A stretch of DNA of 64,000 bases from assembly GCF_000959445.1 (NCBI RefSeq), contig NZ_CP009630.1, forward strand, positions 930,001 to 994,000, given 5' to 3'. The notes under the pieces were generated by a model. The model was not told where the DNA came from. It saw nothing but the letters and a program-made list of their open reading frames with translations, and ran no database searches. This DNA is from Burkholderia vietnamiensis LMG 10929. GTDB taxonomy: Bacteria; Pseudomonadota; Gammaproteobacteria; Burkholderiales; Burkholderiaceae. A program made the translations under genes and the position numbers. Positions within the stretch are counted from its first letter, which is position 1. Every line of letters starts with the position of its first letter. Shown here piece by piece: positions 1 to 64,000 of the stretch.

Positions 1-513
1 GAGCCCGATCAGCTGCAGCAGATAGCCGCGCAGCAGCGTGGTCGACCCGAAGGTGCGGACCCGGTCGGCGTCGAGCATGCACAGCGCGAGGCGGCGTGCT
101 TCGTCGAACGCGTCGCCGGTCAGGATGAAGTCGAGATGCTCCTGGAAGCGAAACGGCGTCAGTTCGGGGACGCGGTGCGCGGGCACGTCCTCGAGATCGA
201 GCGGATCGACGTCGAGATCGGTGCGCAGGAACGCCTGGCTGAAGTTGATCACGATGAAGTGAGCGCCTTCCGGATGCGGAATCAGGTGTTCGCGATGCGG
301 CAGAACGAACGCGAGCGCGCCGCGCGGAAACGGCCGCGTGACGCCGCCGATCCGCTGCTCGGTGTCGCCGCCGAGATTGAACTGGATCTGGAAGTAGGTG
401 TGCCGGTGCGGTTCGGTGATCGCCTGGCGCGACGCCTGATCGCGGATGTAGAAATCGAGCCGGTCGCTGCGTTCGGGCATCCCGTACAGGCGCGGCGGGG
501 CGGAGGAGGGCAT
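1..513 (-). CDS. AraC-family regulator, N-terminal part (cut by window edge)
   Basis: The frame is open from an ATG at 513 to position 1, giving 171 residues and no stop. The visible part reads as a cupin-like effector domain of an AraC/XylS-type regulator: a PHRHTYFQIQFN segment, then GxxxPFPRGALAFVLPHR, then an all-helical linker. The DNA-binding helix-turn-helix pair that would clinch the family must lie beyond the left edge. An effector-responsive transcription activator is inferred from the fold only. Nothing in the window shows its target. Confidence 0.7.
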   Translation of the reverse strand, partial: MPSSAPPRLYGMPERSDRLDFYIRDQASRQAITEPHRHTYFQIQFNLGGDTEQRIGGVTRPFPRGALAFVLPHREHLIPHPEGAHFIVINFSQAFLRTDLDVDPLDLEDVPAHRVPELTPFRFQEHLDFILTGDAFDEARRLALCMLDADRVRTFGSTTLLRGYLLQLIGL

Positions 514-645
514 GAAGAATTCGGCTGGTCGAGACGCGGTTGAGCCGCGATGGTACAGCGAACCGGGCGCCGCCGGAATCGGCGGGCGCCGGGCGACGGC
601 TCCGCGGGGCGGCTCGACGCTTCGCGCCTCGCTGCACCGGATCGG

Positions 646-1434
646 CTATGCGTCCGGATGGAAGCCGAGATAGCGCACGCGCGGGCCGGCAAGCGCGGCG
701 GCGCTGCGGCTCGCCGCGCCCACCGCCGCGAGCGCGTCGATCGTGGCGGTGCGATTCGACGTCAGCGTCCACGCCGCCGCTTGCGCGTCGTCGGCGGCCG
801 GCGCAGCGCCCACGGCCGTCAGCGCGGCGAGCAGCGCATCCGCGGGCGGCGCATGAACCGCGAAGCCCTCGTTCGCGACGGCCGCCGTATCGATGGCGAG
901 CATCTCGCACAGCCGCGCCCGCAGCGGCGTCTCGATCTCGCTCGCCGTTCGCGAACGTGCGACGTGCTCGGCCGTCGCCGCGTCGACGAGCGTGCCGCCG
1001 CGGAGCAGCGGCGCCTGCTGCCATGCGTCCGACGGGCATTGCTTGCCGGGCGGCGCGAGCGGCACGAACGGGTTGACTTCGGCCGGGTAGATGCGGCATA
1101 CGAGCGGCCGATCGTCGTAGATCCCGCAGCGGAGGTCGTCGCGCAGGTTCGGGCACGGCCCGGCATGCGATGCGACGAGCACGGCCGTCACGCGCAGCGG
1201 CAGCGCACCGCTCGAGGCGGGCGTCGAGCGCGCCCGCTTGTACGCGGCGAACGCGTTGCCGGCCTCGGGCTCCTCGAGCCACGGCATCGCGTCGCACAGC
1301 AGTTCGACGTGGCCGCCGCGGCGCAGCCACGCGATCGCTTCGTCGATCGTCAACGGAATGCGCAGGTCGCGGCAGCAGCCGCCGCAGCCGGTGCACGCGA
1401 AATCGAGGTCGGCTGGCGTGTCGTTCATGCGCAT
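646..1434 (-). CDS. YkgJ-type cysteine-cluster protein
   Basis: This is a 262-residue protein of the YkgJ family (zinc/iron-chelating cluster proteins). Near the N-terminus is the cluster CxxCGGCC (Cys14, 17, 20, 21), followed later by GPCPNL, RCGIYDDRPLVCRIYP, the second half of the family signature. Family members are cytoplasmic, and a metal-binding role is inferred from the cysteines; no reaction is established. The start is either ATG 1434 or ATG 1428; neither has a clear Shine-Dalgarno. The open frame extends further upstream, but that part is Arg/Cys-rich and unlike the family. The C-terminal 100 residues are Ala-rich and less conserved. Confidence 0.8.
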   Translation of the reverse strand: MRMNDTPADLDFACTGCGGCCRDLRIPLTIDEAIAWLRRGGHVELLCDAMPWLEEPEAGNAFAAYKRARSTPASSGALPLRVTAVLVASHAGPCPNLRDDLRCGIYDDRPLVCRIYPAEVNPFVPLAPPGKQCPSDAWQQAPLLRGGTLVDAATAEHVARSRTASEIETPLRARLCEMLAIDTAAVANEGFAVHAPPADALLAALTAVGAAPAADDAQAAAWTLTSNRTATIDALAAVGAASRSAAALAGPRVRYLGFHPDA

Positions 1435-1489
1435 GTGTCGGGTGCCGCGTTCAAGCGGGAAAGGATGGCGCCGCAGCCGGCGGCCCGGT

Positions 1490-2095
1490 TCATGCGTCGC
1501 GCGCCAGCAGCGGCGCAACGCGCCGGCGCAGCTCGGGCACGACCTCGGCGTCGAACCACGGATGATGCTTGAACCACCCCTGGTTGCGCGGCGACGGATG
1601 CGGCAGCGGCAGCACACCGGGCCCGTAGTCGCGCCACGCTTGCACGGTGTCGGTCAGCGTCGCCTTGCGCGCGTCGCGCAGAAAATGCCGCTGCGCATAC
1701 TGGCCGATCAGCAGCGTCAGCCGGATCGACGGCAATTCGGCCAGCAGCCGGTCGAGCCACAGCGCCGCGCATTCCGGCCGCGGCGGGTTGTCGCCGCTCG
1801 CGCCGCGGCCGGGATAGCAGAAGCCCATCGGCACGATCGCGAAGCGCGTCGCGTCGTAGAACGTGTCGGCATCGACGCCGAGCCAGTCGCGCAGCCGCTT
1901 GCCGCTCGCATCGTCCCACGGGATGCCGCTCGCATGGACGCGCGCGCCGGGAGCCTGGCCGACGATCAGCACGCGCGCGTCGCGATGGGCGCGCAGCACC
2001 GGGCGCGGCCCGAGCGGCAGCTCGGCTTCGCATGCGCGGCACGCGCGGATTTCGGTGAGCAGCACGTCGAGCGACGTGCGCGTTCGTTTCGGCAT
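1490..2095 (-). CDS. uracil-DNA glycosylase family protein
   Basis: About 201 residues from ATG 2095. The fold motifs of the uracil-DNA glycosylase superfamily are visible: GQAPG at 46-50 followed by a GIPWDDASG loop, and HPSPRN near 166-171, which corresponds to the family HPSP/HPS catalytic loop. A pair of cysteines near the start (RACRACE) resembles the family-4 iron-sulfur ligands, but the other ligands are not obvious, so cluster binding is uncertain. The expected role is excision of uracil or related damage in the cytoplasm. An in-frame ATG at 2146 is an alternative start; starting further upstream would overlap nasS. Confidence 0.75.
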   Translation of the reverse strand: MPKRTRTSLDVLLTEIRACRACEAELPLGPRPVLRAHRDARVLIVGQAPGARVHASGIPWDDASGKRLRDWLGVDADTFYDATRFAIVPMGFCYPGRGASGDNPPRPECAALWLDRLLAELPSIRLTLLIGQYAQRHFLRDARKATLTDTVQAWRDYGPGVLPLPHPSPRNQGWFKHHPWFDAEVVPELRRRVAPLLARDA

Positions 2096-2207
2096 CGATT
2101 CGGGAACGGGGACGGAGTGGCGATACGGGTACAGCGGTACGGGCATTGGGCGCCCGCGCATCGCGCTGGGCGGCGGGCCGGCCGCCGCCGCATCTCCGCG
2201 GAGGGAG

Positions 2208-3260
2208 TCAGCGGCCGGCCGTACCGTCTTCGGCGACGGCAGCATCATACAACGCCGTCTGCGCGATCGCCGCGGCGATCTGCGCGTCGTCCTGCGTGCC
2301 CTCGAGCATGCCCCAGCGCCGGTATTGCGACAGGAACCACCGCGCCTCCTGCGGATCCGGCCGGTTCACGCCGCCGCCATCGTGGAAGCGGATCGGCAGC
2401 GGCGGCTGCGCGAACGGGCCGGCGCCGTAGTCGCCGAGCAGGCGCGGCGCGATCAGGCGGGCCGGCACGCCGAGCGCGTCGGGCGATGCGAGCCAGTCGG
2501 CGGCGTCGCGGCGGTGCGCCGGGTCGTCGAGCCACGCGCACGCATCGACGACGGTGCGGATCAGCGCGCGCGCGGTCGCCGGATACAGCGCGCCGAAATC
2601 GCGCCGCGTCGCCAGCACCTTCTCCGGATGATCGGGCCAGATCTCGCTGGTGACGGCGACGGTGCGGCCCGCGCCGCAGGCCTCGGCCACCGCGTGCCAC
2701 GGCTCGCCGGCGCAGAAGCCGTCGAGTTCGCCGCCCGCGAGCGCGGCGACCATCTCGGGCGGCGGGATCACGACGCTGCGCACGTCGCGCAGCGGATCGA
2801 CGCCGTGCGACGCGAGCCAGTGGTTCAGCCACATCGCGTGCGTGCCGGTCGGGAAGGTCTGCGCGAGCAGCGGCTTGCGGCCGAGCGTCGCGAACGCGGC
2901 GCGGACGTCGCCGCTGGCGCGGTAGGCGTCGGCGAGGCCGCGCGCGAACGTGATCGCCTGGCCGTTGCGGTTCAGCACCATCAGCGCGGCCATGTCGGCC
3001 TGCGGGCCGCCGATGCCGAGCTGCAGCCCGCAGACGAGCCCGTACAGCGCGTGCGCGGCGTCGAGTTCGCCGCTCAGCAGCTTGTCGCGCACGGCGGCCC
3101 ACGACGGCTGGCGGTGCAGCTCGAGCGTCAGCCCGTGGCGCGCGCCGAGATTCAGGCGCTGCGCGACGATCAGCGGGGCCGCATCGCTCAACGCGACGAA
3201 ACCGAGACGAAGATGCGCGCGTTCGGGCGCGGCGGGAATCGGAGGGTTCATGGTGGTCAT
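2208..3260 (-). CDS. nasS: NasS, cytoplasmic nitrate/nitrite sensor (NrtA/CmpA-like)
   Basis: 350 residues of the NrtA/CmpA nitrate-binding family but without a signal peptide or lipobox, as expected of the cytosolic sensor NasS rather than a transporter-bound receptor. Family features include LRLGFVALSDAAPLIVAQ at the start, LDAAHAL near 65, QTFPTGTHAMWLNHWL near 135, and FCAGEPWHAVA. The start overlaps the end of nasT (ATGA at 3257-3260), so the two are translationally coupled. In known NasST systems NasS holds NasT when nitrate is absent and releases it when nitrate or nitrite binds. The likely target is the leader ahead of narK in this window. Confidence 0.9.
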   Translation of the reverse strand: MTTMNPPIPAAPERAHLRLGFVALSDAAPLIVAQRLNLGARHGLTLELHRQPSWAAVRDKLLSGELDAAHALYGLVCGLQLGIGGPQADMAALMVLNRNGQAITFARGLADAYRASGDVRAAFATLGRKPLLAQTFPTGTHAMWLNHWLASHGVDPLRDVRSVVIPPPEMVAALAGGELDGFCAGEPWHAVAEACGAGRTVAVTSEIWPDHPEKVLATRRDFGALYPATARALIRTVVDACAWLDDPAHRRDAADWLASPDALGVPARLIAPRLLGDYGAGPFAQPPLPIRFHDGGGVNRPDPQEARWFLSQYRRWGMLEGTQDDAQIAAAIAQTALYDAAVAEDGTAGR

Positions 3261-3850
3261 TGTGAAGGCGCGTCGAGCAGTTGCCGCGCGACGTCGACGA
3301 TGCGCAGCCCCTGATCCATCGCGCGCTTGCGCAGCTGCGCGTAAGCATCGTGTTCGGACAGGCTGCGCCTGTCCATCAGCAGGCGTTTCGCGCGATCGAT
3401 CAGCTTGCGTTCGGCCAGCTCGCGCTCGACGTCGGCGAGCCGGCGACGCAGCGCATCGTCGTGGGAGAAGCGCGCGAGCGCGACTTCGAGAATCGGCGCG
3501 AGGCGCTCGGCCGACAGCCCTTCGACCAGATAGGCGCTGACGCCGGCGCCGACGGCCGCATGAATCAGCGCCTGGTCGGCGTCGTGGCTGAACATCAGCA
3601 CGGGGCGCGGCGCGGTCGCATGCATCACGGCCAGTTGCTCGAGCGTGTCGCGCGACGGCGAATCGGTATCGATGATCACGACGTCGGGGCGCTGCTCTTC
3701 GACGGCGGCAGGCAGGCGCGCCGGCGTCGCGACGTCGTTGAGCATCTCGTAGCCGAGGCGTGCGAGCGCGTCGCCGAGCTCGCCGATCGGCTTGTCGGTA
3801 TCGGTGACGAGCAGCACGCGCAGGCGGGCGGGCGGAACGGACGAACTCAT
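3257..3850 (-). CDS. nasT: NasT, ANTAR-domain antiterminator
   Basis: 197 residues: an N-terminal receiver-like domain (RVLLVTDTDKP, VVIIDTDSP), a coiled segment, and a C-terminal ANTAR RNA-binding domain (ERKLIDRAKRLLMDRRSLSEHDAY). This is the NasT/AmiR architecture. NasT binds paired hexaloop hairpins in nascent RNA and prevents a leader terminator from forming. Start ATG 3850 is chosen because the frame upstream (MHRSPSVPVRV) is unlike the family. nasS follows with a 4-nt overlap. A matching RNA target lies at 5333-5455, upstream of the divergent nitrate operon. Confidence 0.92.
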   Translation of the reverse strand: MSSSVPPARLRVLLVTDTDKPIGELGDALARLGYEMLNDVATPARLPAAVEEQRPDVVIIDTDSPSRDTLEQLAVMHATAPRPVLMFSHDADQALIHAAVGAGVSAYLVEGLSAERLAPILEVALARFSHDDALRRRLADVERELAERKLIDRAKRLLMDRRSLSEHDAYAQLRKRAMDQGLRIVDVARQLLDAPSQ

Positions 3851-4028
3851 GACGCGAACGGGGACGGACGGGCTTCGGTGCAACGGTTGAATGGATCAGC
3901 CGACGTGCGCGCGGAACTCGCCGCAGCGGACGCGTCGAGCGCGTCGGGCAAGCCGCACCGGCAGCCGGCGCGAGCGCGCCTGCCGTGAGCGCAATGGTGA
4001 TGCGGACGATGCCGCGCGGCGCAGCCCA

Positions 4029-4799
4029 TCACGCGGCCCACGACATCGGTGCGGCTGCGGTGTCGGGATCGGTGTCGGTGCGCTGCGCGCACGCTGCACC
4101 GATCGCGCCGCCCACGAGGATCACGGCCGGGCTGCCGAGCCGCGCGTCGTCGATGCCGCGCGCGAGGCCGCCGAGCGTGCCGGTCCAGCGGCGTTCGTGC
4201 GGCGTGCCGGCCCATTGCACGGCGGCGGCCGGCGTCGCGGCGGGCAGCGCGGCGAGCAGGCCCGTCGCGATGCTGTCGACGCGGCTCATGCCCATATAGA
4301 TCGCGAGCGTGGTGCCGGTGGCCGCCAGCGCGGCCCAGTCGGGCTCGCCGTGATCCTGGCGGTGCGCGGTGACGAACGTGACGCCCTGGCAATGTTCGCG
4401 GTGCGTGAGCGAGATGCCGAGGCTCGCGGCGGCCGCGAACCCCGACGAGATGCCGTTGACGATCTCGACCGGGATCGCGGCGGCGCGCAGCGTCGCGAGC
4501 TCCTCGCCGGCGCGGCCGAACAGCAGTGCGTCGCCGCCTTTCACGCGCACGACGTGCGCGCCGCGCAGCGCGTAGCGACGCATCAGTTTCTCGATGAACG
4601 CCTGCGGCGTGGAGCGGCAGCCGCCGCGCTTGCCGACGCGGATCACGCGCGCCTGCGGCGCAAGCTCGACGATGCCCGGCGCGACGAGATCGTCGAGCAG
4701 CAGCACGTCGGCGGCGGCCAGCGCCTTCGCGGCCTTCAGGGTGAGCAGATCGGGGTCGCCGGGCCCGGCGCCCAGCAGCGTGACTTTTCCAGTCGTCAT
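4029..4799 (-). CDS. cobA: uroporphyrinogen-III C-methyltransferase (SUMT)
   Basis: 256 residues, the usual size of a stand-alone SUMT. The SAM-dependent tetrapyrrole methylase motifs are clear: LLGAGPGDPDLLTLKA at the start, VVRVKGGDALLFGRAGEE near 90, and GISSGFAAAASLGISLTHR, with TLAIYMGM. The enzyme methylates uroporphyrinogen III at C2 and C7 to precorrin-2, the route to siroheme. Siroheme is the cofactor of NirB encoded on the other strand, so the gene fits a nitrate-assimilation role as well as general siroheme or B12 supply. It is transcribed away from narK, and nasT begins 178 nt downstream. Confidence 0.92.
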   Translation of the reverse strand: MTTGKVTLLGAGPGDPDLLTLKAAKALAAADVLLLDDLVAPGIVELAPQARVIRVGKRGGCRSTPQAFIEKLMRRYALRGAHVVRVKGGDALLFGRAGEELATLRAAAIPVEIVNGISSGFAAAASLGISLTHREHCQGVTFVTAHRQDHGEPDWAALAATGTTLAIYMGMSRVDSIATGLLAALPAATPAAAVQWAGTPHERRWTGTLGGLARGIDDARLGSPAVILVGGAIGAACAQRTDTDPDTAAAPMSWAA

Positions 4800-5168
4800 G
4801 TCGTGTTCCTGTGCCGCATGCGGCGGCGATAACGCGTTGTTGCTCGCGGCGGCGGGCGGTCGAGGCGACCACGGCGTCCCGCCGTGCCGAGCACGGGCTG
4901 GACGCCGTTGTCCACGTCGGTTCTGCCGGCCCCGCCTGGATCGGCCGGGACGGCATGGGGGAAAGACCGCCCACCGGCGCCGTTGCCGGTGTCGATAACG
5001 GATTCAGCAATAAACGGGCCAAGCGTCGCGTCGCGGCCCGCGCCCGCGGCGACGTGCGGCGCACGACGCCAGCGTGGCACGCGAACGCATGCACTCGCAT
5101 GCGGCGGCGCCCCGCATGCGATGCCCGCACCACGTGCATCGCGACGCACCGGCACGCACCGTGACGTC
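4800..5168. other. intergenic region between cobA and the narK control region
   Basis: No convincing gene. Short open frames exist on both strands but have Arg/Ala-rich composition and no ribosome binding site. It presumably holds the cobA promoter, which was not identified. Confidence 0.5.
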
Positions 5169-5204
5169 GCACGGCGATAGTGCTGCAGCGCACCACATCT
5201 GTGC
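5169..5204 (+). promoter_or_regulatory. two tandem NtrC-type binding sites
   Basis: Two inverted repeats of the form GCAC-N7-GTGC lie at 5169-5183 (GCACGGCGATAGTGC) and 5190-5204 (GCACCACATCTGTGC). Their centres are 21 bp apart, two helical turns, which is how enhancer-bound NtrC dimers are typically arranged. They lie about 130-160 bp upstream of the inferred start of the sigma-54 promoter at 5306-5320. The half-site spacing equals that of the enterobacterial NtrC consensus. Binding itself is inferred. Confidence 0.65.
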
Positions 5205-5305
5205 CGCGATGCCTCCCGACATATCGCGGCCGATTCCGCGCAAGACGGCCGACGGCGCCCGGCGAGCCTTGTACGACAGGGCGCTCGCGGAGATTTCGGG
5301 TGGCA

Positions 5306-5320
5306 TGGCACGCCGCTTGC
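5306..5320 (+). promoter_or_regulatory. sigma-54 promoter of the narK-nirBD-nasA operon
   Basis: TGGCACGCCGCTTGC matches the -24/-12 consensus (TGGCAC-N5-TTGC) at every conserved position, with GG and GC separated by exactly 10 nt. The predicted start is near 5332, which places the whole antiterminator leader at the 5' end of the transcript. The NtrC-type sites upstream fit nitrogen control through RpoN. Confidence 0.85.
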
Positions 5321-5332
5321 GTTAGCTGGCTC

Positions 5333-5409
5333 GGGCGAATCAACGGCGATTCGTCCGCAGTACCGAATACTGACGCGCCCGGCAACGGGCTTCATGGGCA
5401 ACGGCGTCC
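5333..5409 (+). promoter_or_regulatory. NasT (ANTAR) RNA target: paired AACGGC hexaloop hairpins
   Basis: Hairpin P1 at 5333-5356 has a 9-bp stem, GGGCGAATC with GATTCGTCC (one G-U), around loop AACGGC. Hairpin P2 at 5396-5409 pairs GGGC with GTCC (one G-U) around an identical loop AACGGC. Both loops have A at position 1 and G at position 4, the ANTAR recognition signature. P2 uses bases 5401-5409, which also form the 5' arm of the terminator at 5401-5455, so the two folds exclude each other. The linker between P1 and P2 can form small hairpins (CAGTA/TACTG at 5358-5372, GCCC/GGGC at 5377-5390). Confidence 0.85.
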
Positions 5410-5455
5410 TACACATCGGGTCTCGACGAGATCGGATGTGCAGGACGCCGTTTTT
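5401..5455 (+). terminator. leader terminator upstream of narK
   Basis: The 17-nt arms at 5401-5417 (ACGGCGTCCTACACATC) and 5435-5451 pair at 16 of 17 positions and are followed by TTTTT at 5451-5455. It sits after the sigma-54 start and 16 nt before the narK start codon, so it is an attenuator of the operon rather than an end-of-gene terminator. Confidence 0.9.
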
Positions 5456-5470
5456 CGTTTGGCGGATGAC

Positions 5471-6796
5471 ATGACCGACAAAGCTACCCGTATCGATCTC
5501 TTCAGCTTCCGCAGCGCGCCGATGCGTGCGTTCCACATGACGTGGATGGCGTTTTTCGTGTGCTTCTTCGCGTGGTTCGCGTGTGCGCCGTTGATGCCGC
5601 TGATCTCGCGCGAATTCCATCTCACCGCGGCGCAGGTCGCGAACATCAACATCGCCGCGGTGGCCGCGACCATCGCGGTGCGGCTGCTGGTCGGCCCGCT
5701 GTGCGACCGCTTCGGCCCGCGCCGCGTGTACGTCGGCCTGCTGCTGCTCGGCGCGATCCCCGTGTTCGCGGTGTCGTTCGTGCACGACTACCTGTCGTTC
5801 CTGATCTGCCGGCTCGGCATCGGCGCGATCGGCGCCGGCTTCGTGATCACGCAGTACCACACGTCGGTGATGTTCGCGTCGAACGTGGTCGGCACCGCGA
5901 ACGCGACGACGGCCGGCTGGGGCAACGCGGGCGCAGGCGCGACGCAGGCGATGATGCCGCTGCTCGTCGCGGCCGGCCTGCTGCTCGGCTTCGGCGACGA
6001 CGCGTCGTGGCGCATCGCGCTCGTCGTGCCGGGCATCGCGATGCTCGCGATGGCGTGGGCGTACTGGCGCTTCACGCAGGACTGCCCGCAAGGCGACTTC
6101 GTCGCGCTGCGCAAGCAGGGCGTGACGGTCGACAGCGGCAAGAAGGGCGGCTGGGCGAGCTTCTTCGCCGCGTGCGGCAACTATCGCGTGTGGATGCTGT
6201 TCGTCACCTACGGCGCGTGTTTCGGCGTCGAGGTGTTCATCCACAACATCGCCGCGCTGTACTACGTCGACCACTTCAAGCTGTCGCTGAAGGACGCCGG
6301 CTTCGCGGTCGGCCTGTTCGGGCTGCTCGCGCTGTTCGCCCGCGCGCTCGGCGGCTGGCTGTCGGACCGGATCGCCGCGCGGCGCAGCCTCGACGTGCGC
6401 GCGACGCTGCTGTGCGCGCTGATCATCGGCGAAGGGCTCGGGCTCTTGTGGTTCTCGCATGCGCAAGGCATCGGCATGGCGCTCGTCGCGATGCTGACGT
6501 TCGGCCTCTTCACGCACATGGCATGCGGCGCGACCTATGCGCTCGTGCCGTTCATCGACCGCCGCGCGCTCGGCGGCGTCGCGGGGATCGTCGGCGCGGG
6601 CGGCAACGTCGGCGCGGTGGCCGCGGCGTTCCTGCTGAAGGGCGTCGGCGACGTGCAGCACGCGCTGAGCCTGCTCGGGCTCGTCGTCACCGCGACGGCG
6701 CTGTGCGCGATGGCCGTGCGCTTCAGCGCAGAACACAAGGCACGCGAGGCCGAGCTGCGCGACCGCGCGCTGGCCACCGCGAATGCCGCGAACTGA
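5471..6796 (+). CDS. narK: nitrate/nitrite transporter, NarK/NasA-type MFS
   Basis: 441 residues with about 12 hydrophobic segments. The NNP-family signatures include FFAWFACAPLMPLI in helix 1, LVGPLCDRFGPRRVY in the first cytoplasmic loop, and the glycine-rich nitrate signature GWGNAGAGATQAMMPLLV near 140-160; a second (GGVAGIVGAGGNVGAVAAA) lies near 380. It moves nitrate (and probably exports nitrite) across the inner membrane. The start ATG 5471 lies just after the leader terminator, and nirB follows after 21 nt. Expression is expected to depend on RpoN/NtrC and NasT antitermination. Confidence 0.92.
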   Translation: MTDKATRIDLFSFRSAPMRAFHMTWMAFFVCFFAWFACAPLMPLISREFHLTAAQVANINIAAVAATIAVRLLVGPLCDRFGPRRVYVGLLLLGAIPVFAVSFVHDYLSFLICRLGIGAIGAGFVITQYHTSVMFASNVVGTANATTAGWGNAGAGATQAMMPLLVAAGLLLGFGDDASWRIALVVPGIAMLAMAWAYWRFTQDCPQGDFVALRKQGVTVDSGKKGGWASFFAACGNYRVWMLFVTYGACFGVEVFIHNIAALYYVDHFKLSLKDAGFAVGLFGLLALFARALGGWLSDRIAARRSLDVRATLLCALIIGEGLGLLWFSHAQGIGMALVAMLTFGLFTHMACGATYALVPFIDRRALGGVAGIVGAGGNVGAVAAAFLLKGVGDVQHALSLLGLVVTATALCAMAVRFSAEHKAREAELRDRALATANAAN

Positions 6797-6817
6797 TCGA
6801 CCGAGGGAAACGTCATC

Positions 6818-9391
6818 ATGAAACTGATCGTCATCGGCCACGGGATGGTCGGCCACAAGCTGCTCGAATGCCTCGCCGCGCAAGCGGACGCGGCCGGCAC
6901 GCTGCAGGTCACGGTGCTCGGCGAGGAGCCGCGCCCGGCTTACGACCGCGTGCACCTGTCGGAATTCTTCGCGGGCAAGTCGGCCGACGACCTGTCGCTG
7001 GTCGAGCCCGGCTTCTTCGAACGGCATCGGCAGTTCGACCTGCGGCTGAACGCGCGCGTCGCGTCGATCGACCGCGCCGCGCATACGGTCACGCTCGCAT
7101 CCGGCGCAACGCTCGCGTACGACAAGCTGGTGCTCGCGACCGGCTCGCGGCCGTTCGTGCCGCCGGTGCCCGGCCACGAGCGTGACGGCTGCTTCGTGTA
7201 CCGGACCATCGAGGATCTCGAAGCGATGCAGGCGCGCGGCGCGCACGCGACGCGCGGCGTGGTGGTCGGCGGCGGGCTGCTCGGCCTCGAATGCGCGAAG
7301 GCGTTGCGCGACATGGGGCTCGACACGCACGTCGTCGAATTCGCGCCGCGGCTGATGGCGGTGCAGGTCGACGACGGCGGCGGCCGGATGCTGCGCGCGA
7401 AGATCGAGTCGCTCGGCGTGACCGTGCATACGGGCAAGAACACGCTGGAGATCGTCGACGGCGAGCAGCACGCGCACCGGATGGCGTTCGCCGACGGCTC
7501 GCATCTCGATGCCGACATGATCGTGTTCTCGGCCGGCATCCGCGCGCGCGACGAACTCGCGCGCGCATGCGGCCTCGACATCGGCCCGCGCGGCGGCGTC
7601 GCGATCGACGACGCATGCCGCACGAGCGACGCCGACATCTATGCGATCGGCGAGTGCGCGGCGTGGAACGGCATGGTGTACGGCCTCGTCGCGCCCGGCT
7701 ACGACATGGCGCGCGTGGTGGCGAAGCAGCTGGGCGGCAAGATGACCGATGCGGCCGATGCCGCATTCGCTGGCGCCGACATGAGCACCAAGCTGAAGCT
7801 GATGGGCGTCGACGTGGCGAGCATCGGCGACGCGCACGGCGCGACGGCCGGCAGCCGCACCTACCAGTACGCGGACGAGCGCCGCCAGGTCTACAAGAAG
7901 CTGGTGGTGTCCGACTGCGGCAAGTTCCTGCACGGCGCGGTGATGGTGGGCGATGCGACGGAATACGGCACGCTGCTGCAGATGATGCTGAACCGCATCG
8001 AGCTGCCGGCGCAGCCCGAGTTCCTGATCCTGCCGTCGTCGGACGGCGCGGCGAAGCCCGCGCTCGGCGTCGACGCGCTGCCGGACGGCGCGCAGATCTG
8101 CTCGTGCAACAACGTGTCGAAGTCGCAGATCTGCGCGGCGGTGGCCGACGGCGCGACGAGCCTCGGCGCGCTGAAGTCGTGCACGGGCGCGGGTACGTCG
8201 TGCGGCGGCTGCGTGCCGCTCGTCACGCAGATCATGAAGGCCGAGATGAAGAAGCAGGGCCTCGCGGTCAACAACCATCTGTGCGAGCACTTCGCGCATT
8301 CGCGCCAGGAGCTGTTCCATCTGATCCGCGTCGAGCGCATCACGACGTTCGACGAACTGCTGCACAAGCACGGTCGCGGCCTCGGCTGCGACGTGTGCAA
8401 GCCGGCCGTCGCCGGCATCCTCGCATCGTGCTTCAACGAGTTCGTGCTGAAGAAGGAGCATGCGGGGCTGCAGGACTCGAACGACTACTACCTCGCGAAC
8501 ATCCAGCGCGACGGCACGTACTCGGTCGTGCCGCGCATGGCGGGCGGCGAGGTGACGCCGGAAGGGCTGATCGCCGTTGGCCAGGTCGCGAAGAAGTACG
8601 GCCTGTACACCAAGATCACCGGCGGCCAGCGCGTCGACCTGTTCGGCGCGCGCGTCGAACAGCTGCCGTCGATCTGGGAGGAACTGATCGCGGCCGGCTT
8701 CGAATCGGGCCACGCCTACGGCAAGGCGGTGCGCACGGTGAAGTCGTGCGTCGGCTCGACGTGGTGCCGCTACGGCGTCGACGATTCGGTCGGCCTCGCG
8801 ATCGACATCGAAAACCGCTACAAGGGCCTGCGCGCGCCGCACAAGATCAAGTTCGGCGTATCGGGCTGCACGCGCGAATGCGCGGAAGCGCAGGGCAAGG
8901 ACGTCGGCATTATCGCGACCGAGAAGGGCTGGAACCTGTACGTATGCGGCAACGGTGGGATGAAGCCGCGCCATGCCGAGCTGCTCGCCTCCGACCTCGA
9001 TCGCGCCACGCTGATCCGCTACATCGACCGCTTCCTGATGTTCTACGTGCGCACCGCCGACCGGCTGCAGCGCACCAGCGTGTGGCGCGACAACCTCGAA
9101 GGCGGGCTCGACTACCTGATCGATGTGGTCGTGCACGACCGGCTCGGGATCGCGGCCGAGCTCGAGGCCGACATGCAGCACGTGGTCGACACCTACGAAT
9201 GCGAATGGAAGAAGGCCGTCACCGATCCCGAGACGCGCAAGCGCTTCCGCCACTTCGTGAACAGCGATGCGCCCGACACGACCATCGCGTTCGTCGAGAC
9301 GCGCGGCCAGATCCGCCCCGCGACGCCCGACGAGCGCCCCGGCGGCAAGCCGGTCGCGATCCCGGTCGTCGCGGAACCCGCCACCGTCTGA
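6818..9391 (+). CDS. nirB: NAD(P)H-dependent assimilatory nitrite reductase, large subunit
   Basis: 857 residues, standard NirB length. It has an N-terminal pyridine-nucleotide/FAD domain (VIGHGMVGHKLLE; VVVGGGLLGLECAKAL), and a BFD-like [2Fe-2S] domain near 427 (CSCNNV with CTGAGTSCGGC). The C-terminal half is a nitrite/sulfite reductase module with siroheme/[4Fe-4S] ligands Cys644-x5-Cys650 and Cys684-x3-Cys688. It reduces nitrite to ammonium in the cytoplasm with NADH or NADPH, together with NirD. A GAGGGAAA ribosome binding site precedes ATG 6818. Second gene of the operon; its siroheme need fits the adjacent cobA. Confidence 0.97.
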   Translation: MKLIVIGHGMVGHKLLECLAAQADAAGTLQVTVLGEEPRPAYDRVHLSEFFAGKSADDLSLVEPGFFERHRQFDLRLNARVASIDRAAHTVTLASGATLAYDKLVLATGSRPFVPPVPGHERDGCFVYRTIEDLEAMQARGAHATRGVVVGGGLLGLECAKALRDMGLDTHVVEFAPRLMAVQVDDGGGRMLRAKIESLGVTVHTGKNTLEIVDGEQHAHRMAFADGSHLDADMIVFSAGIRARDELARACGLDIGPRGGVAIDDACRTSDADIYAIGECAAWNGMVYGLVAPGYDMARVVAKQLGGKMTDAADAAFAGADMSTKLKLMGVDVASIGDAHGATAGSRTYQYADERRQVYKKLVVSDCGKFLHGAVMVGDATEYGTLLQMMLNRIELPAQPEFLILPSSDGAAKPALGVDALPDGAQICSCNNVSKSQICAAVADGATSLGALKSCTGAGTSCGGCVPLVTQIMKAEMKKQGLAVNNHLCEHFAHSRQELFHLIRVERITTFDELLHKHGRGLGCDVCKPAVAGILASCFNEFVLKKEHAGLQDSNDYYLANIQRDGTYSVVPRMAGGEVTPEGLIAVGQVAKKYGLYTKITGGQRVDLFGARVEQLPSIWEELIAAGFESGHAYGKAVRTVKSCVGSTWCRYGVDDSVGLAIDIENRYKGLRAPHKIKFGVSGCTRECAEAQGKDVGIIATEKGWNLYVCGNGGMKPRHAELLASDLDRATLIRYIDRFLMFYVRTADRLQRTSVWRDNLEGGLDYLIDVVVHDRLGIAAELEADMQHVVDTYECEWKKAVTDPETRKRFRHFVNSDAPDTTIAFVETRGQIRPATPDERPGGKPVAIPVVAEPATV

Positions 9392-9428
9392 GCTGGCCGA
9401 CGCCAGCGCCTCATTCAAGGAGCCCATC

Positions 9429-9776
9429 ATGAACGATCGTCTTCCGCTGTCCTGGACCCGCGTATGCCCGCTCGACGACATCGTGCCGAACACGGGCGTG
9501 TGCGCGCTCGTCAACGGCGAGCAGGTCGCCGTGTTCCACGTCGCGCACGCCGAAGCCGGCGGCGTGTTCGCGATCGACAACGTCGATCCGGTGTCGCAGG
9601 CCGCGGTGATGTCGCGCGGGTTGATCGGCAGCCTAGGCGAGCGCATCGTCGTCGCGTCGCCGTTGTACAAGCAGCATTTCGATCTGCGGACCGGCGAATG
9701 CCTCGAAGCACCCGACAAATCGGTGAGCGCCTATCCGTCGCGGGTCGAGGACGGTTTCGTGTGGATCGCCGCCTGA
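9429..9776 (+). CDS. nirD: nitrite reductase small subunit
   Basis: 115 residues, a NirD-type Rieske-fold protein. It has the family pattern (VCPLDDIVPNTGVCALVNGEQVAVF, LYKQHFDLRTGECLE, YPSRVEDGFVWI) but lacks the Cys/His ligands of true Rieske proteins, as is normal for NirD. AAGGAG at 9417-9422 sets the start at ATG 9429; longer upstream frames run into nirB. It forms the small subunit of NirBD. nasA follows after 16 nt. Confidence 0.95.
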   Translation: MNDRLPLSWTRVCPLDDIVPNTGVCALVNGEQVAVFHVAHAEAGGVFAIDNVDPVSQAAVMSRGLIGSLGERIVVASPLYKQHFDLRTGECLEAPDKSVSAYPSRVEDGFVWIAA

Positions 9777-9792
9777 ACGTCACGGAGCACGC

Positions 9793-12700
9793 ATGAGCGC
9801 CACCCCCGTCAAGAGCGTGTGCCCGTACTGCGGCGTCGGCTGCGGCATGGTGCTGCACGTCGAGGCTGACGAAGTCGTCAAGGTGTCCGGCGACTCCGAG
9901 CATCCGACCAACTTCGGGCGGCTGTGCACGAAGGGCTCGTCCGCGCACGTCGCGCTGCGCCGCTCCGGGCGGCTCGATCGCGCGTTCGTGCGGCGCGCCC
10001 GCGAGGACGACCTCGTCCCGTTGCCGGCCCGCGACGCGATCGCCGAGACCGCGCGCCGGCTGCGCGCGGTGCTCGACGCGCACGGGCCGGACGCGCTGTC
10101 GTTCTATGTGTCGGGGCAGATGTCGATCGAGGCGCAGTACCTCGTGAACAAGCTCGCGAAGGGCTTCGTCGGCACCAACAACATCGAGTCGAACTCGCGG
10201 CTGTGCATGGCGAGCGCGAGCACCGGCTACAAGCAGTCGCTGGGCGCGGACGGTCCGCCCGGTTCGTACCAGGATTTCGATCGCGCGAACCTGTTCTTCG
10301 TGATCGGCGCGAACATGGCCGACTGCCATCCGATCCTGTTCCTGCGGATGATGGATCGCGTGAAGGCCGGCGCGAAGCTGATCGTCGTCGATCCGCGCCG
10401 CACCGGCACGGCCGACAAGGCCGACCTGTTCCTGCAGATCCGGCCCGGCACCGATCTCGCGCTGCTCAACGGGCTGCTGCATCTGCTGCACGCGAACGGC
10501 CGCACCGACGCCGCGTTCATCGACGCGCATACCGAGGGCTGGGACGCGATGCCCGCGTTCCTCGCCGACTACACGCCGGAGCGCGTCGCCGAGATCACCG
10601 GCCTTGCGCCGGACGACCTCCGCACGGCCGCGCAGTGGATCGGCGATGCGCCGGAATGGACGAGCTGCTGGACGATGGGGCTCAACCAGAGCACGCACGG
10701 CGTGTGGAACACCAATGCGATCTGCAACCTGCATCTCGCGACCGGCAAGATCTGCCGGCCCGGCAGCGGGCCGTTCTCGCTGACCGGCCAGCCGAACGCG
10801 ATGGGCGGCCGCGAGATGGGCTACATGGGCGCCGGCCTGCCGGGCCAGCGCTCGGTGGCGTCCGACGACGACCGCCGGTTCGTCGAAAACCTGTGGCGCG
10901 TGCCGGCCGGCACGCTGCGCCAGGAGACCGGCAGCGGCACGGTCGACCTGTTCGAGCGGATGGCGGCCGGCGACATCAAGGCGTGCTGGATCATCTGCAC
11001 GAACCCGGTCGCGACGGTGCCGAACCGGCAGAACGTGATCGCGGGGCTGCAGGCGGCGGAGCTGGTGATCGCGCAGGACGCGTTCCTCGACACCGAAACC
11101 AACCGTTATGCGGACATCCTGCTGCCCGGCGCGCTGTGGGCCGAGGGCGACGGCGTGATGGTCAACTCCGAGCGCAACCTGACGCTGATGCGCGCGGCGG
11201 TGGCGGCGCCGGGCGACGCGCTGCCGGACTGGCGCATCGTCGCGGAAGTCGCGCGCGCGATGGGCTTCGGCGCGGCGTTCGACTATGCGTCGGCGGCCGA
11301 CGTGTTCGACGAGATCGTGCGGTTCTCGAACCCGGCGACCGGCTACGACCTGCGCGGCGCGAGCCATGCGGCGCTGCGCGACGGGCCGGTGCAATGGCCG
11401 GTTGCACTGGGCGCCGCGCGCGAGCGGCATCCGATCCGCTATCTGAACGACGGCGTGAGCCAGACGCTGCGGCCGGCGGCCGACGGCGGCGCCGCGCCGC
11501 GCATCGCGTTCCCGACGTCGTCGGGCCGCGCGCGCTTCTTCGCGCGACCGCACGTCGCGCCGGCCGAGTTGCCCGACGACACGTTCCCAATCGTGCTGAA
11601 CACCGGCCGCCTGCAGCATCAGTGGCACACGATGACGAAGACGGGCAAGGTCGCGATGCTGAACAAGCTGAACCCGCGTCCGTTCGTCGAACTTCATCCG
11701 GACGATGCGCGCGCGCTCGGCATCGCCGCGAAGGACAGCGTCGAGATCCGCTCGGCGCGCGGCCGCGCGGTGCTGCCGGCCGTCGTGACCGAACGCGTGC
11801 TGCGCGGCAACTGCTTCGCGCCGATGCACTGGAACGACGTGTACGGCGACGAGCTGTGCATCAACGCGGTGACGAACGACGCGATCGACGCGGAATCGCA
11901 GCAGCCCGAACTGAAATACTGCGCGGTCGCATTGACGCGCGCGGACACCAACGCGTTCGCGCCCGCCGACGACGACACGGCGCGCCCCGATGCGGCCGCA
12001 GCCGATGCCGCCCACGCAGCCGCCGCAGCCGATGCTCAGGCTGCGCCGGTATCGCTATCGGCTTCACAGGAATCCGACATGGCAGACCTCGACACTTTCG
12101 CGGCGGCGCTCGGCGTGGCCGATCTCGCGCCGCCGCCGCTCTCCGACGCGGAGCGCCTGTACGTGGCCGGCCTCGTCGGCGGGCTGCGGGCGAGCGCGGG
12201 CCGCCGCGACGGCGGCGTGCCGGTGCTGCCGGCCGGCGCGCCGCTCACGCCGCCGGTGCGCTACTGGCTCGACGGGATGCTCGCGGGGCTGTTCAGCCGC
12301 TCGGCGCCCGCACCCGCGACGGAACGCGCGGCGCCCGCGCTGCCGGCCGACGCGGCCGCGCCGGGCGGCGTGCGGATCGTGCGCACGCGGCCGAAGGTGA
12401 CGCTGCTGTGGGCGTCGCAGACCGGCAACATCGAATCGTTGACCGAGGATTACGCGACGCAGCTGATGAACGCCGGCTTCGAGATCCGCACCGCGTGCAT
12501 GTCCGATTACCCGGTCGCGTCGCTGGCGAGCGCGCAGTATGTGCTGCTGATGACCAGCACGTTCGGCGACGGCGACGCGCCCGACAACGGCAGCGAGTTC
12601 TGGGATGCACTGCAGGCGGCCGGCGCCCCGCGCGTGGAAGGCATGCAGTTCGCGGTCCTCGCGTTCGGCGATCGCAACTACGACCAGTTTTGCGGCCACG

Positions 12701-14001
12701 GCCGCCGGCTCGACGCGCGGCTCGCGGAACTCGGCGCGACGCGGCTGTGTGCGCGCGTCGATTGCGACGTCGAGTTCCAGCGCGACGCGGACCAATGGCT
12801 CGAACGCGTGGTCGCGCGGATCAAGGAGGCCGACGCGGCGCTGCACGCGGTGCCGAGCGCCGGCGCGAGCGCGTCGGGGCTGCTGCCGAGCAAGGCGCAT
12901 CCGGCGCCGTCGAAGCTCGTCGCGAACCTGCGGCTGAACCGGCCGGGCGCGGCGAAGGACACGCGCTACGTGTCGCTGTCGACCGAAGGCGCGAACCTCG
13001 AATACGAGGCCGGCGACGCGCTCGGCGTGTGGCCGACCAACTGCCCGGAACTGGTGGACGAGCTGCTGGCCGTCACCGCGTTGAAGGCCGACACGCCGGT
13101 GTCGGTGGCGGGCGTCGGCGACGTGCGCCTGGCCGATGCGCTGGCGCGCCACTTCGACATCACGCGCCCGCATCCGGACACGCTCGCGTTCATCGCGTCG
13201 CGCAGCGCGAACGGCGCGCTCAAGGCGCTGCTCGGCGACGATCGCAAGGCGGACCTCAAGCAGTGGTTGTGGGGACAACAGCTGGCCGATGTGCTGCACG
13301 AGTTTCCGGTCGAGCTGTCGGGCATGGAACTGGTCGGCATGCTCAAGCGCCTGCAGCCGCGGCTGTATTCGATCGCGTCGAGCCCGAGCGCGCATCGCGG
13401 CGAGATCCATCTGACGGTGTCGGCCGTGCGCTATCACAACGGCCGGCGCGCGCGTAAAGGCGTCGCGTCGACGTTCCTCGCCGATCGCGCGGACGACGGC
13501 CGCGTGCCCGTGTTCGTGCAGAAGTCCGCGCATTTCCGGCCTCCGGTCAACGGCGACGTGCCGGTCGTGATGGTCGGCCCCGGCACCGGCGTCGCGCCGT
13601 TCCGCGGCTTCCTGCACGAGCGGCAGGCGCGCGGCGCGCGCGGGCGCAACTGGCTGTTCTTCGGCGAGCAGCACGCGCAGACCGACTTCTATTACGGCGA
13701 CGAGCTGAGCGCGATGCGCGACAGCGGCTTCCTCACGCGGCTCGATCTGGCGTTCTCGCGCGACCAGGCCGACAAGATCTACGTGCAGGACCGGATGCGC
13801 GAACACGGCGCGGAGCTGTACAGCTGGCTCGAGGACGGCGCGCATTTCTACGTGTGCGGCGACGCCGCCCGGATGGCCAAGGACGTCGATACCGCGCTGA
13901 AGGCAGTGGTGGCCGAACACGGCGGAATGTCGGACGAAGCCGCGAACGACTACGTCGCGCGGCTCGCGAAGGCGCGGCGGTACGTGCGGGACGTGTATTG
14001 A
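9793..14001 (+). CDS. nasA: assimilatory nitrate reductase fused to a CysJ-like flavoprotein
   Basis: 1402 residues. Residues 1 to about 710 are a molybdopterin bis-MGD nitrate reductase of the NasA/NarB type: [4Fe-4S] motif C10-x2-C13-x3-C17-x27-C45, NNIESNSRLCMASA near 130, and a C-terminal Molydop-binding domain (LNTGRLQHQWHTMTKTGK). After an Ala/Pro-rich linker (about 720-865) come a flavodoxin domain (LLWASQTGNIESLTEDYA), an FAD-binding_1 domain (RLYSIASSPSAH) and an NAD(P)-binding domain (GPGTGVAPFRGFLHER), ending RRYVRDVY as in CysJ. The fusion should carry electrons from NADPH through FAD/FMN to the Mo site in one chain. Last gene of the operon. Confidence 0.95.
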   Translation: MSATPVKSVCPYCGVGCGMVLHVEADEVVKVSGDSEHPTNFGRLCTKGSSAHVALRRSGRLDRAFVRRAREDDLVPLPARDAIAETARRLRAVLDAHGPDALSFYVSGQMSIEAQYLVNKLAKGFVGTNNIESNSRLCMASASTGYKQSLGADGPPGSYQDFDRANLFFVIGANMADCHPILFLRMMDRVKAGAKLIVVDPRRTGTADKADLFLQIRPGTDLALLNGLLHLLHANGRTDAAFIDAHTEGWDAMPAFLADYTPERVAEITGLAPDDLRTAAQWIGDAPEWTSCWTMGLNQSTHGVWNTNAICNLHLATGKICRPGSGPFSLTGQPNAMGGREMGYMGAGLPGQRSVASDDDRRFVENLWRVPAGTLRQETGSGTVDLFERMAAGDIKACWIICTNPVATVPNRQNVIAGLQAAELVIAQDAFLDTETNRYADILLPGALWAEGDGVMVNSERNLTLMRAAVAAPGDALPDWRIVAEVARAMGFGAAFDYASAADVFDEIVRFSNPATGYDLRGASHAALRDGPVQWPVALGAARERHPIRYLNDGVSQTLRPAADGGAAPRIAFPTSSGRARFFARPHVAPAELPDDTFPIVLNTGRLQHQWHTMTKTGKVAMLNKLNPRPFVELHPDDARALGIAAKDSVEIRSARGRAVLPAVVTERVLRGNCFAPMHWNDVYGDELCINAVTNDAIDAESQQPELKYCAVALTRADTNAFAPADDDTARPDAAAADAAHAAAAADAQAAPVSLSASQESDMADLDTFAAALGVADLAPPPLSDAERLYVAGLVGGLRASAGRRDGGVPVLPAGAPLTPPVRYWLDGMLAGLFSRSAPAPATERAAPALPADAAAPGGVRIVRTRPKVTLLWASQTGNIESLTEDYATQLMNAGFEIRTACMSDYPVASLASAQYVLLMTSTFGDGDAPDNGSEFWDALQAAGAPRVEGMQFAVLAFGDRNYDQFCGHGRRLDARLAELGATRLCARVDCDVEFQRDADQWLERVVARIKEADAALHAVPSAGASASGLLPSKAHPAPSKLVANLRLNRPGAAKDTRYVSLSTEGANLEYEAGDALGVWPTNCPELVDELLAVTALKADTPVSVAGVGDVRLADALARHFDITRPHPDTLAFIASRSANGALKALLGDDRKADLKQWLWGQQLADVLHEFPVELSGMELVGMLKRLQPRLYSIASSPSAHRGEIHLTVSAVRYHNGRRARKGVASTFLADRADDGRVPVFVQKSAHFRPPVNGDVPVVMVGPGTGVAPFRGFLHERQARGARGRNWLFFGEQHAQTDFYYGDELSAMRDSGFLTRLDLAFSRDQADKIYVQDRMREHGAELYSWLEDGAHFYVCGDAARMAKDVDTALKAVVAEHGGMSDEAANDYVARLAKARRYVRDVY

Positions 14002-14525
14002 GCGGGTGGGGCGGCGTTCGCGCTTCTCCATCGCACGCGCGGCGGTCGCGTCGAGTGCCGTCGGTCGTGCGAGCCGCATCGACGTCACCGTCGGCGTCGG
14101 CCGCCTGCGCTCAAGGGTGCGCCGGCTTGGCGCGGGATACGCGCTGCGTCGTGCCGAGCGCTTCGCGCCCCGTTTTCCGCCGGCCGCGTCGCCGCACCGA
14201 CGCCGCTCGCGGACCCAGCCGCCGGCAAGAATCTCCCGCCGCACACCCCTCCCGGCATTCTCCTGATGAAAACCCCCGCCGCTTCCCGGTATGATTCGCA
14301 GCGCGCGCATTCTTTTTACGGATTTTTGATGCGCGCGGCGTGTCCAACCCGCCCGACGCCAAATCGAAACATTCTGTAATGTAAATTCCGTATACTCGTA
14401 ATTTCTGACCCAGGCGTCGCCTGCCATCGTCTCAGGCGGACCGCCCATGCAGAACAACCAGCCAGATTCGTCGCCGCCCGGCCGTCCCGCGCCGCGACTT
14501 GCTATGCACCACCACTGAACAACCT
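14002..14525. other. intergenic region before mprF
   Basis: No convincing gene. The last 200 nt are distinctly AT-richer than the surroundings. A TATACT -10-like hexamer at 14391-14396 could serve mprF, but no good -35 element is seen at 17 nt. Confidence 0.4.
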
Positions 14526-17120
14526 ATGTCTTCCCGCCACCCTGGGCCGCCCGGCCGTGCCGCGGCGGCGATCGCCCGTGTCTCGGCGCTGTTGCGCAAC
14601 GAGCGCGTGCTGTCTCCGCTGCTCGCGCTCGGCATCGGCCTGCTGCTGATCGTGGTCTTCCAGCACCTGTCGCAATCCGTCGACTATCGGTCGGTGATCC
14701 GTCAACTGCGTCAAATGTCCGCCCGCGAATGGGGCGCGTCGCTGGCCGCGACGGCATTCAGCTATCTCGCCCTCGTCGCGCGGGACGCGGTCGGCCTGCG
14801 CTACGTCGGCGCCGCGGTGCCGCGTACGGCGCTGTGGACCGGCGCGATCGCCGGCTCCGCGCTCGGCAATGCGACCGGCTTCGGCGCGCTGACGGGCGGC
14901 GCGGTGCGCGCGCGCGTGTACGGCGTGTCGGGCGTCACGCCCGCGCAGATCGGTCGCATGACGGTCTTCACCAGCGGCACGCTCGCGCTCGCGCTGGTGC
15001 TGATGACGGCGGTGGGGATGGTCTGCGTGCCGCAGACGCTCGCCGCGATGCTGCACGTCGCGCCGGCCGTGCCGACGTGGAGCGGCGCGGCGCTGCTCGC
15101 GGCGCTGGCTGCGATGACGGCGATGTGCGGCCGCACCGCGCGACCGGTCGTCACGCGCTTCAAATGGCTGTCGTTCGACGTGCCGGCGCGGCGCGACCTC
15201 GTCGCCCAGGTCGTGTATGCGGTGCTCGACGTCGTGGCCGCGGGCCTGACGCTGTGGGTGCTGCTGCCGGCCGCGCCGGTCGGCTTCCCGACCTTCATCA
15301 CCGTGTACGCGGCCGCGCTGCTGCTCGGCATGATCGGCCACACGCCGGGCGGGATCGGCGTGTTCGAGGCCGCGATGGTCTTCACGCTGGGCCGCGAAGT
15401 GCCCGCCCATGCGATGGTCGCCGCGCTGATCGCGTACCGCGCGATCTACTTCGGCGTGCCGCTCGTGCTGTCGGCCGGCCTGCTGGCCGGTTTCGAAGGC
15501 CGCGCGCTGCGCCACCGGCTCGTGTCGCGGCAGGCCGCGCGCGTGTCGCAGCTCGCGCCGCTGTTCCTGAGCCTCGTGACGTTCGCAGTCGGCGGGATGC
15601 TGGTGATTTCGAGCGCGACCCCGGCGTTCTGGCATCGGATCGCGATCCTGCGCAACATCGTGCCGCTGTGGGTGCTCGAGGGTTCGCAGGTGATCTGCAG
15701 CGTGCTGGGCGTCGCGTTGCTGTTCGTCGCGCGCGGGCTGCTGCGCCGGCTCGACGGCGCATGGTGGATGACCTTCGCGCTGACGCTCGCGAGCCTCGCG
15801 CTGTCGCTCGCGAAGGGGCTCGCCTTCGTCGAAGCCGGCGTGCTCGGCACGCTGCTCGTGCTGCTGCTCGTGAGCCGCCGCCGCTTCAACCGGCATTCGT
15901 CGCTGCTGGCCGAACGCTTCACGGTGAGCTGGTTCGTGTCGGTGACGATGGTGCTGATCCTCGCCGTGTGGGTGCTGTGCTTCGCGTTCCGCGACGTGCC
16001 GTACACGCGCGACCTGTGGTCGCATTTCTCGTTCGACGCGCGCGCGCCGCGCGCGTTGCGGGCGACGCTCGCGGCCGGCGTGTTCGTCGCGATGTTCGCG
16101 TTGTGGCAACTGCTGCGCCCGGCGCCCGGCCGCTTCGTGAAGCCGGCCGCGCAGGACCTGCTCGACGCCGAGCAGATCATCCGTGCGCAGGAATGCAGTG
16201 ACGCGGGCCTCGCGCTGATGGGCGACAAGTCGTTCCTGTTCTCCGAATCGCGCCGCGCGTTCCTGATGTATGCGAAGAACGGCCGCACCTGGGCCGCGCT
16301 GCACGACCCGGTCGGGCCGCGTGAGGAATGGCCGGCGCTGATCAGCAAGTTCATCGCGCTCGCGCACGCGCACAGCGGCCGCGCCGCGTTCTACCAGGTG
16401 CGCGCCAACGCGCTGCCGTTGTATCTCGACGCGGGCCTCACGCTGATGAAGCTCGGCGAGGAAGCGCACATCGCGCTCGACCGGTTCGACCTGAAGGGCT
16501 CGAACCGCTCGCACCTGCGCTATGCGCTGCGCCGCGGCGAGAAGGACGCGCTGTCGGTCGAGGTGATCGCGCCGCACGACGTGCCGGCCGCGCTGCCGGC
16601 GCTGCGCGACATCTCCGACGGCTGGCTCGACAGCCGCGACGCACGCGAGAAGAGCTTCTCGGTGGCCGCGTTCCACGATGGCTATCTCGCGACGCAGTCG
16701 GTGATGCTGGTGCGCCAGGCCGACAAGCCGATCGCATTCGTCACGTTCATGACGACCGACCTCAACACCGAGGCGACCGTCGGCGTGATGCGCCATCTGC
16801 CGGAGGCGTCGCCGTATGCGATGGAGTATCTGTTTACGCAGCTCGCGCTGCATCTGAAGGAAGCGGGTTTCCTCAAGCTGAGCCTCGGCATCGCGCCGTT
16901 CTCGGGCATGGGGGCGGCGAAGATGCCGTCGCCGTGGCACCGGTTCGGACTGATGGTGTGGCGCTTCGGCGGCCGCTTCTACAACTTCCGCGGCTTGCGT
17001 GCGTTCAAGAGCAAGTTCGAGCCGCACTGGGAGCCGCGCTATCTGGCGGCCTCGGGCTCGGTCGGCGTGTTCGTCACGCTCGCGGATCTGTCCCTGCTGG
17101 CTGGAGGTCGGCGTTCATGA
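14526..17120 (+). CDS. mprF: lysyl-phosphatidylglycerol synthase/flippase MprF (LpiA)
   Basis: 864 residues. The N-terminal 540 residues are highly hydrophobic with many transmembrane segments, including the flippase region GNATGFGALTGGAVRARVYG and GHTPGGIGVFEAAMVF. The C-terminal 320 residues are the cytosolic GNAT-like synthase domain (SDAGLALMGDKSFLFSES, FLMYAKNGRTWAALHDPVG, SNRSHLRYALRRGEKDAL, SLGIAPFSGMG). The enzyme transfers lysine (or another amino acid) from aminoacyl-tRNA to phosphatidylglycerol and flips the product, which protects against cationic peptides and acid. ATG 14526 is chosen over an upstream TTG at 14499. acvB overlaps the stop codon. Confidence 0.95.
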   Translation: MSSRHPGPPGRAAAAIARVSALLRNERVLSPLLALGIGLLLIVVFQHLSQSVDYRSVIRQLRQMSAREWGASLAATAFSYLALVARDAVGLRYVGAAVPRTALWTGAIAGSALGNATGFGALTGGAVRARVYGVSGVTPAQIGRMTVFTSGTLALALVLMTAVGMVCVPQTLAAMLHVAPAVPTWSGAALLAALAAMTAMCGRTARPVVTRFKWLSFDVPARRDLVAQVVYAVLDVVAAGLTLWVLLPAAPVGFPTFITVYAAALLLGMIGHTPGGIGVFEAAMVFTLGREVPAHAMVAALIAYRAIYFGVPLVLSAGLLAGFEGRALRHRLVSRQAARVSQLAPLFLSLVTFAVGGMLVISSATPAFWHRIAILRNIVPLWVLEGSQVICSVLGVALLFVARGLLRRLDGAWWMTFALTLASLALSLAKGLAFVEAGVLGTLLVLLLVSRRRFNRHSSLLAERFTVSWFVSVTMVLILAVWVLCFAFRDVPYTRDLWSHFSFDARAPRALRATLAAGVFVAMFALWQLLRPAPGRFVKPAAQDLLDAEQIIRAQECSDAGLALMGDKSFLFSESRRAFLMYAKNGRTWAALHDPVGPREEWPALISKFIALAHAHSGRAAFYQVRANALPLYLDAGLTLMKLGEEAHIALDRFDLKGSNRSHLRYALRRGEKDALSVEVIAPHDVPAALPALRDISDGWLDSRDAREKSFSVAAFHDGYLATQSVMLVRQADKPIAFVTFMTTDLNTEATVGVMRHLPEASPYAMEYLFTQLALHLKEAGFLKLSLGIAPFSGMGAAKMPSPWHRFGLMVWRFGGRFYNFRGLRAFKSKFEPHWEPRYLAASGSVGVFVTLADLSLLAGGRRS

Positions 17121-18397
17121 TGTTGAAGAAGGGTATCGCGCAGACGGCAATCGTCTGCGTGGCAATGATGCTGGCCGGCGCCGCGAGCGCCGCACAACCT
17201 GTCGCGGCGAAGCCGGAAACCGTCTCCGGCGGCCGTTACGGCCCGGTGACCGTCACGAAGCCGAGCGGCCCGCTGCGCGGCTTCGTCGTGCTGTTCTCGC
17301 GCGAGCGCGGCTGGGGCGCGGCCGACCAGCAGGCGGCCGATGCGCTCGCGCAAGCGGGCGCGATGACGGTCGGCGTGGATTCGGAGCGCTACGCGGCCAA
17401 TCTCGCCGCGAAGCAGGAGACCTGTCACCACCTCGACGGCGACGCCGAGGCGGTCAGCCACCAGCTCGAGCGCCTCGCGCAATCGGCACGCTATTACACG
17501 CCGATCGTCGCGGGCGTCGGGCAGGGCGGCGCGATCGCCCGGCAGATCCTGTCGATGGCGCCGGAGAACACCATCGCCGGCGTCGTGTCGGTCGAGCCGG
17601 CCGCGAAGCTCGATGCGCGCTTCAAGCCGTGCCCGCCCGATCCGACGATCGTGCGGCGCGCGATGCCGGGCTTCGTCGAAACGGCCGCCGCCGGCGACAC
17701 CGCGAAGCTCGTGTCGCTCGTCACGGCCCATCTGCACGACACCAGCAGCAGCGATGAACTCGACGTCTCGGACCTGCCGCTCGTCGAGCTGCCGGCCAAG
17801 GGCGGCAGCGATCGCCTCGCGATCGTGATCTCGGGCGACGGCGGCTGGCGCGATCTCGACAAGACGATCGCCGAGGCGCTGCAGCGCGACGGCGTGTCGG
17901 TGGTCGGCATCGACAGCCTGCGCTATTTCTGGAGCGAGAAGCCGCCCGCGCAGGTGAGCCGCGACCTCGCGCGCGTGATGCGCACCTACACGGCGCGCTG
18001 GCATGCGAGCCGCGTCGCGCTGGTCGGCTACTCGTTCGGCGCGGACGTGATGCCGTTCGCCTACAACCGGCTGCCGGCCGAGCTGCGCGAGAAGGTCGCG
18101 GTGATGGCGTTGCTCGGCTTCGCGCCGGCCGCGGATTTCCAGATCCGCGTGACGGGCTGGCTCGGGATGCCGGCGAGCGACAAGGCGCTGAAGGTCGCGC
18201 CGGAAATCGCGAAGGTGCCGCCGCAGCTCGTGCAGTGCTTCTACGGCGCCGAAGAGAAGGACACGATGTGCCCGGCGCTCGTCAATACCGGCGCCGACGT
18301 GATCAAGACCGGCGGCGATCATCACTTCGGCCACGACTACATCGCGCTCGAGAAGAAGATCCTCGGCGGGTTCGGCAAGCCGGTGCCGGCGCGCTGA
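17117..18397 (+). CDS. acvB: AcvB/VirJ-type periplasmic hydrolase
   Basis: 426 residues with a signal peptide (hydrophobic to about residue 23, ASA-AQ). It consists of two alpha/beta-hydrolase-like halves. The C-terminal half has an intact nucleophile elbow GYSFGAD (Ser306) and a late His in GGDHHFGHDY. The N-terminal half has GVGQGG in the equivalent place, with Gln136 instead of Ser, so it is probably non-catalytic. In Agrobacterium AcvB hydrolyses lysyl-phosphatidylglycerol and is encoded with lpiA. Here the ATG overlaps the mprF stop (ATGA, 17117-17120) and GGAGG lies 9 nt upstream, so a matching turnover role is likely. Confidence 0.9.
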   Translation: MMLKKGIAQTAIVCVAMMLAGAASAAQPVAAKPETVSGGRYGPVTVTKPSGPLRGFVVLFSRERGWGAADQQAADALAQAGAMTVGVDSERYAANLAAKQETCHHLDGDAEAVSHQLERLAQSARYYTPIVAGVGQGGAIARQILSMAPENTIAGVVSVEPAAKLDARFKPCPPDPTIVRRAMPGFVETAAAGDTAKLVSLVTAHLHDTSSSDELDVSDLPLVELPAKGGSDRLAIVISGDGGWRDLDKTIAEALQRDGVSVVGIDSLRYFWSEKPPAQVSRDLARVMRTYTARWHASRVALVGYSFGADVMPFAYNRLPAELREKVAVMALLGFAPAADFQIRVTGWLGMPASDKALKVAPEIAKVPPQLVQCFYGAEEKDTMCPALVNTGADVIKTGGDHHFGHDYIALEKKILGGFGKPVPAR

Positions 18398-18443
18398 TCG
18401 GCGGCGCCCGCGTCGCGGCGGGCGCGGCACGCAGGATGAGCGG

Positions 18444-18471
18444 AACGGGCGGCCTGAGGGTCGCCCGTTTT
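18444..18471 (+). terminator. terminator after acvB
   Basis: ACGGGCGGCC and GGTCGCCCGT pair (one G-U) around a short TGAG-type loop, followed by TTTT. It lies 47 nt past the acvB stop. Confidence 0.75.
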
Positions 18472-18576
18472 CATTGGTGGGCGGGGTGGCCGCCGTGCTC
18501 ACGCGTCGAGGGAGCGAAGGGCTTGCACCGCACCGCACCGCGTACGTGCGCCGCCTGCACTGCGTGCGCGTGACGC

Positions 18577-20010
18577 TCAGCCGGCCTTGCGCACCGACGG
18601 TTCGGCGACGAGCTCGCCGAGCACGCGAATCGCGCGCTCGATGTCGCTGCTCCACGGATGGCCGAAATTCACGCGCACGCAGCGCTCGAAGCCGTGCGCG
18701 GCCGAGAACAGCGGCCCCGGCGCGAAGCTGATGCCGCGCGCGATCGCCTGCCGATGCAGCTCCATCGCGTCGATCGCGTCGGGAAACGACAGCCACAGAA
18801 AATAGCCGCCGTCGGGCCGCGTCCATTCGACGCCGGCCGGCAGCCAGCGCCGCAGTGCATCGTCCATGCGCGCGAGCTGCGCGTGCAGCGCGCCGCGCAG
18901 CTTGCGCAGATGACGATCGTAGCCGCCGTGCTCCAGATAGTTCGCGATGCCGGCCTGCGCCGGAATGCTGGCCGACAGCGTGGTCATCAGCTTGAGCCGC
19001 TGCACCCGTTGCGCGAAGCGGCCGGCCGCGGCCCAGCCGATCCGGTAGCCGGGCGCGAGCGTCTTCGAGAACGAGCTGCAATGCATCACGAGGCCGTGCC
19101 GGTCGAACGCACGCGCGGGCAGCGGATAGTCGGGGCCGAAATGCAGCTCGCCGTACACGTCGTCTTCGATCAGCGGCACGTCGCGCGCGGCGAGCATGTC
19201 GACCAGCGCGCGCTTTTTGTCTGCTGACAGCGTGACGCCGGTCGGGTTCTGGAAATTGGTCATGAACCAGCACGCGCGGATGTCGTGCTGGGCGAGCGCG
19301 TTCGCGAGCGCGTCGAGATCGAGGCCCGTGCGCGGATCGACCGGAATCTCGACCGCGCGCAGGTCAAGCCGCTCGATCGCCTGCAGCGCCGCATAGAAGC
19401 CGGGCGATTCGACGGCCACCACGTCGCCGGGCCGCGTGACGGCCATCAGGCACAGGTTCAGCGCCTCGAGCGCGCCGTTCGTGACGACGATCTCGTCGAC
19501 GGGCTGCGCGATGCCGGTCGCGAGATAGCGCCGCGCGATTTGCCGGCGCAGCGCCTCGTTGCCGGGCGGCAGATCGACGACCGTGCTCCACGGACTCACG
19601 AGCCGCGTGGCCTGCGCCAGCGACTTCGCGAGGCGCGGCAGCGGGAACAGTTGCGGCGCCGGAAACGCGGAGCCGAGCGGCACGATGCCGGGCTGCGTCG
19701 CGGCGTCGAGCACCGAGAACACCAGATCGCTGATATCGACCTTGCGCGTGGCGCCCGCGCGCTGCGCGCCGTCTTGCGCGGGCGGCTGCGCTGCGGCGGC
19801 CGCACCGGGCGCGACGTAATAACCGGAACGTTCACGCGCGCGAATCAAGCCCCACTGCTCGAGCAGGTAATACGCGCGGAACACCGTCGACTGGCTCACG
19901 CCGTGCTGCGCGATGATCTGGCGCAGCGACGGCAGGCGCGTGCCGGCCGCGAGGTTGCCGTCGCGGATTTCGTCGGCGATCGTATGGGCGAGGGTTTCGT
20001 AGCGTTTCAT
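18577..20010 (-). CDS. MocR-type GntR/aminotransferase transcriptional regulator
   Basis: 477 residues. Residues 1-70 are a GntR winged helix (AGTRLPSLRQIIAQHGVSQSTVFRAYYLLEQWGLI). The rest is a fold-type-I aminotransferase domain with FQNPTG, IEDDVYGEL and the PLP lysine in SSFSKTLAPGYRIGW. MocR proteins use bound PLP or amino-acid adducts to sense metabolites such as PLP, GABA or taurine; the effector here is unknown. ATG 20010 is chosen because upstream frame is Arg-rich. The divergent neighbour is a PotD-like gene, and two direct repeats lie between the genes. Confidence 0.88.
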   Translation of the reverse strand: MKRYETLAHTIADEIRDGNLAAGTRLPSLRQIIAQHGVSQSTVFRAYYLLEQWGLIRARERSGYYVAPGAAAAAQPPAQDGAQRAGATRKVDISDLVFSVLDAATQPGIVPLGSAFPAPQLFPLPRLAKSLAQATRLVSPWSTVVDLPPGNEALRRQIARRYLATGIAQPVDEIVVTNGALEALNLCLMAVTRPGDVVAVESPGFYAALQAIERLDLRAVEIPVDPRTGLDLDALANALAQHDIRACWFMTNFQNPTGVTLSADKKRALVDMLAARDVPLIEDDVYGELHFGPDYPLPARAFDRHGLVMHCSSFSKTLAPGYRIGWAAAGRFAQRVQRLKLMTTLSASIPAQAGIANYLEHGGYDRHLRKLRGALHAQLARMDDALRRWLPAGVEWTRPDGGYFLWLSFPDAIDAMELHRQAIARGISFAPGPLFSAAHGFERCVRVNFGHPWSSDIERAIRVLGELVAEPSVRKAG

Positions 20011-20154
20011 CGGTACGGGCGCGGGCAGGGTGTCGCCTTGCAGGTGCGCCGACGCGGCGCGGCATCGGCGCGCCATTGTCCGATGCGCGGCCGGAAAAGG
20101 AAAGCGCGCGCGCAGCCGCGTCCGTCGTTCCCGCGAAGCCCGACTGCACACCGC

Positions 20155-20183
20155 TTGCGTACGGCTTGTTCCGATTGCATACG
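20155..20183. promoter_or_regulatory. direct repeats TTGCGTACG / TTGCATACG between mocR and potD-like gene
   Basis: TTGCGTACG at 20155-20163 and TTGCATACG at 20175-20183 are spaced exactly 20 bp start to start. Direct repeats about two helical turns apart are typical operators of MocR dimers. A site for the adjacent regulator, acting on itself and on the polyamine-type gene, is inferred. Confidence 0.5.
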
Positions 20184-20239
20184 CATTGTTTTTATGGTCT
20201 TGTGGCACGATAGGCATCGACTCTAAAAAGGACAGTCGG

Positions 20240-21376
20240 ATGCATTCGGGGAACGCGGGCGGGGACCGATTGATCAGGGGAATCGGCGTGGGTCAGCACG
20301 TGCGTCTGCACGCGAGCCGGGTCGTGTGCCGGCTGTTCGTCACGGCGCTGCTGTGCGTGCCGGGCGCTCGCGCATCCGCGGCCTCGGCCGAAGCGGCCGG
20401 CGACAACGTGCTGCGTGTGCTCGCGTGGCCGGGCTATGCCGACAACGATGTCGTCAGTGCCTTCGAGACGCAATTCCATGCGCGCGTCGAAGTGACCTTC
20501 GTCGATTCGGACGAGGCGCTGTGGAGCCGCATGCACAGCGCGTCGCCGCCGCCGTACGACGTGCTGGCGGCGAACACCGCCGAGATCCAGCGTTACGTGC
20601 GCGACGGCCTGCTCGCGCCGATCGAGCTTTCGCAGATCCCGAACCGCCGGCGGCAACTGCCGAATTTCCAGCAGCTCGACACGATCGGCGGCCTCGTCAG
20701 CAACGGCTTCGCTTATGCGATTCCGTTCACCTATTCGTCGATGGGCCTGATCTACGACCGCAAGCAGGTGCCGGTCGCGCCGCACTCGATGCTGGCGCTG
20801 TGGGACGCGCGTTACCGCGGCAAGGTGCTCGATTTCAACAGCGCGCAGCACAATTTTTCGTTCGCCGCGCTTGCCCTCGGCTATCCCGAGCCGTTTCGCC
20901 TGACGCCCGCGCAAACGCTTGCCGTCGCACGCAAGCTGGTCGACCTGCGGCGCAACCTGCTCACCTACTACACGCTGCCCGAAGAAGCGACCGCGCTGTT
21001 CGTCGCGCATCGTGCGGCGCTGATGTTCGGCAACTACGGGACGCAGCAGGTCGAGCAGCTGCGTCGCGCGGGCGCGGACGTCGGCTACGTGATTCCGGAC
21101 GAAGGCGCGCTCGCCTGGCTCGATTGCTGGGGCGTCACGCGCGGCGTGCAGCATCGCGCGCTCGCGTTCGCCTGGATCAACTACATGCTGGAGCCGGCGG
21201 TCGGCACGCTGCTGACCGAGCGCCAGGGGCTCGCCAACACGCTGCAGCCGACGCCCGGTCTCGACGCCGGGCACCAGCATCTGGTGTGGCTGCAGCCGGT
21301 GGAGGACATCGCGCGGCGCGAGGCATTGTGGAGCCGCATCGTGTCGGGCGATCGCCCGGAGCGGTTCGACAAATGA
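20240..21376 (+). CDS. PotD-like periplasmic polyamine-type binding protein
   Basis: 378 residues. A long basic n-region is followed by a hydrophobic segment and ASAAS-type cleavage site near residue 45. The mature part is a PotD/PotF-family solute-binding protein (NVLRVLAWPGYADNDVVSAFE, YDVLAANTAEIQRYV, AIPFTYSSMGLIYDRKQV, WINYMLEPAVGTLLTERQGLAN). No ABC permease or ATPase gene is nearby; instead the stop overlaps the start of a diguanylate cyclase. That favours a signalling receptor over transport. AAGGA at 20227-20231 supports ATG 20240. Ligand (spermidine, putrescine or other) not determinable. Confidence 0.85.
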   Translation: MHSGNAGGDRLIRGIGVGQHVRLHASRVVCRLFVTALLCVPGARASAASAEAAGDNVLRVLAWPGYADNDVVSAFETQFHARVEVTFVDSDEALWSRMHSASPPPYDVLAANTAEIQRYVRDGLLAPIELSQIPNRRRQLPNFQQLDTIGGLVSNGFAYAIPFTYSSMGLIYDRKQVPVAPHSMLALWDARYRGKVLDFNSAQHNFSFAALALGYPEPFRLTPAQTLAVARKLVDLRRNLLTYYTLPEEATALFVAHRAALMFGNYGTQQVEQLRRAGADVGYVIPDEGALAWLDCWGVTRGVQHRALAFAWINYMLEPAVGTLLTERQGLANTLQPTPGLDAGHQHLVWLQPVEDIARREALWSRIVSGDRPERFDK

Positions 21377-23148
21377 TCAGGCTCGGGCTCACGTCGAAGC
21401 TGTCGGTGCTGTTCGCGTGCATCGGCGTGATCGCGGCCGGCACGACCGGCTACTACGCCTATCGCGCGAACCGGACGATGCTCGTGCTCGAGGCGCAGCA
21501 CAGCCTGCTGATGTCGACGCACCTGCTCGGGAAGCGCTTCACGACCGCGCTGTCCGACGTCGCCGACGATGCGCTCGTGCTCGCGCAGCTGCCTTCGTCC
21601 GCGCGCGTCGCGCTCGGCACGGACCCCGACCGCGCGCCGCGCACGCGGCTCGAGCAGGTGTACGTCAGTTTCATGCGCAACCATCCCGAGTATCTGCAGA
21701 TCCGGCTGATCGCGCGCGCGGATTTCGGGCTCGAGCGGCTTCGCGTCGACCGCGACGCGCACGGCGTGGTCGTGTTGCCGGAGACGATGTTTCAGGAGAA
21801 GGGCCAGTTTTCATACGTCTTCGACACGCTCGCGACGGCGCCCGGCCACATCTACCTGTCGCCGATCGGGATCGATCACGAGAACGGTTCGCACGAAGCC
21901 GAAGGGTTGCCGATGCTGCGGGTGGGCACGCCGGTGGTCGACGTGCACGGCCGGATCGTCGGCGCGCTGGTGATCGACGTCGAGCTGTCGCGCATGTTCG
22001 AACGGCTGGAGCGCGACCTGCCGCAGGACTATGCGGTGTACATGGCGAACGAGTGGGGCGACTTCATCGTGCATCCCGATCCGTCGCAGACCTTCGGCTT
22101 CGATCGCGGCCGGCGCGTGCTGATGCAGGACAGCTTTCCAGCCACGCGGCTGCTGTTCGGCGGGGTGCGCACGAACGTGACGCTCGACGGGCTCGCCGAG
22201 CCCGACACGCTGCCGGGCGAGATGGCGGCGTTCGTGCGCACGCCGTTCGGCAACGCCGAAGGCAACCGCTTCGTCGTGCTGGGCGCCTCGCGCCCGCTCG
22301 CCGACGTGCTGACGCCGGCCGGGATTCTCGGTGAGCGGATCGTCCGGATGGTGCTGCTGATGAGCGTCGCCGCGGTGATTCTCGCGATCCTGTTCGCGCG
22401 CGCGATCACGCGGCCGCTGCAGATGCTCGCGCGCGCGGCGACCCACGTGTTCGACGAGCGGGCCACCGAGCGGCTGCCCGTCGCGCGCGCCGACGAGATC
22501 GGCGTGCTCGCGCGCTGCTTCGACAGCATGCGCGTCGAGATCCGCACGCAGGTTGCGATGTTGCGCGCGAAGCAGCAGGAGCTCGCGCATCTGGCCGGTC
22601 ACGATCCGTTGACCGGACTGCCGAACCGCCTGCTGTTCATGGAGCGCCTCGAGGAGGCGATCGGGCACGCGGCCGCGACGCGCGACGGGCTCGCGGTGAT
22701 GTTCGTCGATCTCGACCGCTTCAAGCAGATCAACGACCAGCACGGCCACGCGGCCGGCGACCGCGCGCTCGTCGCCGTCGCGACGCGGCTGACTCAGGTG
22801 CTGCGCACCGGCGACATGGCGGCGCGGCTCGGCGGCGATGAATTCATCGTGCTGATCGCCGACGTGCGCTCGCCGACGGTCATCGACGAGATCGCGTCGC
22901 GTATCCAGATCGTGATGGCGCAGGAGATGGAGTTCGGCGACCGGCAACTGGCGGTGGGCGCGAGCATCGGCGTCAGCGAGTATCCGGCCGACGGCACATC
23001 GGCCGAGGAACTGCTGGTGAAGGCCGACGCGGCGATGTACGCGGCGAAGGCGTCGGCGCAGAGCGCATGCGTGCGGTATCAGACCTTGCTGGGCAGCGGT
23101 GTCGTGGCCGACGGCGCGCAGCGCGCGGCGGCCGAGGACGGCTGCTGA
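21373..23148 (+). CDS. membrane diguanylate cyclase (periplasmic sensor, HAMP, GGDEF)
   Basis: 591 residues. A transmembrane helix at about 8-27 is followed by a periplasmic Cache-like domain of about 280 residues, a second helix near 320-340, a HAMP domain (ARAITRPLQMLARAATHV), and a GGDEF domain. The active site GGDEF is intact at 487-491, and the product-inhibition motif RTGD sits five residues upstream, so it should make c-di-GMP and be feedback-controlled. There is no EAL domain. ATG 21373 overlaps the stop of the PotD-like gene (ATGA), a translational coupling that suggests the binding protein regulates this enzyme. Confidence 0.92.
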   Translation: MIRLGLTSKLSVLFACIGVIAAGTTGYYAYRANRTMLVLEAQHSLLMSTHLLGKRFTTALSDVADDALVLAQLPSSARVALGTDPDRAPRTRLEQVYVSFMRNHPEYLQIRLIARADFGLERLRVDRDAHGVVVLPETMFQEKGQFSYVFDTLATAPGHIYLSPIGIDHENGSHEAEGLPMLRVGTPVVDVHGRIVGALVIDVELSRMFERLERDLPQDYAVYMANEWGDFIVHPDPSQTFGFDRGRRVLMQDSFPATRLLFGGVRTNVTLDGLAEPDTLPGEMAAFVRTPFGNAEGNRFVVLGASRPLADVLTPAGILGERIVRMVLLMSVAAVILAILFARAITRPLQMLARAATHVFDERATERLPVARADEIGVLARCFDSMRVEIRTQVAMLRAKQQELAHLAGHDPLTGLPNRLLFMERLEEAIGHAAATRDGLAVMFVDLDRFKQINDQHGHAAGDRALVAVATRLTQVLRTGDMAARLGGDEFIVLIADVRSPTVIDEIASRIQIVMAQEMEFGDRQLAVGASIGVSEYPADGTSAEELLVKADAAMYAAKASAQSACVRYQTLLGSGVVADGAQRAAAEDGC

Positions 23149-23191
23149 GCATGGTGGCCGGGCAGTGGATGCCGGGCCAAGAAACGACGCG

Positions 23192-23211
23192 AGCCCGTCT
23201 CGCGACGGGCT
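23192..23211. terminator. hairpin between convergent genes
   Basis: AGCCCGTC and GACGGGCT form a perfect 8-bp stem with loop TCGC between the diguanylate cyclase and the DUF4148 gene. There is no strong T-tract. Confidence 0.45.
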
Positions 23212-23253
23212 TGCCGGAGCTGCGTCGGCCGCGCGAGGCGCGCGGCGGCACGC

Positions 23254-23556
23254 TTAGTGGCCGAAATAGACCGAGTCGTGTGCCGGGCGCACCTTGACGG
23301 CTGCCGGTGCGCCGCCCTCGACTACCGCGGCCGGCTGTGCGCCGTAGCCGCTGTCGTCGACCGCGTGTACGCGGGCTTGGGCGGCCTGGATGTCGGCAGG
23401 ATAGTGCGGGCTCGACTGGCTCGGCGTGTAGCCTGCGTGTTCGAGTTGAACCAGTTCGTTGCGCAACTGCGCACGGGTGACGGTGCTTTGCGCGTATGCG
23501 CCGACCGAAGCGGACAGGGCGACAGCGGCAACGACTGCGGAAACGAGCGACTTCAT
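23254..23556 (-). CDS. DUF4148 small secreted protein
   Basis: 100 residues with a signal peptide ending SVGAYA-QS. The mature part has the DUF4148 pattern (VTRAQLRNELVQLEHAGYTPS, HYPADIQAAQARV). This family is common in Burkholderia and is predicted periplasmic, function unknown. GGAGG lies 5 nt before the chosen ATG 23556. Confidence 0.88.
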   Translation of the reverse strand: MKSLVSAVVAAVALSASVGAYAQSTVTRAQLRNELVQLEHAGYTPSQSSPHYPADIQAAQARVHAVDDSGYGAQPAAVVEGGAPAAVKVRPAHDSVYFGH

Positions 23557-23774
23557 GATGACCTCCGATGTTCTATTGAGTTCGCCGGCGACACCGTGTC
23601 GTGAGCGATTGATTACATCGTAGGCGTCGGAAGATTCAGGGTAAACGCGGGTTTCGACGAAAGATTCTTTTGGTGAGGGCAACAATCGCGGGCGCAAACG
23701 AAGGCGAAACGGGATTCGTCCCCGCATGCATCCCACGCGGGTCGACGGTGGACGGCGGAGGCCAGCGGCCCGTT

Positions 23775-24035
23775 TCAGACGCCGTCCGCGTCGTCGATTT
23801 CCTTGCGCTCGCGGCGTTCCTCGTTGCCGCGGCGCGCGCGCAGACGCTGGCGCGACAGGACCGCGATCACCTGCTGGGTCGGCGCGTCCGACGGCAGTTC
23901 GTTGCGGATGCGATCGGGCACCATCGGCAAGCCCGCGCGCTGCCGGCGCAGTGCCTTCGCGATCGCGCGGCGACACTCGTCGCCGTGGCAATCCCATTCA
24001 TCGCGGATTCGGTGGCAGTAACGGCATGGTTCCAT
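23775..24035 (-). CDS. small cysteine-pair protein, unknown function
   Basis: 86 residues, not assigned to a named family. The N-terminal third has Cys4-x2-Cys7 and Cys16-x4-Cys21 with two nearby histidines, a possible zinc knuckle. The rest is basic and helical (AIAKALRRQRAGLPMVPDRIRNELP), ending in a charged tail. No Shine-Dalgarno is obvious. The coherent composition suggests a real cytoplasmic protein. Confidence 0.5.
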   Translation of the reverse strand: MEPCRYCHRIRDEWDCHGDECRRAIAKALRRQRAGLPMVPDRIRNELPSDAPTQQVIAVLSRQRLRARRGNEERRERKEIDDADGV

Positions 24036-24152
24036 GCCGGACAGTCTAACGCGTGTTGCGGATCGAGGCCGGATGGCGGCAGCGGCGGCGGTGCGGCAAT
24101 CCGGATACCGCGCGTGCGGCGATCCAATGAACCGCGCGGCGCGCGGCGGCCG

Positions 24153-24992
24153 TCATTTTCCGTCGACGCGCGCGCGATCGGCATGAGCCACCGGCGCAGC
24201 GGCAGGCCGCAGCACGGCCGATTTCCAGATCATCTGCGCGGCGGCGGCCAGCACGAACAGCAGGACGACCGTGCGAAACACGCGCGGCGACATCCTGTCG
24301 CGTAGCGGCCGGACGAGCCACATGCCGGCGATCGCGGGAACGCTGGCCGCGGCCGAGATCGCGAGGTCCGCGCCGCTCGCATGCGCGGCGCCGCTGAACG
24401 TCGTGATCAGCGTGACGATCGACACGACGAGGATGATCGCGATCTGCTTCGTGAACGCGCGGCCGGTCGCGCCCGCCGAAATGAGGTACGTGGCGAGCAG
24501 CGGGCCGGGCACCGACGCGATGCTCTCCATCAGCGCGGCGCCGAAACCCAGCACGAAGCCGACCGGCCGTTGCCATGCGGGCGGCAGCGTCAGCTTCGGC
24601 GCGCTCAGCATCAGCGCGGCGGCGACGATCAGCAGCAGGCCCGATGCGGCCTGCGCGTGACGCGCGTTCATCGCCAGCAGGATGACGACGCCGACGATGT
24701 TGCCGAGTACCGTGCCGACGATCGGCGCGGCGATCTTGCGCGCGGTGGCCAGCAGTTGGCCGCCTTCCAGCGCCTGCGGGATGTTGCCCAGAATGATCGG
24801 CATCGACAGCAGCAGCACCGCATCGCGAATCGGCAGGAACTGGCTGAGGATCGGCATCGCCACCAGCGGCACGCCGATGCCCGTGATGCCCTTGACCATG
24901 CCGCCCAGCAGCAGCGCAACCGCGATGCCGGCCAGATCGGGCAGCGAGAGCCCGTGCAGGGCGGATACCAGCACACCTACTGTCAGATTCAT
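24153..24992 (-). CDS. TauE/SafE-family anion exporter
   Basis: 279 residues with about eight hydrophobic segments and the two internal TauE repeats (GGMVKGITGIGVPLVAMPIL near 30-50; GFGAALMESIASVPGPLL near 155). The family exports sulfite or other organosulfur anions through the inner membrane. The gene is divergent from a LysR-type regulator that starts 217 nt away, a common pairing for inducible exporters. Substrate cannot be read from sequence. Confidence 0.88.
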   Translation of the reverse strand: MNLTVGVLVSALHGLSLPDLAGIAVALLLGGMVKGITGIGVPLVAMPILSQFLPIRDAVLLLSMPIILGNIPQALEGGQLLATARKIAAPIVGTVLGNIVGVVILLAMNARHAQAASGLLLIVAAALMLSAPKLTLPPAWQRPVGFVLGFGAALMESIASVPGPLLATYLISAGATGRAFTKQIAIILVVSIVTLITTFSGAAHASGADLAISAAASVPAIAGMWLVRPLRDRMSPRVFRTVVLLFVLAAAAQMIWKSAVLRPAAAPVAHADRARVDGK

Positions 24993-25208
24993 GTCGATTG
25001 CCGACGCGTGCGCGCGTGCACGCGGTTGTCGTGTTGTCGGGTTGTCGGATCGAGCCGGCCGCGCTGTTGCAGCGCGCGGCCCGATGCGACGCCGCATGTT
25101 ACCCGAGCCGCGCGGGCATCGCGCACATGCTGCAGCGCCGCTTCGATCCGGTTCATGCGAATCGACCGTATCATGCAGACGGTTCACGCATCGAAACAAG
25201 GAAACCAG

Positions 25209-26105
25209 ATGACGCTTGCGCAGTTGCAGGCGCTGGCGGCCGTCGTCGAACTCGGTTCGCTGACGGCCGCGGCCGAGCGGCTCAGCCGCAGTCAGTCCGC
25301 GATCAGCCACGCGCTGACCGAGCTCGAGGACCTCACCGGCGTCAAGCTGTTGTTGCGCGACCGCCAGCCGGTCGTGCTGACCGCTTCCGGCGAACGCCTG
25401 TGGCCGTACGTGCAGAACGTCGTCCGCGACGCGCATACGCTGCGCCAGCAGTTCGCGCTGTCGCGCGGCAAGCTCGAAGGCCGGCTGGTGGTCGCGTCGC
25501 TGCCGAGCGTGTCGCTTGCCTTCGTCGTGCCGGCGCTGGAGGCGTTGAAAGCCGCGCACGCGGGCGTGACCGCGGTGCTGCTCGAAGGCACCGATGCGGA
25601 GGTCGAAGGCTGGATCGACGATGGGACGGCCGACATCGGCGTGGTCGCCGGCGCGAAGACGTTCCCGAACACGCTGCCGCTGCTCGACGAGGAGTTCGTC
25701 GCGGTGACGGCGCCCGACCTGTTCGAAGGCCGCCACAGCGTGTCGCCGAAGCGGCTCGCCGCGCTGCCCTTCATCTTCTCGAAGGCCGGCTGCGGGCCGG
25801 TGATCGCGGATTACTTCGCGCGCAACGGCGCGTCGCTGCGCGCGGCGTTCAACGTGGTCGAGATGCGCACGATCCTGTCGATGGCGGAAGCCGGGATGGG
25901 CGTCTCGATCGTTCCGCGCATCACGCTCACGTACTCGCGCTTCGGCGGTCGCGTGCTCGAGCTGTCGCCGCGGCTGCACCGGTCCGTGCGCTTGGCGTGG
26001 AAGGCGGCCGGCAACGCGGTCGTCGACGAATTCGTGGGGCTGGTCGACGCGCAGCGTGCCAGGACCGGGAAGACCGTCCGTACGCGGGCGAAGAAGGCGA
26101 AGTAG
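25209..26105 (+). CDS. LysR-family transcriptional regulator
   Basis: 298 residues. N-terminal winged HTH (LQALAAVVELGSLTAAAERLSRSQSAISHALTELE) followed by a LysR substrate domain (GRLVVASLPSVSLAFVVPALEAL, DIGVVAG, MAEAGMGVSIVPRITL). Start ATG 25209 is at the canonical position before the HTH. Divergent from the TauE-type exporter, which it probably controls. Its C-terminus is Lys/Arg-rich. Confidence 0.92.
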   Translation: MTLAQLQALAAVVELGSLTAAAERLSRSQSAISHALTELEDLTGVKLLLRDRQPVVLTASGERLWPYVQNVVRDAHTLRQQFALSRGKLEGRLVVASLPSVSLAFVVPALEALKAAHAGVTAVLLEGTDAEVEGWIDDGTADIGVVAGAKTFPNTLPLLDEEFVAVTAPDLFEGRHSVSPKRLAALPFIFSKAGCGPVIADYFARNGASLRAAFNVVEMRTILSMAEAGMGVSIVPRITLTYSRFGGRVLELSPRLHRSVRLAWKAAGNAVVDEFVGLVDAQRARTGKTVRTRAKKAK

Positions 26106-26230
26106 GGCGCCGGCCCGCGCGATGCAGACTGCTCATCAGAGGCTTGCAGTTTATTCATGCCGACGCAGGCCGACATGCACTACATTGTTCGACGTTCACC
26201 CGTCACCCGATATCGCGCAAGGAGCCCGCC

Positions 26231-26863
26231 GTGCCGACGCTGCCCACCCTGATTGCGTTTGGACTCGTATCGCTCGGCATGGCGCTCACGCCCGGCCCGA
26301 ACATGCTGTACCTCATCTCGCGCTCGATCTGCCAGGGCCGCCGCGCCGGGCTCGTGTCGCTCGGCGGCGTCGCGCTGGGCTTCGTGTTCTACATGTTCTG
26401 CGCGGCATTCGGCATCACCGCGCTGTTGCTGACGGTGCCGTACGCGTATGACGCGCTGCGTTTCTGCGGCGCCGCATACCTGCTGTATCTCGCGTGGCAG
26501 GCGCTGCGGCCCGGCGGTCGCTCCGCGTTCGAGGTCCGGCAACTGCCGCACGACAGCGGCGCGCGACTCTTCGCAATGGGCTTCGTCACGAACCTGGCGA
26601 ACCCCAAGATCGCGGTGATGTACCTATCGCTGCTGCCGCAGTTCATTTCGCCCGCATACGGCAGTGTGCTCGCGCAATCGCTGGCGCTGGGCTGCGTGCA
26701 GATCACGGTGAGCGTCAGCATCAACGCGCTGATTGCCTGCATGGCCGGCTCGATCGCCGGCTTCCTCGCCGGCCGGCCGCTGTGGGCGCGCACGCAACGC
26801 TGGCTGATGGGCACCGTGCTGGCCGGCCTCGCCGTGCGTATCGCGGTCGAATCGCGCAACTAG
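26231..26863 (+). CDS. LysE/RhtB-family amino-acid exporter
   Basis: 210 residues, about six transmembrane segments, with the family signature ALTPGPNMLYLISRSICQGRRAGL near the start and FVTNLANPKIAVMYLSLLPQF near 120. It exports amino acids or derivatives. The GTG start at 26231 is fixed by AAGGAG at 26219-26224 and by the family N-terminus. It follows the lysR gene on the same strand with a 125-nt gap. Confidence 0.9.
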   Translation: MPTLPTLIAFGLVSLGMALTPGPNMLYLISRSICQGRRAGLVSLGGVALGFVFYMFCAAFGITALLLTVPYAYDALRFCGAAYLLYLAWQALRPGGRSAFEVRQLPHDSGARLFAMGFVTNLANPKIAVMYLSLLPQFISPAYGSVLAQSLALGCVQITVSVSINALIACMAGSIAGFLAGRPLWARTQRWLMGTVLAGLAVRIAVESRN

Positions 26864-26867
26864 CGCG

Positions 26868-26916
26868 CGGCACGGTGCGTGACGATCGGCATCGCGCGGA
26901 TCGTCACGCCGTGCCG
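26868..26916. terminator. strong hairpin between convergent lysE and phosphatase genes
   Basis: CGGCACGG-tg-CGTGACGATC pairs with GATCGTCACG-CCGTGCCG: 18 bp with a 2-nt bulge. There is no poly-T on either side. Its position directly after the LysE-type stop and before the opposing gene end suggests termination. Confidence 0.6.
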
Positions 26917-27002
26917 ATGAGTCATCGCGCGTATGCCGCGCGACCGTCCGCAGCGTCGGCGCGAGGCCGCAGCGCCGCGCTGCGCGGCGTGCGGCCACCG
27001 GA

Positions 27003-28706
27003 TCAATGCTCGCGGCGCTGCTTGCGCAACTCGATCGTCTCGAACAGCTCGTACTGCGGGCTCGGGTGCTGGTCCGCACCGGGCGCATGGTAGTAGCGCA
27101 TCGTGATCGTCGTGTGGCCGCCGGGCTTGCCCGGATCGTGGTCGAACACCGCGATCCCGTAACCGGTGCCCGTATCGCGTCGCGCCGACCAGATCGCGTC
27201 CTCGAGCGCGTCGGCGGGCTTGCGCACGAACGTGTTCGGCGCCGTGCCGGGCACCGGCCGGTTCGGTTTCGTGAAGACCTTCGCCTGCGCGTAGCCGGTC
27301 GCCGGGTTTTCTCCGTACACGTCGAGCGGCGCGCTGGTGCCGCCGCCGCCGAGGATCAGATGGATCGTGCCGGCGCTCGTGTCGAACGTGGTGCGGTCCG
27401 GGTCGGCCGGGCCGACCGGGCGCGGCTGCAGCGTTTCGACCACTTCGCCGGTCGAGGCGTCGACCCCCGCGCGGTGATTGCAGCCGCGCACCGGGTAGCT
27501 GCGCTCGTAGTCGTGATCGTGGCCGCACAGCACCAGATCGACGCCGTAGCGGTCGAACAGCGGCAGCCACGCTTCGCGGATGCCCTTGTCGGAGCCGTTG
27601 CCCGTCTTCGACGAACTCAGCGCGTCCTGATGCATCTGCACGACGATCCAGTCGATGTCGTCGTCGTGCGCCGCGTGGCGCAGCGTGTGCTCGAGCCAGC
27701 GCGTCTGCTCGCCGTTGCTGTAGCCGCGCACGTAGAACGACGTGCCCGGCTCGATCGGCGCGTGGCCGGTGCTCGCGGCCGGCACCAGCGGCGCGGGGCC
27801 GGCGACGAAGGCGGCGGCGTCCTGGTAGACGACGTCGTCGGCGTCGAGCGAGATGAACAGGACCGAGCTCACGCGGAAGCTGTACCAGCGGCCCGGAAAG
27901 CGCGTGCCGTTCTCGGGCAGCTGGTAGCGCGCGAGATACGAGTCGAGCCCTTGCGGGCCGTTGTTGAACTCGATCTCGTGATTGCCGGGGCACGGCATCC
28001 ACGGCCGGTTCGCGGCCGACGACTGGTTGTTGTTGCCGAAGTCGCGCCATACCTCGGGCTGGTGCGCGGGGTTCAGGTTCGCGTAGCAGAGGTCGCCGTT
28101 CAGCAGGTGGAACAGCGGCTGGAATTGCTCGACGGCCTGCACCGCGAAGCGGCTCTGCGGCGACGACAGCACCCATGCGCCGTTCGGCGTCGCGAGGTCG
28201 CCGTAGCTCGTGAAGCGGAACGGCGCGCGCCCGCGCGGAGCGGTTGCGAACGTCGCGGCGAACGGCTGCGCGGCGTTGCTGTCGTTGTCGGCGGTGAGCT
28301 CGTAGCGATAGCGCGTGTTCGGCTTGAGCCCATGCACGCGCGCGTGGTAGGTGAACACCGTTTCGCCGTTCAGGCCGTCGGTGTAGATGCGTTGCACGCC
28401 GTGCACGGTGCGTGCCGGTTCGCCGTCGGCGACGATGCGTGCGCGCGGGTTGACGGCCGGCGCGAGCGACGCCCACGAGATCGCGACTTCGGAGCTCGGG
28501 TCGTTGCCCCACGTCAGATGCACCTGCTCGGGGGTGCCGTCCGGCGTCGCGGCGGCCGCGCGTGCAGCGCCGAGGCCGCTCGCCGCAGTGGCGAGGCTGG
28601 AGACGCCGGCCAGTTTCAGGAAGCCGCGACGCGACACGGAAGCGGCCGGCTCGTTCGACGCGTTCGATTCGTTCGACTCGGCGGTGAAGGTGTCCTGGTT
28701 CGACAT
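27003..28706 (-). CDS. Tat-exported purple-acid-phosphatase-like phosphoesterase
   Basis: 567 residues. A Tat signal is present (SRRGFLKLAGV, twin Arg26-27). Next is an FN3-like purple acid phosphatase N-domain (EQVHLTWGNDPSSEVAISWAS) and a calcineurin-like metallophosphoesterase domain with all motifs: YGDLA, NGDLCYANLN, PGNHEIEF, VVQMHQDAL, CGHDHDYERSYP. A binuclear metal centre and phosphate-ester hydrolysis in the periplasm are expected. ATG 28706 is placed just before the Ser/Asn-rich n-region. No clear PhoB box was found upstream. Confidence 0.9.
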   Translation of the reverse strand: MSNQDTFTAESNESNASNEPAASVSRRGFLKLAGVSSLATAASGLGAARAAAATPDGTPEQVHLTWGNDPSSEVAISWASLAPAVNPRARIVADGEPARTVHGVQRIYTDGLNGETVFTYHARVHGLKPNTRYRYELTADNDSNAAQPFAATFATAPRGRAPFRFTSYGDLATPNGAWVLSSPQSRFAVQAVEQFQPLFHLLNGDLCYANLNPAHQPEVWRDFGNNNQSSAANRPWMPCPGNHEIEFNNGPQGLDSYLARYQLPENGTRFPGRWYSFRVSSVLFISLDADDVVYQDAAAFVAGPAPLVPAASTGHAPIEPGTSFYVRGYSNGEQTRWLEHTLRHAAHDDDIDWIVVQMHQDALSSSKTGNGSDKGIREAWLPLFDRYGVDLVLCGHDHDYERSYPVRGCNHRAGVDASTGEVVETLQPRPVGPADPDRTTFDTSAGTIHLILGGGGTSAPLDVYGENPATGYAQAKVFTKPNRPVPGTAPNTFVRKPADALEDAIWSARRDTGTGYGIAVFDHDPGKPGGHTTITMRYYHAPGADQHPSPQYELFETIELRKQRREH

Positions 28707-29194
28707 GATCGGATTTTCGTTGGATGACACGCGCAAGGCGGAACCGTCCGGCCGTGCGCATGCACGCCCGGAGGAGCGGCCGGAAACGAGCGGGAATCCG
28801 GTGCCACGCATTGTCGAAGCGCAGTTTTGCCGCGGTGTGACAGACGACTTTCGACACGTGGACGGGATGCTTCGGATGGCAGCGTCGCGCGTGCCGGTCG
28901 CCGGAGGTTCAACGGCGGCGTCGCGATCAATTTGCCCGCTTGCAGCGTTGGACGGCGGTGCGGTCGCGTCGGTCGATTCGGTCACTTCCGCAGATGGACG
29001 GTGCTGCGACGCCTTTCATTAAGCCGTCAATTTCATTACGTTCTGGCGTGCGATGAACGGCTGCGCTCGCTTTGGCTCGGGGGCGAGCCGGAACGCGCGA
29101 TAGGCGGCCAGATCGTCGTGCGAACCGACGTCTTGCGACGCCGAAGCCGGCTGCGCCGCTGACCATTTGCGGCACGACTCAGCCGCGCCGTCGC
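28707..29194. other. intergenic region without a gene
   Basis: Nothing recognised apart from the presumed phosphatase promoter. Short Arg/Ser-rich frames are not credible. Confidence 0.5.
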
Positions 29195-30583
29195 TCACGC
29201 GGACGGCCGCGATGCGGCGGGCGTCGGCGACGCGCCGGCGTCGATGCGACGGAACACGACCGACGACAGCAGCGTAACCGCGCCCATGCAGACGAACGAC
29301 AGCATGAAACCGCTCGCCATCGCGCCCGATTGCCGCGCGAACAGGTTCACCAGCCCGCCGCCGATCGACACGCCGAGCGCCATCGCGAGCATCTGCATCA
29401 TCGTGAACAGGCTGTTGCCGCTGCTCGCGTCGGCGTGCGACAACCCCTTGAGCGTCACCGCGTTCATCGCGGCGAACTGCATCGAGTTGGCCGCGCCGAA
29501 CACGATCAGCAGCGCGATCTCCAGCGCCGGCGCCGGCCGCGCGCACACCAGCGCGAATCCGGCGATCGCCGTGCCGACGATTGCCGTGTTCACGACGAGG
29601 AATGCCGAATAGCCGAACCGTTTCGCGAGCGGCGCGATCCATCGCTTCGCGATCACGCCGGCGATCGCGGCCGGCAACATCATCGTGCCCGACTGCAGCG
29701 GCGTGTAGCCGAGCTGCACCTGCATCAGCAGCGGCAGCATGAACGGCACCGCGCTCGTGCCGATCCGGCACAGCAGGTTGCCGAGCAGCCCCGCGCCGAA
29801 ATTCGGCTCGCGAAACAGGCCGAGCCGGAACAGCGGCTGCGCGCGGCGGCGCGCATGCGGCAGATAGGCGAGCGCGCTCGCCGCGCCGAGCGCGGCAAGG
29901 CCGGCGGCCCACGCGGCGCGGTGTGCGGCCATCGGCGGATCGATCGCGAGCGACAGCGCGATCATCGCGGCCGACAGCAGCGCACAGCCGGCGAAGTCGA
30001 AGCGCGGCGGCCGGGCCGCCCGATCGTGCGGCAGAAAGCGCTGCACCATGACGAAGCCGAGCATGCCGACCGGTACGTTGACGATGAACACCCAGTGCCA
30101 TGAGATCGCCTGCGTGAGCCAGCCGCCGAGCGTCGGCCCGACGATCGGCCCGAGCTGCCCGGCGGTCGACACGAACGCGATCGCCGCGACGTACCGCTCG
30201 CCCGGCACGCGCCGCAACACGGCGAGCCGCCCGATCGGCAGCAGCATCGAGCCGCCGACGCCTTGCACGGCGCGTGCGAGCACGAGCTGACCGAGCGAGT
30301 GCGACGCGGCGCAGGCGACCGATGCGAGCGAGAACATCAGGATCGCGACCGAGAACACGCGTCGCGTGCCGAACCGGTCGGCGAGCCAGCCCGACGCGGG
30401 CGTGAGCATCGCCATCGTCAGCGTGTACGCGACCACGACCGGCTGCATCGCCAGCGGCGATGCGTGCAGGCTGTGCGCGATCGACGGCAGGGCGGTGTTG
30501 ACGATCGTCGTGTCGAGCGACTGCATGAAGAACGCGGCGGCGACGATCCACAGCAGCGCGGCGTGTGAGGGTTCGCGGGACAT
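29195..30583 (-). CDS. MFS drug/metabolite exporter, DHA2 (EmrB/QacA) type
   Basis: 462 residues with 13-14 hydrophobic segments. DHA2 motifs: FFMQSLDTTIVNTALPSIA (motif D1), GWLADRFGTRRVF (motif A), and GPTLGGWLTQAISWHWVF (motif C). It is expected to be a proton-driven exporter in the inner membrane. ATG 30583 gives the family N-terminus; no Shine-Dalgarno is seen. No linked regulator is adjacent. Confidence 0.9.
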   Translation of the reverse strand: MSREPSHAALLWIVAAAFFMQSLDTTIVNTALPSIAHSLHASPLAMQPVVVAYTLTMAMLTPASGWLADRFGTRRVFSVAILMFSLASVACAASHSLGQLVLARAVQGVGGSMLLPIGRLAVLRRVPGERYVAAIAFVSTAGQLGPIVGPTLGGWLTQAISWHWVFIVNVPVGMLGFVMVQRFLPHDRAARPPRFDFAGCALLSAAMIALSLAIDPPMAAHRAAWAAGLAALGAASALAYLPHARRRAQPLFRLGLFREPNFGAGLLGNLLCRIGTSAVPFMLPLLMQVQLGYTPLQSGTMMLPAAIAGVIAKRWIAPLAKRFGYSAFLVVNTAIVGTAIAGFALVCARPAPALEIALLIVFGAANSMQFAAMNAVTLKGLSHADASSGNSLFTMMQMLAMALGVSIGGGLVNLFARQSGAMASGFMLSFVCMGAVTLLSSVVFRRIDAGASPTPAASRPSA

Positions 30584-31695
30584 GAAGGAATTGGGCGAGC
30601 GATGGCCGGCGACGCGCAGGTTGCGGGGCCGCGGCGGGCGCACGTCGGCGCGTGCGCCGGTTGACGAGACCACGATGGTACCGATTCCGGACGGCGCCGG
30701 AAAGCCGCGGCGATCATGCGGTGCACATGAGCGCCGGGTGGATGCTGGTCGATCGCGCCGTGCGGTTCGCGGCATGCGCGGTGGTGGACGATCTGATCGT
30801 CGCCGGCCGCCGCGCGGTTGCGGGCCGGCACGCGTAGAGCGCACGACGTGCGCGGGCGCGAGGGGACGTCGGACGCGCAAGCCAGACCCGCAGCCTCACT
30901 TCGGCAATGCCGGATCTGCGTCGCTCCGACGGGCGGGCCTGGCACCGGATGCGCACCCGTGCATGCCGATTCGTTTCCCGCAGACTGGTTGCGTGCGCAT
31001 CGTCCGCGCGATTCGTTTCCGCTTCGCCCCGAGCCATCGCCCGTTGTCACATCGATGAAACGCTTTTCCCCGACGAATGCTGCCGCGCGAGCTTGTCCTT
31101 GCGCGTTGCAGTACGAGCCACGGCCGCTGCACCGCGCCGCCGCCCGTGACTGGCCGGAAACGGATGCGTTCCTGCAACATTTCCATCGGCTGCGCTGCCG
31201 AACGACAGCCTACGCCCAACGGCGATGCTTGCGCCGCAACGGTCTGCGCCGTCTGGCACGTGCCTTGCGATGATGCCCGTGCCGCTCGACACCGCGACAG
31301 ATGGCAACGACGAATCGCGGGAGCGGCGCAAAACGACATCGAAATATCGGGGTATCGGATCGAGCCGCAGGATCGCGGCGGTTCGTGTCGGACGCAGGTT
31401 GCGTCGTATCGGCGACATGAACGGGCTACAGGTTCGCTCCGTCAAACAGCAAGCTTGCTTGCGGGATGTCGTGCCGGGGAGGCCCGCTGCGGGTGGCGCA
31501 TGGCGCTGCACGCAGCGGGTCGGCGCGCTTCGAGGAAGCTGGCGCACGCGCGCGGAAAGCGGATTCTTCACAACCGAAGCGCTGCGCTCAGCACGGAGCC
31601 GACGCGGGCCGTTACCGTTCGCGCGTATTGTGAGCGAGTCCATCGCGGGTAGCCGCGGACCATGCCGCGTGTGTCGAGCCGCGTGCGACGCGGTG
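30584..31695. other. 1.1-kb region without a recognisable intact gene
   Basis: No open frame here has convincing composition or a family signature. One short plus-strand stretch ending at a stop at 30837 (about 30727-30837) reads VVDDLIVAGRRAVAGRH, resembling the C-terminal end of amidohydrolases, and could be a remnant. Confidence 0.4.
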
Positions 31696-32775
31696 TCAGC
31701 GCGCCTGCGCGGCGCCGAGCCCGAGAAACGGAAACGGCCTGGCCGGACGGAACGCGGCGGAAACCTCCCCACTGAACGTATTGCGCTGCTCTTTGCCGAG
31801 GTCGAGGCGCTTGACCGGCGCACCGGCGGCGAAGTCGACTTTCTTGAGATCGATCCAGAAGGTGTTCGGCGTCAGCGCCGATTCGAAGAAATAGAGCATG
31901 CGCTTGTGGTCGGCAACGGTGCGCCACCGCGTCGACGAGATGTTCGGCTCGTCCGGTGTCGTGATGCCGTACGGGACCGACACGTTGCGGATCACGCTGA
32001 ACACGCTCGCGAGTGCGATGCCCGGATCTTCGCTCTTGGGTATCGCGTCGATGTAAAACGACGCGCGCGCAAACCGGTCGGCCGCGCGATTGGTCCCCGG
32101 TAACCAGACCGTGCCGCCGATCTGCTTCCAGTAGGCGTTCAGCGCGAGCTGCGCATCGAACGTCGGCGAGTTCGTCATGACCTGATACTGCCGGCCGTGA
32201 TGGATGACCTGCCGGCCGTCGATGTATTCGACGATCGCGCTGTCGCCGGTGGCGTCCGACATCGACAGGTGCAGGGTGGCGAGCCGCTGTTCTCCAGGGA
32301 CGTTGTCGGTGACGATCGTGAACGGCTCCTTCTCGAGCGCGCTGACCGCTTCGGCAACGGTCGCGAAGTTGTCGAGCACGTACTGCGCCCATGCCGCAAT
32401 GGTCAGGCCCGGTTTGGAATTCCGGTCGAACGCCGGGTATTTCGATTCGACGAGCCAGAGCAACTCGGCCGCGAGCCCCTTCTCGTTCATCCCGTCGGTG
32501 GTCGACACGTCGTAGCCCGTCGCGACGACGCTGCCGTATCGGGCCACCCATTTCAGCGAGTTCGGCCCGGCCTCGCCGCTGCGCTCGATGCCGCGCGGCA
32601 GGATGTAGAGGTTCGTGGCGATGTCCTGTTTCCAGTCCATCGAGCGGGCCGTGATGACGTCGTCGTCCGCACCCAGATACACGACCCGCGTGCAGGCGGG
32701 CGATGAAACGGACGTGGCGGCAAACGTCGCGGCGGCGACGACGCAGGGCAAGACCGAACGAAGCGGGCGGCGCAT
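31696..32775 (-). CDS. choloylglycine hydrolase / penicillin V acylase family amidase
   Basis: 359 residues. A signal peptide ends SSPA before Cys28, which would be the N-terminal nucleophile of the mature Ntn hydrolase. Relative to that Cys, Arg44 (+16) and Asp47 (+19) fall exactly where the family has its conserved Arg and Asp (ITARSMDW). GMNEKGLAAE supplies another conserved loop. The family cleaves linear amides: bile salts, penicillin V or acyl-homoserine lactones. For an environmental betaproteobacterium a periplasmic acylase acting on N-acyl amides is plausible but unproven. AGGAG precedes ATG 32775. Confidence 0.88.
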   Translation of the reverse strand: MRRPLRSVLPCVVAAATFAATSVSSPACTRVVYLGADDDVITARSMDWKQDIATNLYILPRGIERSGEAGPNSLKWVARYGSVVATGYDVSTTDGMNEKGLAAELLWLVESKYPAFDRNSKPGLTIAAWAQYVLDNFATVAEAVSALEKEPFTIVTDNVPGEQRLATLHLSMSDATGDSAIVEYIDGRQVIHHGRQYQVMTNSPTFDAQLALNAYWKQIGGTVWLPGTNRAADRFARASFYIDAIPKSEDPGIALASVFSVIRNVSVPYGITTPDEPNISSTRWRTVADHKRMLYFFESALTPNTFWIDLKKVDFAAGAPVKRLDLGKEQRNTFSGEVSAAFRPARPFPFLGLGAAQAR

Positions 32776-33237
32776 GGTGGCTCCTGTTGTGGTTATGAGA
32801 CCCGGGAAGCTCGACGCCCGGTGCGTGCCGCTCGGATTCGGCGCGCATCGGGTGGCACGAGTGTAATCGATGCGATGTGGTCGCGCGGCCGATGCGCGCG
32901 CAGCGCGCGCGGGATCGCGAGTCGCCGCGGTTGCGTCGCGCGTTCGGCCCGGGCCCGCACGCCGCTGCCACCGAAAAGCGAGGCGCGTACCCCGCGTCAC
33001 CACGCGGCCGACGCCTGTCGGGCAACGCGCAAGCACGCGTCTCGCCCGCCGGTCTCACCGAAAGAGCTTGACGTATCGCTCACTACCGCGTAGTGTCTGA
33101 GGCCGAAGTCTTCAAGAAGTCCGATTGCTCATCATTGGCCGCGCGATGTCGTGCGGTGCACGTTGGTCTCTCCCTCTTTGATTCTTTCTGTGCCCGTCAC
33201 GGGCGCATGTCTTTTCATTTGTGTTAAGGAAGTATTT
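32776..33237. other. intergenic region, includes the cspA 5' leader
   Basis: No gene. The stretch from about 33110 is AT-richer and T-rich, as expected for a long cold-shock 5' UTR. The promoter was not identified. Confidence 0.5.
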
Positions 33238-33441
33238 GTGGATACCGGTACCGTCAAGTGGTTCAACGAAACCAAGGGCTTTGGTTTCATCTCCCCGGAT
33301 AACGGCGGCGACGATCTGTTCGCCCATTTCTCGGAAATTCGCGGCACGGGCTTCAAGACCCTCGCCGAAGGCCAGAAGGTCAGCTACGAAGTGAAGCGCG
33401 GCCCGAAGGGTCTGCAAGCATCGAGCATCACGCCGCAGTAA
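33238..33441 (+). CDS. cspA: cold-shock protein, CspA family
   Basis: 67 residues, a single cold-shock domain with RNP1 (KGFGFI) and RNP2 (LFAHFSEI). It binds single-stranded RNA/DNA and acts as an RNA chaperone in the cytoplasm. The GTG start at 33238 is set by AAGGA at 33226-33230 and by the family N-terminus ([10 protein letters not shown]). A second small RNA-binding gene, infA, lies 461 nt downstream on the same strand. Confidence 0.95.
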
Positions 33442-33530
33442 GCCGTGTCGGCAGCGGTCGCCCCAGGGCGGCCGCCGCGCCACGGATCGCGCACGGACGC
33501 CGGCTCGCGCCGGCGTGCTGCGCATTCGAC

Positions 33531-33584
33531 GCACACGACCGATGCATCGCGAAATCGCGCGATGCATCGGTCGTGTGCTTCCTT
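33531..33584. terminator. 21-bp perfect hairpin downstream of cspA
   Basis: The arms 33531-33551 and 33558-33578 are perfectly complementary over 21 nt (outer bases GCACACGACC / GGTCGTGTGC) around loop AAATCG, followed by TTCCTT. It lies 89 nt after cspA. It is probably the cspA transcript end, although the stem is unusually long and the T-tract weak. A smaller hairpin (ACGCCGGC/GCCGGCGT) lies just upstream near 33497. Confidence 0.55.
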
Positions 33585-33902
33585 CATCCTTCGCATGTCG
33601 ATACGACGTGCGATCCAATGCCCTCGCGATGCGTTCGCCGCGTCGCGAGCGGCCGTGCTGCAACCCGAGTAGACCGTCGCCACGCTGCACGCGGCGCGGT
33701 CCCGACTTCGCGCGGTGCTGCTCGCATCACCGCCATCGACCGCCCGATCATCGCATCGCACCGGGCTCTGCTTGCAGGACGGGCGCGTCGCCCGTCCGAA
33801 CGACTGGAATCCCGGCATCCGCCGGCTGCCGTCCCGTTACCGGGTACGGCGCCGACGAACGCGCAGCCGTCGCGGTCATTCACCTTGTCTGGAGGAATTG
33901 GT

Positions 33903-34166
33903 TTGGCAAAAGAAGAACTGCTGGAACTCGACGGGATCGTCGACGAAGTGCTGCCGGACAGCAAATACCGTGTGACGCTCGAAAACGGCGTCGTGGTCGG
34001 CGCATACGCGTCGGGGCGCATGCGCAAGAATCACATCCGCATTCTCGCCGGCGACCGTGTCACGCTGGAACTGTCGGTGTACGACCTGACGAAGGGGCGC
34101 ATCAACTTCCGTCACAAGGACGCGAATTCGCCGCGTCCGCCGCGCGCCGGTCAAGCGCGCCGCTAA
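33903..34166 (+). CDS. infA: translation initiation factor IF-1 (second-copy type)
   Basis: 87 residues with the S1-like OB fold of IF-1: [48 protein letters not shown]. It carries a basic C-terminal extension ([12 protein letters not shown]) that the 72-residue ribosomal-locus IF-1 lacks, as in the extra IF-1 copies of Burkholderiales. The TTG start at 33903 is supported by GGAGG at 33891-33895 and by the family start. It binds the 30S A site during initiation. Its neighbour cspA suggests a stress or cold-linked role, by inference. Confidence 0.92.
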
Positions 34167-34443
34167 GTCGTAACGGTCGGGCGCGCCACGCTGCTCCGAC
34201 CGCAATTACGTCCGGTCGCGACTAGCGGCCGGGCCACCGGGCCGCAGGCGGGCAGCGGGACGAGCCGCGCGATTCGCGTCGTGCACCCGATCGAATGCCC
34301 GCGTGTGGCCGTATGTGGGCCGTAGTGGGCCGCAGGTCGCGCGCTGCTCCGCGCGCGGACGTCGCCCCGTACACTCATCGGCATGCGCGGTCGCGCTGCA
34401 CGCCATATCGGCGCCGCGACCCTCCGTAACGCGCTCCACGGCA

Positions 34444-35832
34444 TCACGCCGCCCGCTCCACACCCCGCACAGCAATTGCCGATCCGGCCGCGCCCGCAAG
34501 CTGCACCGCGGCGCCGACCAGCATCGCCACGCGCAAGCCTGCGACGCCGCCATGCGCGACCGCGAACAGCGTGCCGAGCACCGCGATCCCGAGCGTCGCG
34601 CCGGTCATCCGCGCGACGTTGACGAGCGCACTCGCGGTGCCCGAGCGCGCCGCGTCCACCGCACCCACGGCGACGGTCATCAGCGGGCCTGTCGCGATCC
34701 CCATCCCGAGCCCTGTCAGCGCCAGGCCGATTTCGGCGCCGAGCAGCTGCGGCGACGCGGCCGACGCGCCGATCGCCGCGAGCCCGCATGCGATCACCGC
34801 GACGCCGCCTGCCGTCGTCGTCCGTGTGCCGATGCGTTCCGACAAGCGCCCCGAGCACGGCGACACGGCGACGAACACCAGCGCCATCGGCAGCAGCGCG
34901 AGACCGGCCCCGGTCGAATCGAGGCGGCCGGTGCTCTGCCACATCAACGGCAGCAGAAACAGTACGCCGTACATGCCGAACGTCATTCCGGTGGTCGCGG
35001 CGATCGCGCCGCGAAACGCACCGGCGCGGAACAGGTCGAGCGGCACCAGCGCGGCGTCGCCGTGGCGCCGTTCGATCGCGACGAAGCCGATGAACGACGC
35101 GATCGCGACACAGCCCGCGATCGCGCTGCCGATCCGCGCATCGCGAAACACGATCGCCGCATACGCGAGCGAGCCCAGCGCGAGCGCACCCGTCACTTGC
35201 GCGCCGCCGTCGAAGTGCCGGCCGCGCGAATCCGACGACTCGGGCACGGCGCGAATCGCGAGCAGAATCGCCGCGACGCTCAGCGGCACGACCACGGAGA
35301 AGATGCTGCGCCATCCGAAATGTCGGATCAGCACGCCGCTGAGGGTCGGGCCGATTGCCATCGCCACGCCGTTGCAGGCGGCCCATACGCCCAGCGCGCG
35401 GCCGCGCTCCACCGGATCGCGCCACACGACGCGAACGATCGCGAGCGACGCCGGCAGCAGCAGCGCCGCGCCCACGCCGGCCAGCGCACGCGCGGCGATC
35501 AGCACCGCGACCGACGGTGCGAGCGCGCACAACAGCGACGCGACGCTAAACACCGCCGCGCCCGCGATGAAGATCCGCCGCCGACCGTAAAGGTCGGCCA
35601 GCAGCCCGCCGCTCAACAGCAGCACCGCGTAGGTGAGGTTGTAGCTGTCGACGACCCATTGCAGCGCGCCGACGCCCGCGTGGAAATACGCGCCGATCGC
35701 GTGCGTCGCGAGATTGACGACGGCCGTATCGACCTGCGCGACCAGCACGGCGATGCACAGGGTCACGAGCGTCACGCCGCGGCGCGTGGCAACGCGGCCG
35801 GCAGAAGCGGTGCGTTTTCCGGTATCGGGCAT
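34444..35832 (-). CDS. MFS exporter, DHA2 (EmrB/QacA-like)
   Basis: 462 residues with about 14 hydrophobic segments. Motifs: VLVAQVDTAVVNLATHAI, GGLLADLYGRRRIF and GPTLSGVLIRHFGWRSIF. Likely an inner-membrane proton-coupled drug or metabolite exporter. Start ATG 35832; an N-terminal basic stretch (TGKRTASAGRVATRRG) precedes helix 1. It is unrelated in detail to the exporter at 29195-30583, so it is not a recent duplicate. Confidence 0.9.
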   Translation of the reverse strand: MPDTGKRTASAGRVATRRGVTLVTLCIAVLVAQVDTAVVNLATHAIGAYFHAGVGALQWVVDSYNLTYAVLLLSGGLLADLYGRRRIFIAGAAVFSVASLLCALAPSVAVLIAARALAGVGAALLLPASLAIVRVVWRDPVERGRALGVWAACNGVAMAIGPTLSGVLIRHFGWRSIFSVVVPLSVAAILLAIRAVPESSDSRGRHFDGGAQVTGALALGSLAYAAIVFRDARIGSAIAGCVAIASFIGFVAIERRHGDAALVPLDLFRAGAFRGAIAATTGMTFGMYGVLFLLPLMWQSTGRLDSTGAGLALLPMALVFVAVSPCSGRLSERIGTRTTTAGGVAVIACGLAAIGASAASPQLLGAEIGLALTGLGMGIATGPLMTVAVGAVDAARSGTASALVNVARMTGATLGIAVLGTLFAVAHGGVAGLRVAMLVGAAVQLAGAAGSAIAVRGVERAA

Positions 35833-36227
35833 GGAACATTCCTCGACGGGAAATCACGTGAGCGTAGCGACCGCCTGCTGCCAGCATGGTGTCAGCAGGC
35901 CGGTGCGGAGCGCATGAAAACGGTGTGCAAACGCGGGCAAACGCCGTGCCCGCCGCACGTCGCTGCATGGCAGCATCGCGCGCCAACGAAACGGTGCATC
36001 GACTTCGATTTCCACGGCTGCAGGCCACGCTGCGAGAGGGCGTCGCGCCACGCGTCCATTACCGTTGCCGAGTTGTCGCGCGTTCGAGCGAAGATCGTCT
36101 CGGGGTATATGCCGATGGCGAACGGCCGCGGTGCACGCGGATCGAGACGTTCGTCTCCGATCGATTGCCAGCCGCGACGCCGCTGTCATAAGATCGTCGT
36201 CAGATCAGCCACCGCCTCCGGCGCCGA
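35833..36227. other. intergenic region without a gene
   Basis: Nothing recognised; it holds divergent promoters for the MFS gene and the small membrane-protein gene, not pinned down. Confidence 0.45.
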
Positions 36228-36476
36228 ATGAAAACGACCTTACGTCTGCGCGTCGCCGTCATCGCTTCGGCCTTCGCCGTTTATCACGTGTTCATGCACG
36301 TTCAGTGGATTGTCAGCGGTTGCATCGAATTTCTTGGCAGCCGCCGTTGCAGCTTCGAGAACGACTCGAACTTCGAACGGATGATGAACGTCGACCTGCT
36401 GCTGACCTGCGCATGGACCGCCGGCGCGGCGATGGCGTGGCTCGCCGTCGCACGCGCGCGGAGGAAAGCCGGTTAA
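36228..36476 (+). CDS. small membrane protein, unknown function
   Basis: 82 residues with two hydrophobic segments (about 9-31 and 56-74) separated by a Cys-containing loop (GCIEFLGSRRCSFENDSNFE). It was not recognised as a named family. The sequence is less GC-biased than its neighbours but has coherent membrane-protein composition. Confidence 0.55.
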   Translation: MKTTLRLRVAVIASAFAVYHVFMHVQWIVSGCIEFLGSRRCSFENDSNFERMMNVDLLLTCAWTAGAAMAWLAVARARRKAG

Positions 36477-36496
36477 CCGGCGCGTCCTCCGGCCGC

Positions 36497-37660
36497 TCAC
36501 TGCGGGCGCGCCGAGACCGGCCGGTCGTGCAGAATCGCGAGCGACAGCGCGGCGAGCGCGCAGCTCGAGATCAGCATCAGCAACACGCCTTTGCCCGCGT
36601 GAACCATCACCCAGCAGCCGATCGACGGAAAGCCGAACGTGCCGACGAAGTACGCGGCGACGAACCACGTCAGCACGCCGTGCTGTTGCTCGGCCGCGCA
36701 TCCTTCCAGCGCCTGCGCCTGAATCACCGGATACGCAAGACCATATCCCGCGCCGAGCAGCCCCGCGGCGAGCGACTGGAGCGACGGGTGAGCGGATGCG
36801 CCGAACATCGCGAGCGCACCGAGCAGCATCATCGCGAGGAGGCTCTTCGTCGCGGTGTCGGCGTTTGCGTGACGGGCCCAACGCCCGAGCAGCCAGCGCG
36901 CGGTCAACACCGCCATCGTATAAACGCTGAAGAATGTGCCGGCGCGCGCGTGCGGGTCCGGCATCAGCGACATCTGGAACGTCATCAGGCCGGCGAACAC
37001 GCAGGTGCCGAGCGCGATCATCGCGATCGGCGCGGCAGCGCGCGTGCGCGATATCGCGCGAAGTTCGCGTACCCAACGGCCGCCGCGTACGGCGGCGGGC
37101 GGCCGAGGATGCAGGCGTCCGAATGCTTCGAGCAGCAGCGCGCCGAGCACGCACAGCGCGCCCACCGCATAGAGCGTGTCGTCGATCGACCAGTGGAGTG
37201 CGCGCATTGCATATGCCGCGAAAGCCGGCGCTGCGCCGACGCCGGTCATCTGGAACGTCGCCGACCGAAAGAACCATTCGGTTCGGGCCGCGCTGGCGAT
37301 CCGCTCGACCAGCATCATCGGTGCGGCGAGGTGAAACGCGCCCCAGCCGAAGCCGACCAGGAACCCGGACGGAAGGTCGGTGTACGGCACACGCCCGACC
37401 AGCGCGAAGCCCGCGACGCCCGCGCCGATGCACAGCGCGCACAGCGCAGCGAGCCGCGCGGCGCCGAGCAGGCGCGCACACCAGCCGACTACCGCGAGGC
37501 CGGCGAAGGTGCCGACGGTCGCGGCGGCGAGCGCCGCGCCGGTGTCGAGATCGCTGCCGCCCATCTCGTGAAACCGCATCGACAGCAGGAAGGTCGCTCC
37601 GTAGCCGCCCGCGGCGAGCAGGGTGCCGATGAGAAACAGCAACGCACTTTGCACGCGCAT
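36497..37660 (-). CDS. MFS transporter (YcaD/YfkF-like)
   Basis: 387 residues with about 12 hydrophobic segments, including ALLFLIGTLLAAGGYGATFLLSM and VGTFAGLAVVGWCARLLGAARL in the first half and GLLGAGYGLAYPVIQAQALE in the second. It is an MFS permease of unknown substrate. ATG 37660 is preferred over 37804, since the extra N-terminal stretch is polar and Cys/Arg-rich. It converges on the small membrane-protein gene with a 20-nt gap. Confidence 0.82.
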   Translation of the reverse strand: MRVQSALLFLIGTLLAAGGYGATFLLSMRFHEMGGSDLDTGAALAAATVGTFAGLAVVGWCARLLGAARLAALCALCIGAGVAGFALVGRVPYTDLPSGFLVGFGWGAFHLAAPMMLVERIASAARTEWFFRSATFQMTGVGAAPAFAAYAMRALHWSIDDTLYAVGALCVLGALLLEAFGRLHPRPPAAVRGGRWVRELRAISRTRAAAPIAMIALGTCVFAGLMTFQMSLMPDPHARAGTFFSVYTMAVLTARWLLGRWARHANADTATKSLLAMMLLGALAMFGASAHPSLQSLAAGLLGAGYGLAYPVIQAQALEGCAAEQQHGVLTWFVAAYFVGTFGFPSIGCWVMVHAGKGVLLMLISSCALAALSLAILHDRPVSARPQ

Positions 37661-37938
37661 GACGGCATCCTGGACGGCGACGGTCGGACGATCGTCGACA
37701 GCGTGACAGTATGAACCGGGAACGCCGCGCGGTGCCAGCATTCGCGACGTTGCAGCCGGGCGTCGGCATTCGTCGGACATGGTGCGCAGGTATCCGAGGC
37801 GCATCCGGGCACGTATGTGTCGCGCTGCGCGTCCGTCGTCGGGCCGGTGCTGCGGTGCGGCTCGCGCGTCCTTTGCTTTCGCCTATCCGGTGCACTAGAT
37901 TCGAAGCATCACGTACCGTCGACCGCGCGAGGTGAGCC

Positions 37939-38583
37939 ATGACGCCGTGGGAGATTCGGGGAACCGAGCTGATGAACTGCAATTGTTCATACGGTTGTCC
38001 CTGCCAGTTCAATTCGCTGCCGACCCATGGCCGCTGCGAAGCGATGGGTGCGATTGCGATCGACAGCGGCTACTACGGCGACGTGGTGCTCGACGGCGTG
38101 CGCATCGCGGTCGTATTTCAGTGGCCGGGGCCGATTCACGAAGGGCGCGGCCGCTGCCAGCCGATCGTCGACGCGCGTGCGAGCCCCGCACAGTGCGACG
38201 CCGTGCTGAAGATCATGACCGGTCAGGATACCGATCCGTTCGCGACGATGTTCGCGGTGTTCGCGGCAACGCTCGAGCAGGCGTTCGAGCCGATCTTCGC
38301 GAAGATCGATTTCGACGTCGACGTCGATGCGCGCCGTGGGCGCATCAGTGTCGAAGGCGTGTTCGACGTGGTCGGCGAACCGATCCGCAATCCGGTGACG
38401 GGCGCCGAGCACCGCGCACGGATCGATCTGCCGCACGGCTTCGAATACGAACTGGCCGAAATCGGCTCGGGCACCGGCCGCTCGCACGGGCACATCGCGC
38501 TGGACCTCGAGCGCAGCTATGCGCAGTTCGCGCGGCTGCATCTGAACAACCACGGGGTGGTCCGGCATCGCGCCAGCGCATGA
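37939..38583 (+). CDS. DUF1326 protein
   Basis: 214 residues. The N-terminus carries the DUF1326 cysteine cluster (MNCNCSYGCPCQFNSLPTHG; Cys14, 16, 20, 22), and the remainder is a beta-rich domain with GIAVVFQWPG-like and EYELAEIGSG segments. No signal peptide. The function of the family is unknown; metal binding by the Cys cluster is an inference. The stop overlaps the start of a DUF2182 membrane protein (ATGA), and these two families are usually encoded together. Confidence 0.88.
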   Translation: MTPWEIRGTELMNCNCSYGCPCQFNSLPTHGRCEAMGAIAIDSGYYGDVVLDGVRIAVVFQWPGPIHEGRGRCQPIVDARASPAQCDAVLKIMTGQDTDPFATMFAVFAATLEQAFEPIFAKIDFDVDVDARRGRISVEGVFDVVGEPIRNPVTGAEHRARIDLPHGFEYELAEIGSGTGRSHGHIALDLERSYAQFARLHLNNHGVVRHRASA

Positions 38584-39371
38584 TCCCGGTCGACGAGCTG
38601 TTCGGGCGCGAGCGCGTGGTCACGCTGCTCGGCATGGCCGCGCTCGTCGCCGCCTGCTGGGGCTATCTGTGGACCGGCGCGGGGACCGGCATGTCGGCGC
38701 TCGACATGACGGCGGTCGCATTGTTTCCGCATCGACTGGCCGGCGGCATCGGCCGCATGGATCCGTCGGCGGCGACCGTGATCCTGATGTGGTGGGTGAT
38801 GATGATCGCGATGATGACGCCCGGCGCCGTGCCGCTCGTGCTGCTGTACCGGCGCGTGCTGCGGCAAAGCGGCGGGCGGCGGGACGGCTCGGCGTGGTCG
38901 TCCGCGTGCCTGTTGGCCGGCTATCTCGCCGCGTGGTTCGCGTTCTCGGTCGCAGCGGCGACGCTGCAGATGCTGTTGCAGCCGGCCGGGTTGATCTCCG
39001 GCCTGATGCTGTGGTCGAAGAGCGCCGCGCTCTCGGCGATCGTGCTGGCGCTGGCCGGCGCGTATCAGTTCTCGCCGCTCAAGCGTGCGTGCTTGCGGCA
39101 ATGCCGCTCGCCCGTACGCTTTCTTGCGACGCACTGGCGGCCGGGGATGTGGGGCGTGTTCGTGCTCGGCCTGCGTCACGGCGCGTATTGCGTCGGCTGT
39201 TGCTGGATGTTGATGGCGCTGCTGTTCGTCGGCGGCGTGATGAACGTCGTGTGGATCGTCACGCTGTCGCTCGTCGTGCTCGTCGAAAAGGTGCTGCCCG
39301 GCGGCGAGCGCGCCGGCCGCGCGCTCGGGGCGGTGTTGATCGGGTGGGCGATCGCGACGCTGCTGGTGTGA
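38580..39371 (+). CDS. DUF2182 integral membrane protein
   Basis: 263 residues with about seven hydrophobic segments. Family hallmarks: MWWVMMIAMMTPGAVPLVLLY, YQFSPLKRACLRQCRSP, and GLRHGAYCVGCCWMLMALLFVGGVMN, in which Met, Cys and His cluster within or next to membrane helices, suggesting metal (for instance copper) handling. Translationally coupled to the DUF1326 gene. Biochemical role unknown. Confidence 0.88.
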   Translation: MIPVDELFGRERVVTLLGMAALVAACWGYLWTGAGTGMSALDMTAVALFPHRLAGGIGRMDPSAATVILMWWVMMIAMMTPGAVPLVLLYRRVLRQSGGRRDGSAWSSACLLAGYLAAWFAFSVAAATLQMLLQPAGLISGLMLWSKSAALSAIVLALAGAYQFSPLKRACLRQCRSPVRFLATHWRPGMWGVFVLGLRHGAYCVGCCWMLMALLFVGGVMNVVWIVTLSLVVLVEKVLPGGERAGRALGAVLIGWAIATLLV

Positions 39372-39468
39372 TGCGCGCGGCGGGCGCTGTGGGCGCAATG
39401 CCTTCCGCATCTCGCACCTCACATCGCGCGACTTGCCCCCACGTTCCCCCACGCCTGCCGAAACCGCT

Positions 39469-39933
39469 TCACCGCCTCGCCGGAAAATCGCTCGCGACGG
39501 CCGGCCGCGCGAGCCCGCGCGCCGGCAACGGCGTCGACATCACGATCGACGTGCGCGTTTCCCCATACAGATTGACGCGCTCGATCAACTGTTCGAGATG
39601 CGCCATGCTGACCGCGACGAAGCGCATCACGTACGAGTCGGCGCCGGTCACGTGATGGCACTCGACCACCTCGGGGATCGTCTCCAGCAGCTTCAGGAAT
39701 TTCGCCTTCGCCGGCTGCGGCACGGTGATGCCGATCAGCGCGCTGACCGGATAGCCGGCGGCGGCCGGATCGATGCGCGCCGTGTAGCCGCCGATCACAC
39801 CGGTCGACTCGAGACGCTTCACGCGCTCCGTCACCGCCGGCACGGACAGGTGAACCTGCCGCGCGAGTTCCGTATAGCTGATGCGGCCGTTGGCCTGCAG
39901 CAGCGCGATCAGCTTCCAGTCGAGTTCGTCCAT
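39469..39933 (-). CDS. Lrp/AsnC-family regulator
   Basis: 154 residues. N-terminal HTH (DELDWKLIALLQANGRISYTELARQVHLSVPAVTERVKRLE) and a C-terminal RAM ligand-binding domain (GITVPQPAKAKFLKLLETIPEVVECHHVTGADSYVMRF). The protein is an amino-acid-responsive regulator. It is divergent from a LysE exporter 115 nt away, the classic Lrp/LysE pairing. A long inverted repeat lies in the gap. Confidence 0.93.
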   Translation of the reverse strand: MDELDWKLIALLQANGRISYTELARQVHLSVPAVTERVKRLESTGVIGGYTARIDPAAAGYPVSALIGITVPQPAKAKFLKLLETIPEVVECHHVTGADSYVMRFVAVSMAHLEQLIERVNLYGETRTSIVMSTPLPARGLARPAVASDFPARR

Positions 39934-39942
39934 CGCGTCGGA

Positions 39943-39978
39943 GTTTTTAAGGTGAAAGCGCCATTTTTCCTTAAAAAC
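39943..39978. promoter_or_regulatory. inverted repeat between lrp and lysE
   Basis: GTTTTTAAGG at 39943-39952 and CCTTAAAAAC at 39969-39978 are perfect 10-nt inverted arms 16 nt apart, just upstream of the lrp start. It is AT-rich in a GC-rich genome. It is probably the operator through which the Lrp-type protein controls both genes. Confidence 0.6.
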
Positions 39979-40048
39979 CGGCTTCAGCGGCGATCGGATT
40001 TTCCCTACGATGGTTTCTCCAGTCACCACACATCGCCAGGAGCCGGTC

Positions 40049-40687
40049 ATGCTGTTCATCAAGTCCGTCGTGATCGGGTTGTCGATCGCGCTGCCGGTCG
40101 GCCCGATCGGCATGCTGTGCATCCAGCGCAGCCTGAGCCGGGGCTTTCAAGCGGGGTTCGCGACGGGCCTGGGCGCCGCATGCGCCGACGCGCTCTACGG
40201 ACTGCTCGGCGCGCTCGGTGTGGCCGGCGTCGTCACCGTGTTTCCGATGCTGACCGTCGTGCTGAAGATCGGCGGCGGCGCGTTTCTCATGTGGCTGGCC
40301 TGGACCATCGCGCGGCAGGGAGCGCCTGCGCCGGCCGCGCGCGCCGAACTGCCGCGCACGACCGTGCTGCGCTATTTCGTCACGACCTTCGGCCTGACGC
40401 TGTCCAACCCGATGACGATCCTGTCGTTCGTCGGAATCTTCGCGGCGCTCGGCCCGCTGGCCGGCGCGCACGACAGCGGAATGCGCGCGACGGTCGCGAT
40501 GATGGTGGGCGGCGTGTTCGTCGGTTCGGCGGCGTGGTGGCTGTGCCTGAGCGGCACGAGCGCCGCGCTGCGCACCAGGATGCCGCCGGCGCTCATGTAC
40601 GCACTCGCGCGCGTGTCCGCGCTCGTGATCGCGGGATTCGGCGCGATCCAGCTGATCGCCGGCGTGCGGGGCGTCGCCGGGGCGTGA
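40049..40687 (+). CDS. LysE-family amino-acid exporter
   Basis: 212 residues, six predicted transmembrane segments, with the family start (VVIGLSIALPVGPIGMLCIQRSLSRGFQAGF) and FGLTLSNPMTILSFVGIFAAL near 120-140. CAGGAG at 40037-40042 supports ATG 40049. Divergent lrp suggests induction by an excess amino acid. Distinct from the RhtB-type copy at 26231. Confidence 0.9.
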   Translation: MLFIKSVVIGLSIALPVGPIGMLCIQRSLSRGFQAGFATGLGAACADALYGLLGALGVAGVVTVFPMLTVVLKIGGGAFLMWLAWTIARQGAPAPAARAELPRTTVLRYFVTTFGLTLSNPMTILSFVGIFAALGPLAGAHDSGMRATVAMMVGGVFVGSAAWWLCLSGTSAALRTRMPPALMYALARVSALVIAGFGAIQLIAGVRGVAGA

Positions 40688-40775
40688 CGCGCATCGCCGC
40701 GCGACCGAGCCACCGCCTGCGCACGAGGACGCGATGCAGCACCGCCCGCGCGGGCCAGCACCGTACCCGGCGCGA

Positions 40776-42704
40776 TCAGAACGTATAGCTGATCTTGCCG
40801 AACGCAGTGCGGCCCAACGTGTTGTAGCCGTAGGCGGTCATGTACTGGCGGTCGAACAGGTTCGACAACGTGGCCGACACCGTCAGATGCGCGTTGACCT
40901 TGTACGACGCGCGCAGGTTCACGCTCAGGTACGACGGCAGATAGGTCGTGTTGGCCGGGTCGTCGAACGTCGTGCCGCCGTAGCTAAGCGTGGCGCCGGT
41001 ACTCAACGCATGCAGGCGCAATTCGTCCCACGTGTGGTCGACGCTCGCGCTGAAGGTCTGGCGCGGCCGGCGGCTCAGCCAGCTTTCGTTGGTCACGTCC
41101 TGCGGATTCAGGATGCCCACCGCGATGCTGACCGGCGTCGACCGGCCGATCGTCCCCTTGTACGACAGGTCGATGCCGCGGATATGCGCGCGGCCGATGT
41201 TCATCGGCGAGAACGTCGCCGGGTTGTACGCGATCAGGTTGTTGACGCGCGTGTCGTAAATCGCAGCGCTGAACGTGCCGTATGCCGTATTCGCATCGAG
41301 CGCCGCCTCGACCGAATCGCTGCGTTCGGGGTTCAGGTTCGGATTGCCGTAACCGGGGTAGTACAGGTCGTTGAACGACGGCAGGCGGAACGCATTGCCG
41401 TACGAGACGCGCGCCGCATACACCGGCGTGATCGCCCACGACAGCGCGACGTTACCCGTGTTCACCGCCTTGCCCATGATGATCTCGTGCCGGCCCGCGA
41501 CGAACATCGTCACGCTGCCGAGCGTCGCCGACTGATGCAGCGAAAACGCCGAGTCGTTGCGCGTCGGTATGCCGTCCGGCAGGTCGGCAGGCAGGAACGC
41601 CTGCTCGCGCGTGAAGTCGTAGGCCAGCTTCGTCTCGCCCGACAGCGGCAGCCCGAACAGCCGGAAGCCGTGCTCCTGATGCGTGAGCGACGTCGACACG
41701 CTGATGCGCTGCGAATCGATCTGGTCGGTCGGGATGGTCGGATCGTTCGCATACAGGAACTGCCGGTCGCTCGCATAACCGAACGACTGCGCGAACTGCG
41801 TGTCGCGCGTGATGTCGAGATGGAACGCGACGCCGGTCGTCAGCTGATGGTCGAGTTGGCGATTCGCGAAGCCTGCGTTGTCGTAGGACAGGTCGGAGCG
41901 GTGATACAGCGCGAACGTCGAGACCGACCAGTTGCCGCGTGCATAGCCGAGACGCGCATCGAGATCCTGCGCGTGATACGGATTGCGTCCGGCCTCGTGG
42001 TACGGCAGCACGGGCTGCGTGGCGTCGATGCCGGCGGTGTTGTAGTCGTGCAGGCCGAGCGAGTAGGTGAGCCCGCCGAGCGCGGCGAGCGGGCCGGTGG
42101 ACGGCACGGTGCCGGACGTGCGCAGCTGCGTATCGAAGGTCTTGTTCGAGCCGCCGCCGAACGACACGCTCGTCTGGTTCGGCTGACCCGCGGCGCGGCG
42201 CGTAAACAATTGCACGACGCCGCCCATCGCGTTCGCGCCGAACGACGCGGCGGCCGGCCCGGAGATCACCTCGACGCGCTCGAACGCTTCGGTCGGCAGG
42301 TCCGCCCATGGCGCGATGCCGGTGGTCGGCGAGCCGATCGGGATGCCGTCGATGAACACCGCCACCTGGCTCGCTGACGAGCCGCGGATGCTGACCGACG
42401 CGGACGAGCCGGGGCCGCCGTTGGACGACACCGTCACACCGGGCAGCGTCGCGAGCGCCTGCGTGATGCTCGGCTCGCCGGGCGACAGCCGCTCGAGGTC
42501 GGCGCGCGTGAGCACCTGCGTCGTCGCATAGCGCTGGTCGAACGACTCGGGCAGGCGCCGCGTGTCGGTCACGGCGATGGTCGGCAGCTCCGTGCCGGCC
42601 GCGGGCGGCGACGCTTCGGCAGGCGCCGTGTCGCCGGCCGCATGCGCGAGCGGGCAGAGCAGCGCCGATGCGGCGGACGTGGCGAGAAGGTGGCGAAGAT
42701 TCAT
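40776..42704 (-). CDS. btuB: BtuB-like TonB-dependent vitamin B12 receptor
   Basis: 642 residues. Signal peptide (ends AHA-AG), then a plug domain (ITQALATLPGVTVSSNGGPGSSASVSIRGSSASQVAVFIDGIPIG, RVEVISGPAAASFGANAMGGVVQLFTR), then a 22-strand-type barrel ending in ...GRTAFGKISYTF with terminal Phe. Compact size and the GIPIG plug are as in BtuB. The assignment to cobalamin rests mainly on the B12 riboswitch in its leader at 42930-43092. It imports corrinoids across the outer membrane with TonB-ExbBD. Start ATG 42704. Confidence 0.9.
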   Translation of the reverse strand: MNLRHLLATSAASALLCPLAHAAGDTAPAEASPPAAGTELPTIAVTDTRRLPESFDQRYATTQVLTRADLERLSPGEPSITQALATLPGVTVSSNGGPGSSASVSIRGSSASQVAVFIDGIPIGSPTTGIAPWADLPTEAFERVEVISGPAAASFGANAMGGVVQLFTRRAAGQPNQTSVSFGGGSNKTFDTQLRTSGTVPSTGPLAALGGLTYSLGLHDYNTAGIDATQPVLPYHEAGRNPYHAQDLDARLGYARGNWSVSTFALYHRSDLSYDNAGFANRQLDHQLTTGVAFHLDITRDTQFAQSFGYASDRQFLYANDPTIPTDQIDSQRISVSTSLTHQEHGFRLFGLPLSGETKLAYDFTREQAFLPADLPDGIPTRNDSAFSLHQSATLGSVTMFVAGRHEIIMGKAVNTGNVALSWAITPVYAARVSYGNAFRLPSFNDLYYPGYGNPNLNPERSDSVEAALDANTAYGTFSAAIYDTRVNNLIAYNPATFSPMNIGRAHIRGIDLSYKGTIGRSTPVSIAVGILNPQDVTNESWLSRRPRQTFSASVDHTWDELRLHALSTGATLSYGGTTFDDPANTTYLPSYLSVNLRASYKVNAHLTVSATLSNLFDRQYMTAYGYNTLGRTAFGKISYTF

Positions 42705-42929
42705 GATGCGGCGAGCGTGGTCGTGTTGCAGATGCGGCGTGCGCGCGAGCCAGCGCCGCGCACGCAGGCGGTGCAGCGGCGCGATGCTTCCGGCGCGGAA
42801 GCGAGGGCGGTAAGAATGAACATGCGAAGCGTTCAGAGGTCGGGGCCGTCCATGCAACGGGGCGACCGCCAACGGCGGTGCCGGCGCATCGGGACACCCC
42901 GCCCGGTGCGGCTGCTGGACCTCGGGTCG

Positions 42930-43092
42930 ATGGCAGGTCTCCTGGCTTGCGGGTCGTCATCCGCGCCGGCCTTCCCGGTTTCCCAGTGGCGCGTGGTGGC
43001 GCGGATTCACCGCTTACAGTTGCGGGGGCAGCCGCAGATTGGAGGCTCGGCCTCTGCTGCGTTCCCTTTTGATCCCGTCTCCGGGAACCATC
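42930..43092 (-). promoter_or_regulatory. cobalamin (AdoCbl) riboswitch
   Basis: Read on the minus strand, the region has the conserved elements in order: GGTTCCC near 43083-43089, AAAAGGGAA, the core GCTGCCCCCGCAACTGTAAG (near 43019-43038), CCACTGGG, GGGAAGG, and the B12 box GCCAGGAGACCTGCC at 42932-42946. It lies about 225 nt upstream of btuB, in the sense orientation. It should repress btuB when adenosylcobalamin is plentiful. Confidence 0.96.
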
Positions 43093-43334
43093 GGTGCGCA
43101 AGCGTAAGGGCGAGCACGCCGGCACGTCAATCGTCGAATCGCGCAGGGGTGCGAAAAAACGTCACCGCGCGTCGAATGCTCGCGGATGGCGTGTCGCGGG
43201 CGCGACGGAGCGCATTTCAGATCTGATGAAAGCGGCTGGCCGTGGCGGGGCGATATGAGGCTGGAACGCGCGCGTCCTCGTCGTTCGAACGAGGCGGTGG
43301 GGTGTTGCGCCGGGAGCGCGCGCCCCCGGCGATT

Positions 43335-44312
43335 TCATGCGGCGGGACTGGAAACCAGTGCGGCGAAGTTCGCGAGGTCGACGTTGCCGCCGCTGATCAC
43401 GATGCCGACGCGCTTGCCCGCGAGTTCGTCCTTCATCTTGCGTGCGGCCGCGAGCGACAGGCAGCCGGTCGGCTCGACGATGAGCTTCATCCGGGTTGCG
43501 AAGAACCGCATGCTGTCGACCAGTTCGGCGTCGGTCGCTGTCAGGATGTCGTCGACGTCGCGCCGCAGGATCTGGAACGTCAGGTTGCCCAGATGCTGCG
43601 TCTGCGCGCCGTCGGCGATCGTGCGCGGCGTGTCGATGTGCACGATCGCGCCGCTGCGGAACGATTGCTGGCCGTCGTTGCCGGCTTCGGGCTCGACGCC
43701 GTACAGCTTCGCTTGGGGCGACAGCGCGCGCGTCGCGAGCGCGGTGCCGGACAGCAGGCCGCCGCCGCCGAGCGGCGCGAACACTGCGTCCAGCGGCCCG
43801 ACTTCGTCGAACAGCTCCTTCGCCGCCGTGCCCTGGCCGGCGATCACGTCCGCATGGTCGTACGGCGGGATCAGCGTGAGCCCGTGCTTCTCCGCCAGCT
43901 CGCGGCCGATCTGCTCGCGGTCTTCCGTATAGCGGTCGTAGGTCACGACGTTGCCGCCGTAGCCGCGCGTGGCGGCCATCTTCGCGGCCGGCGCGTCCTG
44001 CGGCATCACGATCGTCGCCGGGATGCCGAGCATGCGCGCCGACAGCGCGATCGCCTGCGCGTGGTTACCCGACGAGAAGGTGACCACGCCGTTGCGGCGC
44101 TGCGTGGCGTCGAAGCGCGACAGCGCGTTGAATGCGCCGCGGAACTTGAACGCACCCATGCGCTGCAGGTTCTCGCACTTGAAGAACACCTGCGCGCCGA
44201 GCGCGTCGTCGAGCGTGCTCGACGTCATCACGGGCGTGCGGTGCGCGTGGCCCTGCAGGCGCGCGGCGGCGGCCGCGACGTCGTCGTAGGTGGGAAGGGT
44301 CGGGTTGGTCAT
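43335..44312 (-). CDS. PLP-dependent threonine/serine (hydroxyaspartate) dehydratase
   Basis: 325 residues of the fold-type-II PLP family. The PLP lysine is Lys56 in AFKFRGA, FSSGNHAQA is the Asn-loop, and GGGGLLSG the phosphate-binding glycine loop. There is no C-terminal ACT domain, so it resembles catabolic threonine dehydratases, serine racemase and threo-3-hydroxyaspartate ammonia-lyase. The product would be a 2-oxo acid plus ammonia. It ends an apparent operon with ybaK- and DauR-like genes. Substrate not decidable from sequence. Confidence 0.88.
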   Translation of the reverse strand: MTNPTLPTYDDVAAAAARLQGHAHRTPVMTSSTLDDALGAQVFFKCENLQRMGAFKFRGAFNALSRFDATQRRNGVVTFSSGNHAQAIALSARMLGIPATIVMPQDAPAAKMAATRGYGGNVVTYDRYTEDREQIGRELAEKHGLTLIPPYDHADVIAGQGTAAKELFDEVGPLDAVFAPLGGGGLLSGTALATRALSPQAKLYGVEPEAGNDGQQSFRSGAIVHIDTPRTIADGAQTQHLGNLTFQILRRDVDDILTATDAELVDSMRFFATRMKLIVEPTGCLSLAAARKMKDELAGKRVGIVISGGNVDLANFAALVSSPAA

Positions 44313-44357
44313 CGGTGGCTCTCGTCGATAGGGCGATCATCGGGGCGGGCGTGCCCG

Positions 44358-44996
44358 TCATTTTGCATCGTTGTATACGGTGGCGCGCGATACGCCGAGG
44401 TGCTGCGCGACGATTTCCATCGCGCGGCGCACCTCGAGAAAGCCGTCTGCCTTCAGCATCTGCATCAGCTCGCGCCGCTGGTCGGTCTTCAGTTCGCGCG
44501 GCGTGGACGCGAGACGCGTCGCGAACGCATCGATGCGCTGCCGGATCGCGTCGGCGCCGGCCGGATCGAGCGTGTCGGCGACCGGCGCGCCTTCGACGCT
44601 GCAGAACTGGTTCAGCATCCCCTGGAAGCCGCGGAACAGCGTGACGTCCGCGTTCAGGCACAGCGCGGCCACGTAATGGCCGCTCGAATCCTTGATGCCG
44701 ATCGACGTGCTTTTCGCGGTGCGGCCGTCGGCGAAGCGGTTCGCGTAGTTCGCGAGCACCTGCGGGAAGTCGTCGTCCGCGATGCGCGCGAGGCCGAGTT
44801 CGGTCGCGGGATCGCCGACCGCGCGGCCCGACAGGTTGTTGTGGATCGCGAGGATCGCGTGCTCGGGCGTGCGCAGGTCGTGCACGACGACCTCGGTGAA
44901 CGGCGCGAACATTGCGCCGAGCCCTTCGGCGATGCGCAGCACCTGTTCGATCAGCGATGCCTGTTCCAGCTGCGGCGTCGGGCGGGAACGGTTCAT
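44358..44996 (-). CDS. YheO/DauR-type PAS-HTH regulator
   Basis: 212 residues. An N-terminal YheO-like PAS domain (FAPFTEVVVHDLRTPEHAILAIHNNLSGRAVGDPATELG) is followed by a DauR-type helix-turn-helix at the C-terminus (GFLEVRRAMEIVAQHLGVSRATVYNDAK). DauR represses D-arginine catabolism in Pseudomonas. Here the downstream gene is a hydroxy-amino-acid dehydratase, so an amino-acid-responsive role is likely. The start overlaps the stop of the ybaK-like gene (ATGA) and the dehydratase begins 45 nt downstream. Confidence 0.88.
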   Translation of the reverse strand: MNRSRPTPQLEQASLIEQVLRIAEGLGAMFAPFTEVVVHDLRTPEHAILAIHNNLSGRAVGDPATELGLARIADDDFPQVLANYANRFADGRTAKSTSIGIKDSSGHYVAALCLNADVTLFRGFQGMLNQFCSVEGAPVADTLDPAGADAIRQRIDAFATRLASTPRELKTDQRRELMQMLKADGFLEVRRAMEIVAQHLGVSRATVYNDAK

Positions 44997-45514
44997 CGCG
45001 CGGCTTCGAGCGCAGGTGCGTCGGTGGTCTCGGGACGCGTGATGTCGGCGAGCAGCGGTCGGGCGATCCGCACGTAATCGGACGCGTCGAGCACGATCGA
45101 GCGGTCGAGGCGTCCGGCGTTGAACGCGATCGCGTCGTTGCGTTCGACCAGCGCCGGATCGACGACGAGCGTCACGCTCGCGTCGAACACGAACGGCGGC
45201 ACGGCGCCCATCACGCAGCCGGTGACGGCGGCCGCGCGCTCCGGCGGCGCCAGCGTCGCCTTGCGACGGCCGAGCGCGTCGGCGACCTTGCGGAAGTCGA
45301 TCTTCAGATGACCGGGGATCACTGCTAGCGCGGTCGCATCGCCGCCATCCTTGAACGTGCAGAGCATCGCCTTCGCGCCCTGTTCGGGACGCGTGCCGCG
45401 AATCGCGGCGATCACGTCGGATTTGCCCTCTGCGGGGTGCTCGAGCACGCGGAACCGCGCACCGTTGCTGGTCAGCAGCTCGCACAGCCCGTTGAAGACG
45501 GGGTATTCGGTCAT
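44993..45514 (-). CDS. YbaK/EbsC-family protein (possible aminoacyl-tRNA deacylase)
   Basis: 173 residues of the YbaK/prolyl-tRNA-synthetase-associated domain family (RFRVLEHPAEGKSDVIAAIRGTRPEQGAKAMLCTF, VIPGHLKIDFRKVADALGRRKATLA, GCVMGAVPPF). Family members hydrolyse mischarged aminoacyl-tRNAs in trans. First gene of the three-gene set with the regulator and dehydratase; an editing function linked to the amino acid that the dehydratase degrades would make sense but is speculation. Confidence 0.85.
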   Translation of the reverse strand: MTEYPVFNGLCELLTSNGARFRVLEHPAEGKSDVIAAIRGTRPEQGAKAMLCTFKDGGDATALAVIPGHLKIDFRKVADALGRRKATLAPPERAAAVTGCVMGAVPPFVFDASVTLVVDPALVERNDAIAFNAGRLDRSIVLDASDYVRIARPLLADITRPETTDAPALEAAR

Positions 45515-45910
45515 GTCGTGGCAGGCCGTAAGAGTGCGCGCGTAGCGCGGTCGAAATAGATGAATCATCCAAGTATAGACGTTTTGTCGCGCCGCAGACA
45601 GAAAAGGGCGTTGGGCGCACGGCAGGCAAGGCGCGCGCACCGTGTACCGAAAGGCCATTTCATGTTGCGAAATGGCGTGGGCGCTTTCGTGCCGCCTGTC
45701 TTTCCGTGCCTTGAAAAAGTGTTTTGCATCGCAAAAACTCGGACCTATCTCATTGAAAATTTACAGAAATTTATATCTTATGTCTTATATAAGAGTTGGC
45801 CGAAAGCGCGCCGTGCAGCGGTACTATTAAGTCCATGCAGTTCGCTTCGTCAGACGCGGCGGACACGCGGAACCCTTTACTCAAATGCGCTTCGTTCCCA
45901 GGAGATTGAC

Positions 45911-47497
45911 ATGTCCCAATATCAAGACGACATCAAGGCAGTGGCTGGCTTGAAGGAAAACCACGGCAGCGCGTGGAATGCCATCAATCCCGAGTATGCC
46001 GCTCGCATGCGCGCCCAGAACAAGTTCAAGACGGGCCTCGACATCGCCAAGTACACCGCGAAGATCATGCGCGCCGACATGGCTGCGTACGACGCGGATC
46101 CGTCCAAGTACACGCAGTCGCTCGGTTGCTGGCACGGCTTCATCGGCCAGCAGAAGATGATTTCCATCAAGAAGCACTTCAACAGCACCGAACGCCGCTA
46201 CCTGTACCTGTCGGGCTGGATGGTCGCTGCGCTGCGCTCGGAGTTCGGCCCGCTGCCGGACCAGTCGATGCACGAAAAGACGTCGGTCAGCGCGCTGATC
46301 CGCGAGCTGTACACGTTCCTGCGCCAGGCCGACGCCCGTGAGCTCGGCGGCCTGTTCCGCGAGCTGGATGCCGCGAAGGACGCCGCTGCGAAGGCCGCGA
46401 TCCAGCAAAAGATCGACAACCACGTGACGCACGTCGTGCCGATCATCGCCGACATCGACGCCGGTTTCGGCAACGCTGAAGCGACCTATCTGCTGGCCAA
46501 GCAGTTCATCGAAGCGGGCGCATGCTGCATCCAGATCGAGAACCAGGTGTCGGACGAGAAGCAGTGCGGCCACCAGGACGGCAAGGTCACGGTGCCGCAC
46601 GAGGACTTCCTCGCGAAGATCCGCGCGATCCGCTACGCATTCCTGGAGCTGGGCGTGGATGACGGCATCATCGTCGCGCGCACCGACTCGCTCGGCGCCG
46701 GCCTGACCAAGCAGATCGCCGTGACGAACGCGCCGGGCGACCTGGGCGACCAGTACAACTCGTTCCTCGACTGCGAAGAACTGTCGGGCGACCAGCTCGG
46801 CAACGGCGACGTCGTGATCAAGCGCGACGGCAAGCTGCTGCGTCCGAAGCGCCTGCCGAGCAACCTGTTCCAGTTCCGCGCCGGCACGGGTGAAGCACGT
46901 TGCGTGCTGGATTGCATCACGTCGCTGCAGAACGGCGCCGACCTGCTGTGGATCGAGACCGAAAAGCCGCACATCGCGCAGATCGCCGGCATGGTCAACG
47001 AAATCCGCAAGGTGATCCCGAACGCGAAGCTGGTGTACAACAACAGCCCGTCGTTCAACTGGACGCTGAACTTCCGTCAGCAGGTGTACGACGCGCTGAA
47101 GGCCGAAGGCAAGGACGTGTCGGCATACGACCGTGCGCAACTGATGAGTGTCGAATACGACGACACCGAACTGGCGAAGCTCGCGGACGACAAGATCCGC
47201 ACGTTCCAGGCCGATGCGTCGCGTGAAGCCGGCATCTTCCATCACCTGATCACGCTGCCGACGTACCACACGGCCGCATTGTCGACCGACAACCTCGCGA
47301 AGGAATACTTCGGCGAACAAGGCATGCTCGGCTACGTGGCCGGCGTGCAGCGCAAGGAAATCCGCCAGGGCATCGCGTGCGTGAAGCACCAGAACATGTC
47401 GGGTTCGGACATCGGCGACGATCACAAGGAATACTTCAGCGGTGAAGCCGCGCTGAAGGCAGCGGGCAAGGACAACACGATGAACCAGTTCTCGTAA
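45911..47497 (+). CDS. aceA: isocitrate lyase
   Basis: 528 residues, the long form of isocitrate lyase. The catalytic Cys219 lies in DEKQCGHQDGK (KKCGH in most enzymes, here KQCGH). The metal- and substrate-binding stretches VVPIIADIDAGFGN and IIVARTDSLGA are present, and NNSPSFNW is conserved near 377. It cleaves isocitrate to glyoxylate and succinate in the glyoxylate shunt, needed on acetate or fatty acids. AGGAG lies close to ATG 45911. Its leader (45700-45900) is unusually AT-rich. Strong terminator follows. PEP carboxykinase lies next, fitting gluconeogenesis. Confidence 0.97.
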   Translation: MSQYQDDIKAVAGLKENHGSAWNAINPEYAARMRAQNKFKTGLDIAKYTAKIMRADMAAYDADPSKYTQSLGCWHGFIGQQKMISIKKHFNSTERRYLYLSGWMVAALRSEFGPLPDQSMHEKTSVSALIRELYTFLRQADARELGGLFRELDAAKDAAAKAAIQQKIDNHVTHVVPIIADIDAGFGNAEATYLLAKQFIEAGACCIQIENQVSDEKQCGHQDGKVTVPHEDFLAKIRAIRYAFLELGVDDGIIVARTDSLGAGLTKQIAVTNAPGDLGDQYNSFLDCEELSGDQLGNGDVVIKRDGKLLRPKRLPSNLFQFRAGTGEARCVLDCITSLQNGADLLWIETEKPHIAQIAGMVNEIRKVIPNAKLVYNNSPSFNWTLNFRQQVYDALKAEGKDVSAYDRAQLMSVEYDDTELAKLADDKIRTFQADASREAGIFHHLITLPTYHTAALSTDNLAKEYFGEQGMLGYVAGVQRKEIRQGIACVKHQNMSGSDIGDDHKEYFSGEAALKAAGKDNTMNQFS

Positions 47498-47518
47498 TCG
47501 TCATAGCCGCGGCACACG

Positions 47519-47554
47519 ACGCCAACCCGTTGTTCACGGGTTGGCGTTTTTTTT
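47519..47554 (+). terminator. intrinsic terminator of aceA
   Basis: ACGCCAACCCGT (47519-47530) and ACGGGTTGGCGT (47536-47547) form a perfect 12-bp stem with loop TGTTC, followed by eight T. It lies 21 nt past the stop. Confidence 0.96.
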
Positions 47555-48177
47555 CAGTCGCGCTCGGTCGTGAGGCAGTCGCAGCTCACCGTCGTAGCGG
47601 CCGTCGCACGTGTTCGCCCGAATTGCAGAAAGCGCGGTTTTGAGCGGTGCGTAGGCAGCGCGCTCGCAACAGATGTTTGTGTGCGCAACCTGATTCAGGG
47701 TTTGCCTGAGTAGCGAAAACACGGATCCGCGCAACGTGCGCTTGCGTACGTGGGCCACGCGAGGCGCCGACCAAAATTGCCGCTGGCGCGCAACCCTTGC
47801 ACTGCAAAGCGCCGGGCCGTTTCGTCCGCGCGGAGCATGCAGCGAACCAGTAAAAACAACCCCTCTGCAAGCGACATGCCCGACCCATCGTCACGGTTGT
47901 TTCTTGTTGCAACGCAACGCCCGCGCAATATCGGCGATGGTATGCTGGCCTGCATGGAGTTGGACGGCAGGTTGTTCGCATGGCGAAACTCGCGTTCGTA
48001 CACTCACGCGATCGTTCAGATAGTTCACATACGCTCGCCCGCATCGCGGCATCGACGCGCGCTCCGCTCGCGCGTCGCGCGCTGCGTGTCGCTTCAGTCT
48101 GCACGCCCACCGCAATCCCGATCTCGCGGGCTCGCCCCGCATCCTGTATCCCCGTCCAATAATCTGGAGACACCCCC
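47555..48177. other. aceA-pckG intergenic region
   Basis: No convincing gene on either strand. The frames present are Arg/Cys-rich without a family match. It presumably carries the pckG promoter and a long leader; GGAG precedes the pckG start. Confidence 0.5.
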
Positions 48178-50043
<1,866 letters not shown>

Positions 50044-50209
50044 AGCGCGGTGTCTGCATGACGTGCCGCGCCGGCATGCGTTGCCGGCGCGGGACGTTTT
50101 CGTTGGTGCGCGCTGCCCGTGCGTCGACGCGCGGCATCGCACTGCATCGTGCGGCTGCTACACCGGTCGCAAGCCGCACGTCGTCGCTTCGACGAACCTC
50201 AGTGGGCCG

Positions 50210-51874
50210 TCAACCGAAATCGAGCGCGTTCGTCAGATCGCCCGGCGGCGGCGCGCCGCGCGAGGCGAACGCACGGTCGCGCGCGGCGACGCCGTCGAGC
50301 GGCGCGAGCCCATGCACGCGGCCGATGAAGCGCAGGATCGAGTTCGTGTCGTACATCGTGTGATCGACGTGGCCCTTCTTCGCGAACGGCGAGATCACCA
50401 GCGCGGGAATCCGCGAGCCCGGCCCCCAGCGATCGCCCACCGGCGGCGCGACGTGATCCCACCAGCCGCCGTTCTCGTCGTGCGTCATTACGATCACCGT
50501 GTTCGCCCACTGCGGGCTACGGCGGATGTGCTCGATCACGTTCGCGATGTGGCGATCGCCCGATTCGACGTCCGCGTAGCCGGCGTGCATGTTGAGGTTG
50601 CCTTGCGGCTTGTAGAACGTCACGGCCGGCAGCTTGCCCGCGTCGACCGCGGCGAGGAAGTGATTGGTCGAAGGATCGTCGCCGACGCCCGCGTCGCGCA
50701 GATGCTTGCGGCGCGCATCGGTGCCCGGCGCGTAGTTCGCAAAGTAGTTGAACGGCTGGTGGTGATACTGGAAGTCGGGCACGCTCCCCGTGTCGCGATG
50801 CTCGAGCGCGTATTGCCACGCGCCGCTGTACCAGGCCCAGTCGACGTCCTTCTCCGACAGGCGATCGCCGATCGTCGCGTGAGCCTGCGGCGGCATCACG
50901 CGATGGTCTGCCGGGTCCGCATACGCGGCATTGCCGGGGTCCGCAGGCGGCACGTAGCTCGGCTGGTACGGCGGGGCCATCGTATTGACGCCGTAGCCGT
51001 CGGGCGTGAGGGCGCCGTCGGCTGCGAACTTCGGCGGGCCGTCGAGCGCCGACGCGGGCGAATTGGCGGCCAGCGCGAGGCGCGTGCCGGCCGGATCGTC
51101 GCCGTCCACCTTCGACAGCAGCTTCGTCGCCTGCGGATGCTTGTGTGCGTCGGGGTAGACCGGCGGCTGCGCGGAAATCAGGAACATGTGGTTGAGCCAC
51201 GATCCGCCGAATGCCGCCATGAAGAAGTTGTCGCACAGCGTGTACTGCCGCGCGAGGTTCCACAGGCGCAGCGTGTCGGCGGAGTTGCGGTAGTGGCCCA
51301 TCACGAGGCCGCCCGAATCGGCCCATGCGGCGAACTGGTTGTTGCGGCCGCCGGCGATCTGCATCTGGTTCTGATAGAAGCGGTGCCACAGGTCGCGCGT
51401 GATCACGCCGTTGGGTAGCGGCTTGCCTTGCGCATCGGCGAGCCGGAACGGCGCGTTCGGCAGCTTGTCGATGTCGCGTTCGGCGATCACGTAACGCTTG
51501 CCGTCGACTTCCTGCGCCTGCGGCACGAGCCCGCCCCAGATTTTCGGGAGCACGGGCAGCGGCGTCTTACCGTCGCGGTCGAGTTGCTGTGCCTGCTCGG
51601 GCTTCACCGCGCTCAGCGGATACTGCACGCCCGGGAAATCGCCGTACAGATTCGCGAAGCTGCGGTTCTCGGCAAAGATCACGACGATGTGACGCACGTG
51701 TCGGCGCAGTGTTTCGTCGAGCTGCAGGTCGGCGGCCGTGCGCGGCGCACGTCCCGACGTGATCTCGCAGCCGCCTAGCGCGACGCCCGCACCGAGCGTG
51801 GCGAGGCCACCGAGCACACGGCGGCGCTCGGCATCAACGGGAAGATCGTCGGGGCGGTCGGGGGTGTCGGTCAC
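50210..51874 (-). CDS. AcpA-type acid phosphatase / phosphoesterase, Tat lipoprotein
   Basis: 554 residues. The N-terminus has a twin-arginine region (AERRRVLGGLATLGAGVALGGC) with a lipobox LGGC, so it is probably a Tat-exported lipoprotein. The body is a PF04185 phosphoesterase (phospholipase C/AcpA) domain: VVIFAENRSFANLYGDFPG, GGSWLNHMFLIS, and MTHDENGGWWDHVAPP with metal ligands. It hydrolyses phosphomonoesters or phospholipids in the cell envelope. The GTG start at 51874 is fixed by GAGGAG 8-9 nt upstream; an ATG at 51955 has none. Confidence 0.9.
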   Translation of the reverse strand: MTDTPDRPDDLPVDAERRRVLGGLATLGAGVALGGCEITSGRAPRTAADLQLDETLRRHVRHIVVIFAENRSFANLYGDFPGVQYPLSAVKPEQAQQLDRDGKTPLPVLPKIWGGLVPQAQEVDGKRYVIAERDIDKLPNAPFRLADAQGKPLPNGVITRDLWHRFYQNQMQIAGGRNNQFAAWADSGGLVMGHYRNSADTLRLWNLARQYTLCDNFFMAAFGGSWLNHMFLISAQPPVYPDAHKHPQATKLLSKVDGDDPAGTRLALAANSPASALDGPPKFAADGALTPDGYGVNTMAPPYQPSYVPPADPGNAAYADPADHRVMPPQAHATIGDRLSEKDVDWAWYSGAWQYALEHRDTGSVPDFQYHHQPFNYFANYAPGTDARRKHLRDAGVGDDPSTNHFLAAVDAGKLPAVTFYKPQGNLNMHAGYADVESGDRHIANVIEHIRRSPQWANTVIVMTHDENGGWWDHVAPPVGDRWGPGSRIPALVISPFAKKGHVDHTMYDTNSILRFIGRVHGLAPLDGVAARDRAFASRGAPPPGDLTNALDFG

Positions 51875-52375
51875 GTCGTGGTCTCCTCGAATGGGCGATG
51901 GTCGTTCGATGTGGGGCGCGCTGGGTGGTGCGTGCTGGCGCGCGCGCAGGTGCACGAGAGCCGGCGTCGTGCGGGCTCACGGCGGTAAGCTTCGCGCTGT
52001 CACGAAAATGTCATGCACGCGACTATAGCGCGGTCGGCTGGGGCGATGAAAGGGATTTGTCGGAGCTATGCGCGACGATGGGCGCGGGGGCGGGAATCGA
52101 GGGTGGTGGGGTGGCAGGGCGGTTCGTGCGAGCAACATCCGCTTGTGGTGCGCTGCGTCATTCATCCGATTGAGCGACGTGGCGAGATGCGGGCGCGGTG
52201 GCATTTTTGTCTGCGTGGCTGCTCGCGTTTTGCGAATGGCGCGCACGCGTGCGCGGCCGGATGCGCGATGCGACTGATCGATACGATCTGAAGAAACGCC
52301 TTCGACAGGACCGGACTACGCAGAATTGCGGATCACGGCGGAACGTTCGCGGCGTCGGTGCTGTCGCGCGCGAAC
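51875..52375. other. intergenic region downstream of otsA
   Basis: No gene seen. It contains the phosphoesterase promoter region, not resolved. It leads into a GATGC repeat tract and a decayed copy of the otsA 3' end. Confidence 0.45.
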
Positions 52376-52405
52376 GATGCGATGCGATGCGATGCGATGC
52401 GATGC
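52376..52405. repeat. GATGC tandem repeat (6 copies)
   Basis: Six uninterrupted copies of the pentamer GATGC (30 nt) in a non-coding position between the phosphoesterase gene and otsA. Confidence 0.95.
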
Positions 52406-52433
52406 GCAATCGCACCTCGCCCGCGATCGTCAG

Positions 52434-52493
52434 TCAGGACGCAGCGGCCGCATAGACTTCGATCGCTTCGGTCGGCGTATCAAGAAAGCGCAT
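52434..52493 (-). pseudogene. decayed duplicate of the otsA 3' end
   Basis: On the minus strand this reads MRFLDTPTEAIEVYAAAAS followed by a stop, against [19 protein letters not shown] and stop at the true otsA C-terminus (52535-52594). The two stops are 101 bp apart and similarity continues a few bases upstream. It is a partial tandem duplication that has drifted; it is not expected to be expressed as a protein. Confidence 0.75.
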
Positions 52494-52534
52494 GCGCTAC
52501 CCACGTCGCATAACGGCGTACCCGCGAACGCAAA

Positions 52535-53941
52535 TCAGGACGCAGCCGCCGCCGCAACTTCGGCCGCTTCGGTCAGCGCATCGAGAAAGCGCGTGCGCCA
52601 CCAGTGCACATCGGTCTTGCGCACGATCGCCATCAGCGCGTTGTGGCGCTGGCGGCGCTCGTCGAGCGGCATCGTGAGTGCGCGTTGAATCGCCTGCGCG
52701 GTGCCCTGCGTGTCGTACGGATTGACGAGCAGCGCGGGCTTCAGTTGCTCGGCTGCGCCGGCGAAGCGCGACAGCACGAGCACGCCGGGATCAGCCTCGT
52801 CCTGCGCGGCAAGAAACTCCTTCGCGACCAGGTTCATCCCGTCTCGCAGCGGCGTAACGAGCGCGACACGGCTTGCGCGATAGAGGCCGGGCAAGCGCTT
52901 GCGCGCAACGGTCCGATGAATGTAGCGCATTGGCATCCACTCGAGCTCGCCGTAGTCGCCGTTGATCGCACCGCACAGACTGTCCATCTCGCGCCGCAGG
53001 TCGTCGTAGGCGCCGAGATCCTCGCGGCTCGGCGCGGCGATCTGGATCAGCGTCGCGCGGTTGCGATTCTCCGGATACTGTTCGAGCAACTGACGGAACG
53101 CATGCACGCGTTGCGGCAGGCCCTTCGTGTAATCGAGACGATCGACGCCGACGAGCAATTGACGGCGCGAATATTCATCGCGCATCCGCTCGAACATGTC
53201 GATGCCGTCGCGATTCTCCGCCAGCGCCGCGAATTCGTCGACGTTGATGCCGATCGGAAACGCGCCGGCCGACAGCGTGCGGCCGAACGCACGCAGGCGA
53301 CCGTCGGGCAGACGCGCGGCGCCGGCCTCGGCCTCGACGTAGTGCTCGAAGTGCAGCAGATCGGATTCGGTCTGAAAGCCGACGAGGTCGTACGCAAACA
53401 GCGCGCGCATCAGCCATTCGTGCTCCGGAATCGCGGCCATGATCGGCGGCGGCGGCATGGGAATATGCAGGAAGAAGCCGATCGGATTCGTGCAGCCCAT
53501 CGCGCGCAGTTCGGCGGCGAGCGGAATCAGTTGATAGTCGTGAACCCAGATGGTGTCGTCCGGCCGCAGCAGCGTGCTGAGCTTGCGCGCGAACAGCTGG
53601 TTCACGCGTCGGTAGCCGTCGGCGAAGCGGCGGTCGAACTGCGCGAGATCGAGCCGGTAGTGGAACACCGGCCATAGCACGTTGTTCGAGTAGCCGAGAT
53701 AGTACGCGTCGTAATCCTGCGGATCGAGATCGATCGTCGCGAGCTGGATCCCGCCGACGTTCTGGATCTGCACGTCGTCGCCCTGCGCGGGTCGCTCGCC
53801 CTCGCTGCGCAGCCTGCCGCTCCAGCCGAACCAGACGCCGCCCGATTCCTGCAGGCTGTCTTTCACGGCTACGGCAAGGCCGCCGGCGGCGGCTTTACGG
53901 GGATCTGCAATGCGATTGGATACGACGACGAGTCGGCTCAC
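52535..53941 (-). CDS. otsA: trehalose-6-phosphate synthase (OtsA)
   Basis: 468 residues, GT20 family. Motifs: [25 protein letters not shown] at the start, [18 protein letters not shown] near 125, [18 protein letters not shown] near 250, and [19 protein letters not shown] near 345. It makes trehalose-6-phosphate from UDP-glucose and glucose-6-phosphate for osmoprotection. The GTG start at 53941 is supported by AGGAG 5 nt upstream. No otsB is adjacent. The 3' end lies next to a decayed copy of itself. Confidence 0.95.
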
Positions 53942-54394
53942 CAGCTCTCCTGCGAATGGTTGGGGAAGGTTCGTGCGGCCAGGGCGCGAGGCGGACGCCG
54001 CCACCGACGCGAGGCGCGATGGGGCCGCGGTACGATCGGCAGGGAATCAGGGGCTGCGATTCGCCGTCCGAACGTGGAGTGCTTTTTAAGCATACTCGTC
54101 ATTCGCCTGATTTAAAAGTGCGCGTCCGGGTTGAACGGAATGGCGCGCGGTCGCAATATGCGTCGTGTGCCGTATCGGATCTTCGGGAATAAAAATTGCG
54201 CATCGAGCCGATAAAAACGCGCAAGCGCTGTTCGTGCGTCGCTGAATCGCGACCGCGATTGAGCCGATGGCCGGTGCCAAGTTGTACTCGGTTGCGTAGC
54301 GGTCGATGCACGCCTGCGCGATCACGATCCCGCGCTCGTACGTGCAGGTTGCATCTGCATCTTCCGCGCGAACAAGTTGCGCGAGCAACTGTCT
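53942..54394. other. region upstream of otsA with a doubtful reading frame
   Basis: AT-richer than its surroundings. On the minus strand a frame from TTG 54388 to 54086 begins QLVRAEDADATCTYERGIVIAQACIDRYATEYNLAP, which has protein-like composition for about 50 residues and then degenerates. It could be a gene remnant; otherwise it is the otsA promoter region. Confidence 0.35.
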
Positions 54395-54556
54395 TCAGAA
54401 GTCGTCGATATCGGCGCTCGCTTCGGCTTGCTTGCTTGCCGGCCCGTGCGCGAGTTCGACGATGTCGCGCTCGACGGATTCGTAGTCGGCCGCGCTCCAC
54501 ACGATCTCGGCGACGCGTTCACGTGCGCGATCGGTCGTGTCAGCCGCGCTCGCCAT
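54395..54556 (-). CDS. short acidic protein, unknown (possible remnant)
   Basis: 53 residues from ATG 54556, with AAGGA 5 nt upstream. The sequence is helical and acidic (RARERVAEIVWSAADYESVERDIVELAHGPASKQAEASADIDDF) and looks protein-like. A further 33-residue frame (54565-54666, GTG start, ...TDSGLTLTEVRQAHQHPQDQLAS) ends just upstream. Together with the frame at 54086-54388 they may be pieces of a decayed accessory locus. Not recognised. Confidence 0.35.
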   Translation of the reverse strand: MASAADTTDRARERVAEIVWSAADYESVERDIVELAHGPASKQAEASADIDDF

Positions 54557-54742
54557 CGTGTCCTTCAGCTGGCGAGTTGATCCTGCGGATGCTGGTGCGC
54601 CTGTCGGACTTCGGTCAGCGTGAGCCCGCTGTCGGTGGTGTGCGTCCGGACCTCGTGACCACGCACTCAGTGCGCGAGACGCGCGAACGCGCAGTTTCCC
54701 GCCGCCGACCGGCCCGCGACCTGCGTCGCGGACCGGTCGGCA

Positions 54743-54782
54743 GTCAGAACGTCAGAACGTCAGAACGTCAGAACGTCAGAAC
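54743..54782. repeat. GTCAGAAC tandem repeat (5 copies) at a stop codon
   Basis: Five exact 8-nt units. On the minus strand each unit reads GTTCTGAC, and the last coding unit supplies the terminal Phe codon and TGA stop of the ZnuD-like receptor. Copy-number change would lengthen only the 3' untranslated part. Confidence 0.95.
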
Positions 54783-56863
54783 GTCGTACGCAGGCCGGCC
54801 ATCACGCTGCGGCCGCCTTGCGGCGCGAAGCCGCGCACGACGGACGTAGCGTAGCGGATTTCCTGGTTCGTCAGGTTATCGCCGCGCAGGAACGCGAGCC
54901 AGTGCGTCGCGCCGACGCGGAACTTGTAGCTCAGCAGCACGCCGAGCGACGTGTAGCCGTCCGTCGGGAAGTCGTTGTCGGGCACGCGATGCTGCGCCCA
55001 CGCACGCGTGACCTGTGCGCGTGCGCCGAACGGGCCGTAGCCGTAGTCGGCGGCGAGCGTCGCGCGCAGCGGTGCGATGCGCGGCAGCGGCTGGCCTGTG
55101 TCGACGTTGCGCGCGTGCGTGTAGTCGGCGGTGAGTTCCAGGTCGATCGTGTGGCCGCGCTGCGCGAACGCGCGCCACTTGCCGTCGAGCTCGACGCCAT
55201 AGAACTCCGCGCGCACGCCGCGGTAGATCGCCTCGTCGAGCGCATCGGCGGTGCCGGGCGCGACCGGGTCGCCGTGGTCGTCGACGATCCGGCCCGTGTT
55301 GTACTCGGCCAGGTAGTTGGAGAAGCGGTTGTAGAACACCGCGACGCTGCCGCGGTTCGGGCCGCTCGCATAACGCAGCGACAGGTCGGTCGATACGGCC
55401 TTTTCCTTCGACGCGTTCGGGTTGCCGATCAGGAACTGCCCGGTCGCATCGTGCGGGCCGTTCGAGTAGAGCTCGTAGAAGGTCGGGGCGCGTTCCGTGT
55501 ACGCGACGTTTGCCGCGACAGACCACACGGGCGTCAGCGACAGCAATGCGCCGGCCGACACGCTGCCGGCGTTGAAGTCGCGCGCTCGCGCGTCGGCGAA
55601 CTTCGCGATCCCGGCCGGATCGGGATCGACCTGCACGTGCTCGAACCGTCCGCCGACGCTCAGCTTCAGCGCCGGGTCGACCTGCCATTCCTCGAGGCCG
55701 AACAGCGCGACGCTGTTGGTGCGCGTCGACGGCACGAGCATTTCGTCGCCGAGCGCGGAGAACGTGTTCTGGCCGAACTGCACGCCGAGTGCGCCTTCGA
55801 ACGGGCCGATGCGCCGGTGCCGCGCTTCGATGCGCGCCTCGTAGCCGCGGTTGCGGAACACGGTCGCGGTTTCGCCGTCGTCGACCTCCTTGTGCCGATA
55901 GTCGGTGTATGCGAAGTCGAATTTCAGCTTCGTGAACGGGCCGTCGAGATTGCGCATCTCGGACGCGAACGCGACGCGCTCCTGGCGCATCCGCAGGCGG
56001 ACGCCGTCCTCCGCGACCGAACCGTAGTTCGATTCGTAGCCGCTGTACGACAGGCCGGCGAAACCGTCGGCCCACGTGTACGCGCTGCCGACTGCGCCGC
56101 CGTGCACGCGGCCGTCGCTGTTCGGAACGCTCCCGTAGGGTTGCGGCGTGTCGGCGTCGTCCGTCGAGCGCAGTGCGCTGCTGCGCGCATAGCCGGGAAT
56201 CCGCAGCTTGCCGGCCTCGCGATCGAACGCGTCGACGTGAAACGCGAAGTGGCCGTTGCCGGCTTCGACCTGGGCGGCGCCGGCGCGCACTGCGTTCGCG
56301 CCGCCGTAGCGCGCGTCGAGCGCGCCCGTCACGCCTTCGATCGCTTCGCGCGGAATGCGGTTGTCGATCGTATTGACCACGCCGCCGACCGCATTGCCGC
56401 CGTACAGCAGCGCGGCCGGCCCGCGCACGATCTCGATGCGCTCGATCGACAGCGGGTCCTCCGGCACCGCATGGTCGTACGACAGCGACGACGCATCGTA
56501 GGCGGCGACGCCGTTCTGCAGCAGCCGGATCCGGTCGCCGTCCATGCCGCGGATGATCGGCCGGCCGACCATCGGCCCGTAAGTCGTGGTCGACACGCCG
56601 GGCAGGCCGTCGAGCGTTTCGCCGAGCGAATCGGCCTGGCGGCGCGTGAGCGCGTCGCCGCTCAACTGCGTGGTGGCGGCGATCGGGTCGGTGTCGCCGA
56701 GCGGGTTCGCGGTCACGAATATCGGCGCCAGCGGCGCGGGCGGCGACGTGGCAGGCGGGTCGGCCGCATGGGCGGGCGTGACGGCGGCGAACAGCATCAG
56801 AGAGACGGGCTGAAGCCGGCGAAGCGGTAGACGGCGAAGGTCGCGCATGAGCGGTGAAGACAT
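54776..56863 (-). CDS. ZnuD-like TonB-dependent receptor
   Basis: 695 residues. Signal peptide (AHAAD), then a plug ([76 protein letters not shown]), then a barrel with [35 protein letters not shown], closely resembling the zinc receptor ZnuD, and a C-terminal TTF. Zinc import across the outer membrane is likely; a heme or other metal substrate is not excluded. Two palindromes in the divergent upstream region could be Zur sites. ATG 56863 is used; no Shine-Dalgarno is clear. Confidence 0.85.
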
Positions 56864-56914
56864 TGGGAGTTGTGTAGAAATCGGATCGGAATGTCAGCCC
56901 GGCGAGCACACATC

Positions 56915-56932
56915 GAAACGATATATTGTTTC
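56915..56932. promoter_or_regulatory. palindrome upstream of the ZnuD-like gene (possible Zur box)
   Basis: GAAACGATATATTGTTTC is an 18-bp inverted repeat with one mismatched pair, 52 bp upstream of the receptor start. AT-rich in a GC-rich genome and of the size expected for a Fur/Zur-family operator. Confidence 0.55.
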
Positions 56933-57020
56933 ATCGCGTGCGCGCACCGACCCGCTGCGGATCCGATCCGGCGGCGCCCGGCCGTGTCGATAACGCACCA
57001 TGACGACGGACGAGCATCGA

Positions 57021-57042
57021 GAATGATACGTTATATCATTTC
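57021..57042. promoter_or_regulatory. second palindrome in the znuD-adh divergent region
   Basis: AATGATACGTTATATCATT at 57022-57040 has perfect 7-nt arms (AATGATA/TATCATT) with a 5-nt centre, flanked by GA and TC. It resembles the first palindrome in length and AT content, and could serve the zinc alcohol dehydrogenase gene or both genes. Confidence 0.5.
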
Positions 57043-57271
57043 TGATTCAAACCGGGACGATGCCGCCCATGCGCCGACGTACCGCTTCATCGGCGACGCC
57101 GGCCAACGGCCCGAGGCGGTGCTGCGAGCGTGCGCACGGCCGCGCAGCACACGACGGCGCGCTGCGAACCGGCCGCAATCGCGTGCGTTTCCCGTAGCGT
57201 TGACACGTATCAAGTCGTTGCGGTCTCGAGCCCGGATACTGGCCCGGTCATCGACCAGACAGGAGCAGGGC

Positions 57272-58300
57272 ATGACCCAAACCATGAAAGCGGCCGTCGT
57301 TCACGCATTCGGCGAACCGTTGCGTATCGAGGAAGTCCCGGTGCCGACGCCCGGCCCCGGCCAGATTCTCGTCAACATCAAGGCGACGGGCGTCTGCCAT
57401 ACCGACCTGCACGCCGCCGACGGCGACTGGCCCGTGAAGCCGACGCTGCCGTTCATTCCCGGCCACGAAGGGGTCGGCATCGTCGCGGCAGTCGGCGCGG
57501 GCGTCACGCATGTGCGCGAAGGCGATCGCGTCGGCGTGCCGTGGCTGTACACGGCGTGCGGCCATTGCGAGTACTGCCACACGGGCTGGGAAACGCTGTG
57601 CCACGGACAGGAGAACACGGGCTACTCGGTCAACGGCAGCTACGCGGAATACGTGCTGGCCGATCCGAACTACGTCGGCCATCTGCCGGCGCAGGTCGCC
57701 TTCGACGAGATCGCGCCGATCCTGTGCGCGGGCGTGACGGTCTACAAGGGCATTCGCGTCACCGATACGCGTCCGGGCCAGTGGCTCGCGATTTCCGGCA
57801 TCGGCGGCCTCGGCCACGTGGCCGTGCAGTACGCGCGGGCGATGGGCCTGCACGTCGCGGCCATCGACGTGTCGCCGGCGAAGCTCGAGCTCGCGCGGCA
57901 ACTGGGCGCGGAGCTGACGATCGACGCATCGGTCGACGATCCGGCGAAGGTCATCCAGAAGGAAATCGGCGGTGCGCACGGCGTGCTGGTCACGGCCGTA
58001 TCGCGCAGCGCGTTCGCGCAGGCGCTCGGGATGGTCCGGCGCGGCGGCACGGTCGCGCTCAACGGCTTGCCGCCGGGCGATTTTCCGCTGCCGATCTTCT
58101 CGACCGTGCTGAACGGCATCACGGTGCGCGGCTCGATCGTCGGCACGCGCCGCGATCTGCAGGAGTCGCTCGATTTCGCTGCGGACGGCCTCGTGCGCGC
58201 GCATATCCATCGCGACCGGCTCGGCAACATCAACGACATCTTCACCCGTTTGCGCGAAGGGAAGATCGACGGGCGCATCGTGCTGACCGACATGCAGTGA
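57272..58300 (+). CDS. adhP: zinc-dependent alcohol dehydrogenase, AdhP type
   Basis: 342 residues. Catalytic zinc ligands Cys42 and His65-Glu66 (VCHTDLH, PGHEGVG) and structural zinc cysteines 96, 99, 102 and 110 ([15 protein letters not shown]) are all present, with the NAD-binding motif [13 protein letters not shown] near 175. It oxidises primary alcohols such as ethanol with NAD in the cytoplasm. AGGAG lies about 8 nt before ATG 57272. Divergent from a zinc-type TonB receptor, which makes zinc-linked control conceivable. Confidence 0.94.
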
Positions 58301-58316
58301 CGCGCCAGCGTCGGAT

Positions 58317-58351
58317 GCGCAGCCGCGACGCGCGAAACGTCGCGGCTGCGC
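58317..58351. terminator. 14-bp perfect hairpin between convergent genes
   Basis: GCGCAGCCGCGACG and CGTCGCGGCTGCGC pair perfectly around CGCGAAA, between the alcohol dehydrogenase and the BNR-repeat gene. No T-tract; probably a shared transcription end. Confidence 0.65.
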
Positions 58352-58367
58352 TGCGCTTACGTGCGCA

Positions 58368-59852
58368 TCACGGCGCGAAGAACACGTCGGTGCGGTTCGT
58401 CAGGTTGCCCGCGTTGGTCTGCACGAACAGCGGGTGGAACGACGAAGACGGCAGCACGTCGAGCCCTTGGTAGTCGCCGATGAAAAAGCCTTCCGCGTTC
58501 GGCGCGAGCTTCATGTCGAACGGACCGCCGACGCGCCGCTCGTCGGCGAACGTCGCACCGCCGTCGTGCGAGATCTTGCGCCAGAATCCGGTCGGCAGCG
58601 TCGTCGTGTTGCCGGCCGCGAGGTCGCGGAAGTCGTAGTAGGTGACCATCACCGCCCCGGCGCTGTCGACCCGCACCGACGGATTGAACGCCGCACGCCC
58701 GGTCGGCGTGTTTACCTGCAGCGGCGCGCTCCAGCTCGCGCCGCCATCCTTCGACGTCGATAGCGCGATCTCGTCGTAGTTGCCGCCGTTGAATCGACCG
58801 TCCTGCCAGACGACGTAGAGCTGTCCGGACGCGGCATCGATCGCGGGCTCCGGAATGATGTCGCCGGTGCGCACCGGTTCGCCGGTGTTCGGGTCGGTCA
58901 CGCCGGCCGTCTGCAGCGCGGCGATCACCTGCGGCTTGCTCCACGTCGCGCCGTCGTCGCTCGACTTGATGAACGCGACCTTGCCGGCCGCCTTGTTGAA
59001 CGGCGGCTGGATCAGATCGAAGAAGTCGTACAGCGTGCCCGTCTTCGGATCGACGACGATCTGGTTGCCGATCGTCTGCTGGCGCGACGGCACGTCGACG
59101 ATCACCTTCGCCGCGCTCCAGGTCTTGCCGCCATCGGTCGTCTTCGAGAAGAACGTCGGCCCGCGGTACGCCTGCGTGTGCAGGTTCGCATACGGGTTGC
59201 CGTTGGGCAGCTCGAGGCGGTCCCACACCGCATACGCGGTGCCGGCCTTCACCGGGTTCGCGGTGACCGATTCCTTGTCGTTGAAGAACTGCGTCGTCGG
59301 TTCGTCGTTCGCGATCAGCACGGCCGGGCGGCTCCACGTTTGCCCGCCATCGGCCGACACGGACGCCGCGACCGCGTTGCTGTTGTTCGACTGATTGAAC
59401 GAGATCGACACGGAGTACGCGGTGCCGTCCGGCCCGAACGACACCCACGGATCGGACGCGCGCTCGTACTTCAATCCGCCCGGCGCGCAGGCGCTGAACG
59501 GTTGCGGCGTGCGCGCCCAGGTCGAGCCGCCGTCGAACGTGTAGCCGGCGACGAGCCCGTGCGCGCCGCCGTTCGACCAGCGGTCCTGTTGCCATACCGC
59601 GATCATGTTGGTCGGATTCGCGGGGTTCACCGACAGCCAGGGCTCGACCTCGGCGTTCACGTAGTTCGTGCCCGGGCCGCCGATCGTGCAGGCCGCGAAC
59701 GGGCTGGGCCCCGACACGACGACCGGGTCGGCATGGGCCGCGGTCGCGACGGCGGCCATCGCCAGCGCGCCGGAGAGTCGGCTAAATCGGCTGAGTCGAG
59801 TCAGGCGGGTGAGGCGGGTGACGGGCGAGTGGAACTCGATCTGGCGTCGCAT
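58368..59852 (-). CDS. secreted sialidase-like (BNR/Asp-box) protein
   Basis: 494 residues. Signal peptide with an unusual n-region of repeated TRL/SRL units and cleavage near AHA-DP. The mature part is a beta-propeller with at least six Asp boxes: FDGGSTWAR, SADGGQTWS, TTDGGKTWS, SSDDGATWS, SKDGGASWS, SHDGGATFA. This is the exo-alpha-sialidase fold, but the Arg triad and FRIP motif are not evident, so activity is uncertain; it may be a propeller of other function. GAGGAG lies 7 nt before ATG 59852. Confidence 0.82.
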   Translation of the reverse strand: MRRQIEFHSPVTRLTRLTRLSRFSRLSGALAMAAVATAAHADPVVVSGPSPFAACTIGGPGTNYVNAEVEPWLSVNPANPTNMIAVWQQDRWSNGGAHGLVAGYTFDGGSTWARTPQPFSACAPGGLKYERASDPWVSFGPDGTAYSVSISFNQSNNSNAVAASVSADGGQTWSRPAVLIANDEPTTQFFNDKESVTANPVKAGTAYAVWDRLELPNGNPYANLHTQAYRGPTFFSKTTDGGKTWSAAKVIVDVPSRQQTIGNQIVVDPKTGTLYDFFDLIQPPFNKAAGKVAFIKSSDDGATWSKPQVIAALQTAGVTDPNTGEPVRTGDIIPEPAIDAASGQLYVVWQDGRFNGGNYDEIALSTSKDGGASWSAPLQVNTPTGRAAFNPSVRVDSAGAVMVTYYDFRDLAAGNTTTLPTGFWRKISHDGGATFADERRVGGPFDMKLAPNAEGFFIGDYQGLDVLPSSSFHPLFVQTNAGNLTNRTDVFFAP

Positions 59853-60283
59853 GGACTGCTCCTCGTTGAGGTGCGGCAGCGATGGCATGGCGAGCCGACA
59901 CGAACCGGCGCACGGCAACGGATGCCGTGCACGAGACGGATCGGGCGATCAGGAAGCCGCTTCGGTCATCGCAAGCCGCAGGTGCTGGATCCCGCCAGCA
60001 CGTCGGTGAGACTCCGCTTCGTTTTCATTGCTTTTCGTTGCTTGGTCGGCGCCTACGACGAATGCATCGAAGTGGAATGGAATGTAGGTGATCCGTATGT
60101 GGCGCGGGGGGCAATTTTTTGTAACAGAGCGTAGCCGGAAAGCGTTGCCGAAACGGCTCGCGCAGGCGCGCAAAATTTTCCTTCGAAAAACTTCGGAAGC
60201 CGAATCGAAGCGCGAATTGGAATCGCTATCGATTACGTGCGGAACGCGGTGCACGCAGCCGATGCGGCGCGCCGCGCCGGCAG
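59853..60283. other. intergenic region without a gene
   Basis: Contains AT-rich stretches (a run of T near 60115; TTTTCC and GAAAAA near 60175-60195), which could include the end of the marR transcript and the promoter of the BNR-repeat gene. No gene seen. Confidence 0.4.
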
Positions 60284-60715
60284 TCAACGCTCGGCCGGAA
60301 AGCGCTGCTGCAAGGCGTTCAGCCAGCGCGCGACGACGTCGAGTTCGTCGTCGGAGAAGCCGTCGCACAGCTTGCCGTTCAGCTCGCGCAGCAACACGCG
60401 CGCGCGCTTGAGCGCCGCATGACCTTCGTCGGTGAGGAACAGACGCGTTGCGCGCCCATCGTCCGAATCGGCGTGGCGCGTGAGCAGGCCGGCCTTCGCC
60501 ATCCGGTCGGCGAGCCCCGTCATCGCGGACGGCGCGAGTTGCAGCGCCGCACCGACTTCGCCGATCAGCGCGCCGTCCTGCTTCGCGAGAAAGAACAGCA
60601 CGCCGGCCTGCGCGGCGCTCGCGCGCGCGTCGGTCTCGGCCTTGCGGTCGACCCAGCGCTGTACGCGCCGCTGGCCGATGTTCAACAGAAAAAACAGTCG
60701 TCGATGTTCGCTCAA
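60284..60715 (-). CDS. MarR-family regulator
   Basis: 143 residues with the MarR winged helix: RRLFFLLNIGQRRVQRWVDRKAE, LIGEVGAALQLAPSAMTGLADRMAKAGLLTRHADSDDGRATRLFLTDEG. The TTG start at 60715 overlaps the stop of the hydrolase gene (TTGA), so the two are coupled. MarR proteins repress by binding palindromes and are released by small aromatic or other ligands. Two likely operators lie ahead of the hydrolase gene. Confidence 0.92.
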   Translation of the reverse strand: MSEHRRLFFLLNIGQRRVQRWVDRKAETDARASAAQAGVLFFLAKQDGALIGEVGAALQLAPSAMTGLADRMAKAGLLTRHADSDDGRATRLFLTDEGHAALKRARVLLRELNGKLCDGFSDDELDVVARWLNALQQRFPAER

Positions 60716-61629
60716 GTTCGGTTCCCGGCTGCGATGGAAAGGGATGGGCGGTCGGCGTCGCGGCGCGCGTCGAGCGCCTGCGCGAGCCAGTCGGCGACGC
60801 CCGGCCACAGCACGGCGCCCGGCCGGCTGCGGAAGAAGCCCATGTGCCCGACCGGGCCGGTGCCCGCCGCGTGCGGATCGATCTGCCGGCGTTCGACGGC
60901 CGCTCCGGTCAGGTAGCTTACCAGCAGGTCGATGGCGCGCCGATTGGCCCACGGATCGTCGTCGAAGCCGACCGCGAGAATCGGCAGCCGCTGTTTCGAA
61001 AAGCGCTCGGCCGCGCCGAGCGTCGGATCGTCGAAGAAGTAGTGCGGCAGCGTGGTCCAGCGGCTCCATTCGCGGAACACGCCGGCCGGCAGATCCTCGC
61101 CGAGCCCGAGCCGCTTGCCCGGCACGTAGCCGAGCAGCGCCGACGCGAGCGGGCCGAGCACGTGCAGGATCAGACGCACCTTCAGGCGTTCGGCCGCACT
61201 TTCGATCAACCGCGTGCTGCCCGCGTGGGCGGCGACCAGCACGGCGGCACGCAGATGCGCGGTGCCGGCCGACAGGCCGACCGCGTGGCCGCCGACGCTG
61301 TGCCCGACCGCCAGCAGCGGCACTGCGCGGTGCGTGTCGCGCGCCCACGCGATGGCCGCGCCGACGTCGAGTTCGATCCAGTCGCGCATGCGGGCCTGCA
61401 GTTTGGTGAGCCGCGCGGGCCGCGATGAACCGATCCCGCGATAGTTGTAGGTCAGCGCCGCGAAGCCGCGCGTCGTCAGAAAGCGTGCGAAGCCGGCGTA
61501 CAAGCGCTCGGGCACGGCGGTCGCCGGGTGGATCAGCACCAGCGCGCGCGGCGGCGCGTCCGGCGACCAGAGCGTGCCGCGCAGCGCATAGCCGTCGGCG
61601 GCGGAAAACGCGATGGGTTCCGATGTCAT
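60712..61629 (-). CDS. alpha/beta hydrolase
   Basis: 305 residues. The nucleophile elbow GHSVGG contains Ser111, the oxyanion region is VLIHPATAVPERLY, and GFDDDPWANRRAI and PVGHMGFFR supply candidate acid and His residues. It resembles serine-aminopeptidase-type hydrolases (Hydrolase_4), substrate unknown. No signal peptide, so cytoplasmic. First gene of an operon with marR. Confidence 0.88.
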   Translation of the reverse strand: MTSEPIAFSAADGYALRGTLWSPDAPPRALVLIHPATAVPERLYAGFARFLTTRGFAALTYNYRGIGSSRPARLTKLQARMRDWIELDVGAAIAWARDTHRAVPLLAVGHSVGGHAVGLSAGTAHLRAAVLVAAHAGSTRLIESAAERLKVRLILHVLGPLASALLGYVPGKRLGLGEDLPAGVFREWSRWTTLPHYFFDDPTLGAAERFSKQRLPILAVGFDDDPWANRRAIDLLVSYLTGAAVERRQIDPHAAGTGPVGHMGFFRSRPGAVLWPGVADWLAQALDARRDADRPSLSIAAGNRT

Positions 61630-61652
61630 GTCCGTCCTCGTTCAGAAAGGTA

Positions 61653-61698
61653 ATTTGCATGCGAAATATAGTTCTCGGTGTATTTCGCGTACGAAATA
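61653..61698. promoter_or_regulatory. two operator-like repeats upstream of the hydrolase-marR operon
   Basis: TATTTCGCGTACGAAATA at 61681-61698 is a perfect inverted repeat (7-nt arms, 4-nt centre). A related sequence, ATTTGCATGCGAAATA, lies at 61653-61668, 24-28 bp closer to the hydrolase start. Both fit a consensus ATTTCG-N4-CGAAAT, a typical MarR-type palindrome, so autoregulation of the operon is likely. Confidence 0.65.
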
Positions 61699-61928
61699 TC
61701 TGTCGAGGATGTCCTCGAACGGCTTTCCCGTGGCGCGTTGCAACATCGGCATGCGCGCCGTCCTGCCATCGAAGATTTGCGCCTTTCGATAGCAGAATAT
61801 TGCGTTTGTTCGATGCCGGCGATCGACGTATCGTCGACGGTTTCATGGCGTGCGCCGTGTGCTTCGTTCGATGCGCTATCCGGCGCTGCTGCGATGCGCA
61901 CGCCAGTCAACTACCGGAGAAAATCACG

Positions 61929-62894
61929 TTGTCGAGCCGAATCGTCACCACGCTGCTGCTCGCGCTCGCCGCGCAGCCGGGCATCGCGAAAGACACCGTC
62001 ACGCTGCGCGTCGGTGAACAGAATTACTTCAACATCCAGGCGTCGATGGAAGCGTCCGGCGTGCTGAAGGACGTGCGTTACGCGATCGAGTGGAAGCACT
62101 TCCAGGCCGCCGCGCCGGTCGCCGAAAGCCTGAGCGGCAATGCGATCGACGTCGGCTTCCTCGGCGATTCCGCGCTGCTCACGCTGGCCGCACGCGGTGC
62201 GCCGGTGAAAGTGGTGGCGGTGTCGCGGCAGAGCCTCGACGGCGTCGCGATCCTCGTACCGAAGAATTCGCCCGTGCGCACGGTGGCCGACCTGCAGGGC
62301 AAAACCATTGCGGTGTGGCGCGGTGCGTGGAGCCAGCAACTGGTGCTGCGTGCGCTCGAACACGCGGGCCTGCGGATGGATTCCGTCAAGTACGCATACC
62401 TGATGCCGATCGACGCGACCAATGCGCTCGCGAACGGCTCGGTCGACGCCGTGTCGTTATGGGAGCCGTTCGTCAGCACGCTCGCGCTGCGGCAGGGCGC
62501 GCGGCCGGTGACGACCGCGCAGGGGCTGATGCCCGCGCTCAGCTTCGTCGCCGCGAACGACGAGGCCGCAGCCGGCAAACGCGCGGAGATCACCGATTTC
62601 CTGAAGCGCGTCGCGGCGGCGCGGCAGTGGGTCGACAGTCATCCGCGCGAATACGCGCAGCTGTGGGCGAAGCGTGCGCAGCTCGAGCCGGACGTCGCGT
62701 ATCGCTGGCTCGGCAACGCGCACCAGCGCGTGGGCCCCGTCGACGACGCTGCCGCGAAGGACGCGCAGAATACCGCCGACTTCCTGCACAAGGCCGGCGT
62801 GATCCCGGTTGCCTACGACACGACGAAACTGCTCGACCGCTCGTATGCGGGCGCGTTTGCGGCCCCCGCGCAACAGACGGCTGCCGCGCGGTGA
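61929..62894 (+). CDS. ABC substrate-binding protein, aliphatic-sulfonate type (SsuA-like)
   Basis: 321 residues with a short signal peptide (IVTTLLLALAAQPGIAKD). It is an SsuA/TauA-like binding protein: LRVGEQNYFNIQASMEASGVLKDVRYAIEWKHFQAAAPVAESLSGNAIDVGFLGDSALL, then VADLQGKTIAVWRGAWSQQLVLRAL. The TTG start at 61929 is chosen since GGAG lies upstream and the next usable ATG upstream gives a Cys/Arg-rich leader; it is not certain. No permease or ATPase is seen downstream in the window. Likely sulfonate or taurine uptake. Confidence 0.85.
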   Translation: MSSRIVTTLLLALAAQPGIAKDTVTLRVGEQNYFNIQASMEASGVLKDVRYAIEWKHFQAAAPVAESLSGNAIDVGFLGDSALLTLAARGAPVKVVAVSRQSLDGVAILVPKNSPVRTVADLQGKTIAVWRGAWSQQLVLRALEHAGLRMDSVKYAYLMPIDATNALANGSVDAVSLWEPFVSTLALRQGARPVTTAQGLMPALSFVAANDEAAAGKRAEITDFLKRVAAARQWVDSHPREYAQLWAKRAQLEPDVAYRWLGNAHQRVGPVDDAAAKDAQNTADFLHKAGVIPVAYDTTKLLDRSYAGAFAAPAQQTAAAR

Positions 62895-63169
62895 CGATGT
62901 CGCCGCGATCGGTGATCACCTGTGAACGGCGCCAGCGCGGCGCCGCATGCGCATCGACCTCATCGTGATGGTTCATGCGCATTCGCCGCGCGGCGCGCTC
63001 TGTGTGGCATTGCGCACGCGCCTGAAGCCGCCGGCAGCGCGGTTCGACGGTATGCCGATCAAGCGCACGAGCCGATCTATCGAATTTCGCGGAAGACGCG
63101 CAACCCGAACCGCGCCACGTTACCCGCGCGGCCGATAGCACGCGACGGCAGCCGCACCGTCGCACCGAA

Positions 63170-64000
63170 TCAAAATGACGGCAGCCCCGGCGGATTCGTT
63201 TCGGCGCGCCCGAGCGCCTCGCTCTGCAATCCCCAGCGTGCCAGCGCCTGCGCATAGCGGCCGTTGTCGATCAGCGTGTTGGTCGCGAGCGTCAGCGCCG
63301 GCGCCAGCCCGCTGCCGCGGCGCGTCGCGATCGCGACGTCCGCCTTCACCGGCCATCCCGCGTTCACGACACCCACTCGACGGATCTTGCCGTCACGCGC
63401 GGCCTCGTACGCGAGCGACGCATTCGGATTCAGTTCGGCGTCGGCGCGACCGGACAGCAGCGCGACGCGCGCTGCCGCATCGTCGTCGAAATAGAGCGGC
63501 TCGGTCGCCTTCAGCCCTTGTGCGACATTGCGCCGGCTCCATTCGAGCAGGATGCGCTCCTGGCTCGTTCCCGCGCCGGTGATCACGCGCAGGCCCGCGA
63601 TGTCCTTCGGTTCGGCGATCTTGGCGATCGGGCTCGCGCTGCGCACGTAGAACCCGTGCAATCCGAGCCGATAGGTCGTGAAGTCGAATCTCTCCTTGCG
63701 CTTCTCGGTCACGCCCACGTTCGAGATCACGGCGTCGTACTTGCCGGACGCGAGCCCGAGCGGCCAGTCGGCCCATGCGATCGGTACGAGCAGCAGCGCG
63801 CGGCCCAGTGCATCGGCGACGAGCTGCGCATAATCCGGATCGGCGCCGACCACCGTGCGTGCGTCGGTCGCATAGGTCGACACGGGCGGCGCGTGCGGCG
63901 CGATCGCGACGGTGAATGCGCCGTCGCGCACCCAGCGATAGTTGCCGGCCGCGCGGATCGCGGCGGCGTCGCGCGCGGCGCGGATGCGGCCGGCCTGGCG
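63170..64000 (-). CDS. amino-acid-type ABC substrate-binding protein (cut by window edge)
   Basis: The frame is open from position 64000 to a stop at 63170, 276 residues, with the N-terminus beyond the window. It has the SBP_bac_3 pattern: DPDYAQLVADALGRALLLVPIAWADWPLGLASGKYDAVISNVGVTEKRKERFDFTTYRLG, then DIAGLRVITGAGTSQERILLEW. It resembles polar amino-acid or cystine receptors. The last residues visible (RQAGRIRAARDAAAIRAAGNYRWVRDGAFTV) suggest the start lies close to the edge. Confidence 0.85.
   Translation of the reverse strand, partial: RQAGRIRAARDAAAIRAAGNYRWVRDGAFTVAIAPHAPPVSTYATDARTVVGADPDYAQLVADALGRALLLVPIAWADWPLGLASGKYDAVISNVGVTEKRKERFDFTTYRLGLHGFYVRSASPIAKIAEPKDIAGLRVITGAGTSQERILLEWSRRNVAQGLKATEPLYFDDDAAARVALLSGRADAELNPNASLAYEAARDGKIRRVGVVNAGWPVKADVAIATRRGSGLAPALTLATNTLIDNGRYAQALARWGLQSEALGRAETNPPGLPSF

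Follow-up and report, generated by a model that had tools for sequence, protein, structure and literature searches.

A transcription attenuator closely resembling the leader described here precedes the nitrate assimilation operon nasF of Klebsiella oxytoca. According to the accessible text on this system (PMC7496416), two hexaloop hairpins are present, the consensus selected by the regulator NasR has A at loop position 1 (A1), G at position 4 (G4) and a C:G closing pair, and readthrough occurs in nitrate. The same loop positions and closing pair are found ahead of narK in Burkholderia vietnamiensis, for which readthrough in nitrate is likewise predicted. The nasF regulator is the one-component NIT-ANTAR protein NasR (PMC7496416), whereas B. 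vietnamiensis encodes NasT with a separate sensor, NasS; its narK linker is 38 nt long and has two predicted further hairpins, of which one is conserved. The eutP leader of Enterococcus faecalis, the target of EutV, shares with the narK leader the hexaloop hairpins P1 and P2, A1 and G4, and the position of P2 within the 5' arm of the terminator, but its linker is 5-12 nt and length-sensitive (PMC3369931, PMC8934654), compared to 34-67 nt in the leaders studied here. In eut leaders a linker of 14 nt already failed (PMC3369931), and an extension by 20 nt abolished antitermination (PMC8934654). Linkers in a curated actinobacterial ANTAR set measure 2-25 nt (PMC8164766), which is a curation range and no definition; the 2012 model permitted a variable linker (PMC3369931). 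As far as the consulted passages go, eut, ami and nasF are the experimentally tested ANTAR attenuators, and the tested linker-length rule stems from eut.

An antiterminator NasT paired with a nitrate-sensing NasS is described for Paracoccus, Azotobacter and Bradyrhizobium (PMC5424462, PMC6759348, PMC3795266). In Paracoccus, the leader hairpin HI is required at nasA, and an NtrC site lies at nasT (PMC5424462). In their accessible parts, these reports describe no leader with two hexaloops for the operon that encodes the regulator itself (PMC5424462, PMC6759348); unlike there, the Burkholderia nasTS genes lie with cobA on the opposite strand and have their own σ54-type element and leader. Since Burkholderia was already named among the predicted hosts of ANTAR targets in 2012 (PMC3369931), the narK leader is, judged from its sequence, an expected further example of the known ANTAR/NasT switch class. 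Own-operon leaders, long linkers and a triple hexaloop, all treated below, were not found described in the open-licence papers as far as consulted.

We analysed a 64-kb stretch of the B. vietnamiensis LMG 10929 genome, hereafter the window. Its intergenic region 4800-5470 separates two divergent gene groups, narK-nirB-nirD and a reductase fusion rightward and cobA-nasT-nasS leftward. The genes and promoter elements are as follows.

2208-3260, minus strand: nasS, nitrate-binding-protein-like sensor (NMT1_2, 278 bits; NrtA 2g29, E 3.9e-52)
3257-3850, minus strand: nasT, receiver-like plus ANTAR domain (PF03861, 64.3 bits)
4029-4799, minus strand: cobA-type uroporphyrinogen-III C-methyltransferase (NF004790 and TIGR01469 above cut-off)
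5007-5021, minus strand: σ54-type element TGGCCCGTTTATTGC of cobA-nasT-nasS (one mismatch; a similar element in place in relatives)
5169-5183 and 5190-5204, no strand assigned: tandem palindromes GCAC-N7-GTGC, NtrC-like, between the divergent promoters
5306-5320, plus strand: σ54-type element TGGCACGCCGCTTGC of the narK operon (exact match to the pattern)
5471-6796, plus strand: nitrate transporter of the narK/nasA type, heading the operon (MFS_1; best NCBIfam match TIGR00886 with 285 bits, below its cut-off of 312)
6818-9391, plus strand: nirB, nitrite reductase large subunit (domain and NCBIfam matches)
9417-9776, plus strand: nirD, nitrite reductase small subunit (domain and NCBIfam matches)
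9793-14001, plus strand: fusion of a nitrate-reductase-type molybdopterin protein and a CysJ-like flavoprotein (best NCBIfam matches mostly below cut-offs)

The nearest solved chain to NasT is 1s8n, a 'putative antiterminator', followed by 6wsh, 4akk (nitrate regulatory protein) and 1qo0 (AmiR). A receiver-like ANTAR protein is encoded beside a nitrate-binding-protein-like sensor. Presumably, the cobA product supplies siroheme to NirB. Among the matches listed, which may omit records very close to the window, the nearest narK homologues are 96% identical and belong to Burkholderia ambifaria and B. territorii. The last gene of the rightward group encodes a nitrate-reductase-type protein and a CysJ-like NADPH flavoprotein as a single 1402-aa fusion.

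The tandem palindromes resemble the NtrC consensus. The best match between -180 and -60 of the σ54-type element had zero mismatches in 92/109 loci, compared to 2/109 mononucleotide-shuffled ones. Allowing one mismatch, the σ54 pattern itself is no more frequent in the window than chance predicts (5 matches, 4.8 expected), and the element ahead of narK carries weight because of its conserved spacing and not because of the pattern match: in 82 of 109 loci, its start and the P1 loop are 36 nt apart. Because the element ends at 5320, the narK transcript is predicted to start near 5332, where P1 begins. A scan of 4800-5600 for σ70-type promoters found none; the terminator finder of the same scan overlooked the narK terminator and reported a different site.

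The stretch 5332-5460, which immediately precedes the narK-nirB-nirD-nitrate reductase genes on the plus strand, contains the following elements.

5332-5357, plus strand: P1 hexaloop hairpin, 10-bp stem, loop AACGGC at 5342-5347 (fold and covariation)
5377-5390, plus strand: linker hairpin GCCCG-GCAA-CGGGC, GNRA-capped, no ANTAR hexaloop (five pairs unchanged in 44/44 distinct Burkholderia leaders)
5396-5409, plus strand: P2 hexaloop hairpin GGGC-AACGGC-GTCC, predicted antiterminator, loop at 5400-5405 (A1 and G4 in 110/110 loci)
5400-5452, plus strand: intrinsic terminator stem, its 5' arm overlapping the loop and 3' arm of P2 (fold and covariation)
5451-5460, plus strand: T-rich tail TTTTTCGTTT of the terminator (a T-run of at least 4 in 109/110 loci with P2)

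An earlier sequence-only reading had described both hairpins as carrying the loop AACGGC with A1 and G4, the second sharing bases with the 5' arm of a strong attenuator, and nasT as lying 1.5 kb away on the other strand. All of this was borne out: the ten bases AACGGCGTCC are common to P2 and the 5' arm of the terminator, which is followed by the U-tract, and nasT occupies 3257-3850. The stem of P2 comprises only 4 bp including one G-U pair, and because the terminator outcompetes it, P2 is missing from the minimum-energy fold. The stretch as a whole folds far better than shuffled sequences (z = -7.7; 0/200 shuffles as good). At the gathering threshold no Rfam family matches the narK leader, and the single match in the window sits elsewhere. 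A further candidate, linker hairpin II (5358-5372), was dropped, since its pairs are not conserved in an alignment judged by eye.

We propose, with a probability of about 0.86, that the narK leader (5332-5460) is controlled by NasT and attenuates transcription as a member of the ANTAR dual-hexaloop class. This proposal is based on the two hairpins, the overlap of P2 with the terminator, the covariation of P1, the invariance of the loop positions and the joint loss of regulator and attenuators in one lineage. Under nitrogen scarcity, the σ54-type element and the NtrC-like sites would start an RNA near 5332. In the absence of nitrate, NasT would be sequestered by NasS, and the folded terminator would end transcription near 5460. 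In nitrate, NasT would be freed from NasS and bind first the loop of P1 and then that of P2 via A1 and G4; P2 held by NasT would keep AACGGCGTCC out of the terminator, allowing polymerase to read through. Such antitermination, as in nasF, eutP and Paracoccus nasA, is the simplest reading. Several observations count against it. The 38-nt linker is longer than the eut limits, P2 is weak and missing from the minimum-energy fold, and the narK gene of Bradyrhizobium has predicted NasT hairpins, yet its expression rose in a nasT mutant (PMC6759348), so that predicted hairpins did not predict NasT dependence there. The open-licence papers, as far as consulted, contained no expression or binding data on the action of NasT in Burkholderia.

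The best-surviving alternative, which we nevertheless consider improbable, is that the terminator is leaky and unregulated, that the hexaloops are by-products of its palindrome, and that NtrC and σ54 alone control the operon. Two observations favour it. A composite motif of two A1/G4 hexaloops at most 70 nt apart, the second overlapping a downstream complementary arm, occurs once per strand in the 64-kb window, compared to a mean of 0.18 per strand in 60 shuffles, so that a single occurrence is no rarity; the one on the minus strand is the second leader treated below. Moreover, the orthologous operon depends very strongly on NtrC: in an ntrC mutant of B. cenocepacia H111, the nas operon fell by 6.5 to 6.8 log2 units and nasT by 8.1 (PMC5491218), a drop that also fits the tandem NtrC-like palindromes between the promoters. 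Given these frequencies, neither the composite motif nor the σ54 pattern is decisive singly; position and conservation decide.

For conservation, we compared 114 narK loci, namely that of the window, 80 named ones and 33 further genus-genome loci, with species overlap between the last two sets. Together they hold 92 distinct leader sequences. The group labels (Burkholderia, Caballeronia-type and others) are our own, and six Caballeronia-type loci are titled Burkholderia; one leader (L007, genome G056) was left out of the comparison. In the set of 80, the P2 pattern was matched in 77 and missing in L030, L079 and L080; no leader was seen upstream of narK in L079. Every recognised P2 (110 of the 114 loci) carries A1 and G4. 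For P1, the best hexaloop hairpin 30-42 nt past the σ54 start was picked blind to its loop letters, and had A1 and G4 in 105 of 109 loci with a recognised element. The four exceptions comprise two from one genome with a mismatched stem, one misplaced σ54 site and L079. When distinct P1 rows from both leader types (see below for the second) were aligned, with L027, L168, L033 and L062 re-anchored by hand and L079 and five element-less loci excluded from the narK rows, A1 and G4 were invariant (110/110) and A2 was present in 109. The closing pair was C:G in all 110 rows; in P2 the C:G pair was built into the search pattern and is not independent evidence.

Positions 3 and 5 of the P1 loop vary in these rows. 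The weight that the sequence-only reading had placed on identical loops did not hold up, as P1 and P2 share one loop sequence in no more than 47/103 loci. Because positions 1 and 4 are fixed, 3 and 5 vary and loop identity is this infrequent, the constrained feature in the aligned sequences is A-A-N-G and not loop identity. That position 3 varies and 1 and 4 never do argues against hexaloops as palindrome by-products.

Covariation pointed in the same direction for part of the structure. Among 44 distinct Burkholderia leaders, 97.3% of the cells in P1 and the terminator pair, compared to 31-51% with slid partners. In the same alignment 8 pairs and 28 cells had changed on both sides, a level reached in 0/500 shuffles, with the caveat that relatedness alone can beat shuffles without structure. 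Both Burkholderia and the Caballeronia/Paraburkholderia group have compensatory changes in P1. In Collimonas, Herbaspirillum and Janthinobacterium, P1 showed no covariation: the inner five pairs are invariant, and 78/90 cells are paired compared to a shuffle mean of 77 and maximum of 80. P2 alone is too conserved to give a signal. Thus, where the sequence-only reading had named a lack of covariation in relatives as refuting, P1 and the terminator covary in Burkholderia, and the strongly conserved P2 and the P1 of the Collimonas group provide no such backing. P1 lies outside the terminator, yet it covaries and keeps A1 and G4, and its spacing from the promoter element hardly changes, which again speaks against a merely leaky terminator. 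The two-hairpin ANTAR target that had been proposed is thus supported by covariation, A1/G4 invariance, promoter spacing and co-loss in one genome.

A covariance model found the narK leader with E <1e-18 in 62/65 genus genomes; as it was built from such leaders, it maps their distribution and is no independent discovery. It missed the one genome without an ANTAR protein (G215) and two fragmentary assemblies (G224, G257) in which narK is cut or was not found. Twenty further leaders from the family, picked by hand, without exception contained P2 and, at the expected offset, a hexamer with A1 and G4. In 14 of them the uninterrupted P1 stem measured at least 4 bp; it was less than 4 bp in 6/20, which counts against the proposal. 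Regarding further NasT targets in the B. vietnamiensis genome, the model at E up to 1 found only the narK leader and the match that its palindrome produces in antisense; it fails on the second leader (12 bits, E 0.17, window alone), so other diverged targets could escape it. Weak matches elsewhere (L180-L186) were rejected as leaders: L180 and L181 precede a transposase-like gene, and the others resemble ordinary terminators by eye. The two transposase-like gene copies, both in genome G202, are preceded by GGGCAACGGCGTCC, the same 14 letters as P2 of the window, and a matching terminator, without a clear P1.

The ANTAR regulator and the leader were also compared by their presence. An ANTAR protein is encoded in 64/65 genus genomes and in 38/39 of the named genomes searched. 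In both sets, the sole genome without one is that of B. guangdongensis (L030 and G215, identical in leader sequence). Here nasT and nasS are absent from the locus and cobA remains, the narK leader has kept the σ54-type element, P1 and the GNRA hairpin and has lost P2 and the terminator, and of the cobA leader only the σ54-type element and 32 nt ahead of the start codon are left. Across the Burkholderia genomes that we compared, a decayed narK leader is seen nowhere except where the ANTAR protein is missing, which speaks against an unregulated terminator. This joint loss of ANTAR protein and attenuators is one lineage and not a statistic, and as a sequence comparison it is suggestive. In another genome (G247), the own-operon leader was lost and NasT kept, which counts against the proposal.

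In the family as a whole, 134/299 genomes have a narK homologue and 209/299 a NasT homologue. A narK gene without a NasT match was found in 6/134, five of which carry another ANTAR protein (lists compared by eye). The four of these proteins that were scanned (L187, L188, L190, L191) are all of the NIT-ANTAR (NasR) type, and all five genomes keep a dual-hexaloop narK leader, so that the regulator seems to have been exchanged, from NasT to NasR-type, beneath the same kind of RNA leader. These genomes lend some colour to the idea that the narK leader of the window obeys a NasR-type protein with a NIT sensor instead of NasT; as NasT is the only ANTAR protein found in its 6.9-Mb genome, we regard this as extremely unlikely. 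Equally hard to credit is ribosome-mediated attenuation by a leader peptide from the ATG just ahead of P2 (near 5394), whose frame is open to a stop overlapping the narK start, since only 36/110 loci have ATG there (otherwise TTG, CTG, TCG, AAG, ACG, CCG or CAG) and P1 would be left without explanation.

The long linker between P1 and P2, together with its conserved GNRA hairpin, had been missed by the sequence-only reading, as had the second leader. At 38 nt, including the GNRA-capped hairpin, it exceeds the published range of 2-25 nt, and 82 distinct narK linkers measure 34-67 nt (a value of 70 nt for L033 resulted from a misplaced P1 and was discarded). Wherever the stem of the GNRA hairpin is present (58 of the 114 loci), its loop is GNRA (GCAA, GCGA, GAAA or GTAA); because its pairs never vary, it yields no covariation evidence. 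In Collimonas, Herbaspirillum and Janthinobacterium, all 17/17 leaders upstream of narK (L061, L063, L068-L077, L081, L082, L084-L086) have a third A1/G4 hexaloop as the best hairpin with a six-base loop in their linker, ending 1-12 nt ahead of P2, compared to 0 of 66 distinct linkers of other groups in the identical test. By sequence comparison, this lineage has the canonical short spacing between its middle hexaloop and P2, and in Burkholderia the GNRA hairpin occupies the middle position. A general rule of folded linkers spanning the distance from P1 to P2 was not supported: the median z of narK linkers (60 shuffles each) was -1.3 in Burkholderia, -1.4 in the Caballeronia type, -2.2 in the triple-hexaloop lineage and +0.5 in Paraburkholderia and others, where linkers are no more folded than shuffles. 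Linkers of the second leader had a median z of -1.0 (Burkholderia) and -0.1 (Caballeronia type). Between them, 92 distinct narK leaders, long linkers, a natural deletion, apparent regulator swaps and triple hexaloops make the use of two hexaloops by one ANTAR dimer testable.

The second leader precedes cobA-nasT-nasS and spans 4991-4871 on the minus strand, behind the σ54-type element at 5021-5007, with a linker of 58 nt.

4972-4991, minus strand: P1 of the second leader, CACCGGC-AACGGC-GCCGGTG (covariation)
4925-4954, minus strand: linker hairpin of the second leader (fold)
4900-4913, minus strand: P2 of the second leader, GGAC-AACGGC-GTCC (A1, A2 and G4 in 76/76 parsed loci)
4871-4909, minus strand: terminator-like stem lacking a U-tract, part of the second leader (fold)

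It too has two A1/G4 hexaloops, and its fold is less striking than that of the narK leader (z = -2.55; 6/200 shuffles as good). The terminator-like stem ends at 4871, 71 nt ahead of the cobA start, and no U-tract follows it in the window. We could parse this leader in 76 of the 114 loci, 54 of Burkholderia and 22 of the Caballeronia type. In the named set, 34 loci lack it, none of which shows a divergent cobA-nasT pair in its flank (mostly 3 kb; 385 nt for L056). Four genus loci lack it as well: L169 has no ANTAR protein, L167 has kept nasT, and in both L178 and L179 a P1-like hairpin is present and no P2 was recognised. Outside Burkholderia and Caballeronia, the pattern detected no such leader beside nasT in 30 loci (L117-L146) with flanks of up to about 1.5 kb.

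Where parsed, the P1 loops of the second leader have A1, A2 and G4 in 75/76 loci, the remaining one being a misparse, and its P1 stem covaries (137/138 and 105/114 cells paired, above all 500 shuffles). A T-run of at least 4 is found in only 17/76 second leaders (6/54 in Burkholderia, 11/22 in the Caballeronia type), compared to 109/110 narK leaders. In six loci the P2 loop reads AACGAC or AACGAT, by which the terminator stem is weaker and A1 and G4 are kept. Because the U-tract is mostly gone while A1 and G4 persist, the hexaloops thus appear to outlast the terminator.

NasT would act on its own mRNA too through this leader, although the effect is uncertain because the U-tract is mostly missing. 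The leader could be a leaky attenuator, a site of another type of termination, or an RNA that binds NasT and so titrates the protein it encodes. For the last of these a natural model exists in EutX, which is under riboswitch control. EutX/Rli55 sequesters EutV and is thus an ANTAR-binding RNA that is not the attenuator of a target gene (PMC8934654); it is a separate small RNA, whereas the second leader would belong to the cobA-nasT-nasS mRNA. The full version of this idea, in which the second leader is a self-titrating trap for NasT, its two NasT-binding hexaloops retained by selection while its terminator decays, and the linker has become a GNRA spacer or a third hexaloop in related lineages, overriding the eut short-linker rule, is tentative and on balance rather unlikely. 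If it were true, the amount of NasT absorbed by nasT mRNA would scale with the synthesis of that mRNA, and this would set the nitrate threshold at which the divergent nas operon responds. More generally, the own-operon leader suggests a feedback loop, of which the open-licence papers, as far as consulted, give no description.

Two further observations concern the window. Over 4860-5390, both leaders are near-identical to those of L162 (G263), though the narK gene of G263 shows no more than 87% identity; judged by eye, the similarity drops at the GNRA hairpin, which suggests recombination inside the leader. Finally, the Rfam scan of the window placed a cobalamin riboswitch at 42915-43107 on the minus strand (115.9 bits).
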